Of a stretch of 64,000 nucleotides of DNA, positions 1 to 64,000 are shown piece after piece. The stretch's first letter is position 1. The number at the start of each line of letters is the position of its first letter. Below the pieces are notes generated by a model. It saw only the letters and a list, made by a program, of their open reading frames with translations, was not told where the DNA came from and ran no database searches. The DNA is from Blattabacterium cuenoti (GTDB lineage Bacteria > Bacteroidota > Bacteroidia > Flavobacteriales > Blattabacteriaceae): NCBI RefSeq assembly GCF_014252095.1, contig NZ_CP059210.1:25773-89772 (forward strand), given 5' to 3'. The position numbers and the translations under genes were made by a program.

Positions 1-2
1 AA

Positions 3-608
3 AAAAAAAGATCCATAAATGATTTATTTTTTTATCTCTTGTTTATTATCAGTTTTTCTATTTTTGTTTTTATTTCTCCACTTTTTTATCAAAAATTTTT
101 GAAAAAACATCACAAGGATAGAATTAATATCCTATTTCAAAATGAATTTGATAGAAAATACAGAGAAAACGTAGGGTATAATCTACTTTATTCAAAAACA
201 GCAATTGGTTCTGGAAAATTTTTTGGAAAAGGATATCAAAAAGGAACCATTACAAAAGGAAAATTTTTGCCAGAACAACATACAGATTATATTTTTTGTA
301 CGGTAGGAGAAGAATGGGGGTTTATAGGAAGTGTTACTTTAATTATAATTTATTTATTATTTATTAGTCGTATATACTTTTTATCTGAAAGACAAAAAGA
401 TCCTTTTGGAAGAATTTTTGGATACTCAGTAGGAAATATTCTTTTCATCCACATCCTTATCAATTTAGGAATGGTTATGGGATTATTTCCAACCATAGGG
501 ATTGTTTTACCTTTTTTCAGTTACGGTGGATCTTCTCTTTGGTCTTTCACCGTTTTATTATTTATTTTTATTCGATTAGACGTTTCAAATCAAACAAGTT
601 TGTTATAA
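3..608 (+). CDS. rodA: RodA, rod-shape SEDS glycosyltransferase (C-terminal part)
   Basis: The gene is cut by the window edge: the frame is open from the first bases, so the N-terminal half lies upstream. The visible ~200 codons hold several hydrophobic membrane segments and the conserved SEDS C-terminal motifs: GSGKFFGKG, PEQHTDYIF followed by GEEWGF, and near the end PFFSYGGSS. These are typical of RodA/FtsW peptidoglycan polymerases. The PEQHTDYIF form and the likely rod-shape context favour RodA over FtsW. It polymerises glycan strands from lipid II during cell elongation in the inner membrane. A TTG at 39 is an apparent start but falls inside the conserved protein, so it is not used. The stop is followed by about 90 bp before the tmRNA. 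Confidence 0.88.
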   Translation, partial: KKRSINDLFFYLLFIISFSIFVFISPLFYQKFLKKHHKDRINILFQNEFDRKYRENVGYNLLYSKTAIGSGKFFGKGYQKGTITKGKFLPEQHTDYIFCTVGEEWGFIGSVTLIIIYLLFISRIYFLSERQKDPFGRIFGYSVGNILFIHILINLGMVMGLFPTIGIVLPFFSYGGSSLWSFTVLLFIFIRLDVSNQTSLL

Positions 609-700
609 TAAATAGCATTTCATCATGAAAAAATCTTCGTGAATACTGATATAAATAATTTTTATTTGTTTATCTTTAGTTCAGATTTTTATTAAAATTA

Positions 701-1103
701 GGGGCTGGTTTTGGAATAGACAGCAAGATTATTGACAAAGGAAAGCATATCGTGTTACGTAAGGAGTTACACGTAAATACCGCGTTACAAGTATAAATGG
801 CGAAAAACAATACGCTTTTGCTGCTTAATGAAAAATAATATTATCATTATAGCTTGATCTGTAAGACACAGAAGCAAAATATCTCTCAGAAATCCTCCTT
901 ATAGTTTCTGATGATATAGAGGTACTCAAAATATAAGGATAAGAAAACGGATGATTCTTAAGTTTTCCAATTAGATTCTGAATCTAGGATTAGATGAGGA
1001 ATCCAAAGAACGATTCTAATCTAAAAAAAATAGACTTTGGATAAATATGTAGAACTCCTTTTTCGTACTTGTTTGGACGCGGGTTCGAATCCCGCCAGCT
1101 CCA
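701..1103 (+). ncRNA. ssrA: tmRNA (ssrA)
   Basis: The 5' end GGGGCTG (701-707) pairs with CAGCTCC (1096-1102), giving the tRNA-like acceptor stem. The T-arm GGGTTCGAATCCC lies at 1081-1093. The resume codon GGC at 799 starts a short tag frame ending TAA at 826-828, which encodes GEKQYAFAA. That matches the Bacteroidetes tag pattern (G/A-E-n-n-Y-A-l-A-A), with K, Q and F at variable positions. The CCA end is not encoded (CTCC-A-C then T-run), so it must be added after transcription. tmRNA with SmpB rescues stalled ribosomes and tags peptides for Clp-type proteases; clpP and a clpC-like gene are in this window. Length of about 403 nt is normal. A TTTG at 665-668 sits where a -33 element would be expected. 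Confidence 0.95.
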
Positions 1104-1134
1104 CTTTTCATCTGATCAATTTTTTAATTGTATT

Positions 1135-2832
1135 GTGAGTTCTGTTTCTTTCAAAAACAACAAAAGAATACAATTTTTTTTCTGTAGTCTTCTTTCAGGA
1201 TTTTTGTTAGGATTAGGATGGCCTACCTATGGGAATCCTTTGTTTTTATTCATCGCTTTTGTTCCTTTATTATATCTAGAAGAATCCTTGAGTTATTCTT
1301 CTTTCAAAAAAATTTTTTTCTGGTCCTTTCTTACTTTTTTTACCTGGAACGCTCTTTCTACATGGTGGTTATCTTATGCAAAAAAACCTAATGGAGATTT
1401 TGCTATAATAGAAGCCTATTTGATTCCTGTTATGCTTAATTCTTTTTTTATGTCGATTGTATTTTCAATTTATTCGTATGTAAAAAAAAATGTAGAAGAT
1501 CAAAATATAGGAGACCTATTCTTAGTTTGTATATGGATATCGTTTGAAAAAATGCACTTAGAATGGGAGCTTTCTTGGCCTTGGTTGAATCTAGGAAATG
1601 GTTTTTCTAATCATCCAGAATGGATTCAATGGTATGAATATACTGGAATTTTAGGAGGGACTCTATGGATATGGAGTGTCAATATAGGACTCATGAAATC
1701 GATTACTGAATATCAAAAGAATGAGAATAAACTCACTTTATATAAAAATATTTTTTTTAATGTAGGAAAAATATTTTTCCTTATTTTTATTTCAAATTAT
1801 TTATATTCAAAATGTGAGGAATGGAAAGGAAGAGATGAGACTGTAGATGTTTTTATTTTACAACCCAATATTGATCCATATCACCAGAAATATAAAATTT
1901 CAACGGAAAAATTGATCAAAAAATTGCAAACATTGATAGATAAAAAAATTTTTTCTGGTAAGAAAAATTTTATTATAGCCCCTGAAACGGTATTGCCTGG
2001 ATATGGTCATAAAATTTCTATGGATCATCTAACTCAAGAGAGCTTAATTTCTCTATTTAGAAATCATCTAAAAAAAAAATATCCAAAGACTGTATTTATT
2101 ACAGGTATAGAATTATATGCTTTATCCTATACTAATAGTAGTAGTAAAACTTCCACCCCAATTTTTATGGAAAAGGAAAAAAGGATCCAATGGTTGGATA
2201 TATTCAATTCTGTGATACAAATAGGAACATCTGATGACAATATTGAGATTCATCACAAATCTAAATTAGTTCCAGCTGTAGAAACTTTTCCTTACAAAGG
2301 AATTCTTTTTCCTATATTAGGAAATATATTGCTGAATTTTGGAGGGTCTGTCATGGAACATGGAAAACAAGAGGAGCCGGTTGTATTTATACATCCTGAT
2401 TTAGGAATCAAGGTAGCACCTATTATTTGCTATGAATCTATATTTGGAGAATATGTTTCTAAATTTTTCAAAAAAAATGCAGAATTTATGATTATCATTA
2501 CTAATGATGGTTGGTGGGGTTTTTCACAAGGTTATAAGCAACACCTGTATTATGCACGTCTTAGAGCCATTGAAAATAGAAAATATATTGCTAGGTCCGC
2601 AAATACAGGAGTTTCTTGTATCATTGATGACAAAGGGCAAATCCTTTCTTTCCTTCCTTATGGAAGGGATGGGGTTTTATCATCAAAAGTTCGTCTGAAT
2701 AGAAAAAAAACTTTTTATATAAAATATGGAGATTATTTTTCTAAAATTAGTATTATAACTTCTATAATAATTTTTATCTATACAATAGTATATCGTATCT
2801 ATATAAGAAAATTGATTTTGAAATCTGGATAA
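1135..2832 (+). CDS. lnt: Apolipoprotein N-acyltransferase
   Basis: This inner-membrane enzyme adds the third acyl chain to the N-terminal cysteine of lipoproteins. The N-terminal ~270 residues are strongly hydrophobic (several membrane spans, with the early motif LGWPTYGNP). A nitrilase-type domain follows with its triad visible: Glu in APETVLPG (about residue 284), Lys in HKSKLVP (about 375) and Cys in PIICYES (about 432). A final hydrophobic segment near the C-terminus fits the family. The frame is open back into the tmRNA, but that part encodes tmRNA bases. GTG at 1135 is the first plausible start outside the RNA gene, and there is no Shine-Dalgarno sequence to decide further. It likely works with Lol transport; a lolD-like gene lies at 33.6-34.3 kb. 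Confidence 0.9.
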   Translation: MSSVSFKNNKRIQFFFCSLLSGFLLGLGWPTYGNPLFLFIAFVPLLYLEESLSYSSFKKIFFWSFLTFFTWNALSTWWLSYAKKPNGDFAIIEAYLIPVMLNSFFMSIVFSIYSYVKKNVEDQNIGDLFLVCIWISFEKMHLEWELSWPWLNLGNGFSNHPEWIQWYEYTGILGGTLWIWSVNIGLMKSITEYQKNENKLTLYKNIFFNVGKIFFLIFISNYLYSKCEEWKGRDETVDVFILQPNIDPYHQKYKISTEKLIKKLQTLIDKKIFSGKKNFIIAPETVLPGYGHKISMDHLTQESLISLFRNHLKKKYPKTVFITGIELYALSYTNSSSKTSTPIFMEKEKRIQWLDIFNSVIQIGTSDDNIEIHHKSKLVPAVETFPYKGILFPILGNILLNFGGSVMEHGKQEEPVVFIHPDLGIKVAPIICYESIFGEYVSKFFKKNAEFMIIITNDGWWGFSQGYKQHLYYARLRAIENRKYIARSANTGVSCIIDDKGQILSFLPYGRDGVLSSKVRLNRKKTFYIKYGDYFSKISIITSIIIFIYTIVYRIYIRKLILKSG

Positions 2833-2862
2833 AAGATTGTATAAATTTCTTTTCAGAATATT

Positions 2863-3792
2863 CTAATGAAAATTTTCCAATTTTTTGATCATATTTTTTA
2901 CATGATTAGCGGATTTTTTTAAAAGATTTTTTTCTTCTTGGTTCAGTTTTAATTCTATAATTTTTTCTATTCCAGATTTTCCCAACATAACTGGAACTCC
3001 TAGGTAAACATTTTTCAAATCATACTCTCCTTTTAAAAAAACAGAACATGATAAAATTCGTTTAGAATCCTTTATAATAGACTCGACCATTTGTAGTACG
3101 GAAGCACTAGGGGCCATCCAGGCTGAAGTTCCCAAAAGATTTACAATTTGTTCTCCACCTTTTTTAGTTTTTTCAATAATTACTTGATTTTTTTCTTTTG
3201 ATATAAATTCCATAATAGGAATTCCAGATATAGATGTATATCTGTATAAAGGAACCATCGTATCTCCATGTCCACCTAATAATAAAGTTTGTATATCATG
3301 AGGAGAACAATTTAATTCTTCAGACAAAAAATAGCGATATCTAGCTGAATCTAAAATTCCAGCCATTCCAATCACACGAGAAGAATCCACTTTAGCTGTA
3401 AGATAGCTCACATAGGACATTACATCTAATGGATTAGAAACGATGATAAATTTTGCTTTTGGAGAGAAACGAATAGATTCTTTAGTTACAGAATGAATAA
3501 TTTTTGCATTATGATTTACTAAATCATCACGACTCATTCCAGGTTTTCTAGGGATTCCACAAGTAATAATAATTACTTCAGAATTTTTAGATTTTGAATA
3601 ATCATTGGTAAAGCCAATAATATGAGTGTTTGAACCAATAATAGGGAACATTTGAGATATATCTAAGCACTTTCCTTCGGCAAATTTATCTCTTATATCT
3701 AATAAAACGATTTCATTTACGATATCTTTTTCAGCTAAAAGACTAGCACATGAAGCTCCAACATTTCCCGCTCCAATAATAGTAACTTTCAT
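2863..3792 (-). CDS. mdh: Malate dehydrogenase
   Basis: It oxidises malate to oxaloacetate with NAD+ in the TCA cycle. The protein is 309 aa, normal for the LDH-like MDH family. It opens with the NAD-binding glycine motif GAGNVG (residues 7-12). Next come an acidic residue ending strand 2 (LLDIRD), the substrate-binding RKPGMSR loop and the catalytic His in GGHGDT. Arg rather than Gln in the mobile loop points to malate rather than lactate. The ATG at 3792 is directly upstream of the glycine motif. It is divergent from gcvP across an 81-bp spacer and convergent with lnt (30 bp apart). sucA, sucB and sucC elsewhere in the window fit an oxidative TCA cycle. Confidence 0.95.
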   Translation of the reverse strand: MKVTIIGAGNVGASCASLLAEKDIVNEIVLLDIRDKFAEGKCLDISQMFPIIGSNTHIIGFTNDYSKSKNSEVIIITCGIPRKPGMSRDDLVNHNAKIIHSVTKESIRFSPKAKFIIVSNPLDVMSYVSYLTAKVDSSRVIGMAGILDSARYRYFLSEELNCSPHDIQTLLLGGHGDTMVPLYRYTSISGIPIMEFISKEKNQVIIEKTKKGGEQIVNLLGTSAWMAPSASVLQMVESIIKDSKRILSCSVFLKGEYDLKNVYLGVPVMLGKSGIEKIIELKLNQEEKNLLKKSANHVKNMIKKLENFH

Positions 3793-3873
3793 TTTTTTTT
3801 AAACGATTAAATATTTATCTTACTTTGTAAGGTTTTATAGGTTTTATAAATATAAACACAATTTCTATTTTTT

Positions 3874-6774
3874 ATGAATGAGGATTTCATTAAGGGAAAA
3901 TTCTATTTCAGACATATAGGTCCGTCTTTGGAAGAAATTAACAAAATGTTGAAAATCTTAAAATGTAGCTCCCTAAAAGAGTTAATCCATAAAACAATTC
4001 CAAAAGAAATACGTTTAAAAAAAAATTTAATTCTTCCGAATTCTATTTCTGAATATAAATATTTGAATCATATTTTTCGAGTTAGCAAAAGAAATAAAGT
4101 TTTTCGTTCTTATATAGGATTGGGATATAAAAATACTATTACTCCAGCCGTAATTCAAAGAAATATTTTAGAAAACCCAAATTGGTATACTCCTTATACT
4201 CCCTATCAATCGGAAATATCTCAAGGGCGCTTAGAAGCCTTAATCAATTTTCAAACTATGATTTCAGATCTAACTTCCATGAAAATTAGTAACGCTTCTA
4301 TGTTAGATGAAGGAACTGCATCAGCTGATGCCATGATTATGATTTATAAAGAAAGTCTAAGAAGAAAACGGATAAAAAATGATCCTTATTTTTTCGTTTC
4401 AGATGAAATTTTTCCACAAACATTATCCATACTCAAGACTAGATGCTTTGGTTTAGGAATCAAATTAATTCAAGATTTTCATGGAGAATTAAAAAAATAT
4501 CAAAAAAAAAATATATTCGGATTACTCCTTCCATATCCTTCCTCTTTAGGAGAAATTTATGACTATACTGAAACAGTAAAATATGCAAAAGAAAAAGATA
4601 TATCGGTGATAGTATCTGCAGATCTTTTATCTCTAACCTTATTAACGCCTCCTGGAGAATGGAATGCGGATGTAGTAGTAGGATCTACTCAATCTTTTGG
4701 GATTCCTATGGGATACGGGGGGCCTCATGCCGCTTTTTTTTCGACTCTTGAAAAGTATAAACGTTTTCTTCCAGGAAGAATTATTGGAGAATCTGTGGAT
4801 AGAAAAAATAAAAAAGCATTTCGTATGGCTTTGCAAACAAGAGAACAACATATAAAAAGAGAAAGAGCCACTTCAAATATTTGTACATCACAAGTATTGC
4901 CTGCTATCATGGCTTCTATGTATGCTTTATATCATGGTCCAAAAGGATTAAAAATAATTGCAGAAAATATTCATAAATGGACAAAAAAGTTAGAAAATGG
5001 ATTGATCCACACTGTGAATGGAATAGAGCAAATTAACTCCTTTTATTTTGACACTCTCAGAATCAGAATAAAAAATCCAGAAATTTTTTCTTTAGAAAAA
5101 CTCAAAAAAATAGCTGAACGAAGAAGAACTAATTTCCGATATGTAGATTGTCATATGATGACAATCACTTTAGACGAAACTTCTTGTGAAGAGGATATTC
5201 ATCATATTCTTTCTATATTTCATGAAGTTAATAATCATAAAAAAATGGAAAGAAATACCTATAAATTTTTTTTCAAAAAAAATCAAGAGGAAAAATGTAA
5301 AATTCCTAATTCTTTAAAAAGAAGATCTAATTTTTTAACCCATTCAATTTTTCATAAGTTTCATTCAGAAAATGAACTTATGCGTTATATTAAAAGACTA
5401 GAAAGAAAAGATCTTTCTTTGACTCATTCTATGATTCCATTAGGATCATGTACCATGAAATTAAATGCATCTGCAGAATTATTTTCTCTTAGCCAATACG
5501 AATGGAGAAATATTCATCCTTTTGTTCCTAAGGAACAAACAAAAGGATACCAGTTTATTATAAGAAATTTAGAAAAATACCTAAAAGAAATAACTGGATT
5601 TCCTGGAATATCTTTACAACCTAATTCAGGGGCTCAAGGAGAATATGCTGGACTTATGGTTATCAAAGCTTATCATCACTCTTTACAAGAAGATAAAAGA
5701 AATGTAGCTCTAATTCCTTCTTCATCACACGGAACCAATCCTGCATCTGCGATGATGGCTGGAATGAAAGTTATCTTAATTTCCACAAAGAAAGATGGAT
5801 CCATAGATCAAAATGATTTGTTAAAAAAAGTAAAAGAAAACAAAGATTTTTTATCCGTATTAATGATTACATATCCATCAACTCATGGAGTTTACGAATT
5901 TCATATTCAAGAAATTATAGAAATAGTTCACAAAAATGGAGGACAAGTTTATATGGATGGAGCCAATATGAATGCACAAATTGGATTAATGAAACCAGAA
6001 AAAATAGGTGTAGATGTATGTCATCTGAATCTGCATAAAACTTTTGCCATTCCTCATGGAGGAGGTGGCCCAGGAATGGGTCCTATTTGTGTTGCTTCTC
6101 ATTTACAACCTTTTCTTCCAAATCATCCCTTTCTTCAAAATGAAAAAAATAAAAAAACATTGACCGTATCTTCTTCTCCATATGGATCTTCTCTAATTTT
6201 AACAATTTCTTATGCTTATATTCGTCTTCTAGGTCCAGATGGACTCAAAAAATGCACGGAAATATCTATATTGAATGCTAATTACATAAAGAAAAAATTA
6301 AAAAATGATTATAAAATATTATACGTTGGAAAAAATGATACTGTAGCACACGAACTGATTATAGATTGTAGAATTTTCAAATCAATTGGGATAGAAGTTA
6401 TAGATATAGCCAAAAGAATGATGGATTATGGATTTCATGCTCCTACTATATCTTTTCCTGTAGAAGGATGTATGATGATAGAACCTACGGAAAGTGAATC
6501 TAAAGAAGAATTAGATCGTTTTATTGAAACCCTTATAAACATACGTCAAGAAATTCATGAAATTGAAGAAGGGAAATTTTCTGAAAAAGAAAATGTATTA
6601 AAAAATGCTCCACATAGTTTAGATTTATTAACAGACAACCAATGGGTTTATCCTTATACTAGAGAAAAAGCAGCTTATCCATTGAATTGGGTAAAAGAGA
6701 GAAAGTTTTGGCCCTCTATTAGTAGAATCGATGATGGATACGGAGATAGGAATCTAATTTGTAGATGTACTTAG
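3874..6774 (+). CDS. gcvP: Glycine dehydrogenase (decarboxylating), P-protein
   Basis: This is the PLP enzyme of the glycine cleavage system. It decarboxylates glycine and passes the aminomethyl group to the lipoylated H-protein. The protein is 966 aa, the normal length of the fused (alpha plus beta) form. The N-terminal half carries the RHIGPS-type start and the YTPYQSEISQGRLEAL motif. The C-terminal half has SHGTNPASA, the PLP lysine in LNLHKTFAIPHGGGGPGMG (Lys about 722) and a glycine-rich loop. No other gcv gene is in the window. A possible promoter in the 81-bp spacer to mdh has TTTG, 19 bp, then TAAATATA. The stop is only one base from the end of convergent tsaD. Confidence 0.95.
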   Translation: MNEDFIKGKFYFRHIGPSLEEINKMLKILKCSSLKELIHKTIPKEIRLKKNLILPNSISEYKYLNHIFRVSKRNKVFRSYIGLGYKNTITPAVIQRNILENPNWYTPYTPYQSEISQGRLEALINFQTMISDLTSMKISNASMLDEGTASADAMIMIYKESLRRKRIKNDPYFFVSDEIFPQTLSILKTRCFGLGIKLIQDFHGELKKYQKKNIFGLLLPYPSSLGEIYDYTETVKYAKEKDISVIVSADLLSLTLLTPPGEWNADVVVGSTQSFGIPMGYGGPHAAFFSTLEKYKRFLPGRIIGESVDRKNKKAFRMALQTREQHIKRERATSNICTSQVLPAIMASMYALYHGPKGLKIIAENIHKWTKKLENGLIHTVNGIEQINSFYFDTLRIRIKNPEIFSLEKLKKIAERRRTNFRYVDCHMMTITLDETSCEEDIHHILSIFHEVNNHKKMERNTYKFFFKKNQEEKCKIPNSLKRRSNFLTHSIFHKFHSENELMRYIKRLERKDLSLTHSMIPLGSCTMKLNASAELFSLSQYEWRNIHPFVPKEQTKGYQFIIRNLEKYLKEITGFPGISLQPNSGAQGEYAGLMVIKAYHHSLQEDKRNVALIPSSSHGTNPASAMMAGMKVILISTKKDGSIDQNDLLKKVKENKDFLSVLMITYPSTHGVYEFHIQEIIEIVHKNGGQVYMDGANMNAQIGLMKPEKIGVDVCHLNLHKTFAIPHGGGGPGMGPICVASHLQPFLPNHPFLQNEKNKKTLTVSSSPYGSSLILTISYAYIRLLGPDGLKKCTEISILNANYIKKKLKNDYKILYVGKNDTVAHELIIDCRIFKSIGIEVIDIAKRMMDYGFHAPTISFPVEGCMMIEPTESESKEELDRFIETLINIRQEIHEIEEGKFSEKENVLKNAPHSLDLLTDNQWVYPYTREKAAYPLNWVKERKFWPSISRIDDGYGDRNLICRCT

Positions 6775-6775
6775 T

Positions 6776-7807
6776 CTAGAATGTTTTTAATTTAGAATAT
6801 GGAGTGACATTCATGGAATCGAATATATTTTTTTCGTATTTAAGTAGTCCAGTGATGGCTATCATAGCTCCATTATCTGTAGAATATTCCTTTTTGGGAA
6901 GAAAAATTTCTAGTTTTTTGTCTCTTTTTGCAAAAAGAATAAAATGTCGTCTAATCTCATTATTAGCAGAAACTCCTCCTGCTAAAGCTACTCTAAAAAT
7001 TCCTGTTTTTAAGGTAGCTTTTAACACTTTTTCCAAAAGAATTTCGGCTATAATATTCTGTACTGAAGCACACAAATCGGATAAATTTTTTTTTACAAAA
7101 AAGGAATCTTTTTGTAATTTATTGTTTATAAACTGTAATACCTGGCTTTTCAAACCACTAAAACTAAAATTTAATCCTTTTACTGAGGGTTTAGAAAACC
7201 TAAATTTTTTAGAATATCCATTGATAGAAAAATGATCTAATAAAGGACCTCCAGGATAAGAAAATCCTAAAATTCTAGCTATTTTATCAAAAGCGTCTCC
7301 TACGGAATCATCTAAGGTCGATCCTAATATTTCCATTTGAAAAAAATCGTTAACTCTTACTATTAAAGTATGTCCTCCACTAATCATTAAACATAAAAAA
7401 GGAAATTTAGGATAAGTATTATTCATATTAGCTTTTTGTATAAAATGCGAAAGGATATGTGCTTGTACGTGATTGACAGTTAATAAAGGAATTTTTAATC
7501 CCATTGATAAAGATTTTGCAAAAGAAGTACCTACTAATAAAGGACCTATTAGTCCTGGACCTAGCGTAAAAGATACAGCATCAATTTGATTTTTATTTAT
7601 CCTTGCATAGGATATAGATTTATTTACAGCTAAAATGAGAGATTTCTCATGTAATCTTGAAGCTATTTCTGGGACGACTCCTCCATATTGTTTATGAATT
7701 TTTTGACGAATTATAACATTCGATAATACACATCTATTCTTTATAATAGAGACTGCCGTATCATCACACGAGGATTCTATCCCAATGACAATAAGTTTTT
7801 TTTTCAT
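6776..7807 (-). CDS. tsaD: tRNA t6A synthase subunit TsaD
   Basis: This is the catalytic subunit for threonylcarbamoyl-adenosine at position 37 of ANN-decoding tRNAs. The protein is 343 aa with the Kae1/TsaD/ASKHA fold. Visible motifs are GIESSCDDTA at the N-terminus, GPGLIGPLLVG, the metal-binding HVQAHILSH, MISGGHT, and a C-terminal GGVSAN with TDNGAMIA. Its partner tsaB is at 55.8-56.4 kb. The start ATG at 7807 lies 25 bp from the likely tamB start on the other strand. Confidence 0.95.
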   Translation of the reverse strand: MKKKLIVIGIESSCDDTAVSIIKNRCVLSNVIIRQKIHKQYGGVVPEIASRLHEKSLILAVNKSISYARINKNQIDAVSFTLGPGLIGPLLVGTSFAKSLSMGLKIPLLTVNHVQAHILSHFIQKANMNNTYPKFPFLCLMISGGHTLIVRVNDFFQMEILGSTLDDSVGDAFDKIARILGFSYPGGPLLDHFSINGYSKKFRFSKPSVKGLNFSFSGLKSQVLQFINNKLQKDSFFVKKNLSDLCASVQNIIAEILLEKVLKATLKTGIFRVALAGGVSANNEIRRHFILFAKRDKKLEIFLPKKEYSTDNGAMIAITGLLKYEKNIFDSMNVTPYSKLKTF

Positions 7808-7832
7808 AAAAAAAATAACAATATCTTTAGAA

Positions 7833-10800
7833 ATGAATCATGGATTTTTAATAAAATTCTTTTTTAGAAAAAAGAATATCTATATCCTTTGTATAGCTAT
7901 TTTCTTATTAGGAGTAATTAGCACAACTTTTTATTATCGAAAAGAGATACAAGAAAAAATAACGGCATTTTTTGTGAAAAAAATGAATACCCATCTTGGT
8001 CAAAGAATTCGTGTGAAAAATGTGTCTATGAATCTTTTTAAAAAAGAATTTCATCTTTCCGACGTGAGGATTATGGATCATCATCACTTTTATTTGATTC
8101 ATTTATCCAAATGTAAAATATCTATAAAAAATTTTTTTCAATATTTTTTTATAAGTTCTCAATGTCTAAATATAGGAAATCTAATACTTGAAAATCCTAA
8201 AATTTTTGTCAAAAAGTATTTAAATGAAAAAGAAAACAGTTTTTTTACCTTTTTCAAAGAATTTATCCTAAAAAGAGATTTAAATAAAAAAAACTCTATC
8301 CAAACTATTAGTTGTTCTAATTTTAAAATAAAAAATGCTCATTTAGTATATGAAAATTTTAACTCTAAAGAAAGTTACAAAAATAATTTTTCTACTTCAA
8401 TAAGAAATATAAAAATAGATGAAGATCAAAAAATAAAAGCCACTATTTTTTTTCTAAAATTAAATGGATATATAAAAAGAAAAAATTATCGTATAGAAAA
8501 TTTTTTTTGTCATTTTACTTATTTTACTTCGAAGTTAAAAATCCACAATTTTTTTCTAAGAACATCTGATAGCCATTTGAAAGGAAAAGTTACATTTTTT
8601 TATAATGCGAATAAAAATAATGTGGATAAAAAGAATATGAGCATAAAAGGAGAAATCTTTGAAGGATCCAAATTAGGTTCTGATTTCATCAGTATATTTT
8701 TTTCAAACTTTTCTAAAAAAAAGAGTTTTCCACTCATTTTTTCCGTTCATGGATTTATAAATGGAAAATTGAATGAAAAAATTTCTTTTTCAAAAATTTA
8801 TATAAAAAATATTCTTTTCAAGAAAATATTTTCAGAAAAAATTAATATTTTTTATAATCTAAAAAAAGAATGGAGAGAGATTCAATTTTTAAAAACTGTT
8901 TTTCAAACTTCAGTTCATGAAATAAAAAAAATATTTCCATCTTCTTATCATTCGAAATTAAATCTTTTGAATTCTTTTAACCATATTTTTTCCTACAAAG
9001 GAGATTTAATTTTCAAAAAAAAATGGATGAAAATAAATGGGAACATCCATTCCAAAACTTTTACATCTCACATCTATGCTTGTATTTCTCGTACTAATAA
9101 TCTAAATATTAAATATCTAGGAAGAATTTCAACCAAAAGAAAAGAAAGTATGGATTCTTTAATCCCATTAAGAATTCCCTCATGTTTATGGATTTTCAAT
9201 TTCAAAGGAATCTATAAGAATTTTTCTTTGAAAAAGAATATTCAAAATAGTTTGAATCACTTTTTTATTACCCTTTCTTGTCCTTTTCCTGATTCAGGAA
9301 TCGAAATCAATTGTCATGGACAAATCCATAATAATTTTCAAAAATTATTTCTAAGTATTAATACAAAAAATGAAAATCAATTTTTCAAAAAAATGAAAAT
9401 TCTATTAATTAAAAATGAATCCAAAAAAAGTTTTTTCATAGATATATCCGATATAATTACCGGTTCTATTCATGGAAATTTTATATGGAAAGATTTTTTT
9501 ACATCTATAAAAAAGGAGATTTCTTCTTTAAGAAAGAATCTTCGTTTTAAGAAGAATCCTATAATAAAAAAACAATATGCTTTTTTTCATTTTTCAATTA
9601 AAAAAGGCTTTTTTAAATTGATGAATTTGCAAAAAAAAATAAAAATATTATCAGATATTCAATTATCAGGACTATACAAAAATGATGTAATAAAAATGAG
9701 TCTTTTCACAAAAAAGATCCAATTCAAGGAAATATTAATTGATCGTTTTTATCTTAAAATAAATTCCTTTGTAAAGAATAAAATTCAGTTATATATCAAA
9801 AAAATATCATTTAATAATTTTTTATCTAAAAAAATAGATCTTTCCATTTTTGACAAAAAAAACTTTTTAATAATCAATTTCAATTTTTTTTTCAAATTCA
9901 AAAAAAAAGAATTTCAAAAACAAACACTAAATTTTCTTTTTAAAAAAATTAATTATAATAGGAATTTTTGGATTTTTTTTATACTACCTTCCAAATTGAA
10001 TATCAATGGATATGATTGGTTTATTATCAATCAAATGAATAGGAATATAGGGAAAATAAAAATAGACTTGGAAAATAAAAAATATATCATTGATAATATC
10101 ATATTATCATCAGATAATGATCATGAAAAAATTGTCATCAAATCTTCTTTTCATCAAGAAAATGATATGAAATTTAAAATATTATTGAATAATATTCAAT
10201 TAAAAAAAATACTTCCAAAAAAAGACTTTATGATAAATGGTTATGCAAATGGCATTTTGGTTTTTAAAGTGGGTTTAAAAAAAATTGAACCCAATAATAT
10301 AAATATCAATATTAAAAATATTTCAATTGAAAAAAAGGTTCTTGGAAATTTTTTTATTCGTTCTAAAAATAATTCTGAAATTCATGGGATATTGAAGAAT
10401 AAAGACTCTTCTGAAATTTTTTCATTTTCTGGAAATATTAATAACGAATTCAAAAAAAAATATAAACTCAATTGGAAGGTAAGTATTAAAAATTTCAACA
10501 TAAGTGATTTCCCTTTTTTATGGAAAAAAATGGATAGTGAAGCTAGAGGTTTTATTTCCGGAAAAATACGAATTTTTGGAAGATTAGAAAATCCGCATTA
10601 TTTTGGAAAATTAGAACTTAAAAAAGTTGGAATAAAAATCAATTCTATAAATACGGATTATGAAATGACCAGTCCAGCCTATATAAGTCTTTTTTATAAA
10701 TCCTGCATTTTAAAAAACTTTTCTTTTAGAGACATAAAATACAATACAACAGGATGCATAAATGGAGTTTTTTTCCATAAAAATTTTTTGAAATGGAATG

Positions 10801-11315
10801 GATATCTATCTATAGATACCAAAAAATTACTTGTTTTAAATACAGAAAAAAAACCTAATACATCTTTTTTTGGAAAAATTTTTTCTAAAGGAGAGATTCA
10901 AATAATCAAAAAAAATGATGATGTAAACATTTGCATGGAAAAAGGAAACATTTTAAGTTCTTCTCATTTATATATTAATCCAAATGGATCTTCCAAAAAT
11001 CAAAAGAAAGATTTTATTGAGTTGATGGATCCTAATATTCATCCAAATAAGAAAATAAAAAAAATTGAAAATAAAGAGGACTCCCTATCTTTAAACATAA
11101 AAACAGATATAGATGAAAAAACAAAAGTATCCATATTATTAGACGATAAATTAGAAAATTTTCTGGAATTAAGAGGAAAGGGTTTTCTTATTTTAGAAAA
11201 AAAGCCCAAAAAAAAAGTCCAAATAAGTGGAAAATATTTCGTTACGGATGGCCGCTATCATTTTTCCAATCAAGAAAAAATCCCAATTATGAATTGGAAA
11301 CAAGATCTAACATAA
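7833..11315 (+). CDS. tamB: TamB/AsmA-like envelope protein, C-terminally truncated
   Basis: The protein has ~1160 residues. It has one N-terminal membrane segment (after FFRKKN) and then a long Lys/Asn/Phe-rich region of beta-type repeats, as in TamB/DUF490 proteins that bridge the two membranes. Low sequence identity is expected for this family. The last recognisable part, ELRGKGFL followed by SGKYFVTDGRYHFS, matches the start of the conserved C-terminal DUF490 block. The frame then stops at 11313. The normal C-terminal ~150-200 residues are missing as an open frame, and fragments of them persist downstream. ATG at 7833 is preferred over an upstream start at 7785 that would overlap tsaD. 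Family assignment is by architecture and the C-terminal motif; whether the product still works is uncertain. Confidence 0.68.
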   Translation: MNHGFLIKFFFRKKNIYILCIAIFLLGVISTTFYYRKEIQEKITAFFVKKMNTHLGQRIRVKNVSMNLFKKEFHLSDVRIMDHHHFYLIHLSKCKISIKNFFQYFFISSQCLNIGNLILENPKIFVKKYLNEKENSFFTFFKEFILKRDLNKKNSIQTISCSNFKIKNAHLVYENFNSKESYKNNFSTSIRNIKIDEDQKIKATIFFLKLNGYIKRKNYRIENFFCHFTYFTSKLKIHNFFLRTSDSHLKGKVTFFYNANKNNVDKKNMSIKGEIFEGSKLGSDFISIFFSNFSKKKSFPLIFSVHGFINGKLNEKISFSKIYIKNILFKKIFSEKINIFYNLKKEWREIQFLKTVFQTSVHEIKKIFPSSYHSKLNLLNSFNHIFSYKGDLIFKKKWMKINGNIHSKTFTSHIYACISRTNNLNIKYLGRISTKRKESMDSLIPLRIPSCLWIFNFKGIYKNFSLKKNIQNSLNHFFITLSCPFPDSGIEINCHGQIHNNFQKLFLSINTKNENQFFKKMKILLIKNESKKSFFIDISDIITGSIHGNFIWKDFFTSIKKEISSLRKNLRFKKNPIIKKQYAFFHFSIKKGFFKLMNLQKKIKILSDIQLSGLYKNDVIKMSLFTKKIQFKEILIDRFYLKINSFVKNKIQLYIKKISFNNFLSKKIDLSIFDKKNFLIINFNFFFKFKKKEFQKQTLNFLFKKINYNRNFWIFFILPSKLNINGYDWFIINQMNRNIGKIKIDLENKKYIIDNIILSSDNDHEKIVIKSSFHQENDMKFKILLNNIQLKKILPKKDFMINGYANGILVFKVGLKKIEPNNININIKNISIEKKVLGNFFIRSKNNSEIHGILKNKDSSEIFSFSGNINNEFKKKYKLNWKVSIKNFNISDFPFLWKKMDSEARGFISGKIRIFGRLENPHYFGKLELKKVGIKINSINTDYEMTSPAYISLFYKSCILKNFSFRDIKYNTTGCINGVFFHKNFLKWNGYLSIDTKKLLVLNTEKKPNTSFFGKIFSKGEIQIIKKNDDVNICMEKGNILSSSHLYINPNGSSKNQKKDFIELMDPNIHPNKKIKKIENKEDSLSLNIKTDIDEKTKVSILLDDKLENFLELRGKGFLILEKKPKKKVQISGKYFVTDGRYHFSNQEKIPIMNWKQDLT

Positions 11316-11553
11316 TAGAATATATGGACTTGTCCAATTATTATCCTAACCATGAAAATCTAATATTGACAGAATGTAAAAATGAATCTTCATGGAAACA
11401 TACAGAAACCTCATATAAGTAGGAATATTCTTTTTCAGAAAGAATCATGAAAATGAGAAAAGAAGTATTCAATTTTTATCTATTTTAACTAGCGGAATTA
11501 TTTATACCATATCGTTGGAAGATTTTATAGATAGGAAAAGATTTTCTGTATAA
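11316..11553 (+). pseudogene. Decayed 3' end of tamB
   Basis: The frame stops with TAA TAG at 11313, but coding-like fragments continue in other frames. One frame runs from about 11279 to 11422 and includes NIIEYMDLSNYYPNHEN before a stop. Further on, RKEVF (frame A, to about 11475) continues in a second frame as FLSILTSGIIYTI, ending at 11551-11553. Restoring one T in the T5 run near 11471-11475 would join the last two. The short hydrophobic stretch resembles the QVLSLLIL-type element near the C-terminus of Bacteroidetes TamB proteins. I read this as eroded coding sequence; the details rest on remembered family patterns. Confidence 0.5.
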
Positions 11554-11648
11554 AAAATATCTTGAAAAAGAAGGAAATAGGTCTTCAAAAGAAAGTTTTG
11601 TATCTTGGTATTTTTAATACCTTTATTCAAAAAAAAAAATATATAACA

Positions 11649-12170
11649 ATGATTCTAAGATATAATACAGACGAAATAGACAATACCATTGTCAGAAAAC
11701 TGAATATAAATGCTAGAACCCCATATACTGAAATCAGTAAACAAATAAGCGAAGAAATTAAACCCTTATCAGTTGGAACTGTTCATGTCAGAGTGAAAAA
11801 ATTAGAAGAGGCTGGAATCATAAAAGGAAGTACTTTGATAATAGGCTATGAATCATTAGGGTTTCATCTAATTGCTTTTGTTGGAATATTATCCGATTCT
11901 AGAGAATCAAAATTAGTCAAAGAAGAACTAAAAAAAATTCCTAATATTGTCCAATTATATATTACTTCCGGTAAGTATAATCTTTTTTGTCGAATTATAG
12001 CTAGAGATCCTTCAGATGCTAGAGATGTGATTTCTAAAATTGGAGAAATAAAAGGAGTACTTAGAACAGAATCTACGATTTGTTTAGAAGAAAGTATTAA
12101 TGATGAAAATAGATTACTTTCTAATATTTTACAAAAAAAGAAACCCTCTTATAAGAAAAAAAAAACATAA
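11649..12170 (+). CDS. Lrp/AsnC-family transcriptional regulator
   Basis: The protein is ~173 aa. It has an N-terminal winged helix-turn-helix (NARTPYTEISKQIS, then GTVHVRVKKLEEAGII) followed by the RAM/AsnC ligand domain (FVGILSDSR, YITSGKYNLFCRI, IKGVLRTES). Lrp-type regulators form octamers and often sense amino acids. It is the only transcription factor seen in the window, which fits a reduced genome. The frame is open from 11562, but those first 29 codons lie in degraded tamB DNA. ATG at 11649, just before the HTH (ILRYNTDEID), matches the family's usual length. Target genes cannot be told from sequence. Confidence 0.88.
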   Translation: MILRYNTDEIDNTIVRKLNINARTPYTEISKQISEEIKPLSVGTVHVRVKKLEEAGIIKGSTLIIGYESLGFHLIAFVGILSDSRESKLVKEELKKIPNIVQLYITSGKYNLFCRIIARDPSDARDVISKIGEIKGVLRTESTICLEESINDENRLLSNILQKKKPSYKKKKT

Positions 12171-12301
12171 TTTTCTCATTCGATTAGAGACATAAAATAC
12201 AATTAATTTGAAAATATAGAAAATTTTCTTTGTCATGTTTTAGTATTCTTATTTTTTCATCCTTCCAAAAAATTGCATAGCTTCAATTTTTTATTAAGGA
12301 A

Positions 12302-14311
12302 ATGGCTAAATTCTTAAGATTTTATACATATAAAAATATCGTAGATAAGATTTTCGTTACTCTTATTGCAATCTTATCATTAACATTTTTTTTCCCAAAA
12401 AAAGAGATTTTTAAATATGAATTTTCTAAAGGGAAAATTTGGAATCACGAAGATTTATTTTCCCCATTTCATTTGATAGTTCCAAAAAATGAACGAGATA
12501 TTTTTTTGGAAATGAAAAAATTAGAAGAGAATAAAAGTCATTTTTTTGATAAAAAACCACATGTAATCAGAAAAATAAAAAAAAAATTAAAGAAAATTTC
12601 CTTCATAAGAAAAAATAAATTCTTATATAACAAATCTCGTAAGATTATCAACACGATATACCGATATGGATATTTAGATGCCAAGCTTGTTCCTAAGAAT
12701 AATCTTCTTTTTTTTTATAAAGAAAAAAAATATGGGATTCCCGTATCGTCTAATAAGATTTACACTTCTCAAAAAGTAAATAATCTTCTTGACAAGAAAA
12801 TAAAAAATAACTATCGTTTAAAACGAACATTAAAAAAAATGATAGTTCCAAATCTTTATTATAAAAGAGACTATACGGAAGATATTTTTCATGAAAAAGT
12901 GAAGTCCATTATTAGAATAAAACGAACTATTGCAAAAGGAGAAAAAATTATTAGAAAAAATGAGGTTATCAATGGAGAAAAGTTTCAAATTTTATCCTTA
13001 TTTAGAGAGGAATATGAGACTAAAGTATGGAATCAAAAAAAGGACTATGGTTTAATTTTAGGATATTTTTTAATAATCAGTACGATATTTTTGATACTGT
13101 TTTTATATCTTTTTTATTTTCAGAATAAAATATTTCAAAATAACAGAGAAATAAATTTTTTGATAATTAATATATTATTAATATCGTCAATAACAATTAT
13201 AACCTTAAAATATCATTCTAAAATATTATATCTAATTCCTTTTTGTATTCTTCCCATAAGCATTCGTGCTTTTTTTAATTTAAACTTGAGTCTTATTATC
13301 CACTTGACAACAATTTTACTATTATCCTTAATTACGCCAAATAGTTTCGAATTTATCTTTCTTCAAGTTATTACAGGTTTTTTAGTCCTTTTAACAAAAA
13401 AAAACATTTATAAAATGGCCAACCTATTTATTTCGATAGGAAAAATAACTATTACTTATATAATAATTTTTTGTTCTTTAACTTTAATCAGAAAAGGATC
13501 ATTAGAAAGTATTTCCTTGTATTCTTTTTCCTTATTTTTTTTTAGCGGTGTATTGACTTTATTTGTTCATCCATTGATATTTCTTTTCGAAAAATTATTT
13601 AATCTGACTTCAGATATTTCCTTATTAGAACTTTCCGATACTAATACCCCTATTTTAAGATTGCTCTCTCAAAAAGCTCCAGGAACTCTTCAACATGTTT
13701 TAACAGTAGCGAATATAGCAGAAGAAGCAGCGGTTTCTATTGGAGCTAATTCTTTATTAACAAGAATAGGAGCCATTTATCATGATATAGGAAAAATAAA
13801 AAATTCTATTTTTTTTACCGAAAATCAACATAACCTCCTATTAAATCCTCATGAAAAACTAAGTCCAAAAGAAAGCGCAAAAATTATTTTGGAACATGTG
13901 ACAATTGGAATAGAATTAGCAAAAAAATATCATTTACCTGATACCATTACGGATTTTATACGCACACATCACGGAAATAGTATTATTCATTATTTTTATG
14001 AAAAGCAAAAAGAAAAATGTCCAAATATGATGGTCGATGAAAAAAAATTCCAATATTCTGGACCTAAACCATTTTCTAAAGAAACAGCTATTGTGATGAT
14101 ATGTGATTCTATAGAAGCCGCCTCTAAAAGTATAAAAAATCCATCTAATAAAGATCTAGAAAATTTAGTAGAAAATATTATTAATAAACAGAAAAAAGAA
14201 AATCAATTTTCTAATGCAGATATAACTTTGAAAGAAATAGAAAAAATAAAAAAAGTTCTTCAAAAGAAATTGATAAATATTTATCATACTAGAATAGAGT
14301 ATCCTAACTAA
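12302..14311 (+). CDS. pgpH: PgpH-like HD-domain membrane phosphodiesterase
   Basis: The protein is 669 aa with the 7TMR-HD architecture: one N-terminal membrane span, an extracytoplasmic region of ~230 residues, a cluster of seven or so membrane spans, then a cytoplasmic HD domain. The HD motifs are complete: GTLQHVLTVANIAEEAA, the HD pair in IYHDIGKIKN, HVTIG, THHG and the late Asp in CDSIEAASKS. Characterised members hydrolyse cyclic di-AMP. No diadenylate cyclase gene is in the window, so the substrate is inferred from the family. The ATG follows a 131-bp spacer after the Lrp gene. Confidence 0.85.
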   Translation: MAKFLRFYTYKNIVDKIFVTLIAILSLTFFFPKKEIFKYEFSKGKIWNHEDLFSPFHLIVPKNERDIFLEMKKLEENKSHFFDKKPHVIRKIKKKLKKISFIRKNKFLYNKSRKIINTIYRYGYLDAKLVPKNNLLFFYKEKKYGIPVSSNKIYTSQKVNNLLDKKIKNNYRLKRTLKKMIVPNLYYKRDYTEDIFHEKVKSIIRIKRTIAKGEKIIRKNEVINGEKFQILSLFREEYETKVWNQKKDYGLILGYFLIISTIFLILFLYLFYFQNKIFQNNREINFLIINILLISSITIITLKYHSKILYLIPFCILPISIRAFFNLNLSLIIHLTTILLLSLITPNSFEFIFLQVITGFLVLLTKKNIYKMANLFISIGKITITYIIIFCSLTLIRKGSLESISLYSFSLFFFSGVLTLFVHPLIFLFEKLFNLTSDISLLELSDTNTPILRLLSQKAPGTLQHVLTVANIAEEAAVSIGANSLLTRIGAIYHDIGKIKNSIFFTENQHNLLLNPHEKLSPKESAKIILEHVTIGIELAKKYHLPDTITDFIRTHHGNSIIHYFYEKQKEKCPNMMVDEKKFQYSGPKPFSKETAIVMICDSIEAASKSIKNPSNKDLENLVENIINKQKKENQFSNADITLKEIEKIKKVLQKKLINIYHTRIEYPN

Positions 14312-14383
14312 ATAATCAGTCAATTTATCTGAATAGATTTGTTTATTAAATGGATCTATTTTAGATTTGTAGAAAGACTTCTT

Positions 14384-14469
14384 GGAGAGTTGCCGGAGTG
14401 GTTAACGGAACAGTTTGCTAAACTGTCGGTATGATAAATACTGCGTGGGTTCGAATCCCACATTCTCCG
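14384..14469 (+). tRNA. tRNA-Ser (anticodon GCU)
   Basis: Acceptor GGAGAGT pairs with ATTCTCC (one G-U). The anticodon loop TTGCTAA gives GCT, which reads AGC/AGU. There is a long variable arm (CGGTATGATAAATACTG), as expected for a class II serine tRNA, and the T-arm is GGGTTCGAATCCC. The discriminator is G, and CCA is not encoded. Confidence 0.95.
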
Positions 14470-14477
14470 CAAAAAAA

Positions 14478-14552
14478 CGGGGTATGGCGTAGTTTGGTTA
14501 TCGCGCCTGGTTTGGGACCAGGAGATCGTAGGTTCAAATCCTGCTACCCCGA
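14478..14552 (+). tRNA. tRNA-Pro (anticodon UGG)
   Basis: Acceptor CGGGGTA pairs perfectly with TACCCCG. The anticodon stem CCTGG/CCAGG encloses TTTGGGA, giving TGG, which can read all CCN codons. The T-loop is GGTTCAAATCC. It starts eight bases after tRNA-Ser, so the pair is probably co-transcribed. CCA is not encoded. Confidence 0.95.
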
Positions 14553-14568
14553 CCGGTGGGGTTTTGTA

Positions 14569-14642
14569 GATCACGTAGCTCAAATGGATAGAGCAACTGC
14601 CTTCTAAGCAGTCGGTCGCAGGTTCGAATCCTGTCGTGATCA
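14569..14642 (+). tRNA. tRNA-Arg (anticodon UCU)
   Basis: Acceptor GATCACG pairs with CGTGATC. The anticodon stem ACTGC/GCAGT encloses CTTCTAA, giving TCT, which reads AGA/AGG, the main Arg codons in this AT-rich genome. The T-arm is CAGGTTCGAATCCTG. It is the third member of the cluster and ends ten bases before the stop of convergent clpP. CCA is not encoded. Confidence 0.95.
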
Positions 14643-14651
14643 TTTTTTCGG

Positions 14652-15344
14652 TTATTCAGATGTTTTTTTAGATACTTTTTCTTTTAAAACTTCATCTATC
14701 ATTCCGTATTTTTTAGCCTCTTCAGAAGTCATCCAATAATCTCTATCAGCATCTTTTTCTATTTTTTCTATAGGTGATCCCGAATGAATAGCGATAATTT
14801 CATAAAGTTCTCTTTTTAACTTTAAAATTTCACGAACTGTAATTTCAATATCTGAAGCTTGTCCATGTGTTCCACCCATAGGCTGATGAATCATCACTCT
14901 AGAATGTTTTAATCCAGATCTTTTATTTTTTTCTCCAGAACAAAGCAAAACAGCTGCCATGGAAGCTGCCATTCCTGTACATATAGTGGCTACATCTGGT
15001 TCTACAATTTGCATTGTATCATATATTCCCAACCCAGCATGGACATCTCCTCCTGGAGAATTAATATAGATTTGTATATCCTTCAAAGAATCTACAGATT
15101 GCAAAAACAATAATTGTGCTTGTACAATATTGGCTACTTGATCCTCTATAGGAGTTCCTAAGAAAATAACACGATCCATCATTAAACGAGAAAAAACATC
15201 CATTTGAGCTACATTTAATTTACGTTCTTCAACAATATAAGGAGTCATCAATTTAATATATTGATCAATAGTCAAACTATTGATTCTTTGATGTTTTATT
15301 GCATATTTCTTAAATTCTTCCGAATGTTTTTTATGATAGTCCAT
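14652..15344 (-). CDS. clpP: ATP-dependent Clp protease proteolytic subunit
   Basis: This is the serine peptidase ring of Clp. The catalytic triad is visible: Ser in GMAASMA, His in MIHQPMGG and Asp in DADRDYWMT. The oxyanion-loop segment INSPGG is present. The chosen start (MDYHKKHSEE, 15344) gives 230 aa. A TTG five codons upstream (15359) overlaps a perfect -7 promoter motif at 15357-15364 and is therefore unlikely. ClpP needs an AAA+ partner; a clpC-like gene is at 37.3 kb and tmRNA, which feeds Clp proteases, is at 0.7 kb. Confidence 0.95.
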   Translation of the reverse strand: MDYHKKHSEEFKKYAIKHQRINSLTIDQYIKLMTPYIVEERKLNVAQMDVFSRLMMDRVIFLGTPIEDQVANIVQAQLLFLQSVDSLKDIQIYINSPGGDVHAGLGIYDTMQIVEPDVATICTGMAASMAAVLLCSGEKNKRSGLKHSRVMIHQPMGGTHGQASDIEITVREILKLKRELYEIIAIHSGSPIEKIEKDADRDYWMTSEEAKKYGMIDEVLKEKVSKKTSE

Positions 15345-15356
15345 ATTTTTTATATA

Positions 15357-15364
15357 CAAATTTA
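15357..15364 (-). promoter_or_regulatory. Putative -7 promoter element of clpP
   Basis: Minus strand reads TAAATTTG, an exact match to the Bacteroidetes -7 consensus TAnnTTTG. Transcription would start a few bases before the ATG at 15344, so the leader would be very short. No clear -33 TTTG is seen at the usual spacing. Confidence 0.4.
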
Positions 15365-15467
15365 TTCATAATTACTTACTATATATTCATCTCCTGTCCT
15401 GAATAAAAAAATTCTAATAAAAAATTGGACAAAAAAAAAGCAGAAATTAGAAACCGAATAAAAAAAA

Positions 15468-16919
15468 TTGAATTTGTACAAGAAATTAGTTATTCAAACC
15501 ATAATCTATTTGATAGGATCCATTTTTCCCAAGATTATTAATTATGCTTTTTTAAAATTTTTTACAAAATCTTTAAGAAGAGAAGAATTTTCTCTTTATA
15601 CGGATATGTATGCTCTATCTTTTATAGTCATAGGATTTCTTTCTTTTGGATTAGAAAATACCTATTTCAGATTTATATCTAAAAAAGACCACAACAATGA
15701 AGTCGTTTTTTCAACCGGCTTTGTTGTTCAATTTTTGATAACTTCTTTTTTTTTAATACTTTCAGTTAATTCGATAAAATATTTAGTTTCTATTGCTGGA
15801 TATAAAAATCATCCAGAATATTTTTTCATGTTTTTTTTAATTATATTTTTTGATACTATTTGTATTCTTCCTATGGCTTGGCTTCGTGCTAATGAAATGG
15901 CTTTAAAATACACTACGATAAATGTTATAAATATATTATTGCAATCCACTATGATAATATATATGTTTTCTTTTTATACCCAAAAAAATACTTTTTTTTC
16001 TTCCATTTTTGAGTTAGTTAATTCTTTTACAGATAAAACAGGCTACATTTTTTTTGCAAATATGGTTTCATCTTTAAGTAATTTTCTTTTAATTATGCCT
16101 ATCCTTTTTAAAAAAGTTACCATAAGAAAGTTTAATAAAATTCTTGCCAAAAAGATGTTAAATTATGGAATTCCAATTATGCTTGGAACTATAGCTTTTT
16201 CTATTAATGAAAATCTTGATAAAATTCTGATTAAAAGATGGCTTTCTGATGAAATAAATGGGGCCTATTCTGCTTGTTATAAAATAGCGTCTTTTATGAG
16301 TTTATATATTCGTGCATTTCGATTAGGGATCGAACCTTTTTTTTTTAAAAAATCTGAAGATGCTGATGCAAAATATTTTTACGAAAAAATCACCTATTTT
16401 TTTATCATATTTGGTTTAATATTTTACGTATTAATATGTGGAAATCTTTCTATTCTTATAAAATTCTTAATTGATAAAAAATATCATCTCGCCATCTCTA
16501 TTATTCCAATAGTAATGATGGGGAACCTATTTCTAGGAATATATACAAATTTATCCATTTTCTACAAAATTATAGATAAGCCTATTATTGGAACTTATAT
16601 CTCTTTAGTAGGAGTATTGATCACCGTTTTATTTAATATAGTGTTTATCCTCATTCCTCATAGCAGTTTTATGATTCCGGCTTGGGGAACACTTGCTTCT
16701 TATGGAAGTATGGTTTTAGTTCTATATTTTTGGGGGAAAAAAAATTTCCTTAAATTTTTCAGAAAAACTTGGAAGATTGTCATTCACTTATTATTTGCCC
16801 TTTTTTTAGTGGTCTATATGGTTCATCATGAAAATAGGATAGAAATTAGTATTTTTTTACAATTTTTGTATATAATTATTGTCTTCTTATTCGAAAAAAA
16901 GAATTTAAAAAATAAATAG
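15468..16919 (+). CDS. Polysaccharide/lipid flippase-like membrane protein (MOP superfamily)
   Basis: The protein is 483 aa and almost wholly hydrophobic, with about 12-14 membrane segments. It resembles Wzx/MurJ-type flippases: an N-terminal FPKIINYAFLKFF segment, GLENTYFRF, and charged loops such as NENLDKILIKRWLSDEINGAYSACYKIASF. It probably flips a lipid-linked sugar across the inner membrane. The neighbouring sugar nucleotidyltransferase suggests surface glycan work, but the substrate is unknown. The start is TTG at 15468, with a second TTG at 15474 equally possible. No ATG is near. Confidence 0.75.
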   Translation: MNLYKKLVIQTIIYLIGSIFPKIINYAFLKFFTKSLRREEFSLYTDMYALSFIVIGFLSFGLENTYFRFISKKDHNNEVVFSTGFVVQFLITSFFLILSVNSIKYLVSIAGYKNHPEYFFMFFLIIFFDTICILPMAWLRANEMALKYTTINVINILLQSTMIIYMFSFYTQKNTFFSSIFELVNSFTDKTGYIFFANMVSSLSNFLLIMPILFKKVTIRKFNKILAKKMLNYGIPIMLGTIAFSINENLDKILIKRWLSDEINGAYSACYKIASFMSLYIRAFRLGIEPFFFKKSEDADAKYFYEKITYFFIIFGLIFYVLICGNLSILIKFLIDKKYHLAISIIPIVMMGNLFLGIYTNLSIFYKIIDKPIIGTYISLVGVLITVLFNIVFILIPHSSFMIPAWGTLASYGSMVLVLYFWGKKNFLKFFRKTWKIVIHLLFALFLVVYMVHHENRIEISIFLQFLYIIIVFLFEKKNLKNK

Positions 16920-16930
16920 AAAAATAAATT

Positions 16931-17325
16931 TTGCATAAAAAAAATAATCAATACTCATATGTATTAAAAGCGGATGTTGAGAAATCCATATACATAAATT
17001 TCTTGGGAAGAAAATTAATCCCAACGGGTCTTTATGTTAAGTTATATAAACTTAAAAGAAAAAATTTTTTTATTAAAAGAAAATTAATAAAGACTGTTAC
17101 TATTTGTTTGATTCATTTTTCTGAAAAAAAAAAAATCTCCGTTCTATCTACACAGAAATACAAATAGTATTCATCAACCTTTCTTTAAAACCAATTCTCA
17201 TTAAACCTGATCAAAAAATAGCTATAATGGAAATTTATCAAAAAAATGAAATACAATGGAAAAAATGCTCCATTCTCAATCAAAGTATAAGAGGAGAAAA
17301 TAGTTTTGGAAGTACCGGAATATAA
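16931..17325 (+). pseudogene. dut: Decayed dUTPase gene (dut)
   Basis: Three recognisable pieces of trimeric dUTP diphosphatase lie in order in two frames. The first frame gives ADVEKSIYINFLGRKLIPTG, the segment after motif I leading to the GL.V.. strand. The second gives SIYTEIQIVFINLS (motif III, normally D-Y-R-G-E-I) and then RGENSFGSTGI with TAA at 17323, which is the glycine-rich motif V. The frame changes at a 12-A run (17124-17135). Motif I is reduced to LKADVE, and motif II (PRSGLA) is gone. A functional dUTPase is ~145 aa with all five motifs. The position between the flippase and nucleotidyltransferase genes agrees with remembered Flavobacteriia gene order. Confidence 0.85.
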
Positions 17326-17368
17326 AATAAAATGGATCTTAATCTCATTTAACTTATTTCATTTGATT

Positions 17369-18382
17369 ATGAAAATCATAATTCCTATGGCAGGAGAAGG
17401 AACCCGTCTCCGTCCACATACTTTAAACACTCCTAAACCATTGATTCCTATAGTAGGAAAACCAATCTTGAAAAGACTAATAGAAAGTTTTTCTAGATTG
17501 ATTGAAATTTTTTCTATAAAAGAAATAGTTTTCATTATAGGAGATCTCGGAAAAAAAATAGAAAAACAATTAATAAAAATTTCTAATGAGATAGGACTCC
17601 CTGGTGTTATATATTATCAGGAAAAACCACTAGGAACTGCGGACGCATTACTTAAGGCAAAAAAATCTTTAAATGGACCTATAATTATTGCTTTTTCTGA
17701 TACTTTATTTCATCATGAAAAATTTCGAATAGATGCGAAAATAGATAATCTCATCTGGACAAAAAGAGTTCAAAATCCTCACTTATTTGGAATTGTAAAA
17801 TGTGATCCCTCAGGTTTAATTACTCATTTTATGGAAAAACCAAAAAACAATGTATCTAATTTAGCTATTATCGGCATATATTATTTTAAAAACAGTTCTC
17901 TTTTAGAACAAGAATTACAATATCTACTAGATCATAATATTAAAAATGAAAAAGAATATCAATTAACCTCAGCTCTAGAAAATATGAGAAAGAAAGGGAT
18001 TCCATTTTTTAGTAAAGAAGTTCAGAAATGGATGGATTTTGGAAATCCAAAAAAAATTATTTCTTCCAATTCTAAAATATTGTCTCTTGAATCCAAAAAA
18101 GAAGAATTAATTCACAAAAAAGCAATTATAAAAAACAGTGTCATAATCAAACCTTGTTTTATAGGAGAGAATACTACTATTGAAAATAGCCTCATTGGTC
18201 CTTATGTATCAATAGGAAAATTTACGAAAATAAAAAATAGTAATATTGAAAAATCAATTATTCAAGATCATACAAAAATTATATATGCAAATATTTCTAA
18301 TTCTATGATTGGAAATCACACTTCTTATATAGGAAAAACAAAAAAAGTTAACTTAGGAGATTATTCTATGTTAAATTTTTAG
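17369..18382 (+). CDS. Sugar-phosphate nucleotidyltransferase
   Basis: The protein is 337 aa. The N-terminal domain has the nucleotidyltransferase signature GEGTRLRPHT followed by TPKPLIPIVGKPIL and a metal-binding Asp in AFSDTLF. The C-terminal ~90 residues show hexapeptide-like repeats (IGENTTIENSLIGPYVSIG, then NSNIEKSIIQDHTKI), a left-handed beta-helix. Such enzymes make NDP-sugars from sugar-1-phosphate (RmlA/ManC/GlmU types); the exact sugar cannot be told. ATG at 17369 precedes the KIIIPMAG strand. An upstream TTG at 17306 lies inside the dut remnant and is rejected. Confidence 0.85.
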   Translation: MKIIIPMAGEGTRLRPHTLNTPKPLIPIVGKPILKRLIESFSRLIEIFSIKEIVFIIGDLGKKIEKQLIKISNEIGLPGVIYYQEKPLGTADALLKAKKSLNGPIIIAFSDTLFHHEKFRIDAKIDNLIWTKRVQNPHLFGIVKCDPSGLITHFMEKPKNNVSNLAIIGIYYFKNSSLLEQELQYLLDHNIKNEKEYQLTSALENMRKKGIPFFSKEVQKWMDFGNPKKIISSNSKILSLESKKEELIHKKAIIKNSVIIKPCFIGENTTIENSLIGPYVSIGKFTKIKNSNIEKSIIQDHTKIIYANISNSMIGNHTSYIGKTKKVNLGDYSMLNF

Positions 18383-18449
18383 TTCAAAAATTTCTGTATA
18401 AATCGGATTAAAATAATTTTTTTATATTTGGAATAAAATTTCCATCTTC

Positions 18450-18632
18450 ATGGGTTTTTTTGTTATTTTTTCTATACTACTTGGAACATTTGGAACCACA
18501 GAAATTGTGGTTATTGTTATTCTTGCACTTTTACTTTTCGGGGGTAAAAAAATACCAGAATTAATGAAAGGATTAGGTACAGGATTGAAAGAGTTTAGAA
18601 AGGCTTCTGAAAACGAAAATTTAGAAGAATAG
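18450..18632 (+). CDS. tatA: Sec-independent translocase subunit TatA
   Basis: A 60-aa protein. It has one membrane helix ([15 protein letters not shown]), the conserved FGGKKIPEL hinge and an amphipathic helix ([14 protein letters not shown]), the standard TatA/E layout. It forms the pore-like component that moves folded proteins with twin-arginine signals. A likely client, ActB with SRRDFLK, is encoded at 46 kb. tatC is not in the window. Confidence 0.93.
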
Positions 18633-18686
18633 AACTTTCTTTCATTTTCTGTTTGTTTATTTATTAGCACTTTTTACTAACTAATA

Positions 18687-19772
18687 ATGAAAACAATAAG
18701 AAATATTATGTTTTTTATACTCATCTTAAAAAGTCTGATCATACAATCAGCCTCAAAACCATTTTTGGAAGAAAAAAGTGTAATGAATTATTATAAAAAT
18801 CCTCCTATTAAAAAATTCGATTTAAATCACATTTATATAGACAATCTATGGAAAAAAATTTTTAATTGGAAAAAAAAATCTTTATATGGAAGAAAAATTT
18901 CACCGAAAAAAAATATCATTATTACCAATATAGAAGCAGAGGAATTAAGATCAAGAATAAATCATCTTAATCAAAAATCTCAAATAAAAATACTTAAGTA
19001 TAACACAATTATCCATGCATCTGTAGAGAGTTATCTTCGTATGGGAAAATATATAGGAAAAATTCTTTCATTATCTGATTATTATTTTCCTATGTTCGAA
19101 GAAAAACTTGAAACCTATCATATTCCTAAGGAATTAAAATATATTGCCATTATAGAATCCAATCTAAATCCCACTATTACATCTAAAGCTGGAGCTCAAG
19201 GGATTTGGCAATTTATGTCTGAAACAGGAAAAATTTATCATTTAAATATCAATCATATTTATGATGACAGAAATGATCCTGTTAAATCTACAGAAGCGGC
19301 TTGTAGATATTTTAAACACTTGTATAATAAAATGGGGAACTGGGAATTAGTTTTAGCTGCCTATAATGCTGGACCAGGAACGATAGAAAAAATTATACAA
19401 CGTCATAAAGAAAAAAAAGACTTTTGGAGCTTATGGGAATTTCTTCCAAAAGAGACAAAAAATTATATTCCAAAATTCATTGCTATTAATTATGTGATGA
19501 ATTATTACAAAGAACATCACATTCCCTCTTATCCACATTTTCATCTTAAATATAAAGAGACAGGATTAGTCACTATAAAAGAAAAAGTTTCTTTAAGATC
19601 CTTATCTTCTGCATTAAACATTTCCTATCAAGATTTGAGATTTCTCAATCCACAATATCTTGTAGATGTTATTCCTATTGGAGAAAAATTTTTTATAAGA
19701 TTACCAAGAGTCAAAATTTCTCTTTTTAAAGAGAGAGAAAGAGAAGGTTTTTTTTCAAAAAAGAAAGATTAA
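18687..19772 (+). CDS. mltD: Membrane-bound lytic murein transglycosylase, MltD type
   Basis: The protein is 361 aa. It has an N-terminal signal sequence (hydrophobic to about residue 22) and an SLT domain with the catalytic Glu in IESNLNP (about residue 157), followed by GAQGIWQFM and AAYNAGPGTIEK. At the C-terminus, one LysM-like domain (VSLRSLSSALNISYQDLRFL) binds glycan. It cleaves peptidoglycan in the periplasm to make room for growth. It sits between tatA and recA. Confidence 0.88.
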   Translation: MKTIRNIMFFILILKSLIIQSASKPFLEEKSVMNYYKNPPIKKFDLNHIYIDNLWKKIFNWKKKSLYGRKISPKKNIIITNIEAEELRSRINHLNQKSQIKILKYNTIIHASVESYLRMGKYIGKILSLSDYYFPMFEEKLETYHIPKELKYIAIIESNLNPTITSKAGAQGIWQFMSETGKIYHLNINHIYDDRNDPVKSTEAACRYFKHLYNKMGNWELVLAAYNAGPGTIEKIIQRHKEKKDFWSLWEFLPKETKNYIPKFIAINYVMNYYKEHHIPSYPHFHLKYKETGLVTIKEKVSLRSLSSALNISYQDLRFLNPQYLVDVIPIGEKFFIRLPRVKISLFKEREREGFFSKKKD

Positions 19773-19831
19773 TTTTTGATTAAAGTGTGGAATAGTTATG
19801 TAGAATCCCGTTGATTTAATATTTAAAAATT

Positions 19832-20833
19832 ATGAATGAAAAAAAAGAAAGATTTGAACAAAAAAAAATGGCATTGAGACTTGTCTTAGATAAAATGGAT
19901 AAGATCTATGGAAAAGGAACAGTAATGCGTATGGGGGATTCTCATAAAGAAAACTTAGAAATTATTTCTTCTGGATCTATTGGATTGGATATTGCCTTAG
20001 GTATAAAAGGATTTCCAAAAGGTCGTATTATAGAAATATTTGGACCAGAATCTTCCGGAAAAACTACTTTAGCTTTACATGCTATTACACAATCTCAGAA
20101 AATTGGAGGATTTGCAGGATTTATTGATGCGGAACATGCTTTTGATTGCGTTTATGCCCAAAAAATAGGAGTAAATATTAAAGAATTAATCATTTCTCAA
20201 CCAGATAATGGAGAACAAGCACTTGAAATAGTAGATAATTTAATAAGATCTGGTGTGATTGATATGATCGTAGTGGATTCCGTAGCAGCTTTAACACCTA
20301 AGAGTGAAATTGAAGGAGAAATGGGAGATTCAAAAATTGGATTACAAGCAAGATTAATGTCTCAAGCTTTGAGGAAGTTGACTTCTAGTATCGGAAAATC
20401 TAAGAGCATTCTCATATTTATTAATCAATTAAGAGAAAAAATTGGAGTATATGGGAATCCAGAAGTCACTACCGGTGGGAATGCTTTAAAATTTTATTCT
20501 TCCATCCGATTGGATATTCGAAAAGGAAATCAAATTAAAAATGGAGAAAAAATTTTAGGAAATAGAACAAAAGTAAAAGTAGTAAAAAACAAACTTTCTC
20601 CTCCTTTTAAAACTGCAGAATTCGATCTTCTGTATGGGGAAGGAATCTCTAAAATAGGAGAGATTCTAGATTTAGGAGTAGATTTAGGAATTATTAAAAA
20701 AAATGGATCTTGGTTCAGTTATGGAGATCTTCAATTAGGTCAAGGACGGGATTCTGTTAAAGAATTCTTAAAAGGTAAAAAAAATATTCTCAATGAAATG
20801 CAAAAAAATATAATAAATCAGTATCTTCAATAG
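19832..20833 (+). CDS. recA: Recombinase RecA
   Basis: The protein is 333 aa. Walker A is GPESSGKTT (residues 71-79), Walker B is [10 protein letters not shown], and [11 protein letters not shown] (loop region) and [10 protein letters not shown] are both present. It catalyses strand exchange in recombinational repair. All core motifs are intact and it looks functional. Confidence 0.96.
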
Positions 20834-20849
20834 AATCTTCTAAAAAAAT

Positions 20850-21614
20850 ATGAAAATTACTTTTTTAGGCACTGGAACTTCACAAGGGGTTCCTCTTATT
20901 GGTTCTACACATCCAGTATGTCTTTCTAAAAATCAAAAAGATAAAAGACTTAGAAGTTCTATTCTTATTGAAAAAGAAAAAAAAGTTTTTCTGATAGACT
21001 GTAGTCCAGATTTCCGTTATCAAATGTTAAGAAGTAATCATAAAAAATTGGACGCTATTTTGATTACACATGAACATCAAGATCACATAGGTGGGTTGGA
21101 TGAGATAAGATCTATTAATGGGGAAAATCCTATTCCAGTTTATGGATTGCGTCGTGTTTTAGAAAGTGTGAAGAAACGATTTTATTATATTTTTTCGGAA
21201 AATAGAAAATCAAATACTTCAAAAATTTCTATCCACGAATTGGATAGGTATACGAATTTTTTCTTTGTAGAATCTTTTAAAGTTTTTCCTTTATCTATAT
21301 GGCATGGACCTCTTCCTATTTTAGGTTTTCGCATAGAAAATTTTGCATATATTACAGATGCTAGCCGGATTCCTTTTCATACGATACAAAAATTAAAAGG
21401 ATTAGATATTTTGGTTTTAAATGTATTAAGGAAAGTTCCGAAACATCCATCTCATTTTACTTTGTCAGATTCATTGAAAATGATTCAGGAAATTAATCCT
21501 AAAAGAACTTACTTAACTCATATCAGTCATTTACTAGGATTTCATGAGGAAGTACAAATTCAATTACCTAAAAATGTTTATTTAGCTTATGATGAGTTAA
21601 TTATTACTAAATAG
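20850..21614 (+). CDS. Metallo-beta-lactamase-fold hydrolase
   Basis: The protein is 254 aa with the MBL fold. It begins FLGTGTSQGVP, then has the metal site HEHQDH and further ligands in WHGPLP, ITDAS and a C-terminal LTHISHLLG. It resembles PhnP/RNase Z-like hydrolases widely conserved in Bacteroidetes. The substrate (phosphodiester or nucleotide) is not known. It begins 16 bp after recA and may be co-transcribed with it. Confidence 0.82.
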   Translation: MKITFLGTGTSQGVPLIGSTHPVCLSKNQKDKRLRSSILIEKEKKVFLIDCSPDFRYQMLRSNHKKLDAILITHEHQDHIGGLDEIRSINGENPIPVYGLRRVLESVKKRFYYIFSENRKSNTSKISIHELDRYTNFFFVESFKVFPLSIWHGPLPILGFRIENFAYITDASRIPFHTIQKLKGLDILVLNVLRKVPKHPSHFTLSDSLKMIQEINPKRTYLTHISHLLGFHEEVQIQLPKNVYLAYDELIITK

Positions 21615-21663
21615 TTGCTGTTCGGAAATTTTTTTTATGTTTTTTTATGAAAAAAATAATAAT

Positions 21664-24600
21664 ATGCAAACGTTAAAAAATATTCTTTTTTCTACAAGAA
21701 TCACTTCTATTTTGTTTCTATTATTAGCTTTCTCTATGGCTATAGCAACTTTCGTAGAAAAAAAATATTCTACAGATATAGCAAAGATATTCGTTTATGA
21801 ATCTGGATGGTTTGAAAGTCTTCTGTTATTATTTGTAATAAATTTAATGGGAAACATCTGGAAATATCAACTATGGAAAAAGAATAAATTTCCTTTATTG
21901 ATTTTTCATTTATCATTTGTATTTATTTTCATTGGAGGGATGATTTCCAGATACTATAGTTTTGAAGGAATGATGTCTATAAGAGAAGGAGAGAAAAAGG
22001 GGGAAATTCTTTCTAGAAAAAATTACATCAAATTGCAAGTGAATAGAGGAAATCATACAAGATTTTATCAAGATCCTTATATTTTTTCTTCTTTTCATCA
22101 TGGATATAAAAGAAAATTTTTTTTTCAGGGAAATATTTTAAAAATAAAAATTGTAAACTATATTCCTTGTGCAAAAGTCATTCTTTCGAAAAAAAATTCA
22201 GAAGAAAAAATTCTAAAAATTGTTTCAACCAATGAAAAAGAAAGAACGGAAAATTTTCTTAAAAATGGAGAAACAATAAAAATTAATGGAATAGTATTTT
22301 CTCTTAATAGAGAAATTCCTTTTGGAATTCAAATCTTAGAAAAAAAGAATCAACTTTATGTAAAATCTTCTTTTTTTGGAAAAAGTATGAATATGAAGAA
22401 TAAAAAAATTTCCTTTTTATTAAAAAATATTTATACTCCTTTAAAAATAAGACATTTATATGAAATAGAAAATAGGAATAGAAAAAAAAATGGAAAACTG
22501 TATTGGGTTATTCCTGAAGGAATCATAAAAGGAAAATTAGAATATGTAAAATCATGTGATAATGAAAATTCTAATTTTTTGGATGCTATTACGGCAAAAA
22601 TATCGTTTCAAAATAAATCTAAGTTAGTAACTTTTTTAGGAGGAAAAAATATCACGGATATGAGTGATCCTATCTGGTTCAACAATCACAAAATTTCTAT
22701 AGGATATGGATCTATCTTATTCAATCTTCCTTTTTTTTTACGATTAAATAAATTTCAGGTAGAAAATTATCCAGGTTCTGAACTTCCATCTTTTTTTATT
22801 AGCCATGTAACATTAATGGACAAGGATAAAAATAAAAATTTTTTTATTTATATGAACCATGTTTTGAATTACAAAGGATATAGATTTTTTCAATCTGGAT
22901 ATGATCCAGACGGAAAAGGAACGCACTTTTCTGTAAGTAAAGACGATTTAGGGACTAATTTATCATATACAGGTTATTTTTTCATGAGTATTGGAATGTT
23001 TCTTACTTTATTTTGGAAAGGAACTAGATTTAGTTATCTTAAAAGAAAGTTGAAAGTATTATCTAAAATTTCTACTATATTTTTACTATGGATTAGTGGT
23101 AATTTTATTTTTTCTCATGAAAAATTCAAAAAAATTCCTTTAGAAAGCATATCTGATAACATACACATTCCTAAAAAACATGGCGAAAAATTTGGACGTT
23201 TACTTGTCCAAGATCACAGGGGAAGAATAAAACCAATTCATACTCTTTCATTAGAACTCCTCAGGAAAATACATAAAAAAAGTTCTATAGAAAACTTAGA
23301 TGCTAATCAATGGTTTATATCTATACATCAAGATAATATTTTTTGGACACAAATCCCTTTTATTAAAGTAGATCAAAAAGGCGGACTTAAGTTGTTGACT
23401 AAAGTAAAAGCAAATAAAGATAATTATGTGTCTATGATGGATCTATACGTGATAGATCCCCATACCTCAAAATTAAAGTTCCTTTTACAAGAAGATTATG
23501 AAAAAGCTTTCTATAAAAATCCCATTCAAAGAAATGAATATGACAAAGCGGTTATTAATCTTAGTGAACGAATAGGTATCATTCATGGGCTTTTTCAGGG
23601 AAGATATATTCGTATTTTTCCTATTCCAAATGATATGAATCATACATGGTCTAGTTGGGTTAGATTAGATTCCGAAAACTTAAATCCTATTGGATTTTCC
23701 ATGTTTAACCATTATCTTAGATCTTTGTTTCATGCACAGAACGAAAAAAATTGGAATATAGCAGATAATGAGATAAAAAAAATACGATTCTATCAGATTA
23801 AGCATGCTAAACCTATTTTACCTTCAGAAAAAAAAATTTCGATAGAAATTCTTTATAATCGATTGAATATATTTTATTTTTTACCTTTTTTTTATGCCTC
23901 ATTTGGAGTAATTCTCCTGACAATTTCTTTTATAAGAATTTTTTCTCAAAAAAAATACCTGTATTGGATTTCAAAAATTTTCATTTTTCTTTTATCTATT
24001 CTATTTTTTTTTGAATTTTTGGGTTTGATTTCTAGATGGTACATTTCAGGACATGCTCCATGGAGCAATGGATATGAATCGTCTATTTTCATTAGTTGGT
24101 GTTTAGTGGGGATAGGTTTTTTATTTTATCGGAATCAATTTGTATCAGGAGTGACAGCATTAATCGCATCTATTTTGTTAATGATAGCACATGGAGATAC
24201 AATGGATCCAGAAATAACCAATCTTGTTCCTGTTTTAAAGTCCCACTGGTTGATTATTCATGTAGCTATAATAACAGCAAGTTATGGTTTTTTCTTTACA
24301 GGATCCTTTCTAGGGTTTTTAGTTCTAATTTTATATGTCCTAAAAGGAGTCCATTCTAGGATGACGTATCAGAAAAAAATTCAAATTCATATTGATAAAT
24401 TAACTATTATTAATGAGATGAGTTTGACTATAGGACTTTTTTTGTTAACTATAGGAACTTTTTTAGGAGCTGTTTGGGCTAACAATAGCTGGGGACGTTA
24501 TTGGAGTTGGGATCCAAAAGAAACTTGGTCACTCATTAGTATTATGGTTTACGCATTTGTATTACATATGCGTTTAGTTCCTATAATAGGCGGATTTTCT

Positions 24601-24801
24601 TTCAATCTTTCCAGTATTTTAGCAATCAGTTCCATTATCATGACTTATTTTGGGGTAAATTATTATCTATCCGGATTACATTCTTACGCTAGAGGAGAAC
24701 CTTTTTCTATTCCTTTTTGGATTTATTTTAGTTTATTAATTTTAGTAATCATTACAATTCTTTCGTATTATTCAAATACGAAAAAAATAGAGAAGTTATG
24801 A
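21664..24801 (+). CDS. ccsBA: Cytochrome c biogenesis protein, ResB-CcsA (CcsBA) fusion
   Basis: The protein has ~1045 residues. The N-terminal part has ResB-like membrane segments (SILFLLLAFSMAIATF) and a long extracytoplasmic region. The C-terminal part is CcsA-like, with about eight spans and the haem-handling WWD motif (SWGRYWSWDPKETW). It exports haem and attaches it to CXXCH motifs. Clients here are ActA and ActE. ATG at 21664 (MQTLKN) precedes the first span; an in-frame ATG nine codons earlier (21637) is an alternative. Confidence 0.9.
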   Translation: MQTLKNILFSTRITSILFLLLAFSMAIATFVEKKYSTDIAKIFVYESGWFESLLLLFVINLMGNIWKYQLWKKNKFPLLIFHLSFVFIFIGGMISRYYSFEGMMSIREGEKKGEILSRKNYIKLQVNRGNHTRFYQDPYIFSSFHHGYKRKFFFQGNILKIKIVNYIPCAKVILSKKNSEEKILKIVSTNEKERTENFLKNGETIKINGIVFSLNREIPFGIQILEKKNQLYVKSSFFGKSMNMKNKKISFLLKNIYTPLKIRHLYEIENRNRKKNGKLYWVIPEGIIKGKLEYVKSCDNENSNFLDAITAKISFQNKSKLVTFLGGKNITDMSDPIWFNNHKISIGYGSILFNLPFFLRLNKFQVENYPGSELPSFFISHVTLMDKDKNKNFFIYMNHVLNYKGYRFFQSGYDPDGKGTHFSVSKDDLGTNLSYTGYFFMSIGMFLTLFWKGTRFSYLKRKLKVLSKISTIFLLWISGNFIFSHEKFKKIPLESISDNIHIPKKHGEKFGRLLVQDHRGRIKPIHTLSLELLRKIHKKSSIENLDANQWFISIHQDNIFWTQIPFIKVDQKGGLKLLTKVKANKDNYVSMMDLYVIDPHTSKLKFLLQEDYEKAFYKNPIQRNEYDKAVINLSERIGIIHGLFQGRYIRIFPIPNDMNHTWSSWVRLDSENLNPIGFSMFNHYLRSLFHAQNEKNWNIADNEIKKIRFYQIKHAKPILPSEKKISIEILYNRLNIFYFLPFFYASFGVILLTISFIRIFSQKKYLYWISKIFIFLLSILFFFEFLGLISRWYISGHAPWSNGYESSIFISWCLVGIGFLFYRNQFVSGVTALIASILLMIAHGDTMDPEITNLVPVLKSHWLIIHVAIITASYGFFFTGSFLGFLVLILYVLKGVHSRMTYQKKIQIHIDKLTIINEMSLTIGLFLLTIGTFLGAVWANNSWGRYWSWDPKETWSLISIMVYAFVLHMRLVPIIGGFSFNLSSILAISSIIMTYFGVNYYLSGLHSYARGEPFSIPFWIYFSLLILVIITILSYYSNTKKIEKL

Positions 24802-24811
24802 ATATTCTTTC

Positions 24812-25612
24812 ATGTTAAAAGTAGTAAAAAAACATTTTAAAAAAAAGGGAAGCACCCTATTCAGAGATGCGTTTGGAAATTTACATTTTATAAAACGTTT
24901 TTTAATTTTCACTTTTGGTTGTATTTCTTATAATCGTTATAATGGATTTAATCAATTACAATTAAAGGGAACAGAATACATTAAAGATCTTCCTGATAAA
25001 AGAGTTCTTTTTGTTTCTAATCATCAAACTTATTTTGCAGATGTTTTCGCTATGTTTCATGTATTTTGCAGTGTTAAAAATGGATTTATAAATACAATCA
25101 AAAATCCTATTTATCTTTTAAATCCAAAAGTTAATCTATATTATGTAGCGGCGAAAGAAACAATGAATAAGGGGTTTCTTACAAGATTGTTTACTTATTC
25201 AGGAGGCATTACTGTAAAGAGAACATGGAGAGAGGGAAATAAAAGAATAAATAGGTCAGTAGATATATCTGAAATTACTCGTATGGGAACTGCTTTAGAT
25301 GACGGATGGTTAATTACTTTTCCTCAAGGAACTACTAAAGCTTTTGCACCTGGACGTAGAGGAATTGTTCATGTTATAAGAAAATTTACCCCTATAGTGG
25401 TTCCTATTGTTTTAGATGGATTTCAAAAAGCTTATGATAAAAAAGGAATTAGAATCAAAAAAAAGGGAGTATTACAAAAAATGATTTTTAAAGCTCCCAT
25501 AAAATGGGATTTAAAAAATGATACTACTGAGATGATTATGGAAAAAATTATGGATGCTATAGAACAATCTCCAAAATATAGAAATAAAACCCAATCAATC
25601 ACAATCAGTTAA
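24812..25612 (+). CDS. plsC: 1-acylglycerol-3-phosphate acyltransferase (PlsC family)
   Basis: The protein is 266 aa. The acyltransferase block I (NHQTYFAD, H71 and D76) is present, while block III reads FPQGTT where the common form is FPEGTR. The Gln/Thr variant, followed by FAPGRRGI, is my recollection of the usual Bacteroidetes form, so it need not mean loss. It makes phosphatidic acid for membrane lipids. It starts ten bases after ccsBA and ends three bases before alaS. Confidence 0.82.
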   Translation: MLKVVKKHFKKKGSTLFRDAFGNLHFIKRFLIFTFGCISYNRYNGFNQLQLKGTEYIKDLPDKRVLFVSNHQTYFADVFAMFHVFCSVKNGFINTIKNPIYLLNPKVNLYYVAAKETMNKGFLTRLFTYSGGITVKRTWREGNKRINRSVDISEITRMGTALDDGWLITFPQGTTKAFAPGRRGIVHVIRKFTPIVVPIVLDGFQKAYDKKGIRIKKKGVLQKMIFKAPIKWDLKNDTTEMIMEKIMDAIEQSPKYRNKTQSITIS

Positions 25613-25615
25613 ACC

Positions 25616-28279
25616 ATGAAATACGAATATATCAGAGATACTTTTCTGGATTTTTTTCAAAAAAAGAAACACAAAATTATTTCCTCTTTTCCTATTTATT
25701 TAAAAGACGATCCTACACTTTTTTTTATTAATGCAGGGATGAATCCTTTCAAAGAATATTTTTTAGGACATAAAAAACCGGAATATTCACGAATTGTAAA
25801 CGTTCAAAAATGTCTTAGAGTTTCTGGAAAACACAATGATTTAGAAAATGTTGGACATGATAACTATCATCATACTATGTTTGAGATGTTAGGAAATTGG
25901 TCTTTTGGAGACTATTCTAGAAAAGAAACCATAGAATGGGCTTGGGAACTTTTAACAAAAGTATATAATATTCCAGAGAACAACCTTTATATATCCATTT
26001 TTATTGGAGATGAAAAAGAAGGTCTATCTATGGACAAAGAAACTTTTCAACATTGGAAAACTTTTATAAAGAAAGAAAATCTTGTTTTTTTTGGGAAAGA
26101 AGAAAATTTTTGGGAAATGGGATCTATAGGTCCTTGCGGTCCTTGTTCTGAAATTCATATCGATCTTCGAAATAAAGAAGAAAAAGAAAAAATACCTGGT
26201 AAATATCTGATTAACAAAAAAAACCCTAAGGTTATAGAAATTTGGAACCTCGTTTTTATAGAATTTTATAGAAAATCCGATGGAACCTTAGAAAAACTTT
26301 CTACAAAACATGTAGATACTGGAATGGGATTGGAAAGACTCTGTATGGTTTTGCAAGGAAAATTTTCTAGTTATGATACGGATATATTTTTTCCAATAAT
26401 TAAAGACATAAAAGAATCTTTAGGAGTAATTTATAAAGAAGAATTTAACCAAGATATATCTATACGCATTGTCGCAGATCATTTAAGAGCTCTTGTTTTT
26501 TCTATTTCCGATGGACAATTACCATCGAATAATGGAGCCGGGTATGTAATAAGAAGGTTATTAAGAAGAGCAGTTATCTATGTGACTCGTTTTTTATATC
26601 AAAAAGAACCTTTTGTTTATAAATTTGTGGATTCTTTAATTAGAAGAATGAAAAATTCTTTTCCTGAATTGGAAAAGAAAAAAGATTACATAAAAAATGT
26701 TATAAAGGAAGAAGAATTTTCTTTTTTTCAAGTTCTTGAAAAAGGTTATGAAAGGATTCAACATATAATTCTAAAAGCTAAAGAAAAAAATCAAAAAGTT
26801 CTTGATGGAAGGAGTATATTTCAATTATACGATACTTATGGATTTCCATTAAAATTGTCTAAAATTTTTGCAAAAAAAAGTAACTTATGTATCGATGAAA
26901 AATCATTTGAAAAAAGATTATTAACACAAAAAGAAAAATCTCACAAGAAGAAGAATATCCTCATAAAAAATGACTGGGTAAAAGTTCATGAAAGTCAGTT
27001 TTTTCATGAAAAAAATAATTTTATAGGATATGATTTTCTAGAATGTCATATCCTCATTATTCAATATAGAAAAATAGAGGATAAAATTAAGGAAAATCAT
27101 TATTATGAATTAGTTTTTTCAAAAACACCTTTTTATCCTGAAGGAGGGGGACAATTAGGAGATACTGGTTTTATAAAAAATAATCTTGAAAAAATTTTCA
27201 TTGAACAAACTAAAAAAGAAAATTCTATTATTATACATCTTGTTCGAAAGCTTCCTGTAGATATTTATTCTCGTTTTCAAGCTATTGTAAATAAAAATAG
27301 AAGAAAAAAAATTGAAAAAAATCATACCTCTACTCATTTATTACATTTTTCTCTGAAAAAAGTTTTAGGAAAACATATTCAACAAAAAGGATCTTATGTA
27401 GGAGAGGATTACCTTCGTTTTGACTTTTCACATCCGAAAAAAATAACTGTTGAAGAATTGTTCAAAATAGAAGAAATGGTTCAAAAATTAATTTTTTCAA
27501 ATCTTCATTTAGAAGAAAAACGATCTTTTCCTTTACAAGAAGCAATCAAAAAAGGATATAGTGGGATATTTTACGAAAAATATGAAAAAGAAGTACGTGG
27601 GATTACATTTGGTGATTCTTCTGAATTATGCGTTGGAACACATGTAAAGAATACTGGATGTATTCAAGTTTTTTCCATTTTTTCTGAGTTATCTGTATCG
27701 CATGGAATACGAAGAATAAAAGCTTTTACTTACGAAAAAGCCATTCAATATTTAAAGTCTATTCATTTTCAAGAGAAATCTTTGAGAAAAATTATGAATA
27801 ATACAGAATCTACGATAAAAAGCTTCATTAATTTACAAAAAAAAAATAAAAAACTAAAAATAGAACTGGAAAAATTGCAATATCAACAAATAAAAATTTT
27901 CAAAAAAGAATATCTTCTGAAAGCTATTCAATTGCCTTCTATTACATATATATGTGATATTTCTTTTGAAGAAAAGGATTTTGATCCTAATCTTTTAAAA
28001 AAAACTATTTTAGATTTACGAGATGTAATATTTAATTTATTTATGATAGTGGGATTTATCAAAGATAAAAAACCAATAATTTTTATATCTATTTCCGATC
28101 ATATTATCAAGAATAAAAATATTCATGCTAATCAAATTATACGTAAAATGTCGGATGACATTCATGGAACATATTGGGGGAAATCTTTTTTTGCCACGGC
28201 TATAGGGAGTAATCAAAATGGATTAAATTTAGTGTTAAAGAAAACCAAAGAATATCTAAAATATTTTAGATCTTTTTGA
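25616..28279 (+). CDS. alaS: Alanyl-tRNA synthetase
   Basis: The protein is 887 aa, full length. The aminoacylation domain has NVQKCLRVSGKHNDLENVG and HHTMFEMLGNWSFGDY. The editing domain has the zinc/catalytic HTSTHLLH and CVGTHVKNTG. A C-Ala-like segment ends the protein. All expected domains are present and it appears functional. Confidence 0.97.
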   Translation: MKYEYIRDTFLDFFQKKKHKIISSFPIYLKDDPTLFFINAGMNPFKEYFLGHKKPEYSRIVNVQKCLRVSGKHNDLENVGHDNYHHTMFEMLGNWSFGDYSRKETIEWAWELLTKVYNIPENNLYISIFIGDEKEGLSMDKETFQHWKTFIKKENLVFFGKEENFWEMGSIGPCGPCSEIHIDLRNKEEKEKIPGKYLINKKNPKVIEIWNLVFIEFYRKSDGTLEKLSTKHVDTGMGLERLCMVLQGKFSSYDTDIFFPIIKDIKESLGVIYKEEFNQDISIRIVADHLRALVFSISDGQLPSNNGAGYVIRRLLRRAVIYVTRFLYQKEPFVYKFVDSLIRRMKNSFPELEKKKDYIKNVIKEEEFSFFQVLEKGYERIQHIILKAKEKNQKVLDGRSIFQLYDTYGFPLKLSKIFAKKSNLCIDEKSFEKRLLTQKEKSHKKKNILIKNDWVKVHESQFFHEKNNFIGYDFLECHILIIQYRKIEDKIKENHYYELVFSKTPFYPEGGGQLGDTGFIKNNLEKIFIEQTKKENSIIIHLVRKLPVDIYSRFQAIVNKNRRKKIEKNHTSTHLLHFSLKKVLGKHIQQKGSYVGEDYLRFDFSHPKKITVEELFKIEEMVQKLIFSNLHLEEKRSFPLQEAIKKGYSGIFYEKYEKEVRGITFGDSSELCVGTHVKNTGCIQVFSIFSELSVSHGIRRIKAFTYEKAIQYLKSIHFQEKSLRKIMNNTESTIKSFINLQKKNKKLKIELEKLQYQQIKIFKKEYLLKAIQLPSITYICDISFEEKDFDPNLLKKTILDLRDVIFNLFMIVGFIKDKKPIIFISISDHIIKNKNIHANQIIRKMSDDIHGTYWGKSFFATAIGSNQNGLNLVLKKTKEYLKYFRSF

Positions 28280-28327
28280 TAGTTTGTGTTAAATTGTTTA
28301 TTAAATTAGCGAAAAATTTTGTATAAG

Positions 28328-31096
28328 ATGAGTGATAAATATTCGTTTTTAAATACCATTCATTTTAAAGATATAGAAACTCTCTATAAAAAATATAAAG
28401 AAAATCCTAATTCAGTAGAACCTAGCTGGTGTGCTTTTTTTTATGGATTTGATTTTAACGAAGAAAATTATCAATATTTTCAAGAAAAAAAAAACACTTT
28501 CCCTGCTATTCCTAATAATTTCCTCAAAAAACCATCCGTACATACAGAATTTTTAGTTTATAATTTGATTCAAAATTATAGGAAACGAGGTCATTTCTTT
28601 ACCAGAACAAATCCAATACGAGAAAGAAGAAAACATAATCCTTCTTTAGATTTAAAAAATTTTGGATTATCTGAAAAAGAGCTGGATCTTCATTTCGAAG
28701 CTGGAAAAATAATTGGAATCGGAAAAAATTCCTTAAGGAATATAATTAATTATCTCAAAAATATTTATTGTAATTCAATAGGAATAGAATACATGTACAT
28801 TTCTGATCCTAAAAAAATTGAATGGATTGAAAAATGGTTTCAAAAAGAAAAATTTGAATTTCCTGCGGAAAAGAAAAAATTTTTTCTGAGAAAATTAAAT
28901 GAAGCAGTTGCTTTTGAAAATTTTGTTCATACTAAATTTGTGGGACAAAAAAGATTTTCTATTGAAGGAAATGAATCTATATTACCTGCATTGGAAGAAA
29001 TGATGGAATATACTTCCAAAAGATATTTCACAGAAGATTTTGTGATAGGAATGCCCCATAGAGGACGTTTAAACCTACTTTCTAACTTTTTTAAAAAAAA
29101 CTATTCTCATATATTCAGCGAATTTCAGGGAAAAGAATATAAAGAAAAAAGCTTTTCTGGTGATGTGAAGTATCATTTAGGTTTTACAAAAATTAGAAAA
29201 ACTCGTCAAGGACGATATATAAAAATGAGTCTAGTTCCAAATCCATCTCATCTAGAATCCGTAGATTCTATTGTAGAAGGAATTACTCGTTCAAAAATAG
29301 ACATTAACTATCATCAGAATAGTAATTCAGAAAAAATAATCCCTATTCTTATTCATGGAGATGCCGCTTTGTCAGGTCAAGGAATTGTTTATGAAGTCAT
29401 CCAATTATCCAGATTGAAAGGTTATCAAACTGGAGGAACTCTTCATATTGTAATTAACAATCAAATTGGGTTCACTACGGATTATACAGAAGGTCGTTCT
29501 AGCATTTATTGTACAGATATAGCAAAACTAGTACTATCTCCCGTTTTGCATGTGAATGCAGATGATATAGAATCTGTTATTCATGCCATTCATTTTGCAG
29601 TAGATTTCAGGATGCGTTATCACGAAGATGTTTTTATAGACTTATTAGGATATAGAAAATATGGACATAACGAAGGGGATGAACCTCGTTTTACTCAACC
29701 AACTTTATATAAAGCTATTTCCAAACATCCGAATTCATATAATTTATATAAAGAAAAATTAGAAAAAGAGGGATTGATTAGTACAGGAGATATCAAAAAA
29801 ATGGAAAAAGAATATGAAGAAATTCTTAATAGAGGATATAATGAAGCAAAAAATATTAAATGGAATGTTCTAAATTCTTTTTTAGAAGAAGAATGGAAAA
29901 ATTTTCCTATTGTATCTAATACAGATGAAATTTTTAAAAAAGTAAATACTCAATTTCCAATTGAAAAACTTATAAAAATTTCTGAGAAGATTTTTACTCT
30001 TCCTAAGAAGAAAAAATTTTTTAGAAAAACAGAACATCTTTTCAATCAAAGATTAGAAATGGTAAAAAAAAATTTGGTAGATTGGAGTATTTCTGAATTA
30101 ATAGCCTATGGAACAATTTTATATGAAGGATTTCATATTCGTTTATCAGGAGAAGATGTAGGAAGAGGAACTTTTTCTCAACGTCATGCTATTATAAAAA
30201 CAGAAGAAGAAGAAGAAATTATTCTGTTGAATCGGATTTGTATGGAGCAAGGAAAAATGCAAGTGTATAATTCTCCGCTTTCCGAATATGGAGTTTTAGG
30301 ATTTGATTATGGATATGCTATGTATTCTCCCTATACTTTAACTATATGGGAAGCTCAATTTGGTGACTTTGGAAATGGAGGGCAAATTATTATAGATCAG
30401 TATATTTCCTCTGGAGAAAACAAGTGGAAAATTAGAAATGGAATAGTGATGTTACTTCCTCATGGATATGAAGGACAAGGTCCAGAGCATTCCTCTGCAC
30501 GTGTAGAACGTTATCTACAACTTTGTGCTAATAATAATTTATTTGTGGTGAATTGTACCACTCCAGCTAATTTTTATCATCTTTTAAGACGACAGATGAA
30601 ATTAGATTTTAGGAAACCGCTTATAGTTTTTACACCTAAAAGTTTGCTTCGTCATCCGAAATGTCTATCAAAAATGGAAGAACTTTCTGAAGGAGAATTT
30701 CAAGAAATTTTGGATGATCCTTCGGATATGGGAGATGGAGATATTGAAAAAATTACCAAATTGATTTTCTGCTCTGGAAAAATATATTATGATCTCCTAA
30801 AGAAAAAAGAATTCCTCAGAGAGGATACAACTGCTATAATTCGTATAGAACAAATATATCCTTTAAAAAAGGATAAAATTAAAGAATTATTTAATAAGTA
30901 TAAAAACAAGAAAAGCATTTTTTGGGTCCAAGAAGAACCAGAAAATATGGGATTATGGAGTTTTATTTTCAGAAAAATAGGAAAAGATATTCCTTTTAAA
31001 TTAATTGCTCCATCTGAAAGTCCTAGTCCATCTACAGGATCTTATCCCTATTTTTTGAAAATTCAAAATGACCTGTTGGAAAAGGCATTTTCATAG
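28328..31096 (+). CDS. sucA: 2-oxoglutarate dehydrogenase E1
   Basis: The protein is 922 aa, a full-length thiamine-diphosphate E1o. Features visible are the N-terminal SFLNTIHFKDIETLY that mediates E2 contact, MPHRGRLNLLSN, the ThDP/Mg motif GDAALSGQG with NNQIGFTT, and the C-terminal transketolase-like region (PHGYEGQGPEHSSARVER). It decarboxylates 2-oxoglutarate and loads the lipoyl group of SucB, encoded 19 bp downstream. ATG at 28328 is preferred to TTG at 28319. Confidence 0.96.
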   Translation: MSDKYSFLNTIHFKDIETLYKKYKENPNSVEPSWCAFFYGFDFNEENYQYFQEKKNTFPAIPNNFLKKPSVHTEFLVYNLIQNYRKRGHFFTRTNPIRERRKHNPSLDLKNFGLSEKELDLHFEAGKIIGIGKNSLRNIINYLKNIYCNSIGIEYMYISDPKKIEWIEKWFQKEKFEFPAEKKKFFLRKLNEAVAFENFVHTKFVGQKRFSIEGNESILPALEEMMEYTSKRYFTEDFVIGMPHRGRLNLLSNFFKKNYSHIFSEFQGKEYKEKSFSGDVKYHLGFTKIRKTRQGRYIKMSLVPNPSHLESVDSIVEGITRSKIDINYHQNSNSEKIIPILIHGDAALSGQGIVYEVIQLSRLKGYQTGGTLHIVINNQIGFTTDYTEGRSSIYCTDIAKLVLSPVLHVNADDIESVIHAIHFAVDFRMRYHEDVFIDLLGYRKYGHNEGDEPRFTQPTLYKAISKHPNSYNLYKEKLEKEGLISTGDIKKMEKEYEEILNRGYNEAKNIKWNVLNSFLEEEWKNFPIVSNTDEIFKKVNTQFPIEKLIKISEKIFTLPKKKKFFRKTEHLFNQRLEMVKKNLVDWSISELIAYGTILYEGFHIRLSGEDVGRGTFSQRHAIIKTEEEEEIILLNRICMEQGKMQVYNSPLSEYGVLGFDYGYAMYSPYTLTIWEAQFGDFGNGGQIIIDQYISSGENKWKIRNGIVMLLPHGYEGQGPEHSSARVERYLQLCANNNLFVVNCTTPANFYHLLRRQMKLDFRKPLIVFTPKSLLRHPKCLSKMEELSEGEFQEILDDPSDMGDGDIEKITKLIFCSGKIYYDLLKKKEFLREDTTAIIRIEQIYPLKKDKIKELFNKYKNKKSIFWVQEEPENMGLWSFIFRKIGKDIPFKLIAPSESPSPSTGSYPYFLKIQNDLLEKAFS

Positions 31097-31115
31097 TTAA
31101 AAAATTAAAAAAAAT

Positions 31116-32348
31116 ATGATAATCAAAGTCAAGGTTCCTTCTCCAGGAGAATCTATTACAGAGGTAGAGGTCGCCTCATGGTTGGTTAAAGATGGAGATT
31201 ACGTATCTAAAAATCAAGTAATAGCTGAAATTGATTCAGATAAGGCTACTTTAGAAATTTCTGCGGAAGAAAATGGGGTTATTTCCTCAATGGTAGAAAA
31301 AGGAAAAAGAATACAAGTTGGAGAAGTTCTATGTATTATAGACACTTCTAAAAAAAAACCCATTTACAACAATGACAATTCTAAATTGTTAAATTCTCAT
31401 GAAGAAGAAATACAAAAAAAACAGAACATAATAAAAAAAATTCCTTCCCCAGCATCAAAAAAAATCTTATCAGAAAAAGAGATTTCCATAGAATTTATTC
31501 ATGGAACTGGAAAACAGGGAAGAATTACAAAAAAAGATTGTATTCTTGATGAATTTACTACAATTGATAGTTCTTCCTCTTCTATCGTAGAAGATGGTCC
31601 CCCTACTTACAAGTCTCGTGAAAAAAAAATTATTCCTCTTTCTTCTTTAAGAAGAAAACTCTCTGAAAGATTGGTGTCTGTAAAAAATCAAACGGCCATG
31701 TTGACCACTTTTAATGAAGTGGATATGCAGGAAATTTTTCTTATAAGGAAAAAGTATAAAAATATTTTTAAGGAAAAACATGGAGTGAATTTGGGTTTCA
31801 TGTCTTTTTTTACTCTCTCTTGTGTAAGAGCATTAAAATTATATCCAGATGTTAATGCGATGATTAGTGGATCAGAAAAGATTAATTTTGAATATTATGA
31901 TATTAGTATTGCTATATCTGGACCTAAAGGACTAATGGTTCCTGTTATTAAAAATGCTGAATATCTATCCTTTCTGGGAATAGAAAAGGAAATTCATAGA
32001 TTATCTACACGTGTTCGTAATGGAAAAATTACGATAAATGAAATGACGGGTGGAACTTTTACCATCACTAATGGCGGAGTATTTGGGTCGATTCTTTCTA
32101 CTCCAATAATAAATCCACCACAAAGTGCTATTTTAGGAATTCATAAAGTAGTAGAAAGACCTGTGGTTATTAATGGATCAATAAAAATACGTCCTGTAAT
32201 GTATCTGGCTTTATCTTATGATCATAGAATTATTGATGGAAGAGAATCTGTTGGATTTTTAGTTTCTGTAAAAGAAGCAATAGAAAATCCAATAAAATTT
32301 TTAATGGAAGGAAGTGAAAATAATATTCATAGAATATTAGAATTATAA
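31116..32348 (+). CDS. sucB: 2-oxoglutarate dehydrogenase E2 (dihydrolipoyl succinyltransferase)
   Basis: The protein is 410 aa. The N-terminal lipoyl domain has the lipoyl lysine in DSDKATLEISA. A linker and peripheral-subunit-binding domain follow (ASKKILSEKEIS, then GTGKQGRITKKD). The catalytic domain contains the active-site DHRIIDGR near the C-terminus and GGTFTITNGGVFGS. It forms an operon with sucA. The E3 gene (lpd) is not in the window. Confidence 0.95.
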   Translation: MIIKVKVPSPGESITEVEVASWLVKDGDYVSKNQVIAEIDSDKATLEISAEENGVISSMVEKGKRIQVGEVLCIIDTSKKKPIYNNDNSKLLNSHEEEIQKKQNIIKKIPSPASKKILSEKEISIEFIHGTGKQGRITKKDCILDEFTTIDSSSSSIVEDGPPTYKSREKKIIPLSSLRRKLSERLVSVKNQTAMLTTFNEVDMQEIFLIRKKYKNIFKEKHGVNLGFMSFFTLSCVRALKLYPDVNAMISGSEKINFEYYDISIAISGPKGLMVPVIKNAEYLSFLGIEKEIHRLSTRVRNGKITINEMTGGTFTITNGGVFGSILSTPIINPPQSAILGIHKVVERPVVINGSIKIRPVMYLALSYDHRIIDGRESVGFLVSVKEAIENPIKFLMEGSENNIHRILEL

Positions 32349-32384
32349 AAAATAGGAACTTTAGTTAGATTCATGAAAAAAATA

Positions 32385-32939
32385 TTAAAAATTTTTTCTG
32401 AGAAAAGGATTTTGTCTATTTCCTATGTTCATTTTTTTCATCTGAATTTTTATGATCTGAATCTGTTCATGTAATAAACCATGAATGTCCGTTTTTTTTG
32501 CTTCCAATAATAATAATTCAGCTTTTTTTTTATTTCCTTTTGATAAAGAAGCTATGGCTATATTTAATTTAGCTATAGCTATATTTTGTTTAAACTTTAA
32601 TCCAAGATCTAGAGCCTTTTTCATATAGTTTTCTGACTGATGTATATTAGATTCTGAATATAAGATTCCATAAAGAAAATAGTAATAAGCTTGTTGACTT
32701 TTCACTAGTTGTAATTTTGGATTTTTTACATATTCCAAATATTTTTTTAAACCTTTCATATCTCTTTTTTTTATTTTAAAAAAGGCCAATAACAAAAATT
32801 CATTTCTGAAAAGAAAAAAAACAGGAAAAAAACTTAATAATAACAAAATTATCCCATAGAAATAATCTTTTTGAAAAAAAAAATAAAGACTCCCTATTAT
32901 CATTATCAATAATAATACTATTTTTGTAGATTTTTTCAT
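32385..32939 (-). CDS. Hypothetical membrane protein with helical (TPR-like) repeats
   Basis: The protein is 184 aa. The N-terminal ~55 residues form two hydrophobic segments (IVLLLIMIIGSLYFF and YFYGIILLLLSFFPVFFLF). The rest looks helical, with alternating Tyr/Leu/Ala residues (YYYFLYGILYS, ENYMKKALDLG, AIAKLNIAIASLSKGNKKKA), suggesting TPR-like pairs on the cytoplasmic side. I do not recognise a specific family. It is four bases downstream of the esterase gene on the same strand and so probably in its operon. No function can be assigned. Confidence 0.7.
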   Translation of the reverse strand: MKKSTKIVLLLIMIIGSLYFFFQKDYFYGIILLLLSFFPVFFLFRNEFLLLAFFKIKKRDMKGLKKYLEYVKNPKLQLVKSQQAYYYFLYGILYSESNIHQSENYMKKALDLGLKFKQNIAIAKLNIAIASLSKGNKKKAELLLLEAKKTDIHGLLHEQIQIIKIQMKKMNIGNRQNPFLRKNF

Positions 32940-32943
32940 GATT

Positions 32944-33603
32944 TTAATGTTTTTTAATCCAATGAATTAAATCCTGATAATTAGAATCGCATAGAACATG
33001 TCCAGAGTTATATTCTTTATAGTGTAAAGAAAGTATTTGACGATTTTTAAGAAAAGACAAACCTTTTTTCACCCAATGGATAGGAATAACAGTATCATAT
33101 TTTCCATGAGAAATAAAAAATTTTAAATCTGCATAAGAATTTTCACATATTTCTTCTTTTGGAAAAAGATTTTTCTCGAAATAACCACTTAAAGCTATAA
33201 CCCTTTTTACTTGATTAGGTTTTTTTAAAGCGATAGCATAACTTAAAATAGCTCCTTGACTAAATCCGCATAACCATACCTTATTTTTGTTTAATTTATA
33301 TTTTTCAATGGCTTCATCTATAAAAAAAGATATTTTTTCAATTGTATCTTTAGCCTGTGAAATATTTATAAATTTCTTTTTGTCCTGAAAATCAATTTCA
33401 TACCATGAATATTTTTCTTTATTCATGGAATATATTCCTTGAATACTGATTATAAAAAATTTTTCTGGAATATCCTTATGCAAGGAAAAAAGATCCTTTT
33501 CATTACTTCCATATCCGTGAATCATTAAAAAAAGAGGAGGAGAATCTTTTTTATTTATTGGTTTTTTTATAATATGTTTAATAGAAAGTTTATTTGAAAA
33601 CAT
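32944..33603 (-). CDS. Alpha/beta hydrolase, phospholipase/carboxylesterase type
   Basis: The protein is 219 aa. It has the oxyanion segment MIHGYGSNEKDL, nucleophile Ser in CGFSQGA, Asp in HGKYDTVIP and His in YNSGHVL, a complete catalytic triad of the esterase D/acyl-protein thioesterase-like group. The substrate is unknown. Its start is 13 bp after the end of the lolD-like remnant, so the three minus-strand genes 34290-32385 may form one transcript. Confidence 0.85.
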   Translation of the reverse strand: MFSNKLSIKHIIKKPINKKDSPPLFLMIHGYGSNEKDLFSLHKDIPEKFFIISIQGIYSMNKEKYSWYEIDFQDKKKFINISQAKDTIEKISFFIDEAIEKYKLNKNKVWLCGFSQGAILSYAIALKKPNQVKRVIALSGYFEKNLFPKEEICENSYADLKFFISHGKYDTVIPIHWVKKGLSFLKNRQILSLHYKEYNSGHVLCDSNYQDLIHWIKKH

Positions 33604-33616
33604 TTTTTTTATTTTT

Positions 33617-34290
33617 TTACTGAATCTTATTTACCTTTCCATTTTTTATTTTTAGTTGTTCATCTGACATATTAGCTAATTGAAGATTGTGTGTGACAAT
33701 TAAAAAAGTTTGTTCCAATTCTTCTCTTAGAAAAAAGAATAGATCGTGTAGATCTTTAGCATTTTTTAAATCTAGATTTCCGGAAGGCTCGTCTGCAAAA
33801 ATAACTTTAGGATCATTAATTAATGCTCTTGCTACTGATAATCTTTGTTTTTGCCCTCCAGACAATTCCTCAGGTTTTGAATTTTCGTATGGGGAAAGAT
33901 GCAATTTTTTTAATAATTTTTTTGCTTTTTTTTTATACGTTCTCTATCTTTTATTTTTATGAATCTTGGTAAACAAACATTTTCTAATGCGGTAAATTCA
34001 GGAAGAAGTTGAGGAGATTGAAAAACAAAACCTATTTTTTCATTTCTAATAATAGAAAGTTTTTTTTCTGATAAGGATAGGACATTTTCTCCATCTATTT
34101 TTAAAACAGTTTTTTCCTTTTTTTTGAAAGTAGGTTTTTCTAGAGTTCCCAGTATATGCAATAATGTACTTTTTCCAGCTCCAGATTCTCCTAATATGCA
34201 TACTATATTTCCTTTTTTCACTCTAATATTGATTCCTCTCAAAATCTCTTTTTTTCCAAAAGATTTGTAAATGTTTTCAGCTTGAATCAT
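33617..34290 (-). pseudogene. lolD: LolD-like ABC transporter ATPase, split by a one-base frameshift
   Basis: Two adjacent frames together make one ~224-aa ATPase. The first (34290-33910) has Walker A GESGAGKST (residues 34-42) and the Q-loop FVFQSPQLLPEFTALENV. The second (from 33904) has the signature [15 protein letters not shown], Walker [13 protein letters not shown] and switch His in VTHN. They are joined by a run of nine A on the coding strand (33926-33934). Adding one A restores [18 protein letters not shown] without a stop. Everything else is intact, so this could be a recent mutation, a site of transcriptional slippage, or a sequencing error. LolD powers lipoprotein release to the outer membrane; its LolC/E partners are not in the window. 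MacB/FtsE-like ATPases are alternatives. Confidence 0.85.
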
Positions 34291-34394
34291 AAATTTTTCT
34301 ATAAATTTAGAAATCTTTTCGTTAAAAAACTAAAAAAAACGTTTCAAAAATAAACGAATTTTAGTTTAAATTTACTTGTAAAAACTTTTTTTAA

Positions 34395-35618
34395 ATGAAC
34401 TTACATGAATTCCAAGGAAAGGAAATATTAAGATCTTTTTCTGTTCAGATCCCTGATGGAGTTTTGGTTTCTACTCCAGAAGAAGCAGTTCAGGCTGCAA
34501 AAATAATCTTCAAAAAAACTAATAAAAATTCTTTAGTCATTAAAGCACAAATACATGCAGGTGGTCGCGGAAAAGGAGGTGGGATACAAATAGCCAAATC
34601 TTTGGAAGAAGTATATGAAAAATCAAAAAATCTTTTAGGAAAATATTTGATTACTCCACAAACTTCTAAAACAGGAAAATTAGTACGAAAAGTACTCATT
34701 TCAGATGATGTCTATTCTATTCCTAAAGGAAGGAAAATGAAAAATTCTTTTTTTCCTCCTAAAGAATATTATTTATCTATATTAGTCAATCGTGATATAG
34801 AAAAAAATGTAATTCTCTATTCTAAAGAAGGAGGAATAGATATAGAAGATATATCTAAAAAATGTCCAGATAAAATCTTTTTAGAAGAACTCGATCCATT
34901 TTTGGGTTTGCAATTATTTCAAGTTAGAAAAATTGGATATGATTTAGGATTCAATGAGGAAGTTTTATTAAAAAATTTCAGAAATTTTTTAATTTCTTTA
35001 TACAAGGCTTATTTGTCTTGTGATGCCTTATTATTGGAAATTAATCCTTTAATTCAAACTTTTGATCATCAAATTTTAGCAGTAGACACAAAGATGGTTT
35101 TGGATGATAATGCATTGTTTCGTCAAAAAAAATATGCGAGTTTTCGTGATCAAAAAGAAGAGAATCCTATTGAAATAGAAGCTTTTGAAGCAAAATTAAA
35201 TTTTTTAAAATTAGAAGGAAATGTAGGATGTATGGTGAATGGAGCTGGATTAGCTATGGCTACCATGGATATGATTAAATCTTGTGGAGGAAATCCATCT
35301 AATTTCTTAGATATAGGAGGATCTGCTGATAAAGAGCGTGTTGAAAAAGCATTTCGAATTATATTGAAAGATCCATCTGTGAAGACTATATTAATAAATA
35401 TTTTTGGAGGAATTGTTCGTTGTGATACGGTTGCAGAGGGAATTATTAACTCCTATTATAACATTGATCATAAAATTAAAATACCGGTAATTGTTCGTTT
35501 ACAAGGGACTAATGAAATAATCGCAAAAAAAAGACTTGAAAATAGTCAATTGCCTATTTATTATACGTCCACTTTAAAAGAGGCAGCAGATAAAATAAAA
35601 AAAATTTTAAGAAGTTAG
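34395..35618 (+). CDS. sucC: Succinyl-CoA synthetase beta subunit
   Basis: The protein is 407 aa with an ATP-grasp N-terminal domain (MNLHEFQGKEIL, KAQIHAGGRGKGGG, LLEINPL) and a C-terminal ligase domain (GGNPSNFLDIGGSADKE, INIFGGIVRCD). It makes succinate and ATP/GTP from succinyl-CoA, the step after SucAB. The alpha subunit gene (sucD) is not adjacent. It is divergent from the lolD-like gene across 104 bp. Confidence 0.96.
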   Translation: MNLHEFQGKEILRSFSVQIPDGVLVSTPEEAVQAAKIIFKKTNKNSLVIKAQIHAGGRGKGGGIQIAKSLEEVYEKSKNLLGKYLITPQTSKTGKLVRKVLISDDVYSIPKGRKMKNSFFPPKEYYLSILVNRDIEKNVILYSKEGGIDIEDISKKCPDKIFLEELDPFLGLQLFQVRKIGYDLGFNEEVLLKNFRNFLISLYKAYLSCDALLLEINPLIQTFDHQILAVDTKMVLDDNALFRQKKYASFRDQKEENPIEIEAFEAKLNFLKLEGNVGCMVNGAGLAMATMDMIKSCGGNPSNFLDIGGSADKERVEKAFRIILKDPSVKTILINIFGGIVRCDTVAEGIINSYYNIDHKIKIPVIVRLQGTNEIIAKKRLENSQLPIYYTSTLKEAADKIKKILRS

Positions 35619-35624
35619 ATATAT

Positions 35625-37199
35625 ATGATGGATAAACGTTTTCCATTTCCATACATTGTATGGAGTTTAAAATATAGACCTATCAGATGGGAAGAAGTCA
35701 TTGGACAAGTAGATGTTACAAACATTTTAAAAAATTCCATGGAAAAAAATCGTTTATCCCAAATCTTATTATTTTTTGGACCTAGAGGAGTTGGAAAAAA
35801 CACCTGTGCAAGAATCTTGGCTAATGAATTGGACTCTTTTTCAAATGTTTTCGAAATAAGTGGATTTTTGAATCATTCAGTGGAATCTCTATGTGAAAAA
35901 ATCCATAAAATTCGTTTATATCCAAAAAAAGGAAAATATAAAATACTTATTATTAATGATTTAAATTTTTTCCCTCAAGATTCTTTTAATCTTATTTTGA
36001 GAACTCTAGAAAAACCTCCTATACATGTATTATTTATTTTTTGTACAACAGAAAAAAATAAAATATTTTCTATTATTTCACGTTGTCAAATCTATGAATT
36101 TAGACATATTTCTTTAAGAGATATTTTTTTTTACTTAAAAAAAATAGCAGAAAAAGAACGTATAGAAATAGATAATGAGGCTTTATTTCTCATTTCTAAA
36201 AATGGAAATGGTTCACTTAGTGAAGCGCTTAATACTTTCGAAAAACTTACCTTTTATGACCAAAAAAAAATTTCCAGAGAATTAGTTATGGAAAAATTAG
36301 GAATTCTGGATCCGGGTTACTATTTTAAAATAATTGATTATCTATTAGATCAAAAAATCTCTAAGATATTAATTTTGTTAGATAAAATTTTTCAATCTGG
36401 AGTTAGTTCTATTAATTTCATAAGTGGATTGACTAAACATTTTAGAGATCTCTTGTTATCGAAAAATACTGAAACTTTATTCCTTTTAAAATTAAAAAAG
36501 AAAACTATACGATTTTATATACAACAATCCAGAAAAATACATTTTTCTTTTTTAGTTAATGCTTTGAGGATTTGTTGTCAAATGGAAAAAGAATCTTTAA
36601 TATATAAGAATTCTAAATTAACAATAGAAATCTATTTGATCCAATTAGCCAATTTTCTGTTTCAGAAGAAAGATCCTGAGGAATTTCCTATTCAGAAGAA
36701 AGATCCTGAGGAATTTCCTATTCAGAAGAAAGATCCTGAGGAATTTCCTATTCAGAAGAAAGATCTTGAGGAATTTCCTATTCAGAAGAAAGATCTTGAG
36801 GAAAAAAAAATTCAATTTTTACAAGAAAACTGGATAAAGTTCATCCAAAAGTTTTCTGAAAAGATTCATCCTACTTATTTAAATTCACTAAAACATGAAA
36901 TAAAATTTTTTATCTATAAAAATAAAATACTTTTGGTGGTCCCCTCAAAATTAGAAAATCGTAATTTTTTTTTCATACAAACACATTTTATAAAATATTT
37001 TAGAAATAAATTGAATAATCCACATTTAGAATTCAAAATTCTAGTCAAAGAAAAAAATTTGGAAAATCTCCCAATAGAACAATACAATTTTTTATCTAGA
37101 AAAAATAAATGTGTAGATAAATTGATAGAAAGATTAAAATTGAAAATTTTATCTTCTATTCCAACTAAACTATACAATAAAAAAATATCCTTATCGTAA
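35625..37199 (+). CDS. dnaX: DNA polymerase III gamma/tau subunit, degenerate
   Basis: The protein is 524 aa. The order of the clamp-loader AAA+ domain is clear: SLKYRPIRWEEVIGQ, FFGPRGVGKNTCARILA (P-loop), GKYKILII, RTLEKPPIHVLFIF and ISRCQIYEF (sensor/SRC). It departs from the norm in three ways. The P-loop has Asn where Ser/Thr follows the Lys (GKNT). Walker B reads INDLNFF rather than DEVHM. The Cys4 zinc module after ARILA is absent. Residues ~347-396 are a five-fold 10-residue repeat (QKKDPEEFPI). It starts seven bases after sucC. Confidence 0.88.
   Translation: MMDKRFPFPYIVWSLKYRPIRWEEVIGQVDVTNILKNSMEKNRLSQILLFFGPRGVGKNTCARILANELDSFSNVFEISGFLNHSVESLCEKIHKIRLYPKKGKYKILIINDLNFFPQDSFNLILRTLEKPPIHVLFIFCTTEKNKIFSIISRCQIYEFRHISLRDIFFYLKKIAEKERIEIDNEALFLISKNGNGSLSEALNTFEKLTFYDQKKISRELVMEKLGILDPGYYFKIIDYLLDQKISKILILLDKIFQSGVSSINFISGLTKHFRDLLLSKNTETLFLLKLKKKTIRFYIQQSRKIHFSFLVNALRICCQMEKESLIYKNSKLTIEIYLIQLANFLFQKKDPEEFPIQKKDPEEFPIQKKDPEEFPIQKKDLEEFPIQKKDLEEKKIQFLQENWIKFIQKFSEKIHPTYLNSLKHEIKFFIYKNKILLVVPSKLENRNFFFIQTHFIKYFRNKLNNPHLEFKILVKEKNLENLPIEQYNFLSRKNKCVDKLIERLKLKILSSIPTKLYNKKISLS
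36663..36812 (+). repeat. In-frame 30-bp tandem repeat within dnaX
   Basis: Five direct copies of a 30-bp unit start at 36663, 36693, 36723, 36753 and 36783. The first three are identical, the fourth and fifth change CCT to CTT (Pro to Leu), and the fifth diverges after GAGGAA. Each encodes QKKDPEEFPI or a variant, a charged, probably disordered linker. The 30-bp period keeps the frame, so copy number could vary without breaking the gene. Confidence 0.97.
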
Positions 37200-37278
37200 A
37201 AGGATACATTGGAATTATCCGTTGATTTATTTGTAAAAATGAAAGAGATCATTTATCTTCTCAGATAAACATTTTTAT

Positions 37279-39402
37279 ATGATTCATAATTTTTTTCTAA
37301 AAAAATATTCTTTTTTTGAAGAAAAAAAAATATTTTTTTCTTCTACTTCTTCAGATGAAGATATTGAAAATGATAGTTCTACTTCCTATGGATCTGGAGG
37401 TAGCGGAATGGGATCAAGTTATTATGGAGGAACCTCCGTACGAAGTAAAACTCCAGTATTAGATAATTTTGGAAGAGATCTCAATTCCATAGCTATTCAA
37501 GGAAAATTAGATCCTGTAGTGGGGAGAAACAAAGAAGTAGAAAGGGTCTCTCAAATACTGAGTAGAAGAAAAAAAAATAACCCCCTTCTTATAGGAGAAC
37601 CAGGGGTTGGAAAATCTGCTATAGCTGAAGGATTAGCATTACGTATTGTACAGAGAAAAGTATCCAGAGTTTTATATAATAAAAGAGTAGTTGTTTTAGA
37701 TTTAGCTAGTTTAGTAGCTGGAACTAAATATAGGGGACAATTTGAGGAAAGAATGAAAGCTATCATAAATGAATCAGAAAAAAATACAGATTTAATTCTT
37801 TTTATCGATGAAATTCATACAATGATTGGGGCTGGTGGAACTACAGGTTCATTAGATGCTTCTAATATATTCAAACCTGCTTTGGCTAGGGGGGATATTC
37901 AATGTATTGGGGCTACTACATTGAATGAATATAGACAATACATAGAAAAAGATGGAGCATTAGAACGGAGATTTCAAAAAATTATTGTACAACCCTCTTC
38001 TGAAGAAGAAACTATTGAAATTTTAAAAAAAATAAAAGGAAGATATGAAAGTCATCATAATGTAATTTATACAGAAGATGCGATAAATGCTTGTGTAAAC
38101 TTAACTGGACGATATATTGTAGATCGTTTTTTTCCTGATAAAGCCATTGATGCATTAGATGAGGCAGGATCTCGTGTTCACATTAAAAATATTAAAGTTC
38201 CACAAGAAATAGTTCTTCTGGAAAAAGAATTGGAAAATATTCGTGAAGAAAAATCCCAAGTAGTTAAAAGTCAAAAATATGAAGAAGCTGCACGTCTTCG
38301 TGATACGGAAAAACGGATAGAAAAACAATTAATACAAGCACAAAAAGCTTGGGAAGAGTCTTCCAAAGAGAATAGAGAAACTGTTTCTGAAGAAAACGTG
38401 GAAGAAGTAGTTTCTATGATGAGTGGAATTCCGGTAAATAGAATAGCTCAAGCTGAAATGAAAAAGTTGAATAAAATGATAGATCTTCTAAAAGAAAAAA
38501 TAATCGGACAAGATGAAGCTGTGAAAAAAATAGTGAAAGCAGTTCAAAGAAATAGAACAGGATTAAAAGATCCTAATTGTCCTATAGGATCTTTCATTTT
38601 TTTAGGAAAAACAGGTGTAGGAAAAACTTATTTAGCAAAGATTTTTTCTAGGGAATTATTTGATTCAGAAGAATCATTAGTCCGTCTGGATATGAGTGAA
38701 TATATGGAAAAATTTTCTGTTTCCAGATTAATAGGGGCACCTCCTGGCTATGTGGGTTACGAAGAAGGAGGGCAGCTAACAGAAATTATACGTCGTAGAC
38801 CTTATTCTGTCATTTTGTTGGATGAAATAGAAAAAGCACATCCTGAAGTATTTAATGTTCTATTACAAATGTTGGATTATGGATGTGTAACAGATAGCCT
38901 GGGAAGAAAAGTCAACTTCAAAAATACCGTCATTATCTTTACTTCAAATACAGAAATCCAAAAATTAAAAGAATTTGGCCAAGAAATTGGTTTCTATACT
39001 CAGGCTAGGAAATCAAATAATTATAAAAACATTTTAGAGCATGCTCTGAAACATACTTTTTCTCCAGAATTTTTAAATAGAATAGATGATATTATCCTTT
39101 TTAACTCTTTGAAACCAGAGGACATATCTAAAATAACTCATTTAGAAATAGAAAAAATAAATGCTCATATATCTAATTTAGGATATCAATTAATATTACT
39201 TCCCGAAGTAAAAAATTTTATTGAAAAAAAAGGATTTGATAAAGAATATGGAGCTCGTCCATTAAAAAGAGTTATAGAAAAATTCATAAAAAATCCCATC
39301 TCAGAATGTATCATTAATGAAACCTTAAAAAAAGGAAATCAAATTACATTGAAAATGAATGAAAAAAAAGATGATGTTCAAGTTATTATTCAAAAATCAT
39401 AG
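37279..39402 (+). CDS. clpC: ClpC-like AAA+ ATPase lacking the N-domain
   Basis: The protein is 707 aa against ~840 for typical ClpC. Two AAA+ modules are complete: D1 with GEPGVGKSA (about 106-114), ILFIDEIHTM and GRYIVDRFFPDKAIDALDEA; a UVR-like middle motif (SQKYEEAARLRDTEKRI); and D2 with GKTGVGKTY and VILLDEIEKAHPEV. The GAPPGYVGYEEGG pore loop and C-terminal FNSL are present. The N-terminal Clp_N repeats are missing: the protein begins with ~50 residues of Ser/Gly-rich linker (YGSGGSGMGSSYYGG) directly before PVLDNFGRDL. No remnant of Clp_N is visible in the 80 bp upstream. It probably unfolds substrates for ClpP. Confidence 0.93.
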   Translation: MIHNFFLKKYSFFEEKKIFFSSTSSDEDIENDSSTSYGSGGSGMGSSYYGGTSVRSKTPVLDNFGRDLNSIAIQGKLDPVVGRNKEVERVSQILSRRKKNNPLLIGEPGVGKSAIAEGLALRIVQRKVSRVLYNKRVVVLDLASLVAGTKYRGQFEERMKAIINESEKNTDLILFIDEIHTMIGAGGTTGSLDASNIFKPALARGDIQCIGATTLNEYRQYIEKDGALERRFQKIIVQPSSEEETIEILKKIKGRYESHHNVIYTEDAINACVNLTGRYIVDRFFPDKAIDALDEAGSRVHIKNIKVPQEIVLLEKELENIREEKSQVVKSQKYEEAARLRDTEKRIEKQLIQAQKAWEESSKENRETVSEENVEEVVSMMSGIPVNRIAQAEMKKLNKMIDLLKEKIIGQDEAVKKIVKAVQRNRTGLKDPNCPIGSFIFLGKTGVGKTYLAKIFSRELFDSEESLVRLDMSEYMEKFSVSRLIGAPPGYVGYEEGGQLTEIIRRRPYSVILLDEIEKAHPEVFNVLLQMLDYGCVTDSLGRKVNFKNTVIIFTSNTEIQKLKEFGQEIGFYTQARKSNNYKNILEHALKHTFSPEFLNRIDDIILFNSLKPEDISKITHLEIEKINAHISNLGYQLILLPEVKNFIEKKGFDKEYGARPLKRVIEKFIKNPISECIINETLKKGNQITLKMNEKKDDVQVIIQKS

Positions 39403-39413
39403 AATAGAATTTA

Positions 39414-40055
39414 ATGTTAGAAATAGAAAAAAAAATAAAAATTATCACAGATACTTTAAATTTTCTTTATCCTAATCCAATTAGTTCCTTATACTACACT
39501 AATGAATTTACTTTGCTTATAGCAATCCTATTAACCTCGAGAAGTCAGGAAAAAAAAGTGAACCAAATAACAAAAATCTTGTTTAAAAAAATTCAAAAAC
39601 CTCAAGATATTATTCATTTATCTGTGATAAATATTCAAAATTATATAAAAAGTATTGGACTTTATAAAAGAAAGTCTATAAATATTTATAATTTATCTAT
39701 TATTTTAATAAAAAAATATAATGGAATTATTCCAAAAAATATTTTTGAATTAGAATCTTTACCAGGAATAGGCCATAAAACCGCCTCCGTTTTTTTGTCT
39801 CATGTATCAAAAGAACCTGTATTTCCTATAGATACTCATATTCATAGAATGATGTTTCGATGGAAACTAAGTAACGGAAAAAATATAAGACAAACAGAAA
39901 AAGATGCCAAATGTTTTTTTTCGAAAAAAAATTGGAAAAAATTACACCTTCAAATCATTCTTTACGGAAAAGAATATTCTCCATCTAGAAGATGGAACTC
40001 TAAAAATGACATTATCTATCAAAAATTGGTCAACAATAATCTATTAAAAAGGTAA
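39414..40055 (+). CDS. nth: Endonuclease III-like DNA glycosylase/AP lyase
   Basis: The protein is 213 aa. The helix-hairpin-helix with catalytic Lys is LPGIGHKTA (Lys122), and the catalytic Asp is in PIDTHIHR (Asp140). It excises oxidised pyrimidines. The C-terminal Cys-X6-Cys-X2-Cys-X5-Cys iron-sulphur loop is absent: the segment reads YGKEYSPSRRWNSKND with no cysteine. I recall the same cluster-free ending in Flavobacteriia Nth, so this is probably a lineage form. It starts 12 bp after clpC and overlaps the convergent DUF3127 gene by 12 bp. Confidence 0.88.
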   Translation: MLEIEKKIKIITDTLNFLYPNPISSLYYTNEFTLLIAILLTSRSQEKKVNQITKILFKKIQKPQDIIHLSVINIQNYIKSIGLYKRKSINIYNLSIILIKKYNGIIPKNIFELESLPGIGHKTASVFLSHVSKEPVFPIDTHIHRMMFRWKLSNGKNIRQTEKDAKCFFSKKNWKKLHLQIILYGKEYSPSRRWNSKNDIIYQKLVNNNLLKR

Positions 40056-40394
40056 ATCATCAAAATCCTCAGAAGATGAGGATAAAGAGGGAGATATAGA
40101 TGTTTTATTTTCTATAGAATGCTGGATTTCTTCAATTTTCCATCCTTGTATTGAATTAAAATATTTGATGATTCCTTCTGGATTTGTCCATTCTCTTCCA
40201 CGAAGATTAATAAAAACTTTTATTTTATCCTCTGGTCTTATAGAGCCTAATAAATCCACTTTATCTTGAATAAATTCTATCAATATATTTTGAGGATACG
40301 GTTCTTCCGTAGTAAGAACCATTTCTCTTTTTTTAAATCCACTATCAAATTTTTGAATATCAAATAATTTCTTAACTCTTCCTATTATTTCCAT
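40044..40394 (-). CDS. DUF3127 protein with SSB-like acidic tail
   Basis: The protein is 116 aa. It starts MEIIGRVKKLFDIQKF and has REMVLTTEEPYPQNI, FIQDKVDLL, INLRGREW and YFNSIQGWKIE, all typical of DUF3127, a small Bacteroidetes family. A Ser-rich linker ends in DFDDLPF, very like the SSB C-terminal tip DDDIPF that binds DNA-repair proteins. A role as a single-strand nucleic-acid binding partner is my inference. Its last 12 bp overlap the end of nth on the other strand. Confidence 0.85.
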   Translation of the reverse strand: MEIIGRVKKLFDIQKFDSGFKKREMVLTTEEPYPQNILIEFIQDKVDLLGSIRPEDKIKVFINLRGREWTNPEGIIKYFNSIQGWKIEEIQHSIENKTSISPSLSSSSEDFDDLPF

Positions 40395-40400
40395 GTAATT

Positions 40401-41348
40401 TTATTTATTTTTTTTACTATTTTTAGTGTCATTTTTCTTTTTTATAGATTCTCCAATTTGACTAGATACATTGAATGATGTTATCATATTATTCAACATG
40501 TCACTAGCAGCTCCTGGAGAATTAGGTAATAAAATTAAATTAGCATTGGAATTTTCCCCCATAGATTGAAGGGTGTCATAATGTTGCGTCACGACAATTA
40601 AGGCAGACGCCTCTTGTGAATTGATTCCTACATTGTTTAAAACTTCTACAGATTCTAAAATTCCTCTAGCTATTTCTCTGCGCTGATCTGCTGTTCCTTT
40701 TCCTTGTAATTTTTTACTTTCAGCTTCTGCTTTAGCTTTAGCCACTATTTTAATTCTTTCAGCTTCTGCTTTATACTCAGCCGCTACTTTTTCTCTTTCA
40801 GCTGTATTAATGCGATTCATAGCATGTTTCACCTGTTCATCTGGATCCAAATCTGTAACTAAAGCTTTAATAATAGAATATCCATAATTTAACATAGCAC
40901 CTTCTAGCTCTCCCTTTACAACAAGAGCTAGATGATCTTTTCGTTCAAAAACATCATCTAAACGCATTTTTGGAACTTCAGCTCTCACAACATCAAATAT
41001 ATAGGAAGTAATTTGTGAATGAGAATTGTCCAATTTATAAAAAGCTTCATATATCTTGTTTTTAATCACTTGAAATTGAACCGATATTTTTACTTTCACA
41101 AAAACATTATCTTTGGTTTTTGTATCCACTAAAATATCTAATTGTTGGATTTTCAATGTTAATTTTCCTACTATATTATCTATGAAAGGAATCTTTAAAT
41201 GTAATCCCGCTTGACGAATACTATGAAACTTTCCAAGTCTTTCAACAATAGAAGCGGTTTCTTGATGAACTATAAAAATAAAGCTAGAAAAAAAAGAAAG
41301 GATTAAAAGAATTAATAATCCATAAAATAGTAAACTAAAAATGCTCAT
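40401..41348 (-). CDS. SPFH/Band 7 (stomatin-like) membrane protein
   Basis: The protein is 315 aa. One N-terminal membrane segment (LLFYGLLILLILSFFSSFIFIV) is followed by the SPFH domain (IVERLGKF, AGLHLKIPFID, VDTKTKDNVFV, EVPKMRLDDVF). A charged Ala/Glu/Lys coiled coil comes next (AEREKVAAEYKAEAERI) and the C-terminus is Asn/Lys-rich. Stomatin/HflK-like proteins form membrane scaffolds; no specific role is shown. It lies six bases upstream of the DUF3127 gene. Confidence 0.88.
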   Translation of the reverse strand: MSIFSLLFYGLLILLILSFFSSFIFIVHQETASIVERLGKFHSIRQAGLHLKIPFIDNIVGKLTLKIQQLDILVDTKTKDNVFVKVKISVQFQVIKNKIYEAFYKLDNSHSQITSYIFDVVRAEVPKMRLDDVFERKDHLALVVKGELEGAMLNYGYSIIKALVTDLDPDEQVKHAMNRINTAEREKVAAEYKAEAERIKIVAKAKAEAESKKLQGKGTADQRREIARGILESVEVLNNVGINSQEASALIVVTQHYDTLQSMGENSNANLILLPNSPGAASDMLNNMITSFNVSSQIGESIKKKNDTKNSKKNK

Positions 41349-41363
41349 ATATATATTAAAAAT

Positions 41364-41681
41364 TTACAACATTCCAAGTTCTAAACGAGCTTCTTCACTC
41401 ATAAATTCTCTTTTCCAAGGAGGATCAAATGTTAAAACGACATTCACTTTTTTAATTTCTTCAATAGATTCAACTTCTTCTTTGACTTTTATAGGCAAAC
41501 TATCTGCAACTGGACAATTCGATGTAGTGAGTGTCATCACTATTTTGACCTCATTTTCATGAGAGATTTGTATATCATAAATCAGACCCAATTCATAAAT
41601 ATCTACCGGTATTTCTGGATCATATATTCTTTTCAATATAGAAATAATACGATCCTCTAAAGAGGAATAATCTTCTTTCAT
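41364..41681 (-). CDS. MIP18/DUF59 family iron-sulphur assembly protein
   Basis: The protein is 105 aa with the DUF59 core: IYDPEIPVDIYELGLIYDI at the front, the conserved Cys in LTTSNCPVADSLP, and FDPPWKREFMSEEARLELG at the end. SufT-like members help load Fe-S clusters. It stands between a membrane scaffold and the M16 peptidase pair. No suf genes are in the window. Fe-S clients nearby include ActB. Confidence 0.88.
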   Translation of the reverse strand: MKEDYSSLEDRIISILKRIYDPEIPVDIYELGLIYDIQISHENEVKIVMTLTTSNCPVADSLPIKVKEEVESIEEIKKVNVVLTFDPPWKREFMSEEARLELGML

Positions 41682-41693
41682 TTCAATTTATAC

Positions 41694-43145
41694 TCATTTT
41701 AACATTGTTCCAAATTTATCAAAAAAACGAATAGGATAATCAAAATTTTTCAAAATAGGTAAAAGCTCATTAGCTTTTCCTATAATTAAAATTCTCCCAT
41801 TTTTTACAGAAAAAAATTTTTTACATGAAGAATGTACATCAGAAATCGTGACGGATTGAACACTATTCAAATAATTTTTATAGAATCCACTTGGAAGATT
41901 ATTTTTTAATTCACTTATAAAAAAATCACTAATTCTATTTGGATCTTCTAAATCTAGAATAAATAAACCACATATCTCTTTTTTCTTAATATTCAATTCT
42001 TCTGGGGTAACTTTATTTGTGGTAATTTCTACAATTTCTTTTAGAATATCTTTTATAGCTTGATCTGTGACTCCATTTCTAACCTGAGTATAAACAGAAA
42101 AATAACCTATATCCTTATCTGATTTCAAAACAGAATAAATTCCATATGTATAAGCTTTCTTTTCTCGAAGATTTAAAAATAAACGACTTTGAGGTCCTCC
42201 TCCAAGAATTCCATTAGCTAAAATAGAAGAAAAATAAGTAGGATCATTTTTCTGAAAAAATACAGGCCCACCATAACAAATGGTAGATTGAGTCAGAGAA
42301 GGTATATCCACTAAATCTATTTCTATTTTTGGAGAAAAATTTGATTTTTTTAAAATTTGTTTTCCTTGAGAAAAAGATCTTTTTTTCCATTTAGATAAAT
42401 AATGTTCACATAATTGTTTTGCTTCTTGTAAAGAGACATCTCCTATAAAAGAAAGATAAGAGATATTTGGAATGTAATATTTACGATATAATTTTTTTAA
42501 ATCTTTAAGAGTAATGTTTTTTATTGTATCATAAGTTTCATATTCTCCATAAGGATGATTTTTTCCAAAATATAAAACATTTCGTACCCGTTGTAAAATG
42601 GCATTGGGATCCTTTTCTGATAAGTGAATATCTATAATCTTTTGTTTGACTATTTTTTCCAATTCTTTAGAATTATCAAATTGACTATTCATCAAAATAT
42701 CACTCATAATAGCAATAGACTTTTCTAAATGTTTTTTTAAAGTAGAAATAGATATTCCTGAAAAAGAAGTATACAAAGTGGTTCCTATATAATCAATTAT
42801 TTCATCTAATTCTTCCTTAGAAGAATTCTTTGTTCCAGAACGAAGCATTTGTCCAAAAATCTTTTTTATTCCAGCCTTTTCTTTTTCCAAAAAAGGTTTA
42901 TAGTCTAATTCTAAACCTACTCTAACTAAAGGAAGTTTATGATTTTCTACAACTAAAACTTTTAATCCATTTTTCATTTGAAAAAACTGAGGTTTTTCAA
43001 TATTGATAACAGTCTTTCTTGTTAAAGACTTAGGTGGAAAACTACGATTAACTATTTGAGAAAACATATTTGTTTGAAAAAAAATGTTGATGGTTATTAT
43101 AAGAAGAATAATTTTTTGATTAAAAAATTTAACTAGTTGGAACAT
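41694..43145 (-). CDS. M16-family peptidase homologue, non-catalytic partner
   Basis: The protein is 483 aa with an N-terminal signal/anchor (IILLIITINIFFQTNMFSQ) and two M16-type halves. The zinc motif HXXEH is absent: the equivalent region reads KAGIKKIFGQMLRSGTKN. The second half keeps the M16 C-type region (GGPQSRLFLNLREKKAYTYG). In Bacteroidetes such inactive homologues pair with an active M16 subunit, here the upstream gene. The gene overlaps the upstream one by 17 bp, indicating co-translation. Confidence 0.87.
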   Translation of the reverse strand: MFQLVKFFNQKIILLIITINIFFQTNMFSQIVNRSFPPKSLTRKTVINIEKPQFFQMKNGLKVLVVENHKLPLVRVGLELDYKPFLEKEKAGIKKIFGQMLRSGTKNSSKEELDEIIDYIGTTLYTSFSGISISTLKKHLEKSIAIMSDILMNSQFDNSKELEKIVKQKIIDIHLSEKDPNAILQRVRNVLYFGKNHPYGEYETYDTIKNITLKDLKKLYRKYYIPNISYLSFIGDVSLQEAKQLCEHYLSKWKKRSFSQGKQILKKSNFSPKIEIDLVDIPSLTQSTICYGGPVFFQKNDPTYFSSILANGILGGGPQSRLFLNLREKKAYTYGIYSVLKSDKDIGYFSVYTQVRNGVTDQAIKDILKEIVEITTNKVTPEELNIKKKEICGLFILDLEDPNRISDFFISELKNNLPSGFYKNYLNSVQSVTISDVHSSCKKFFSVKNGRILIIGKANELLPILKNFDYPIRFFDKFGTMLK

Positions 43146-44460
43146 TATATAAACGGACTCTACTATTTTTATTTAAATATTTATTAGCAACTATCTTAAT
43201 ATCTTCCACAGATATTTCACGGTATTTTTCTATATCTGTATTAATTAAATCTGCGTTTTTATAGTATAAATGATAATGAGCTAAATTTTCTGCTATTCCA
43301 CTCATATAATAATTCTCGAAAAGAAATTTTTTTTCAAAAAAATTCTTGTGTTTTTCTAATTCATACGGTTTTATTCCTTTTTCTTTTAAATTTTCTATTT
43401 CTTTATCTATAACTTTTGTTAATTTTTCTAAAGTCACTCCAGGATTTATTAATCCGTATATAATGAAAATACCGTAATCTTCCATAGAATCTAAAAAAGA
43501 TCCTGCATAAGAAGCTGACTGTTGATTATTTACAACATTTTTCATTATCCGTGAACTTTCTCCAGAAGAAAGAATATGATCTATAATTTTTAATACATAA
43601 GAATCTTTATCCGTTATTTTTGGAAGTCTATACGACAAAAAAACACCAGGAACTTTAGTATTTTTATCTACATAGGTAGAAAAAATTTCCTTTCTAATAG
43701 GGTTTTCTTCTATTCTCTTCATGTGAAAATCTATTTTTCCTTTTGGAATAGGAGAAAAATATGTTTGAATCAAATTCCTTGCTTCTTTCATATCAAAATC
43801 ACCTGCTACCACTAAAGTAGCGTTATTGGGAACATAATAAGTTTCATAAAATTTTTTATAATCTACCTCTGTAGCAGAATCTAAATCTTCTTCAAAACCA
43901 ATAATAGGATACTTATAAGGATGTTTCTTAAATAATAAAGAAGGAATAATTTCTGAGATAGCTTTAGCATACGGTTGATTTTCTATTTGCATTTTTTTTT
44001 CTTCTTTGACTACTTCTCTTTGAATATTAATGCTTTCTGCATCTATTTTTGCATGAAGCATTCTTTCAGATTCCAACCATAAGGCTAAAGGGAGGCGATC
44101 TGATGGCAAAACTTCGTAATAACAAGTCTCATCATGATTGGTATAAGCATTATTCTTTCCCCCATTAGAAGCTATATATTTGAAAAATTCTCCTCTTTTA
44201 ATATTTTTGGAACCTTCAAACATTAAATGTTCAAAAAAATGAGCAAAACCGGATTTTCCGGGAGATTCATTTTTAGTTCCTACATGATATAAAACGGAAA
44301 TAGATACCAAAGGATTTGTGTTATCTTGATGTAAAATAACATGTAGTCCATTTGACAGGGTTTCCTCAAAAAATCTAATTTTATTATTAGGTACTTGATC
44401 AGCTTTCAAAGAATTAAACATTATCATTGTCATGATGATTAAGAAAGAAATTCTATTCAT
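43129..44460 (-). CDS. M16-family zinc metallopeptidase (active subunit)
   Basis: The protein is 443 aa with a short N-terminal signal (ISFLIIMTMIMFNSLKA). The inverted zinc motif is intact in FAHFFEHLMFEGS (HXXEH), with the downstream Glu in EVVKEEKKM. It resembles the mitochondrial processing peptidase/PqqL group, which degrades or processes peptides in the periplasm. The partner lacking zinc ligands follows in the same operon. A perfect -7 promoter motif lies 30 bp upstream of the start. Confidence 0.9.
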   Translation of the reverse strand: MNRISFLIIMTMIMFNSLKADQVPNNKIRFFEETLSNGLHVILHQDNTNPLVSISVLYHVGTKNESPGKSGFAHFFEHLMFEGSKNIKRGEFFKYIASNGGKNNAYTNHDETCYYEVLPSDRLPLALWLESERMLHAKIDAESINIQREVVKEEKKMQIENQPYAKAISEIIPSLLFKKHPYKYPIIGFEEDLDSATEVDYKKFYETYYVPNNATLVVAGDFDMKEARNLIQTYFSPIPKGKIDFHMKRIEENPIRKEIFSTYVDKNTKVPGVFLSYRLPKITDKDSYVLKIIDHILSSGESSRIMKNVVNNQQSASYAGSFLDSMEDYGIFIIYGLINPGVTLEKLTKVIDKEIENLKEKGIKPYELEKHKNFFEKKFLFENYYMSGIAENLAHYHLYYKNADLINTDIEKYREISVEDIKIVANKYLNKNSRVRLYNVPTS

Positions 44461-44489
44461 ATTGCATATTGTTTTCTATGAATAAAAAA

Positions 44490-44497
44490 CAAATTTA
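44490..44497 (-). promoter_or_regulatory. Putative -7 element of the M16 operon
   Basis: Minus strand reads TAAATTTG, an exact TAnnTTTG. The predicted start of transcription is about 24 bp upstream of the ATG at 44460. There is no clear TTTG at -33. Confidence 0.4.
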
Positions 44498-44604
44498 CAA
44501 AATAAATTAAAGGAATTTACGAATTTTTTTTTCCAAAAAATGGGATTTTTTTCTTTTATTCTATTATTTTGTGGAATTAATGTGGAGTCTAAGAGTAAAA
44601 TATT

Positions 44605-45918
44605 ATGAAATATTTTTTATTTTTTTTCCTTTTTTTCTTTTCTTTTTTTCTAAAAATTGAAGCAAAAGATATAAAAGGAAATGCAGAAAAAGGGACAGAA
44701 CTTTTTAAAAAGAATTGTACGTCTTGTCACTCTATAGATTTAGAAAAAAAAATGATCGGACCCCCTCTAGCTGGTATTACCGAAAAAAGAAGCAGAGAAT
44801 GGTTACATAAATGGATTGTGGATAACAAATCTCTTCGACAAAGTGGAGATAAAGACGCTATAGCCATTTACAAAGAATATGGAAATGTGGAAATGAATTT
44901 ATTTCCTCAATTATCCGAACAGGAAATAGATGATATATTATCTTTTATCAAAAATCCTGTCATCAAGAAAGAAAGTCCTGATGACGAAAAAAAGGAAAAA
45001 AATGCCAAGTTAGAATTGGAAGAAAACCCATTTTTAATTAAAATAATTGTTTTTGGACTTAGTATTTTATCTGCGATTTTACTTTGGATTTTATACAAAA
45101 TTCAAATTTTAACTAAATTATTATTAAATGAAGATCTTCTTTATAAGAAAAGAGATAAAAAAGATTTTTGGATATATTCTGTTTTATTTAAATTTTTAGG
45201 AAAGAAGAAAAAAAATTTTGCTTTCCTATCTTGTTTTATAGGATTTTTATTCTTATTAGGAATATACGGAATTTGGATATTTTTAATGAAAATAGATGTA
45301 AATAAAGGATATAAACCAGAACAACCCATTTTGTTTTCTCATAAAATTCATTCTGGTATCAATGGAATTGATTGTCAGTATTGTCATTCTTCAGCAAAAT
45401 ATAGCAAAGTATCTGGAATTCCTTCTGCAAATATTTGTATGAATTGTCATATCACTATCAATGAATATAAAGGTGATTATATTGAAAAAGGAAAGAGTAG
45501 GGAAATATATAATCAGGAAATACAAAAAATATACCATTCTGTGGGTTGGAATCCAGAAAAAAGGGAATATTCTCAAAATATAAATCCTATTCAATGGATA
45601 CGAATACACAATATGCCTGATTTTGTTCATTTTGATCATTCTCAACATATAATAACAGGAGAAAAAATGATCAAAAAATCAAAAAAAGTAGATTTGACTT
45701 GTAATGCTTGTCATGGAGATGTTCAAAATATGGATCAAGTAGAAATGTCTCAAGATTTTACCATGGAATGGTGCATTTCTTGTCATCGAGAAACAGAAAT
45801 AGATATTAATAATCAATATTATCAAAAGTATTTTTCCAATTTTATCCAAAAAAAGAAAGGAAAAAAAATAACCATAGATATGATTGGTGGTACAGAATGT
45901 GCTAAATGTCACTATTAA
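44605..45918 (+). CDS. actA: Alternative complex III subunit ActA, multihaem cytochrome c
   Basis: The protein is 437 aa. After a signal sequence comes a monohaem cytochrome domain (CTSCH, residues 38-42). Membrane segments follow (ILSAILLWILY and FIGFLFLLGIYGIWIFL), then a multihaem domain with five more CXXCH sites: CQYCH (257-261), CMNCH, CNACH, CISCH and CAKCH. This is the pentahaem ActA of the quinol:cytochrome c/acceptor oxidoreductase with a fused N-terminal cytochrome. It is the first gene of a six-gene operon in the canonical order. Confidence 0.92.
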   Translation: MKYFLFFFLFFFSFFLKIEAKDIKGNAEKGTELFKKNCTSCHSIDLEKKMIGPPLAGITEKRSREWLHKWIVDNKSLRQSGDKDAIAIYKEYGNVEMNLFPQLSEQEIDDILSFIKNPVIKKESPDDEKKEKNAKLELEENPFLIKIIVFGLSILSAILLWILYKIQILTKLLLNEDLLYKKRDKKDFWIYSVLFKFLGKKKKNFAFLSCFIGFLFLLGIYGIWIFLMKIDVNKGYKPEQPILFSHKIHSGINGIDCQYCHSSAKYSKVSGIPSANICMNCHITINEYKGDYIEKGKSREIYNQEIQKIYHSVGWNPEKREYSQNINPIQWIRIHNMPDFVHFDHSQHIITGEKMIKKSKKVDLTCNACHGDVQNMDQVEMSQDFTMEWCISCHRETEIDINNQYYQKYFSNFIQKKKGKKITIDMIGGTECAKCHY

Positions 45919-45958
45919 ATAACTTAATCCGTCATTTATTTTTCTTAATAAATTATTT

Positions 45959-48865
45959 ATGATGAAATCAAATAAAAAAGAAAACGCTATTTCTAAAATA
46001 GATATCCCAATTAAAAATTTTTTAAAAAATAGAACCTCTAGACGTGATTTTTTGAAATGGGTAGGTTTTAGTACAGCTTCTGTTACTTTAGCTGCATGTA
46101 AAGGTCCGGTAATAAAATCCATTCCTTATGTCGTAAAACCAGAAGTGATTACTCCAGGCATTCCTACCTATTACGCATCTACCATGATAGACCCCTTTGA
46201 TATTGGAAGTGTATTAGTTAAAACCAGAGAAGGACGTCCTATAAAAATAGAACCTAATCTAACTTCCAATTATTTAAATACCACATCAGCTAGAATTCAA
46301 TCTTCTTTGTTATCTCTTTATGATGAGAAAAGGTTAAAAAATCCTTTTATTAAGGAAAATAAATGTTCTTGGCATCAAATAGATAACTATGTCATTTCTC
46401 ATTTAGAAAAAATATCAGAACTAAAAAAAGATATTGTAATCTTTTCGTCCTCTTATCCAAGTTTTTCGACCAAAAAATTAATCCAAGATTTTACAAGAAC
46501 ATATCCAACCACAAAATGGATTACTTATGATGCTATTTCTTATTCAAAAGCTTTAGATGCTGCAGCAGAAATATTTGGATTCCGAGGTTTTCCACTTTTT
46601 GATTTATCAAAAACGGAATTAATAGTATCTTTCGATGCTGATTTTTTAGGAGATTGGAGTCCGGAAAATATGAGTAATTCCTATACAAGGAATAAAAATC
46701 CAAAAAAATCTATGATACAACACATTCAGATAGAAAGTAATATGAGTCTATCTGGAGCCAATGCGGACATTCGTATTTCAAAAAAGCCATCAGATATAGA
46801 AAAAATGTTATTTGAAGTTTACCAAAAACTAGTTCTTCAAAAAGAAACTAATAGTGAAATGGTAAAAAAAATAACTGACTTAATTCAAAAAAAAGGATCA
46901 AAAAGTGTAGTTCTTGCAGATGGAAGTAAAGAAGCATATATTTTTTCTTTTTTAATAAATCAAAAAATTCATAGTCAAGCTTTACAAAAAAATAAATTTT
47001 TTTTATCAAAAGAAAGTGATGATGATAAACTAAAGAACTTTATAAAAAATTTAGAAAAAGAAAAAGTTGGAGCTTTATTAATTCATAATACTAATCCAGT
47101 CTATAGTCTTCCTTCTTCCCTTTCTCATGAAATAAAAAAATTTTTAAGAAAAATACCAGTTACTATATCTTTTTCTATGAAAAAAGATGAAACCAATGAA
47201 TTAATGGATGTATTAGCGCCCATTCCTCATTGGCTAGAAAGTTGGGGAGACACTCATCCTGTTACAGGGATTTACACCCTGATTCAGCCTACTATTCAGT
47301 GTATATTTAATACAAGACAATTTCAAGATTCTTTAATGATTTGGGGAAAAAATCCAGAAAAAAATTATTACGAATACTTAAAAAACATTTGGGAAAAAGA
47401 AATTATTCCCAAATCCAATGTTTCCTCTTTTCAGGAAGCTTTGTTTCACGGAGTAGTGGAAAAAGAAGAAAATATCATTCGAAAAAACAATGTTCTATCT
47501 AAGGAAAAATATTCTATTTCTAGAGATGAAAAAAATAAATTAGATAAAAATTTTGAACTTAGATTATACACAAAAACAAGTCTAGGAGACGGCCATCAAT
47601 ATGACAATCCATGGCTTCAAGAACTTCCAGATCCAATTACGCGGACTACTTGGGAAAATTATTTAACTATATCATATGATGATGCAAAAAAAATAGGAGT
47701 AAGAAATTGGTATACAGGAATAGGAGCTATGAATGGACATTGTGTAGATTTAATCAAAGATCAAAAAATTTTGATTGCAGATATCCCTGTTTATATTCAA
47801 CCTGGACAAGCTATAGGTTCTATCGGTTTATCTTTTGGATATGGACAAAAAATAGGAAAATTTTCTCAAATGATCAAAGGAAAAAATGCTTATGTACTTT
47901 ACGAAAATTTTCATTTGATACAAAAAAATATACAGATAAAAAAAGTAAATAAAATACATAAATTTGCTTGTATCCAGTTACAAAATACAACTGAAGGAAG
48001 AAATATAGTCAAAGAAACAGATTTAGAAACTTTTTTAAAACATTCTAAAGAAATTTGGAATGAACCAGAAGAGAAGGCTCCTATTTGGAATGGCCTTTTT
48101 GGAAAAGAAAAAGATAATAAAAAAGGTCATCATTTTCATTTGTCTATAGATCTGAATGCTTGTATTGGATGTGGAGCTTGTATTATTGCATGTCATTCGG
48201 AAAATAATGTTCCTATTGTGGGAAAAGAAGAGATTAGAAAATCTAGAGATATGCATTGGTTACGTGTGGATAGATATTATTCCGAAAAAGAAAATTCTAA
48301 GGATGAATTTTTCAAAAATCCAAAAGTTTCTTTTCAACCTGTCATGTGTCAGCATTGTGAAAATGCTCCTTGTGAGACTGTATGTCCGGTTGGTGCTACA
48401 TCTCATGGAGAGCAAGGTCAAAATATGATGGCATATAATCGTTGTGTAGGAACACGTTATTGTGCAAATAATTGTCCTTATAAAGTAAGACGTTTTAATT
48501 GGTTTAATTATGCTAATAACAAAAAATTTGATTTTCATATGAATAATGATCTAGGAAGAATGGTTCTTAATCCAGATATTGTTGTTAGAAGCAGAGGAGT
48601 TATGGAAAAATGCTCTTTATGCATACAAAGAACACAATCTGTTATAGGAATTGCAAAAAAAGAAAATAGAAATATAAAAGATGAAGAATTTGAAACAGCT
48701 TGTAGTGTTTCTTGTCCTACAAAAGCAATTACTTTTGGAGATGTTAATGACAAGGATAGCCATATTTTAGAAAAAATTAAAGATCAAAGAAATTATAAAC
48801 TTCTGGAATTTCTCGGAATACGTCCGAATGTATCCTATCAATTAAAGATTAGAAATTTGAAATAG
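45959..48865 (+). CDS. actB: Alternative complex III subunit ActB, iron-sulphur protein
   Basis: The protein is 968 aa. A Tat signal lies at the N-terminus (SRRDFLK, residues 27-33) followed by hydrophobic residues and a lipobox-like LAAC. The large N-terminal part resembles a molybdopterin oxidoreductase chain without the cofactor-binding set. The C-terminal ~250 residues form an Fe-S domain with cysteine groups CIGCGACIIACH, CQHCENAPCETVCP, CVGTRYCANNCP and CSLC...CSVSCP, room for four clusters. It carries electrons from quinol toward ActA. The Tat signal links it to tatA at 18.5 kb. Confidence 0.92.
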   Translation: MMKSNKKENAISKIDIPIKNFLKNRTSRRDFLKWVGFSTASVTLAACKGPVIKSIPYVVKPEVITPGIPTYYASTMIDPFDIGSVLVKTREGRPIKIEPNLTSNYLNTTSARIQSSLLSLYDEKRLKNPFIKENKCSWHQIDNYVISHLEKISELKKDIVIFSSSYPSFSTKKLIQDFTRTYPTTKWITYDAISYSKALDAAAEIFGFRGFPLFDLSKTELIVSFDADFLGDWSPENMSNSYTRNKNPKKSMIQHIQIESNMSLSGANADIRISKKPSDIEKMLFEVYQKLVLQKETNSEMVKKITDLIQKKGSKSVVLADGSKEAYIFSFLINQKIHSQALQKNKFFLSKESDDDKLKNFIKNLEKEKVGALLIHNTNPVYSLPSSLSHEIKKFLRKIPVTISFSMKKDETNELMDVLAPIPHWLESWGDTHPVTGIYTLIQPTIQCIFNTRQFQDSLMIWGKNPEKNYYEYLKNIWEKEIIPKSNVSSFQEALFHGVVEKEENIIRKNNVLSKEKYSISRDEKNKLDKNFELRLYTKTSLGDGHQYDNPWLQELPDPITRTTWENYLTISYDDAKKIGVRNWYTGIGAMNGHCVDLIKDQKILIADIPVYIQPGQAIGSIGLSFGYGQKIGKFSQMIKGKNAYVLYENFHLIQKNIQIKKVNKIHKFACIQLQNTTEGRNIVKETDLETFLKHSKEIWNEPEEKAPIWNGLFGKEKDNKKGHHFHLSIDLNACIGCGACIIACHSENNVPIVGKEEIRKSRDMHWLRVDRYYSEKENSKDEFFKNPKVSFQPVMCQHCENAPCETVCPVGATSHGEQGQNMMAYNRCVGTRYCANNCPYKVRRFNWFNYANNKKFDFHMNNDLGRMVLNPDIVVRSRGVMEKCSLCIQRTQSVIGIAKKENRNIKDEEFETACSVSCPTKAITFGDVNDKDSHILEKIKDQRNYKLLEFLGIRPNVSYQLKIRNLK

Positions 48866-48880
48866 AAAGAAGGGATTATT

Positions 48881-50278
48881 ATGTTAAAACTAAATAAAAA
48901 CCATGAATCCTCTATAAGAGAACCATTGATTTTAGGAAATAAAACGTTTCAAAATATCACAGAGGATATTTTGAGACCAATAGAAAATAAAGCTGGAAAG
49001 CTATGGTGGATATCTTTATTAATCTCAATTATGGCTTTTTTATGGGGTTTAGGATGCGTTTTTTATACTATAGGTACGGGAATAGGAGTCTGGGGTTTAA
49101 ATAGAACTATAAATTGGGCTTGGGATATTACTAATTTTGTTTGGTGGGTTGGAATTGGTCATGCTGGAACTTTGATTTCTGCTGTTTTATTATTGTTTCG
49201 TCAAAAATGGCGTTTATCTATTAACCGATCAGCTGAAGCTATGACTATTTTTGCGGTTATCCAAGCTGGATTATTTCCTATCATACACATGGGAAGACCA
49301 TGGAATGCTCATTGGGTTTTGCCAATTCCAAATCAATTTGGTTCTTTGTGGCCTAATTTTAATTCTCCACTTTTATGGGACGTATTTGCTATTAGTACTT
49401 ATTTTTCTGTTTCTACTGTGTTTTGGTTTATGGGATTAATTCCAGATTTTGCTATGATCAGAGATAGAGTCACAGATCCTATACAGAAAAAGATATATGG
49501 AATTCTTAGTTTTGGATGGGGAGGAACATCCAAAGATTGGCAAAGATTTGAAGAAATTTCTTTATTGCTAGCTGGATTATGCACTCCGTTAGTTTTTTCA
49601 GTACATACTATTGTTTCATTTGATTTTTCTACTTCTGTGATTAAGGGTTGGCATAGCACTATATTTCCTCCTTATTTCGTAGCTGGAGCTATATTTTCAG
49701 GTTTTGCAATGGTACAAACTTTATTGGGAGTAGCTAGAAAAGTCCTTTCTTTAGAAAGTTATATAACTAGAAATCATATTGAATATATGAATATGATCAT
49801 TTTATTAACAGGAGGAATAGTTTTATTAGCTTATATATCCGAATTTATCCTTTCATGGTATTCTAGCAGCCCTTTCGAAGAGTTCACTTATTTTTCTGTA
49901 AAAGCTGCAATAGGACCATTTTGGTGGGCTTTTTGGGCGTTAATTATTTGCAATGTATTGATTCCCCAATTTTTATGGATTAAATCTGTAAGAAGAAGTT
50001 TTTTTTGGTCTTATATCATAGCAATTTTTATCAATATTGGAATGTGGTTTGAAAGGTTTGATATTATTGTTTTAAATCTAAGTCATGATTACTTGCCTTC
50101 TTCTTGGACTGGTTTCATGCCTTCATTTGTGGATGTAGGGATATTTATAGGAACTATTGGTTTTTTTTTCGTTCTTTATTTGTTATACATACGTGTATTT
50201 CCAGTTATATCACAAGCAGAACTAAAAACAATATTGACCTTGAAATGGTCCAAAAAAAATGTTATAAAAAATGAATAA
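48881..50278 (+). CDS. actC: Alternative complex III subunit ActC (NrfD-like)
   Basis: The protein is 465 aa and hydrophobic throughout, with about ten membrane segments: NrfD/PsrC-like, for example WWVGIGHAGTLISAVLLLFRQ and VVSFDFSTSVIKGWHSTIFPP-type loops. It is thought to bind quinol and may translocate protons. It begins 15 bp after actB and overlaps actD by eight bases. Confidence 0.92.
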   Translation: MLKLNKNHESSIREPLILGNKTFQNITEDILRPIENKAGKLWWISLLISIMAFLWGLGCVFYTIGTGIGVWGLNRTINWAWDITNFVWWVGIGHAGTLISAVLLLFRQKWRLSINRSAEAMTIFAVIQAGLFPIIHMGRPWNAHWVLPIPNQFGSLWPNFNSPLLWDVFAISTYFSVSTVFWFMGLIPDFAMIRDRVTDPIQKKIYGILSFGWGGTSKDWQRFEEISLLLAGLCTPLVFSVHTIVSFDFSTSVIKGWHSTIFPPYFVAGAIFSGFAMVQTLLGVARKVLSLESYITRNHIEYMNMIILLTGGIVLLAYISEFILSWYSSSPFEEFTYFSVKAAIGPFWWAFWALIICNVLIPQFLWIKSVRRSFFWSYIIAIFINIGMWFERFDIIVLNLSHDYLPSSWTGFMPSFVDVGIFIGTIGFFFVLYLLYIRVFPVISQAELKTILTLKWSKKNVIKNE

Positions 50279-50807
50279 ATCCGTATTTAATATTCAGGCC
50301 TTATATGATCATGAAGATTTAATGATAAATCATTTAAAAATTCTTCGAAAAAAGAACATCAATATACATGAAGTTTATTCACCTTTTCCCATTCATAATT
50401 TGAATAAATTACTTAAATTAAAAAAAACAAATTTGTCCTTTTTATCTTTTATCTATGGACTTATAGGATTTTTTTTATCTATTTTAATAACTTGGTATAC
50501 AATGATTTATGATTGGCCTCAAAATATTGGAGGAAAACCATCTTATTCTTGGATTCAAAATGTTCCTTCTTTTATTCCTGTCATATTTGAATTATCTATT
50601 TTTTTTTCTGCACATTTTATGTGCATAACTTATCTTTTTCAATGTAAATTATTTCCAGGATCTACTCCAAAAAATCCGGATCCTAGAACTACTGATAATA
50701 TGTTTCTAATAGAAATTTATACAGAAGAAAATGCTGAAAAATTACGGAATTTTTTAAAAGAAAATGGAGCTATGGAAGTGAATATAACTAAAATAGCTCA
50801 AATATGA
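50271..50807 (+). CDS. actD: Alternative complex III subunit ActD (DUF3341)
   Basis: The protein is 178 aa. A soluble N-terminal part (ALYDHEDLMINHLKIL, then EVYSPFPIHNL) is followed by two membrane spans (LSFIYGLIGFFLSILITWYT and ELSIFFSAHFMCITYLF) and a C-terminal tail with DPRTTDNMFLIEI. This layout is DUF3341. It overlaps actC by eight and actE by four bases, so the genes are translationally coupled. Confidence 0.92.
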   Translation: MNKSVFNIQALYDHEDLMINHLKILRKKNINIHEVYSPFPIHNLNKLLKLKKTNLSFLSFIYGLIGFFLSILITWYTMIYDWPQNIGGKPSYSWIQNVPSFIPVIFELSIFFSAHFMCITYLFQCKLFPGSTPKNPDPRTTDNMFLIEIYTEENAEKLRNFLKENGAMEVNITKIAQI

Positions 50808-51415
50808 AAAATCAATATCTTTATGTTCTTATCCTTTTTATATTTATAACACTGAATTCTTGTTGGTTTGATAAATCAAAACCTAATAGAGTATATATGC
50901 CGGATATGTACTATTCAGATGCATACGAGCCTTATTCAGATCCATATCCAAATTATAAAAAAACTCTTAAAAAGAGTGGAATTACTCTTTTTATAAAAGG
51001 GAAAACTTCATCTCTTTTGCCTGTGAAAGGAACTATTCCAAGAAATTCTTATGGATTTAATTTTTATCCATCTGATGGAACCCAGAAAGGATATAATCTA
51101 TATAAAAAAATATTGAAATCCCCTTTAAAAAAGAGTAATAAGGAGGAATTCAATAAAATCATAGAAGACGGAAAAAATATCTATAAAATTAACTGTTCTA
51201 TATGTCATGGAGAAAATGGAGATGGACAAGGTTTTTTAGTAAAAAAAGAAAAAATATTAGGAATTCCCAGTTATAAAGATAGAGATATTACCATTGGTAG
51301 TATTTATCATGTGATTACTTATGGAAAAAATAACATGAGTTCCTATGCCTCTCAATTAAATGAAATAGATAGATGGAAAGTGGCAGAATATATAATGATT
51401 CTAAAGAATCAATAG
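50804..51415 (+). CDS. actE: Alternative complex III subunit ActE, monohaem cytochrome c lipoprotein
   Basis: The protein is 203 aa. A lipoprotein signal ends at the lipobox LNSC (Cys20). One haem site, CSICHGENGDGQG, lies in a class I cytochrome domain, with an axial Met likely in NMSSYAS. PDMYYSDAYEPYSD is typical of ActE. Lipid attachment would use Lnt at 1.1 kb and haem attachment CcsBA at 21.7 kb. Confidence 0.92.
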   Translation: MKNQYLYVLILFIFITLNSCWFDKSKPNRVYMPDMYYSDAYEPYSDPYPNYKKTLKKSGITLFIKGKTSSLLPVKGTIPRNSYGFNFYPSDGTQKGYNLYKKILKSPLKKSNKEEFNKIIEDGKNIYKINCSICHGENGDGQGFLVKKEKILGIPSYKDRDITIGSIYHVITYGKNNMSSYASQLNEIDRWKVAEYIMILKNQ

Positions 51416-51431
51416 TCTAAAAAAATAAAAG

Positions 51432-52718
51432 ATGTATCAATTTTCTCAAAAAAAGAAAAAAATTATTATTTTTATAATGTTCATAGGTTTTTTTATTCTT
51501 CTTTTTGATCAAACTCCTTTTTCAAAGAAAATTTTTTTTTCCAAAAAAAAAGAACTTTTTTTAGAAAAGAAATCTATAGAAAATAAAAAAAATACTTTAC
51601 AAAAATCCGAAAAAATAGAAAATCAACCCTGGATAGGATTATATATGTCTCTATTTTATTTTACCAGTATTTCTCTAGGATCTTTATTTTTTTTAGGGAT
51701 ACAATATGTCTCCAAATCCGGATGGTCTATTATCATCCATCCTATCATGGAAGAAATTTCTTCTTTTATTCCATATGGAGGAGTGATGATTCTAATAATA
51801 TTATTATTAAATGCTATGGATTACATTCATATATTTCATTGGATGGATCCTACTTTATATGATCCGAATTCCTTAGAATATGATAAAATCATTGCAAATA
51901 AAAAGTTATTTTTAAACATTCCCTTTTTCTTAATCAGAAGTTTGATCTATATAATTGGCTGGTGTTTTTTTTATTTCAAAATAAAAAAAACATCTTCTAT
52001 TTTAGATAAAACATGTTCTTTGAAAGATTACAAAAAACTAAATTTTTTATCTATCATATTTATAATATTTTTTTCTATCACATCTATTTTTATGGGATGG
52101 GACTGGATAATGTCTTTGAATCCTCATTGGTTTAGTACTTTATTTAGTTGGTATATTTTGAGTACCTATATGGTAACAGGAATAAGCACCATTACTATAA
52201 TTTCTATTTATCTAAAAAAAAAAGGATGTTTACCTTTTTTTAATGAAAATCACTTACATGATTTAAGTAAATACCTTTTTTCCAGTAGTTTACTGTGGAC
52301 TTATTTGTGGTTTTCACAGTTTATGCTTTATTGGTACGGAAACATTCCGGAAGAAATTTCTTTTTTTATAAAAAGAAAAGAAGTTTACGGATCCATTCAT
52401 TTTTGGATGCTCATTCCAAATTTTTTGATTCCCTTTTTAGGTTTAATGAGCAGTAGATGTAAAACGAACCCAAGAATAGTCTTGACAATTGCTAGTATAT
52501 TACTTTTTGGACATTATATAGATATATATAATTTAATAGCTCCAGATGTAAATGGAATCTTTGATGCTCAATTTGGATTATCTGAAATTGGATCTTTTCT
52601 ATTGATAGGTTCTATTTTTAGCTATATTTTATTTAGAAACTTAAACAAAAAAAAACTTCATTCTATTGGAAACCCTTTTTTTCAAGAAAGTAAAAAATAT
52701 AAATATCCTTATATATAA
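51432..52718 (+). CDS. actF: Alternative complex III subunit ActF
   Basis: The protein is 428 aa with about ten membrane segments, an NrfD-related paralogue of ActC. Motifs include SLFYFTSISLGSLFFLG and WMDPTLYDPNS. It is the last gene of the operon. The cytochrome oxidase genes that often follow are absent here, so the electron acceptor is encoded elsewhere. Confidence 0.9.
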   Translation: MYQFSQKKKKIIIFIMFIGFFILLFDQTPFSKKIFFSKKKELFLEKKSIENKKNTLQKSEKIENQPWIGLYMSLFYFTSISLGSLFFLGIQYVSKSGWSIIIHPIMEEISSFIPYGGVMILIILLLNAMDYIHIFHWMDPTLYDPNSLEYDKIIANKKLFLNIPFFLIRSLIYIIGWCFFYFKIKKTSSILDKTCSLKDYKKLNFLSIIFIIFFSITSIFMGWDWIMSLNPHWFSTLFSWYILSTYMVTGISTITIISIYLKKKGCLPFFNENHLHDLSKYLFSSSLLWTYLWFSQFMLYWYGNIPEEISFFIKRKEVYGSIHFWMLIPNFLIPFLGLMSSRCKTNPRIVLTIASILLFGHYIDIYNLIAPDVNGIFDAQFGLSEIGSFLLIGSIFSYILFRNLNKKKLHSIGNPFFQESKKYKYPYI

Positions 52719-52791
52719 AAATAACGGTGATAACTGAACATATTTTCTATTTTTATAATGAATCGATCATTTCCTAGAATAGGTTTTTTCT

Positions 52792-52811
52792 GTAAAGTAG
52801 AATACTTTTAC
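52792..52811. terminator. Possible bidirectional terminator between actF and trkA
   Basis: GTAAAGTA and TACTTTTAC form a hairpin with a three-base loop and one bulge, lying between two convergent genes and followed by GGATAAAAAAA. The stem is AT-rich and weak, so this is tentative. Confidence 0.3.
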
Positions 52812-52865
52812 GGATAAAAAAATCACAAGATTTCATAAAAAAACTTTTTTGATAAAAAAAGAATT

Positions 52866-53567
52866 TTAATCATGATTTTTTTCTTTTACAAAATTCATTA
52901 TGGATTTATTAGATCCAAAAAGTGTCAATATATCTCCTTTTTGAAGAATAGTATCTCCAGTTACCAATCCAACCACTTTTCTTGTAGATGAACTTCCCTT
53001 TCCCTTATACAACATCTGATTTTTCATATCTCGTATTACCGTGATTAAAGAAACGGAATATTTTTGTGTTAATTTTAGACTTTTCACAGACTTTCCATGA
53101 AAAGAATATGGAGAAAAAACTTCTGCAATAGAATATTTATTATCCACTCTAAAATAATCTAAAGCATAATTAAAGGATATTTGTTTAGTTAATCTGAAAG
53201 CTGCGTCTTGCTCTGGATGGACAACATCGTTAATCCCCATAGCTTCTAATATGGTATCATGTATTTTTGATAAAGATCGACTAACTATTCTAAGGTGTTT
53301 ATATTTTTTTAATATCGCCGTAGTGACTATTGATGATCCTTCGTTTTCTCCAATAGCTACAATTCCTAAATCAGCTTGTTGTATCGGCAATACTTTATAA
53401 GCGGCTTCATTATTAGCATCCATACATACAACATTGGCTATATGATCTTTTAATAAATCTACTTTTTCCATTTTATAGTCTACTCCAAAAACTTCATGAC
53501 CATTGTCTGTTAAATTGAGAGCTAAAGATCTTCCAAAATTTCCTAATCCGATAATTATAATTTTCAT
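52866..53567 (-). CDS. trkA: K+ uptake regulatory protein, RCK/TrkA (KtrA-like)
   Basis: The protein is 233 aa. An N-terminal NAD-binding Rossmann motif GLGNFG (residues 7-12) with VFGVDY is followed by a RCK_C domain (VVGLVTGDTILQKGDILTLFG). As a single RCK unit it matches KtrA/TrkA that gates the KtrB/TrkH channel. It overlaps trkH by four bases. Confidence 0.9.
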   Translation of the reverse strand: MKIIIIGLGNFGRSLALNLTDNGHEVFGVDYKMEKVDLLKDHIANVVCMDANNEAAYKVLPIQQADLGIVAIGENEGSSIVTTAILKKYKHLRIVSRSLSKIHDTILEAMGINDVVHPEQDAAFRLTKQISFNYALDYFRVDNKYSIAEVFSPYSFHGKSVKSLKLTQKYSVSLITVIRDMKNQMLYKGKGSSSTRKVVGLVTGDTILQKGDILTLFGSNKSIMNFVKEKNHD

Positions 53568-55312
53568 ATGAGAATATTTCCTTGAGGAAATCTATAATAA
53601 TAATGACTATTTATTCTATTTTTTAATAATCCTACCATAATATTAAAAATTCCAATTCTTCCTAAGAACATTAAAATGATTAACACGAACTTACTTCCAT
53701 TAGATAAATTAGAAGTAATCCCTAAAGATAATCCTACTGTTGAAAAAGCGGAAAAAACTTCAAAAGAAATGGATAAAATCTCTTTTTCTGGATCAAAAAA
53801 AAGAATAATCAAAATACTTATATATATGACAATTAAAGATAATATGATAATAGCAAAAGAACGTCTAACAGACTCTGAAGAAATCTCTTTTCTTTGAATT
53901 TCTAATCGATTATTTCCTCTAGATAAAGAAATCACATTCATTAATGCTAATGCAAAAGTACTTGTCTTAATTCCTCCACCTGTAGAAGCGGGAGAGGCTC
54001 CAATCCACATCAAAAAAATCGTAAATAATATAGTAATTGGGGTCCATTTATTCAGGTTTAATACTTGAAATCCTGCTGTTCTAGATGTGGCAGAAGAAAA
54101 AAATGAAGCAATCCATTTTCCAGTAAAAGAAGGATGTTCGATAAGAGAGAAATGAAATTCACTGAAATAATAAAAAATGGTTCCAAAAAAAAGTAAGATA
54201 AAGGTTGTGAATACAACAATTTTTGTATTCAAAGTAACAATATGAGCAGGATATCTCAAATATTCCTCTTTAAAAACTCTATAAAAATATTTTTTGATTG
54301 TCATCCATATATATGTAAAAAAGTTAAATAAAATATTAAAACCTATTCCTCCCAATATTAATAAACAGGCAATAATAAATTGTAATAGATAATTAAATCT
54401 AACAGATTCAGAATAAAGACCTTCACTAAGAGTAGAAAATCCACTATTACAAAAAGCGGATATAGAATGGAAAATAGAAAAAAATAAAAGACTATCAGTT
54501 TCTATAAAACTTTTTTCCTTATTAATAGAAAAATAAATTAACAAAGTTCCTATAATTTCTACTGTTAAAGTAAACAGAACAACTTTTACGGCTAAACTAA
54601 GAACATTATTAGTAGTTTTTGTATTCAAAAAATTGCTAATGTATATTCCTTCTCTAAAAGAAATCCCGTCCATAAAAAAATAACTAAAAAAAGAAGTGAT
54701 GGTTAAAATTCCTAAACCTCCGAGTTCTACTAACGTTATAATAATCACTTTTCCCAAATAGGTAAAATCTTTTGCGGTATCTAATACGACTAGACCTGTC
54801 ACACAAACGGCACTAGTAGAAGTAAACAAGGCATCTATAAAGGATATTTTTTGAACTGTAGAAGTCGGAAGCATAAGCAAGACTGCCCCTACAAAAGATA
54901 GAAATACAAAACTAGTAATAAAAATAAAAGCAGGATTATGTATTTTGACATATATTATTCGCATAAAATAGGTAATACGAATCAATATGTATAAAGTCAA
55001 ACAAATTAATAAGGTTATTTGTATATCTGTTGTTTTATCAGTTTTTGAAAAAAAGAATTGTCCAACAGAAAAAATAAAAGAAGTAATTAAAATAAAAAAA
55101 GATAAAAAAATCATGGATTTATATCCCTTGTAGAGACTCCTTTCGAAAAAAAAACAAAAATGAAAAATACTAAGTAGGAATACGATTCCCATGAGAATTC
55201 CTATATCTAAAACAGGATTTAGAAATGTTTTCCATCCTAAAGAAATAATTATATAAAAAAATGTTATTGGAGTTATAAATGGTAATATATTTCTGAATAT
55301 AATTTGGGTCAT
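53564..55312 (-). CDS. trkH: K+ transporter membrane subunit, TrkH/KtrB
   Basis: The protein is 582 aa with many membrane segments and the repeated pore-loop Gly motifs of the Trk/Ktr/HKT family: STSAVCVTGLVVLD, SISAFCNSGFSTLS, TSRTAGFQVLN and SAFSTVGLSLGIT. It is longer than KtrB because of a ~130-residue N-terminal membrane extension, which I recall for Bacteroidetes homologues. It imports K+, probably driven by Na+ or H+. Confidence 0.9.
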   Translation of the reverse strand: MTQIIFRNILPFITPITFFYIIISLGWKTFLNPVLDIGILMGIVFLLSIFHFCFFFERSLYKGYKSMIFLSFFILITSFIFSVGQFFFSKTDKTTDIQITLLICLTLYILIRITYFMRIIYVKIHNPAFIFITSFVFLSFVGAVLLMLPTSTVQKISFIDALFTSTSAVCVTGLVVLDTAKDFTYLGKVIIITLVELGGLGILTITSFFSYFFMDGISFREGIYISNFLNTKTTNNVLSLAVKVVLFTLTVEIIGTLLIYFSINKEKSFIETDSLLFFSIFHSISAFCNSGFSTLSEGLYSESVRFNYLLQFIIACLLILGGIGFNILFNFFTYIWMTIKKYFYRVFKEEYLRYPAHIVTLNTKIVVFTTFILLFFGTIFYYFSEFHFSLIEHPSFTGKWIASFFSSATSRTAGFQVLNLNKWTPITILFTIFLMWIGASPASTGGGIKTSTFALALMNVISLSRGNNRLEIQRKEISSESVRRSFAIIILSLIVIYISILIILFFDPEKEILSISFEVFSAFSTVGLSLGITSNLSNGSKFVLIILMFLGRIGIFNIMVGLLKNRINSHYYYRFPQGNILI

Positions 55313-55405
55313 GACTGGCTCTGCTTACTCTTAGTATGAAATATTTTTTATTCTCATATTCTTTTATTTTCTTTGCACACTGATATCCTATAATCCTATA
55401 ACAGG

Positions 55406-55742
55406 TTAATAATTAGTTCCTATTTTTGTTTTTCTTATTTTTTTCATGCCATTTAAACTGAATAATTTTCCGGTAAAATAAATAATTTTATTTTTAATGA
55501 TGGCATGGACTCCAATAGGTGGATAAAACATCCACCTCCTAAAGGTTTCAAAAATTAACGTTCTATACTGGAAGATAGAGAATCACAATTTTTCCAATTT
55601 ACAAATTAGAATGAAATAAAATGGATCCTATGAAAACAATGTCTCTGAAAGACTTAGTGAACTTCTATTGATTGAGAAATAATCCATGAGCTATTTCTTT
55701 TCCTATTCTAATAATTCTATTCAAAAAACTCTTTATTTGGTT
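55406..55742 (-). pseudogene. hemC: Remnant of hydroxymethylbilane synthase (hemC)
   Basis: The 440-bp gap between trkH and tsaB holds eroded coding sequence on the minus strand. At the 5' side, RIIRIGKEIAHGLFLNQ (55718-55668) matches the HemC start (IRIGTR-S-LAL-QA). At the 3' side, SSSIER-stop-FLKPLGGGC is followed, in a shifted frame, by PPIGVHAIIKNKIIYFTG and LFSLNG, ending TAA at 55406. These match the HemC AERAFL..LEGGC..PIGA.A......F.G...SLDG block. One T added in the T4 run after the Cys codon joins the last two. The middle ~200 codons are missing (remnant ~337 nt against ~900), so it cannot be functional. A perfect 8-bp hairpin (55517-55537) lies inside. Confidence 0.8.
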
Positions 55743-55752
55743 TTATAATTAA

Positions 55753-56394
55753 TTATAAATAAAAAGGAATAAACTCTTCAATGTTATTGAATTTTTTATT
55801 ACAAAATTTCACGTAAGAAAGAAAAGACATATCCATGGCAGATGGATAAACAGGAAAAATAAAACGAAAATTATCCGTAAATAACTTCTTTACTTTTGGA
55901 AAAGTTATATTCCCAAATAAATATACTTTTTTATTTTCTGTTATAGATTGAAAAAAATCACTACCAAACTTCTTGATAGAAATAGGACATAATCTTTTTT
56001 TAGATCTATTATATAAAGTTGTATAAAAAAAATCGGATTTTGCATGTATCATAGGAATTAAAAATCCATCTTGGACATCTATTTTTTGACTCAAGATAGT
56101 TAATGAATCTAATGATAATAAAGGAATCCCTAAAGCATAACATAGACCTTTAGCAGCCGATACTCCTATTCTTAAGGAAGTGTAGGACCCGGGACCTTGA
56201 CTTACACAAATGGATTGTAAATCATTTATATTAATCTTTGAAATTTTTATAGCATATTGTATAAATGTATGTAATTTTTCTGAATGAAGATGTTTATCCG
56301 TATGTTCTTCTATGGAGATTAAGCCTATCCCGTTTTTTGCTATGCTAACCGAGCAATTTTTTGTAGAAGTTTCCAAATTTAGGATCAAAGTCAT
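55753..56394 (-). CDS. tsaB: tRNA t6A biosynthesis protein TsaB
   Basis: The protein is 213 aa. N-terminal ILNLETSTKNCSVSIAKNG and the central VSQGPGSYTSLRIGVSAAKGL are diagnostic of TsaB, the ASKHA partner of TsaD (6.8-7.8 kb). The shorter, less conserved C-terminal region is normal for the family. Divergent from nadE across 50 bp. Confidence 0.93.
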   Translation of the reverse strand: MTLILNLETSTKNCSVSIAKNGIGLISIEEHTDKHLHSEKLHTFIQYAIKISKININDLQSICVSQGPGSYTSLRIGVSAAKGLCYALGIPLLSLDSLTILSQKIDVQDGFLIPMIHAKSDFFYTTLYNRSKKRLCPISIKKFGSDFFQSITENKKVYLFGNITFPKVKKLFTDNFRFIFPVYPSAMDMSFLSYVKFCNKKFNNIEEFIPFYL

Positions 56395-56444
56395 CTTTAT
56401 TTATTATTTTTTTTCACAACCAAAATATCTAAAATCTATTTGAA

Positions 56445-57263
56445 ATGATAAATAATGCAAAAAAAATAGTTCATTATATTGTCCAGTGGTTAAAAAAATA
56501 CATAAAAAAAACTCAATCAAATGGTTTTGTTATTGGAATATCCGGAGGAATAGATTCTGCTGTGACCTCCATATTAGTAGCTATGACTAAATATCCAATT
56601 TTTACATTAGAAATGCCTATTTTAGAAAAAAATCCAAATTTTCTATCTGAACAACATGTAAATTTTTTAAAATCTAGATTTTTAAATATTCATCATTTAA
56701 AAAAAGATCTATCTTCTTTATTCACTTCTTTTATTCACACTATAAATGATAATATTACAGAAAAAAAAAATAAACCTTTAGCCTTAGCCAATGCAAAATC
56801 TCGTCTCCGTATGTTAACTCTATATTATTACGCAAATATAGAGAATTGTCTAGTGGTGGGAACTGGAAATAAAGTAGAAGATTTTGGAGTTGGATTTTTT
56901 ACAAAATATGGAGACGGAGGCGTAGATATACATCCTATAGCAGATTTAACTAAAAGTGAAATCCGTTGTATTGCTAAAGAATTAAATATTCTTGATGGAA
57001 TACAAAAAGCTGAACCTACAGATGGATTATGGGAAGATCAAAGATCCGATGAAGATCAGTTAAAAGCTACTTATGAAGAATTAGAATGGGCCATGAAAAT
57101 CGCAAAAAAAAAGGAAAAAAATTTTCATGAAACCTTTAAAAGAAGAGAATATGATATTTTAAAAATATATCAATATCTACACAAAAAAAATGAACACAAG
57201 ATGAGACCTATTCCTATCTGTAAAATTCCTGATATTTTAAGAAATGGAAAAATAATCTCCTGA
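56445..57263 (+). CDS. nadE: NAD+ synthase (ammonia-dependent)
   Basis: The protein is 272 aa. The PP-loop SGGIDSAVTS (about 34-43) activates deamido-NAD, and the second ATP/NaAD contacts appear in GTGNKVEDFGVGFFTKYGDGG and DGLWEDQRSDEDQLKATYEE. It lacks a glutaminase domain, so it uses free ammonia. The stop codon is TGA, showing that TGA is a stop here. Confidence 0.94.
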   Translation: MINNAKKIVHYIVQWLKKYIKKTQSNGFVIGISGGIDSAVTSILVAMTKYPIFTLEMPILEKNPNFLSEQHVNFLKSRFLNIHHLKKDLSSLFTSFIHTINDNITEKKNKPLALANAKSRLRMLTLYYYANIENCLVVGTGNKVEDFGVGFFTKYGDGGVDIHPIADLTKSEIRCIAKELNILDGIQKAEPTDGLWEDQRSDEDQLKATYEELEWAMKIAKKKEKNFHETFKRREYDILKIYQYLHKKNEHKMRPIPICKIPDILRNGKIIS

Positions 57264-57308
57264 TTCTTGGAAAACAAAGAGAAACATATCAATCCAAAAA
57301 CCTTTTCG

Positions 57309-57316
57309 TACCTTTG
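57309..57316 (+). promoter_or_regulatory. Putative -7 element of folE
   Basis: TACCTTTG matches TAnnTTTG exactly, 23 bp before the folE ATG. No clear -33 TTTG at 19-bp spacing. Confidence 0.4.
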
Positions 57317-57339
57317 TTTTTCATGGATTAAGTTAAATT

Positions 57340-58014
57340 ATGATGGGAGAAGAGTATAAAAAATTTTTAGAAAAAGATAATAAGGATACTAATTTTTTAG
57401 AAAATCATGGAACTCCACTACGTGATGATGCTTTTCTTATAAGCGACGAAAAAAAAATTGATAAAATAGAAAAACATTTTTTCCACATCATGGAAATTTT
57501 AGGTTTGGATATGAATGATGATAGTTTACGTAGTACACCTAAACGTGTAGCCAAAATGTTTATAAAAGAAATATTTAGCGGACTAAATCCAAAAAATTAT
57601 CCTCATTTATCCACCTTTGAAAATAAATATAAGTATAATCAGATGTTGATAGAAAAAAACATAATCGTTTATTCTACTTGTGAGCATCATTTTCTACCTA
57701 TTGTTGGAAAAGCACATGTTGGTTACATTTCCAATGGAAAGGTTTTGGGTCTTTCTAAAATTAATAGAATCGTAAATTTTTACGCAAAAAGACCACAAGT
57801 TCAAGAACGTTTAACTATGCAAATTGTTAAATCTTTGCAAAAGATATTAAATACAAAAGATGTGGCTTGTGTTATAGACGCAAAACATTTATGTGTAAAT
57901 TCTCGTGGAATTCGAGATATAGACACCAGAACTATCACTACTGAATTAGTAGGAGCATTTAAAAGAGATTCGGAAATTCGAAGAGAATTTTTCCATTATA
58001 TTGGAAGATCATGA
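57340..58014 (+). CDS. folE: GTP cyclohydrolase I
   Basis: The protein is 224 aa. It makes dihydroneopterin triphosphate, the first folate step. Zinc ligands are visible in STCEHHFLPIVGKAHVGYI (Cys, His) and a late Cys in KHLCVNSRGI. LGLSKINRIV and RPQVQERLT complete the active site. It overlaps cysS by four bases (ATGA). Confidence 0.95.
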   Translation: MMGEEYKKFLEKDNKDTNFLENHGTPLRDDAFLISDEKKIDKIEKHFFHIMEILGLDMNDDSLRSTPKRVAKMFIKEIFSGLNPKNYPHLSTFENKYKYNQMLIEKNIIVYSTCEHHFLPIVGKAHVGYISNGKVLGLSKINRIVNFYAKRPQVQERLTMQIVKSLQKILNTKDVACVIDAKHLCVNSRGIRDIDTRTITTELVGAFKRDSEIRREFFHYIGRS

Positions 58015-59474
58015 TCTTACTGAAGATAGAAGAAAACTATCTACGTTATATACGAGATCATATAAAAATATATAATTCTTTTACCGAAAAAAAAGAATTA
58101 TTTAAACCTATTCACAAGGAATATATAGGAATTTATGTTTGTGGACCCACGGTTTATAATCACCTTCATTTGGGAAACTGTCGTACTTTTATATTATTCG
58201 ATTTAGTTTTTCGTTATTTTAAACATTTAGGTTATAAAGTACGCTATATCAGAAATATTACGGATGTAGGACATTTAGAAAATGATAGTGATGAAGGAGA
58301 AGATAAAATTCATCAAAGATCTCGTTTTGAAGGACTTGAACCTATGGAAATTGTTCAAAAATATACTTTATCTTTTCATCATATATTAAATATTTTCAAT
58401 ACTTTACCTCCAAGTATTGAACCAACAGCTACTGGTCATATTATAGAACAAATTGATATGATTCAAAAATTGATTCAAAAAAATCTAGCTTACGAAAATA
58501 ATGGATCTGTTTATTTTGACGTCAAAAAATATAGCCAATTATATTCTTATGGAATATTGAGTCATAATAGAATTGATCAACTTGTTCAGAAAAAATCTGA
58601 TTTTTTTGGTGAAAAACGACATTTTCAAGATTTTTCTCTTTGGAAAAGAACTAAACACAGTCATATTATGAACTGGAATTCTCCATGGGGAAAAGGAGTT
58701 CCAGGTTGGCATATAGAATGCACCACGATGAGTACAAAATATTTAGGAGAATTTTTTGATATTCACGGTGGAGGAATAGATCTTAAATTTCCCCATCATG
58801 AATGTGAATTAGCACAAGCCATAGGAATTTATAACAAGAATAATCTTGCAAATTATTGGATGCATACAAATATGCTTACTTTAAATGGAAAAAAAATGAG
58901 TAAATCTACAGGAAATTACTTATCCACAAAAGATTTAATATCTAAATATCATCCAATAGTCATTCGATTCTTTATATTACAATCTCATTATCGTAGCCTT
59001 TTAAACTTTTCTCAAAAAGGACTTATAGATGCTGAAAAAGGATATCATCGTTTAATTAATGCAATAGAAAAATTAGAATTTTTTTCTAGTGATAAAAAAA
59101 ATATATCAAAATTTGATGTAAATAAATGGATAAAAAATTGTTATGAAGCTATTAATGATGATTTTAACACCCCATTATTAATCTCTCATCTTTTCAAAGT
59201 GACTCACATTTTGAATCATTCTATTAACTATATAGGGGATTCTATCCATTTATTAAAAAAATATATGAATCATTTTTTATTTGATATACTTGGTCTTCAA
59301 AAGATAGAAAAAAATTCCTTTGAAACAACGTCTAAAAAATTAGACATACTCACTGAAATATTAATAAGAATTCGAATAGAAGCAAGAAAAAAAAGAAACT
59401 GGGTTCTTTCAGATTTAATTCGCGAAGAACTATCCCGCGTAGGGATTTCATTACATGATGAAAAACTTATTTAG
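58011..59474 (+). CDS. cysS: Cysteinyl-tRNA synthetase
   Basis: The protein is 487 aa. VCGPTVYNHLHLGN carries the zinc Cys (Cys44) and HIGH-type motif, WHIECTTMS and GGGIDLKFPHHECELAQ give the other zinc ligands, and KMSKS is at 295-299. All are intact. The N-terminus may be a few residues shorter. It overlaps the end of the convergent PLP enzyme gene by four bases. Confidence 0.95.
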   Translation: MILLKIEENYLRYIRDHIKIYNSFTEKKELFKPIHKEYIGIYVCGPTVYNHLHLGNCRTFILFDLVFRYFKHLGYKVRYIRNITDVGHLENDSDEGEDKIHQRSRFEGLEPMEIVQKYTLSFHHILNIFNTLPPSIEPTATGHIIEQIDMIQKLIQKNLAYENNGSVYFDVKKYSQLYSYGILSHNRIDQLVQKKSDFFGEKRHFQDFSLWKRTKHSHIMNWNSPWGKGVPGWHIECTTMSTKYLGEFFDIHGGGIDLKFPHHECELAQAIGIYNKNNLANYWMHTNMLTLNGKKMSKSTGNYLSTKDLISKYHPIVIRFFILQSHYRSLLNFSQKGLIDAEKGYHRLINAIEKLEFFSSDKKNISKFDVNKWIKNCYEAINDDFNTPLLISHLFKVTHILNHSINYIGDSIHLLKKYMNHFLFDILGLQKIEKNSFETTSKKLDILTEILIRIRIEARKKRNWVLSDLIREELSRVGISLHDEKLI

Positions 59475-60631
59475 TTGTTTTGTTTTAAAGCTTGATCTAT
59501 ATCTTCAAGAAGATCTTCTTCATTCTCTATTCCAAAAGATAAACGTATAAGAGAATCTTGAATTCCTGCGTTTCTTCTAACCTCTAAAGGAGTAGATTTA
59601 TGAGTCATAGTTGCCGGATGACAAATTAAACTTTTTGTTCCTCCTAAACTTTCTGCTAGTTTAAATAATTTAGTAGAGGTTACAACTTTTTTTGCCGCTT
59701 CTATAGTATCCTCTCTAAGACTAAAGGACACGATTCCTCCGAAATATAGTTGTTGTTTTACTGCTATTATATGATTTTTATGCTGGGATAATCCAGGATA
59801 ATAAACCTTATCGATATAGGTATTTTTTTCTTCCAATAAAAAAGAAGCTATTTTAAATGCATTATCAGATTGTTTCTTGATACGTAGATACAAAGTTTGA
59901 CAACCTCTGATAGTTAACCAACAATCAAGAGGAGATAAAACCCCTCCAGTAGCATTTTGAATGTATTTGAATTTTTCATATAAATCTGGATTTTTCACGG
60001 TAATTAGTCCAGCTAATACATCTGAATGTCCTGCTAGATATTTTGTAGCACTGTGAATAACTATATCTGCTCCTAAACTGAGAGGATTCTGAAAAGCTGG
60101 AGTAGCAAAAGTATTGTCTACAACAACTAAAATGTTAGGGTTTATTTTTTTAGAATGTTCACTAATATACTTAATATCAGATATTTTTAAAGTAGGATTA
60201 GTAGGAGATTCTAACCAAACCATCTTAGTTTTAGGAGTAAGAATAGAAATAACATTTTCTGCATAGGTAGTATCCACAAAATGGGTTTGAATTCCTAATT
60301 TTTGATACAAATTTAATAAACGAAAAGTTCCTCCATAAATATCATCTACAGCAATTATTTCATCTCCACATTCTAATAATTTCAAAACAGCATCTACAGA
60401 TGCTAATCCAGAAGAAAAAGCTAAACTTCCATAGCCTTTTTCTAAATCTGTAATTAATTTTTCCAATATTTTTCTTGTAGGATTATTGGTTCTTGTATAA
60501 TCAAAACCTTTATGAACTCCAGGAGATTCTTGAACATAAGTAGAAGTCTGGTATATGGGAGTAGATATGGCTCCTGTTAAAGGGTCTGATAAAATGTTTT
60601 GAATTAGTTTTGTTTCTTCCTTCATTGCCAT
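59471..60631 (-). CDS. metB: Cystathionine gamma-synthase/lyase (PLP, Cys/Met metabolism family)
   Basis: The protein is 386 aa. PLP lysine in HSATKYLAGHSD (about residue 197), the phosphate-binding FSSGLAS, and YTRTNNPTR are all typical. Substrate (MetB synthase, MetC lyase or gamma-lyase) cannot be separated by eye. ATG at 60631 is chosen because a complete promoter lies just upstream. The more upstream GTG (60643) would leave almost no leader. Confidence 0.88.
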   Translation of the reverse strand: MAMKEETKLIQNILSDPLTGAISTPIYQTSTYVQESPGVHKGFDYTRTNNPTRKILEKLITDLEKGYGSLAFSSGLASVDAVLKLLECGDEIIAVDDIYGGTFRLLNLYQKLGIQTHFVDTTYAENVISILTPKTKMVWLESPTNPTLKISDIKYISEHSKKINPNILVVVDNTFATPAFQNPLSLGADIVIHSATKYLAGHSDVLAGLITVKNPDLYEKFKYIQNATGGVLSPLDCWLTIRGCQTLYLRIKKQSDNAFKIASFLLEEKNTYIDKVYYPGLSQHKNHIIAVKQQLYFGGIVSFSLREDTIEAAKKVVTSTKLFKLAESLGGTKSLICHPATMTHKSTPLEVRRNAGIQDSLIRLSFGIENEEDLLEDIDQALKQNN

Positions 60632-60654
60632 TATATTTTGCACAAAATTATATA

Positions 60655-60685
60655 CAAATGTACTCTTTCAATTCAAAAATTCAAA
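60655..60685 (-). promoter_or_regulatory. Putative Bacteroidetes promoter of metB-like gene
   Basis: Minus strand has TTTG (60685-60682), a 19-bp spacer, and TACATTTG (60662-60655), matching the -33 TTTG and -7 TAnnTTTG consensus. Transcription would start near 60648, about 17 bp before the ATG at 60631. It is the clearest promoter in the window. Confidence 0.6.
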
Positions 60686-60725
60686 AAATGGAATTTTTAA
60701 ATTCTTTATTTTATGGAAAAAAATC

Positions 60726-60733
60726 TAAATTTG
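60726..60733 (+). promoter_or_regulatory. Putative -7 element of the atp operon
   Basis: TAAATTTG, an exact TAnnTTTG, 18 bp before the atpB ATG. No -33 TTTG at the standard spacing. Confidence 0.45.
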
Positions 60734-60751
60734 TTTTCTACTTTTTTTTGA

Positions 60752-61810
60752 ATGACTTTAGCTTTAAAAAAATTAGGATTATATTACTTTTTAATTTTTC
60801 TTTTTCTTATTCATTCAAATCTTTTTGCTAATGAAAATGAAAATAAAAAAAATATAGATGTAGCCAAGACTATTCTTGAACATGTAAGTGATTCTCACGA
60901 ATGGCATGTTTTAGGGAATCATGAAAAGGGAATTATATTTTCTTTACCAGTGCTTTTGTGGAATAATGGATGGGAATTTTTTTTATCCTCTCAATTTTCT
61001 CATGGAAAAGTAGTAAAAGGAAAATATGGAAATTATAAAATGTTTCAAGAAAAAATATATAAAACAAATTCTTTTGGAAGTTTATATATAGATGCAAGAG
61101 GTTCTCCTAAAAATGATAGACCTTTGGATTTTTCTATTACAAAAAATGTAGTGTCTCTTGGAATATCCTTTTTAATATTATGTTACATTTTTAGGAGAAT
61201 GAGGTTGAGCTATAAAAATCATCAGATAAAGTGGAATTTCGGAATTTTCTTAGAATTCTTAATCTTATTTATTCGTAATGAAATAGTTATTCCCCATGTT
61301 GGGGAAAAAAAATATAAAACCTATTTTCCTTTTTTATTGACTGTGTTTTTTTTCATATTAGTTAATAATTTAATAGGTCTTTTGCCAGGATTTCCAAATG
61401 TGACAGGAAATATAAGTGTCACATTGGTTTTAGCAGTAATTACTTTTTTCATAATCAATATTAAAGCCAATAAAAATTATTGGAAACATATTTTTTGGAT
61501 GCCAAATGTTCCCATAGGAATAAAATTTTTGTTAGCCCCCATAGAATTTATTGGAATTTTCATTCGTCCATTGACTTTATGTATTCGTTTATTTGCTAAT
61601 ATTACTGCTGGACACATCATTATTTTAAGTTTTATTTGTCTTATTTTTATTTTTAAAAATTTTTTTATTGCTAGTTTTTCCATTATTTTCTGCTTTTTTA
61701 TTTCTTTGTTGGAAATTATGGTGGCTTTTTTGCAAGCCTTTATTTTTACGAATTTATCTGCTTTACTTATAGGAATGGCCGTAAAGGATTATGAACATAA
61801 AACGTATTAA
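60752..61810 (+). CDS. atpB: ATP synthase F0 subunit a
   Basis: The protein is 352 aa, the long Bacteroidetes form. A signal-like N-terminus (IFLFLIHSNLFANE) and a periplasmic insertion precede five or six membrane spans. The channel residues are visible: Arg in IRPLTLCIRLFANITAGH, and NNLIGLLPGFPN. It conducts protons past the c-ring. First gene of atpBEFHA. Confidence 0.93.
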   Translation: MTLALKKLGLYYFLIFLFLIHSNLFANENENKKNIDVAKTILEHVSDSHEWHVLGNHEKGIIFSLPVLLWNNGWEFFLSSQFSHGKVVKGKYGNYKMFQEKIYKTNSFGSLYIDARGSPKNDRPLDFSITKNVVSLGISFLILCYIFRRMRLSYKNHQIKWNFGIFLEFLILFIRNEIVIPHVGEKKYKTYFPFLLTVFFFILVNNLIGLLPGFPNVTGNISVTLVLAVITFFIINIKANKNYWKHIFWMPNVPIGIKFLLAPIEFIGIFIRPLTLCIRLFANITAGHIIILSFICLIFIFKNFFIASFSIIFCFFISLLEIMVAFLQAFIFTNLSALLIGMAVKDYEHKTY

Positions 61811-61825
61811 AATAATATTATCATT

Positions 61826-62053
61826 ATGGATATAGATTTAACTTATTCAGGTTTAGCCGCTTTAGGTGCTGGAATTTCTGTCATAGGGGCTGGTTTAGGA
61901 ATTGGTAAAATTGGAAGTTCAGCAATGGATGCTATTGCTAGACAGCCTGAAGCTTCGGGAAAGATACAAAACGCCATGATTGTTGCTGCAGCTCTTATTG
62001 AAGGGGCCGCTCTTTTTGGAATAGTAACCGCTTTATTAGCTGTGTTTAAATAA
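61826..62053 (+). CDS. atpE: ATP synthase F0 subunit c
   Basis: The protein is 75 aa: two helices joined by the polar loop ARQPE. The ion-binding Glu lies in ALIEGAALFG. The GAGISVIGAGLGIG helix has the packed glycines that form the rotor ring. It lies 15 bp after atpB. Confidence 0.96.
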   Translation: MDIDLTYSGLAALGAGISVIGAGLGIGKIGSSAMDAIARQPEASGKIQNAMIVAAALIEGAALFGIVTALLAVFK

Positions 62054-62063
62054 GTTTTGTATC

Positions 62064-62558
62064 ATGGATTTGGTTACTCCTTCTATCGGTTTAATTGTTT
62101 GGCAGACAATAATATTTCTGATATTGATCTCCTTTCTTTCCAAATACGCGTGGAAACCAATTATGAAATTCATTGATCAAAGAGAGGAAAAAATTAGAAT
62201 TTCTATAGAAAATGCGGATCTAGTTCAAAACGAATTGAAAATGGTAGAAAACAAAAAAAATAAAATTTTGAAAGAAACTCGCATAAAAAGAGATAGAATT
62301 TTGGAAGAGGCCATTCAAATGAAAGAAAAAATAAAAAATAAAGCTATAGAAGAAGGTGTTTTAGAGAAAAAAAAGCTTATAAAAGAGACAAAAAAAATTA
62401 TACAGGTAGAGAGAAAAATGGCTATACAAGAATTGAAAGATCAAATAATTGATATTTCCATAATAATTTCCGAAAAAATCTTAAAGAAAGAGTTAGATCC
62501 AAGTCAAAAAACGAATAAACAAGAAAAATTTATCAAAGAATTAGTAAAAAAATTATAA
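62064..62558 (+). CDS. atpF: ATP synthase F0 subunit b
   Basis: The protein is 164 aa: one N-terminal membrane helix (GLIVWQTIIFLILISFLSK), then WKPIMKFIDQREEKI and a long charged helix forming the peripheral stalk. Order after atpE and before atpH is standard. Confidence 0.95.
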   Translation: MDLVTPSIGLIVWQTIIFLILISFLSKYAWKPIMKFIDQREEKIRISIENADLVQNELKMVENKKNKILKETRIKRDRILEEAIQMKEKIKNKAIEEGVLEKKKLIKETKKIIQVERKMAIQELKDQIIDISIIISEKILKKELDPSQKTNKQEKFIKELVKKL

Positions 62559-62560
62559 AA

Positions 62561-63100
62561 ATGTTTTCGAAAAAAAAAGTGGCTAGACATTATGCTAAAG
62601 TTCTTTTTGAACATTCTATGAATCACGAGAAATGGAGTTCTACTTATCATAAAATTAAAAAAATATCCTTTCTATTATCTCAAAATCTTGATTTGAATAA
62701 GGTTTTGTGTACCTCTTTGTTAAGTCTTTCAAGGAAAATACAAATTTTAGAAAAAATTTTCTATCCTTTCGATCCTTTTATTTTTTATTTTATAAAAATT
62801 TTAACAGTACGAAAAAGAGAACATCTTTCTAAAAAAATTTTTTTGGAATATCAAAAAATTTATCAGGAAAAAAAAGGATTGTTAAAATGCTACCTTATTT
62901 CTGCTTTTCCATTAAAAATGGATCTTCAAAAAATTATTATAAATAAAATCATTTCAGAATCAAAAAAATATCAGATTATAAATAAAATAGATGGATCCAT
63001 TCTTGGAGGTTTTTTGCTTCGTATAGGATACAAAGAATGGGATTTTAGTGTGAAAAAACAATTATTTTGTATTCAAAAACTATTAAAAAATTCAGTTTAA
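62561..63100 (+). CDS. atpH: ATP synthase F1 subunit delta
   Basis: The protein is 179 aa. N-terminal [14 protein letters not shown] and C-terminal [20 protein letters not shown] are typical of delta/OSCP. It joins the b-stalk to F1. The gene starts two bases after atpF. Confidence 0.93.
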
Positions 63101-63113
63101 AGTATTTATTTTC

Positions 63114-64000
63114 ATGTCCGATTTAAAATATTCTGAAATATCATCGATTCTTAAAAAACAATTATTGGATTTTCAATATGAATCAAAATTATCTGAATCC
63201 GGGGTGATTGTTCAAGTAGGAGATGGGATAGCTCGATCTGTTGGATTGAATTCTGTATTTTCTGGAGAAATAGTTGAATTTCATTCAGGAATAAAAGGAA
63301 TAGTCTTGAATTTGGAAGAAGATCATGTAAGTATAGTATTAGTAAATTCCTCAAAAGATGTCAAAGAAGGAGATATTGTAAAGCGTACAGGAAAGGTTCT
63401 TTCTATTCCAGTTGGAGAAGGAATGCTAGGTCGTGTAGTGGATGTATTAGGAAATCCGATTGATGGAAAAGGTCCTATAGAAGGGAATTTATTTGATATG
63501 CCTTTGGAAAGAAAAGCTCCAGGTGTTATTTATAGAGAACCTGTAAAAGAACCTCTTCAAACAGGAATTAAATTTATAGATTCTATGATTCCTATAGGAA
63601 AAGGACAAAGAGAATTAATTATTGGAGATAGACAAACAGGAAAGACCACTATAGCCATTGATACGATTCTAAATCAGAAAGAATGGGATAATACAGATAA
63701 AAAAGTTTATTGTATTTATGTAGCTATAAGTCAAAAAGGATCTACAATAGCCAGAATCACGAAAACTTTAGAGGAAAAAGGGGGCATGTCCTATACAGTT
63801 ATAGTCGCTGCAAATGCTTCTGATTCAGCCGCAATGCAAGTTTTTGCTCCGTTTTCTGGGACAGCTATTGGAGAATACTTTCGTGATACGGGGCGTTCTT
63901 CTTTGGTAATTTATGATGATCTATCCAAACAAGCGGTTTCTTATAGGGAAGTATCTCTTTTATTACGACGTCCTCCTGGTAGAGAAGCATATCCAGGAGA
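63114..64000 (+). CDS. atpA: ATP synthase F1 subunit alpha (N-terminal part)
   Basis: The frame opens at ATG 63114 ([17 protein letters not shown]) and runs to the window end without a stop: 295 complete codons of about 520. The beta-barrel ([11 protein letters not shown]), the linker ([16 protein letters not shown]) and the P-loop GDRQTGKT (171-178) are present, then the nucleotide-binding domain. The remaining codons lie downstream. atpG, and the separate atpD/atpC, are not in view. Confidence 0.95.

Follow-up and report, generated by a model that had tools for sequence, protein, structure and literature searches.

The stretch analysed here, called the window (64,000 nucleotides, positions 25773-89772 of the genome), belongs to a genome of Blattabacterium, an endosymbiont of cockroaches, that comprises 630,985 bp in a single contig and is hereafter called G000. 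Between two intact genes, trkH and tsaB, lies a gap of 440 bp, in which the first-pass annotation had read the two ends of a fragmented hemC gene, coding for hydroxymethylbilane synthase. Our analyses place this remnant at 55313-55724 on the minus strand and reveal a second remnant on the far side of trkH (Table 1).

Table 1. Features of the hemC and hemD region of the window and of the distant cysJ gene (window positions, except for cysJ).
Feature	Position	Strand	Basis and remarks
hemD (uroporphyrinogen-III synthase) remnant, hemC-linked	52728..52873	-	DNA alignment to G018 hemD; same flanking genes
trkH, intact flanking gene	53564..55312	-	Pfam TrkH; basis of the genus tree
hemC pseudogene, C-terminal piece	55313..55577 (3' end approximate)	-	PF03900 matches; tblastn, E 4e-19; 1000 shuffles; DNA alignment
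hemC middle	55578..55640	-	63 bp in place of 591 bp of G018 hemC; DNA alignment
hemC pseudogene, N-terminal piece	55641..55724 (approximate ends)	-	TTG start codon; DNA alignment to G018 hemC, 81% over a block including the tsaB end
tsaB, intact flanking gene	55753..56394	-	Pfam TsaD/TsaB family
cysJ of G000	G000:C1:381530-383200 (L058:7531-9201)	-	

A genome-wide search with the profile of the HemC C-terminal domain (PF03900) gave two matches only, both weak and both on the minus strand of the gap (55415-55519, E 0.0046; 55522-55569, E 0.056). PF01379 had no match across the whole G000 genome and no second hemC was thus found, as the first-pass annotation had supposed. We then queried the gap by tblastn with the intact HemC of G018, the closest hemC-bearing relative (93% identity between the TrkH proteins). 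Residues 226-243, 245-281 and 279-301 aligned over three stretches with an E value of 4e-19, and the best single stretch scored 68.2 bits, the highest score among 1000 dinucleotide shuffles being 24.3. As judged from these comparisons, the HemC similarity of the gap is above chance and, with the G018 query, beyond doubt.

The alignment with G018 hemC, 80-81% identical at both surviving ends, agrees with the earlier description of a gene with its ends kept, interrupted by stops and a frameshift and deprived of most of its middle. The N-terminal piece carries a 1-bp deletion approximately 8 codons in, with stops thereafter. Of the N-terminal reading first proposed, 'RIIRIG' stands, but 'KEIAHGLFLNQ' (GKEIAHGLFLNQ) is an out-of-frame translation past the deletion; the homologous reading continues in the next frame as 'RNSSWIISQSIEVH', corresponding to 'RDSPLAISQAIEVQ' in G018. 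No convincing HemC residues were recognized in the shortened middle. The C-terminal piece reads SIER.FLKPLGGGC, followed by a frameshift, then PPIGVHAIIKNKIIYFTGKLFSLNG... up to a stop at 55406-55408, and finally a decayed 3' end reaching trkH. The remnant is located where it had been reported (55406-55742), but the lower limit must be moved past 55406 to the start of trkH. The region of the catalytic Asp, DMAVHSLKD, which is present with small variations in the seven intact relatives inspected, is gone from G000, and the codons for the cofactor-binding motif LGGGC are still there. A functional hemC would show some 310 aa of open frame containing the DMAVHSLKD and GGC motifs; no such frame is present, the longest hemC-like ORF being 41 aa. 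With its above-chance similarity, its syntenic position and its inactivation by frameshifts, stops and loss of the catalytic region, the gap is, on sequence grounds, a hemC pseudogene.

The remnant of hemD had been overlooked, and two tetrapyrrole genes are dead in the window. What is left of hemD is its start region, which overlaps the end of trkA, and an inner piece of 26 bp. The bulk of the 705-bp gene is deleted; identity with G018 hemD is 87% over 111 bp, 33/34 bp and 23/26 bp. The G018 gene, which corresponds to HEM4 (PF02602), sits between a cytochrome-complex gene and trkA, and a hemC-linked HEM4 gene is found in all eight genomes with intact hemC. A second HEM4 gene (uroporphyrinogen-III synthase-like; G000:C1:370894-371508), unlinked to hemC, occurs in 46 of 49 genomes, of which at least G022 and G032 carry a damaged copy. 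It could be taken to indicate that the pathway is live, but we discarded this reading, since the gene is found whether hemC is present or absent; given this persistence, it probably has another function.

The same locus was compared across 49 Blattabacterium genomes, i.e. G000 and 48 relatives; a TrkH scan of named genomes had given three strains only. Intact hemC genes are found in eight of them (G005, G018, G019, G030, G040, G042, G043 and G047), always in the order trkH-hemC-tsaB, with a gap of 948-1014 bp between the flanking genes. Ten genomes contain recognizable hemC remnants, and hemC similarity is undetectable at the site in 31, including three in which it could not be measured. In the sister genome G045 hemC is also a pseudogene, with deletions otherwise different from those of G000; one 83-bp deletion appears to be common to both, according to an alignment in which similarity is weak at this point. 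The TrkH frame of G045 is cut short, its C-terminal part being found in another frame (L053:2435-4036), and trkH may thus be another gene beginning to decay in that genome. The intact HemC proteins retain the catalytic Asp motif and the cofactor Cys motif, and their dN/dS of approximately 0.2 (two pairs) indicates that hemC is under purifying selection where it is intact.

What this selection acts on is not readily explained by haem synthesis. We found no matches over cut-off to the Pfam profiles of GlutR, ALAD, URO-D and ferrochelatase (hemA, hemB, hemE and hemH, respectively) in any of the 49 genomes, including the eight with intact hemC. The same searches gave matches in most control genomes, and the method also detected hemC and hemD; as absence is here profile-based, very diverged enzymes could escape. 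The first-pass annotation had proposed that loss of hemC makes the cell dependent on outside haem or on a later precursor, which supposes a functioning haem pathway that included hemC. Indeed, hemC is absent from the genome, and haem is needed from somewhere for the c-type cytochromes of the window, whose seven CXXCH sites were correctly reported (distributed over two proteins with cytochrome c domains, six in the first and one in the second), and for the CcsBA protein also noted earlier (21637-24801), a ResB-CcsA fusion. However, the remaining genes of the pathway are missing even where hemC is intact, and in a published table haem figures among the compounds that Blattabacterium in general receives from its host (PMC9603385), which makes this explanation very improbable. 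Because hemA, hemB, hemE and hemH are undetectable even alongside an intact hemC, haem synthesis through the known pathway would have been out of reach of the genus, and haem autonomy lost, while hemC was still under selection, and hemC would no longer have served haem synthesis when it was lost. The predicted dependence on outside haem is therefore genus-wide and older than the loss of hemC; haem must come from outside irrespective of hemC, presumably by uptake from the host. Since no ferrochelatase was found with Pfam in the 49 genomes, use of a later precursor is unlikely.

The distribution of hemC points instead to sirohaem. An intact NIR_SIR protein (sulfite reductase, cysI) is encoded in exactly the eight genomes with intact hemC and in none of the other 41, and the NAD_binding_7 domain of sirohaem synthase is found over cut-off in exactly the same eight. 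Weak NAD_binding_7 matches in genomes without an intact hemC were discarded, as they are below cut-off and mostly located in unrelated long frames, except for fragments at the cys site of G001 and G028. The cys cluster of G018, approximately 0.3 Mb away from hemC and hemD, encodes a sirohaem synthase/TauE fusion, CysI, CysJ and a tetrapyrrole methylase. At the corresponding site of G000, cysI and the sirohaem synthase gene are deleted and the methylase gene (cobA) is a broken fragment, with cysJ and two downstream cysteine genes kept; from their sequences, the latter appear to code for cysteine synthase and serine acetyltransferase. A tree of 48 genomes built from TrkH gives six independent comparisons, and in all six hemC and cysI change in concert (sign test, p 0.031); a loss-only reading with midpoint rooting requires at least 8 losses when weak branches are collapsed and 10 on the full tree. 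The link between hemC and cysI is correlational, and six independent pairs make it only just significant. Nevertheless, retention of hemC in exactly the genomes that keep cysI and sirohaem synthase, together with their joint changes on the tree, suggests that its last role was in sirohaem synthesis for sulfate assimilation, with which it would have been lost. Two genomes fit a module caught mid-way through its loss: in G028 hemC is frameshifted, cysI truncated, and cobA and the sirohaem synthase gene damaged, and in G045 hemC, hemD, cysI and cobA are all present as remnants.

With regard to the architecture of the synthase, G018 (L057:5991-7490) and several relatives have a single 499-aa frame in which its N-domain is joined to a sulfite exporter domain (TauE). 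The frame is only 209-219 aa long in G042 and G047, in which the TauE fusion is split or absent.

Could the gap serve as a small gene or RNA? Its best candidate, the 41-aa ORF at 55406-55531, is open and weakly matches the C-terminal domain of HemC, but the catalytic domain is missing from it, and its start falls within the old reading frame past a frameshift. In addition, sister genomes carry other partial deletions at the site, hemC is undetectable there in the 31 genomes mentioned above, purifying selection on the ORF was not seen in relatives that lost hemC, and an Rfam search of the region gave no match. We thus give this possibility hardly any weight. Although long A/T runs are prone to error, an assembly or sequencing artefact in an otherwise intact hemC can practically be dismissed in view of the multiple lesions, the 591-to-63-bp replacement, the loss or breakage of hemD, cobA, cysI and sirohaem synthase in G000 and the decay of the same site in its sister G045.

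Taking together the remnant, the intact genes of relatives at this locus, the lack of the other haem genes, the strict co-retention with cysI and sirohaem synthase and the stepwise decay among genomes, we consider it highly probable (approximately 0.9) that hemC and hemD were kept for sirohaem and decayed after loss of the sulfate-assimilation module. The ancestor of Blattabacterium would already have had a haem pathway cut on both sides, without hemA and hemB above and hemE and hemH below. HemC, together with hemD two genes away, would have been kept only for the conversion of porphobilinogen, probably taken up, to uroporphyrinogen III and then to sirohaem, the cofactor of the sulfite reductase CysI. 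In the G000 lineage, the module would then have been lost, with deletion of cysI and the sirohaem synthase gene and breakage of cobA, leaving hemC and hemD free to decay, presumably through small deletions and frameshifts first and large deletions later.

Parts of this scheme have precedents. Porphobilinogen has been modelled as imported (PMC3287516; PMC3819652) and, in the models of strain Bge, is already routed to sirohaem (PMC3819652), that strain having been credited with sirohaem genes (PMC2768785). The cysNDHI genes are missing in the strains of Periplaneta americana, P. japonica and others, whereas Bge and the strain of Mastotermes have them (PMC3287516, PMC6039017). The known loss of sulfate assimilation in Blattabacterium thus affects the same pathway, with the same patchy retention among strains as found here. 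In contrast with what was known, our analysis shows that the distant hemC and hemD genes follow the cys cluster across 49 genomes. Among the papers searched, none mentioned Blattabacterium and hemC together.

In endosymbionts, the loss of one member of a pathway frees its partners from selection, a process called the 'domino effect'. Kinjo et al. reportedly applied it to gene loss in Blattabacterium in 2021, and that genus-wide study may already contain the pattern of hemC co-loss. As in the 'domino effect', partners are released from selection and relatives harbour graded pseudogenes; beyond the general case, a specific link between a cofactor and its enzyme, from sirohaem to CysI, is involved here. 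Given the loss of sulfate use, that of hemC in G000 is ordinary genome erosion proceeding by modules, sirohaem synthesis decaying with sulfite reductase. The locus thereby provides a clean example of domino-type loss, with a full decay series at a single site (intact, frameshifted, partly deleted and erased) and recurrent, independent losses linked to a single pathway. It also corrects the tempting inference that a missing hemC means haem auxotrophy: haem autonomy would have gone first, and hemC would have lived on for sirohaem only.

The survivor of the module is CysJ, the flavoprotein of sulfite reductase. It is kept in all 49 genomes, with cysI intact in only eight, and its dN/dS is 0.31-0.43 in comparisons involving G000 and G045, neither of which has an intact cysI. 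In 10 genomes its open frame is reduced to 354-377 residues, corresponding to the FAD/NADPH reductase half. The flavodoxin half is encoded in a separate frame in G028, G032 and G035, and is undetectable in G006, G008, G009, G014, G025, G037 and G038; in G026, it is also absent and CysJ is frameshifted inside the reductase half. These sequence features suggest a new role for the reductase half. We would give even odds to a broader proposal, namely that hemC, hemD, cobA, sirohaem synthase and cysI were lost as a unit many times, CysJ being always kept and in places reshaped through loss or separation of its flavodoxin half, with its FAD/NADPH reductase half serving a new electron acceptor.
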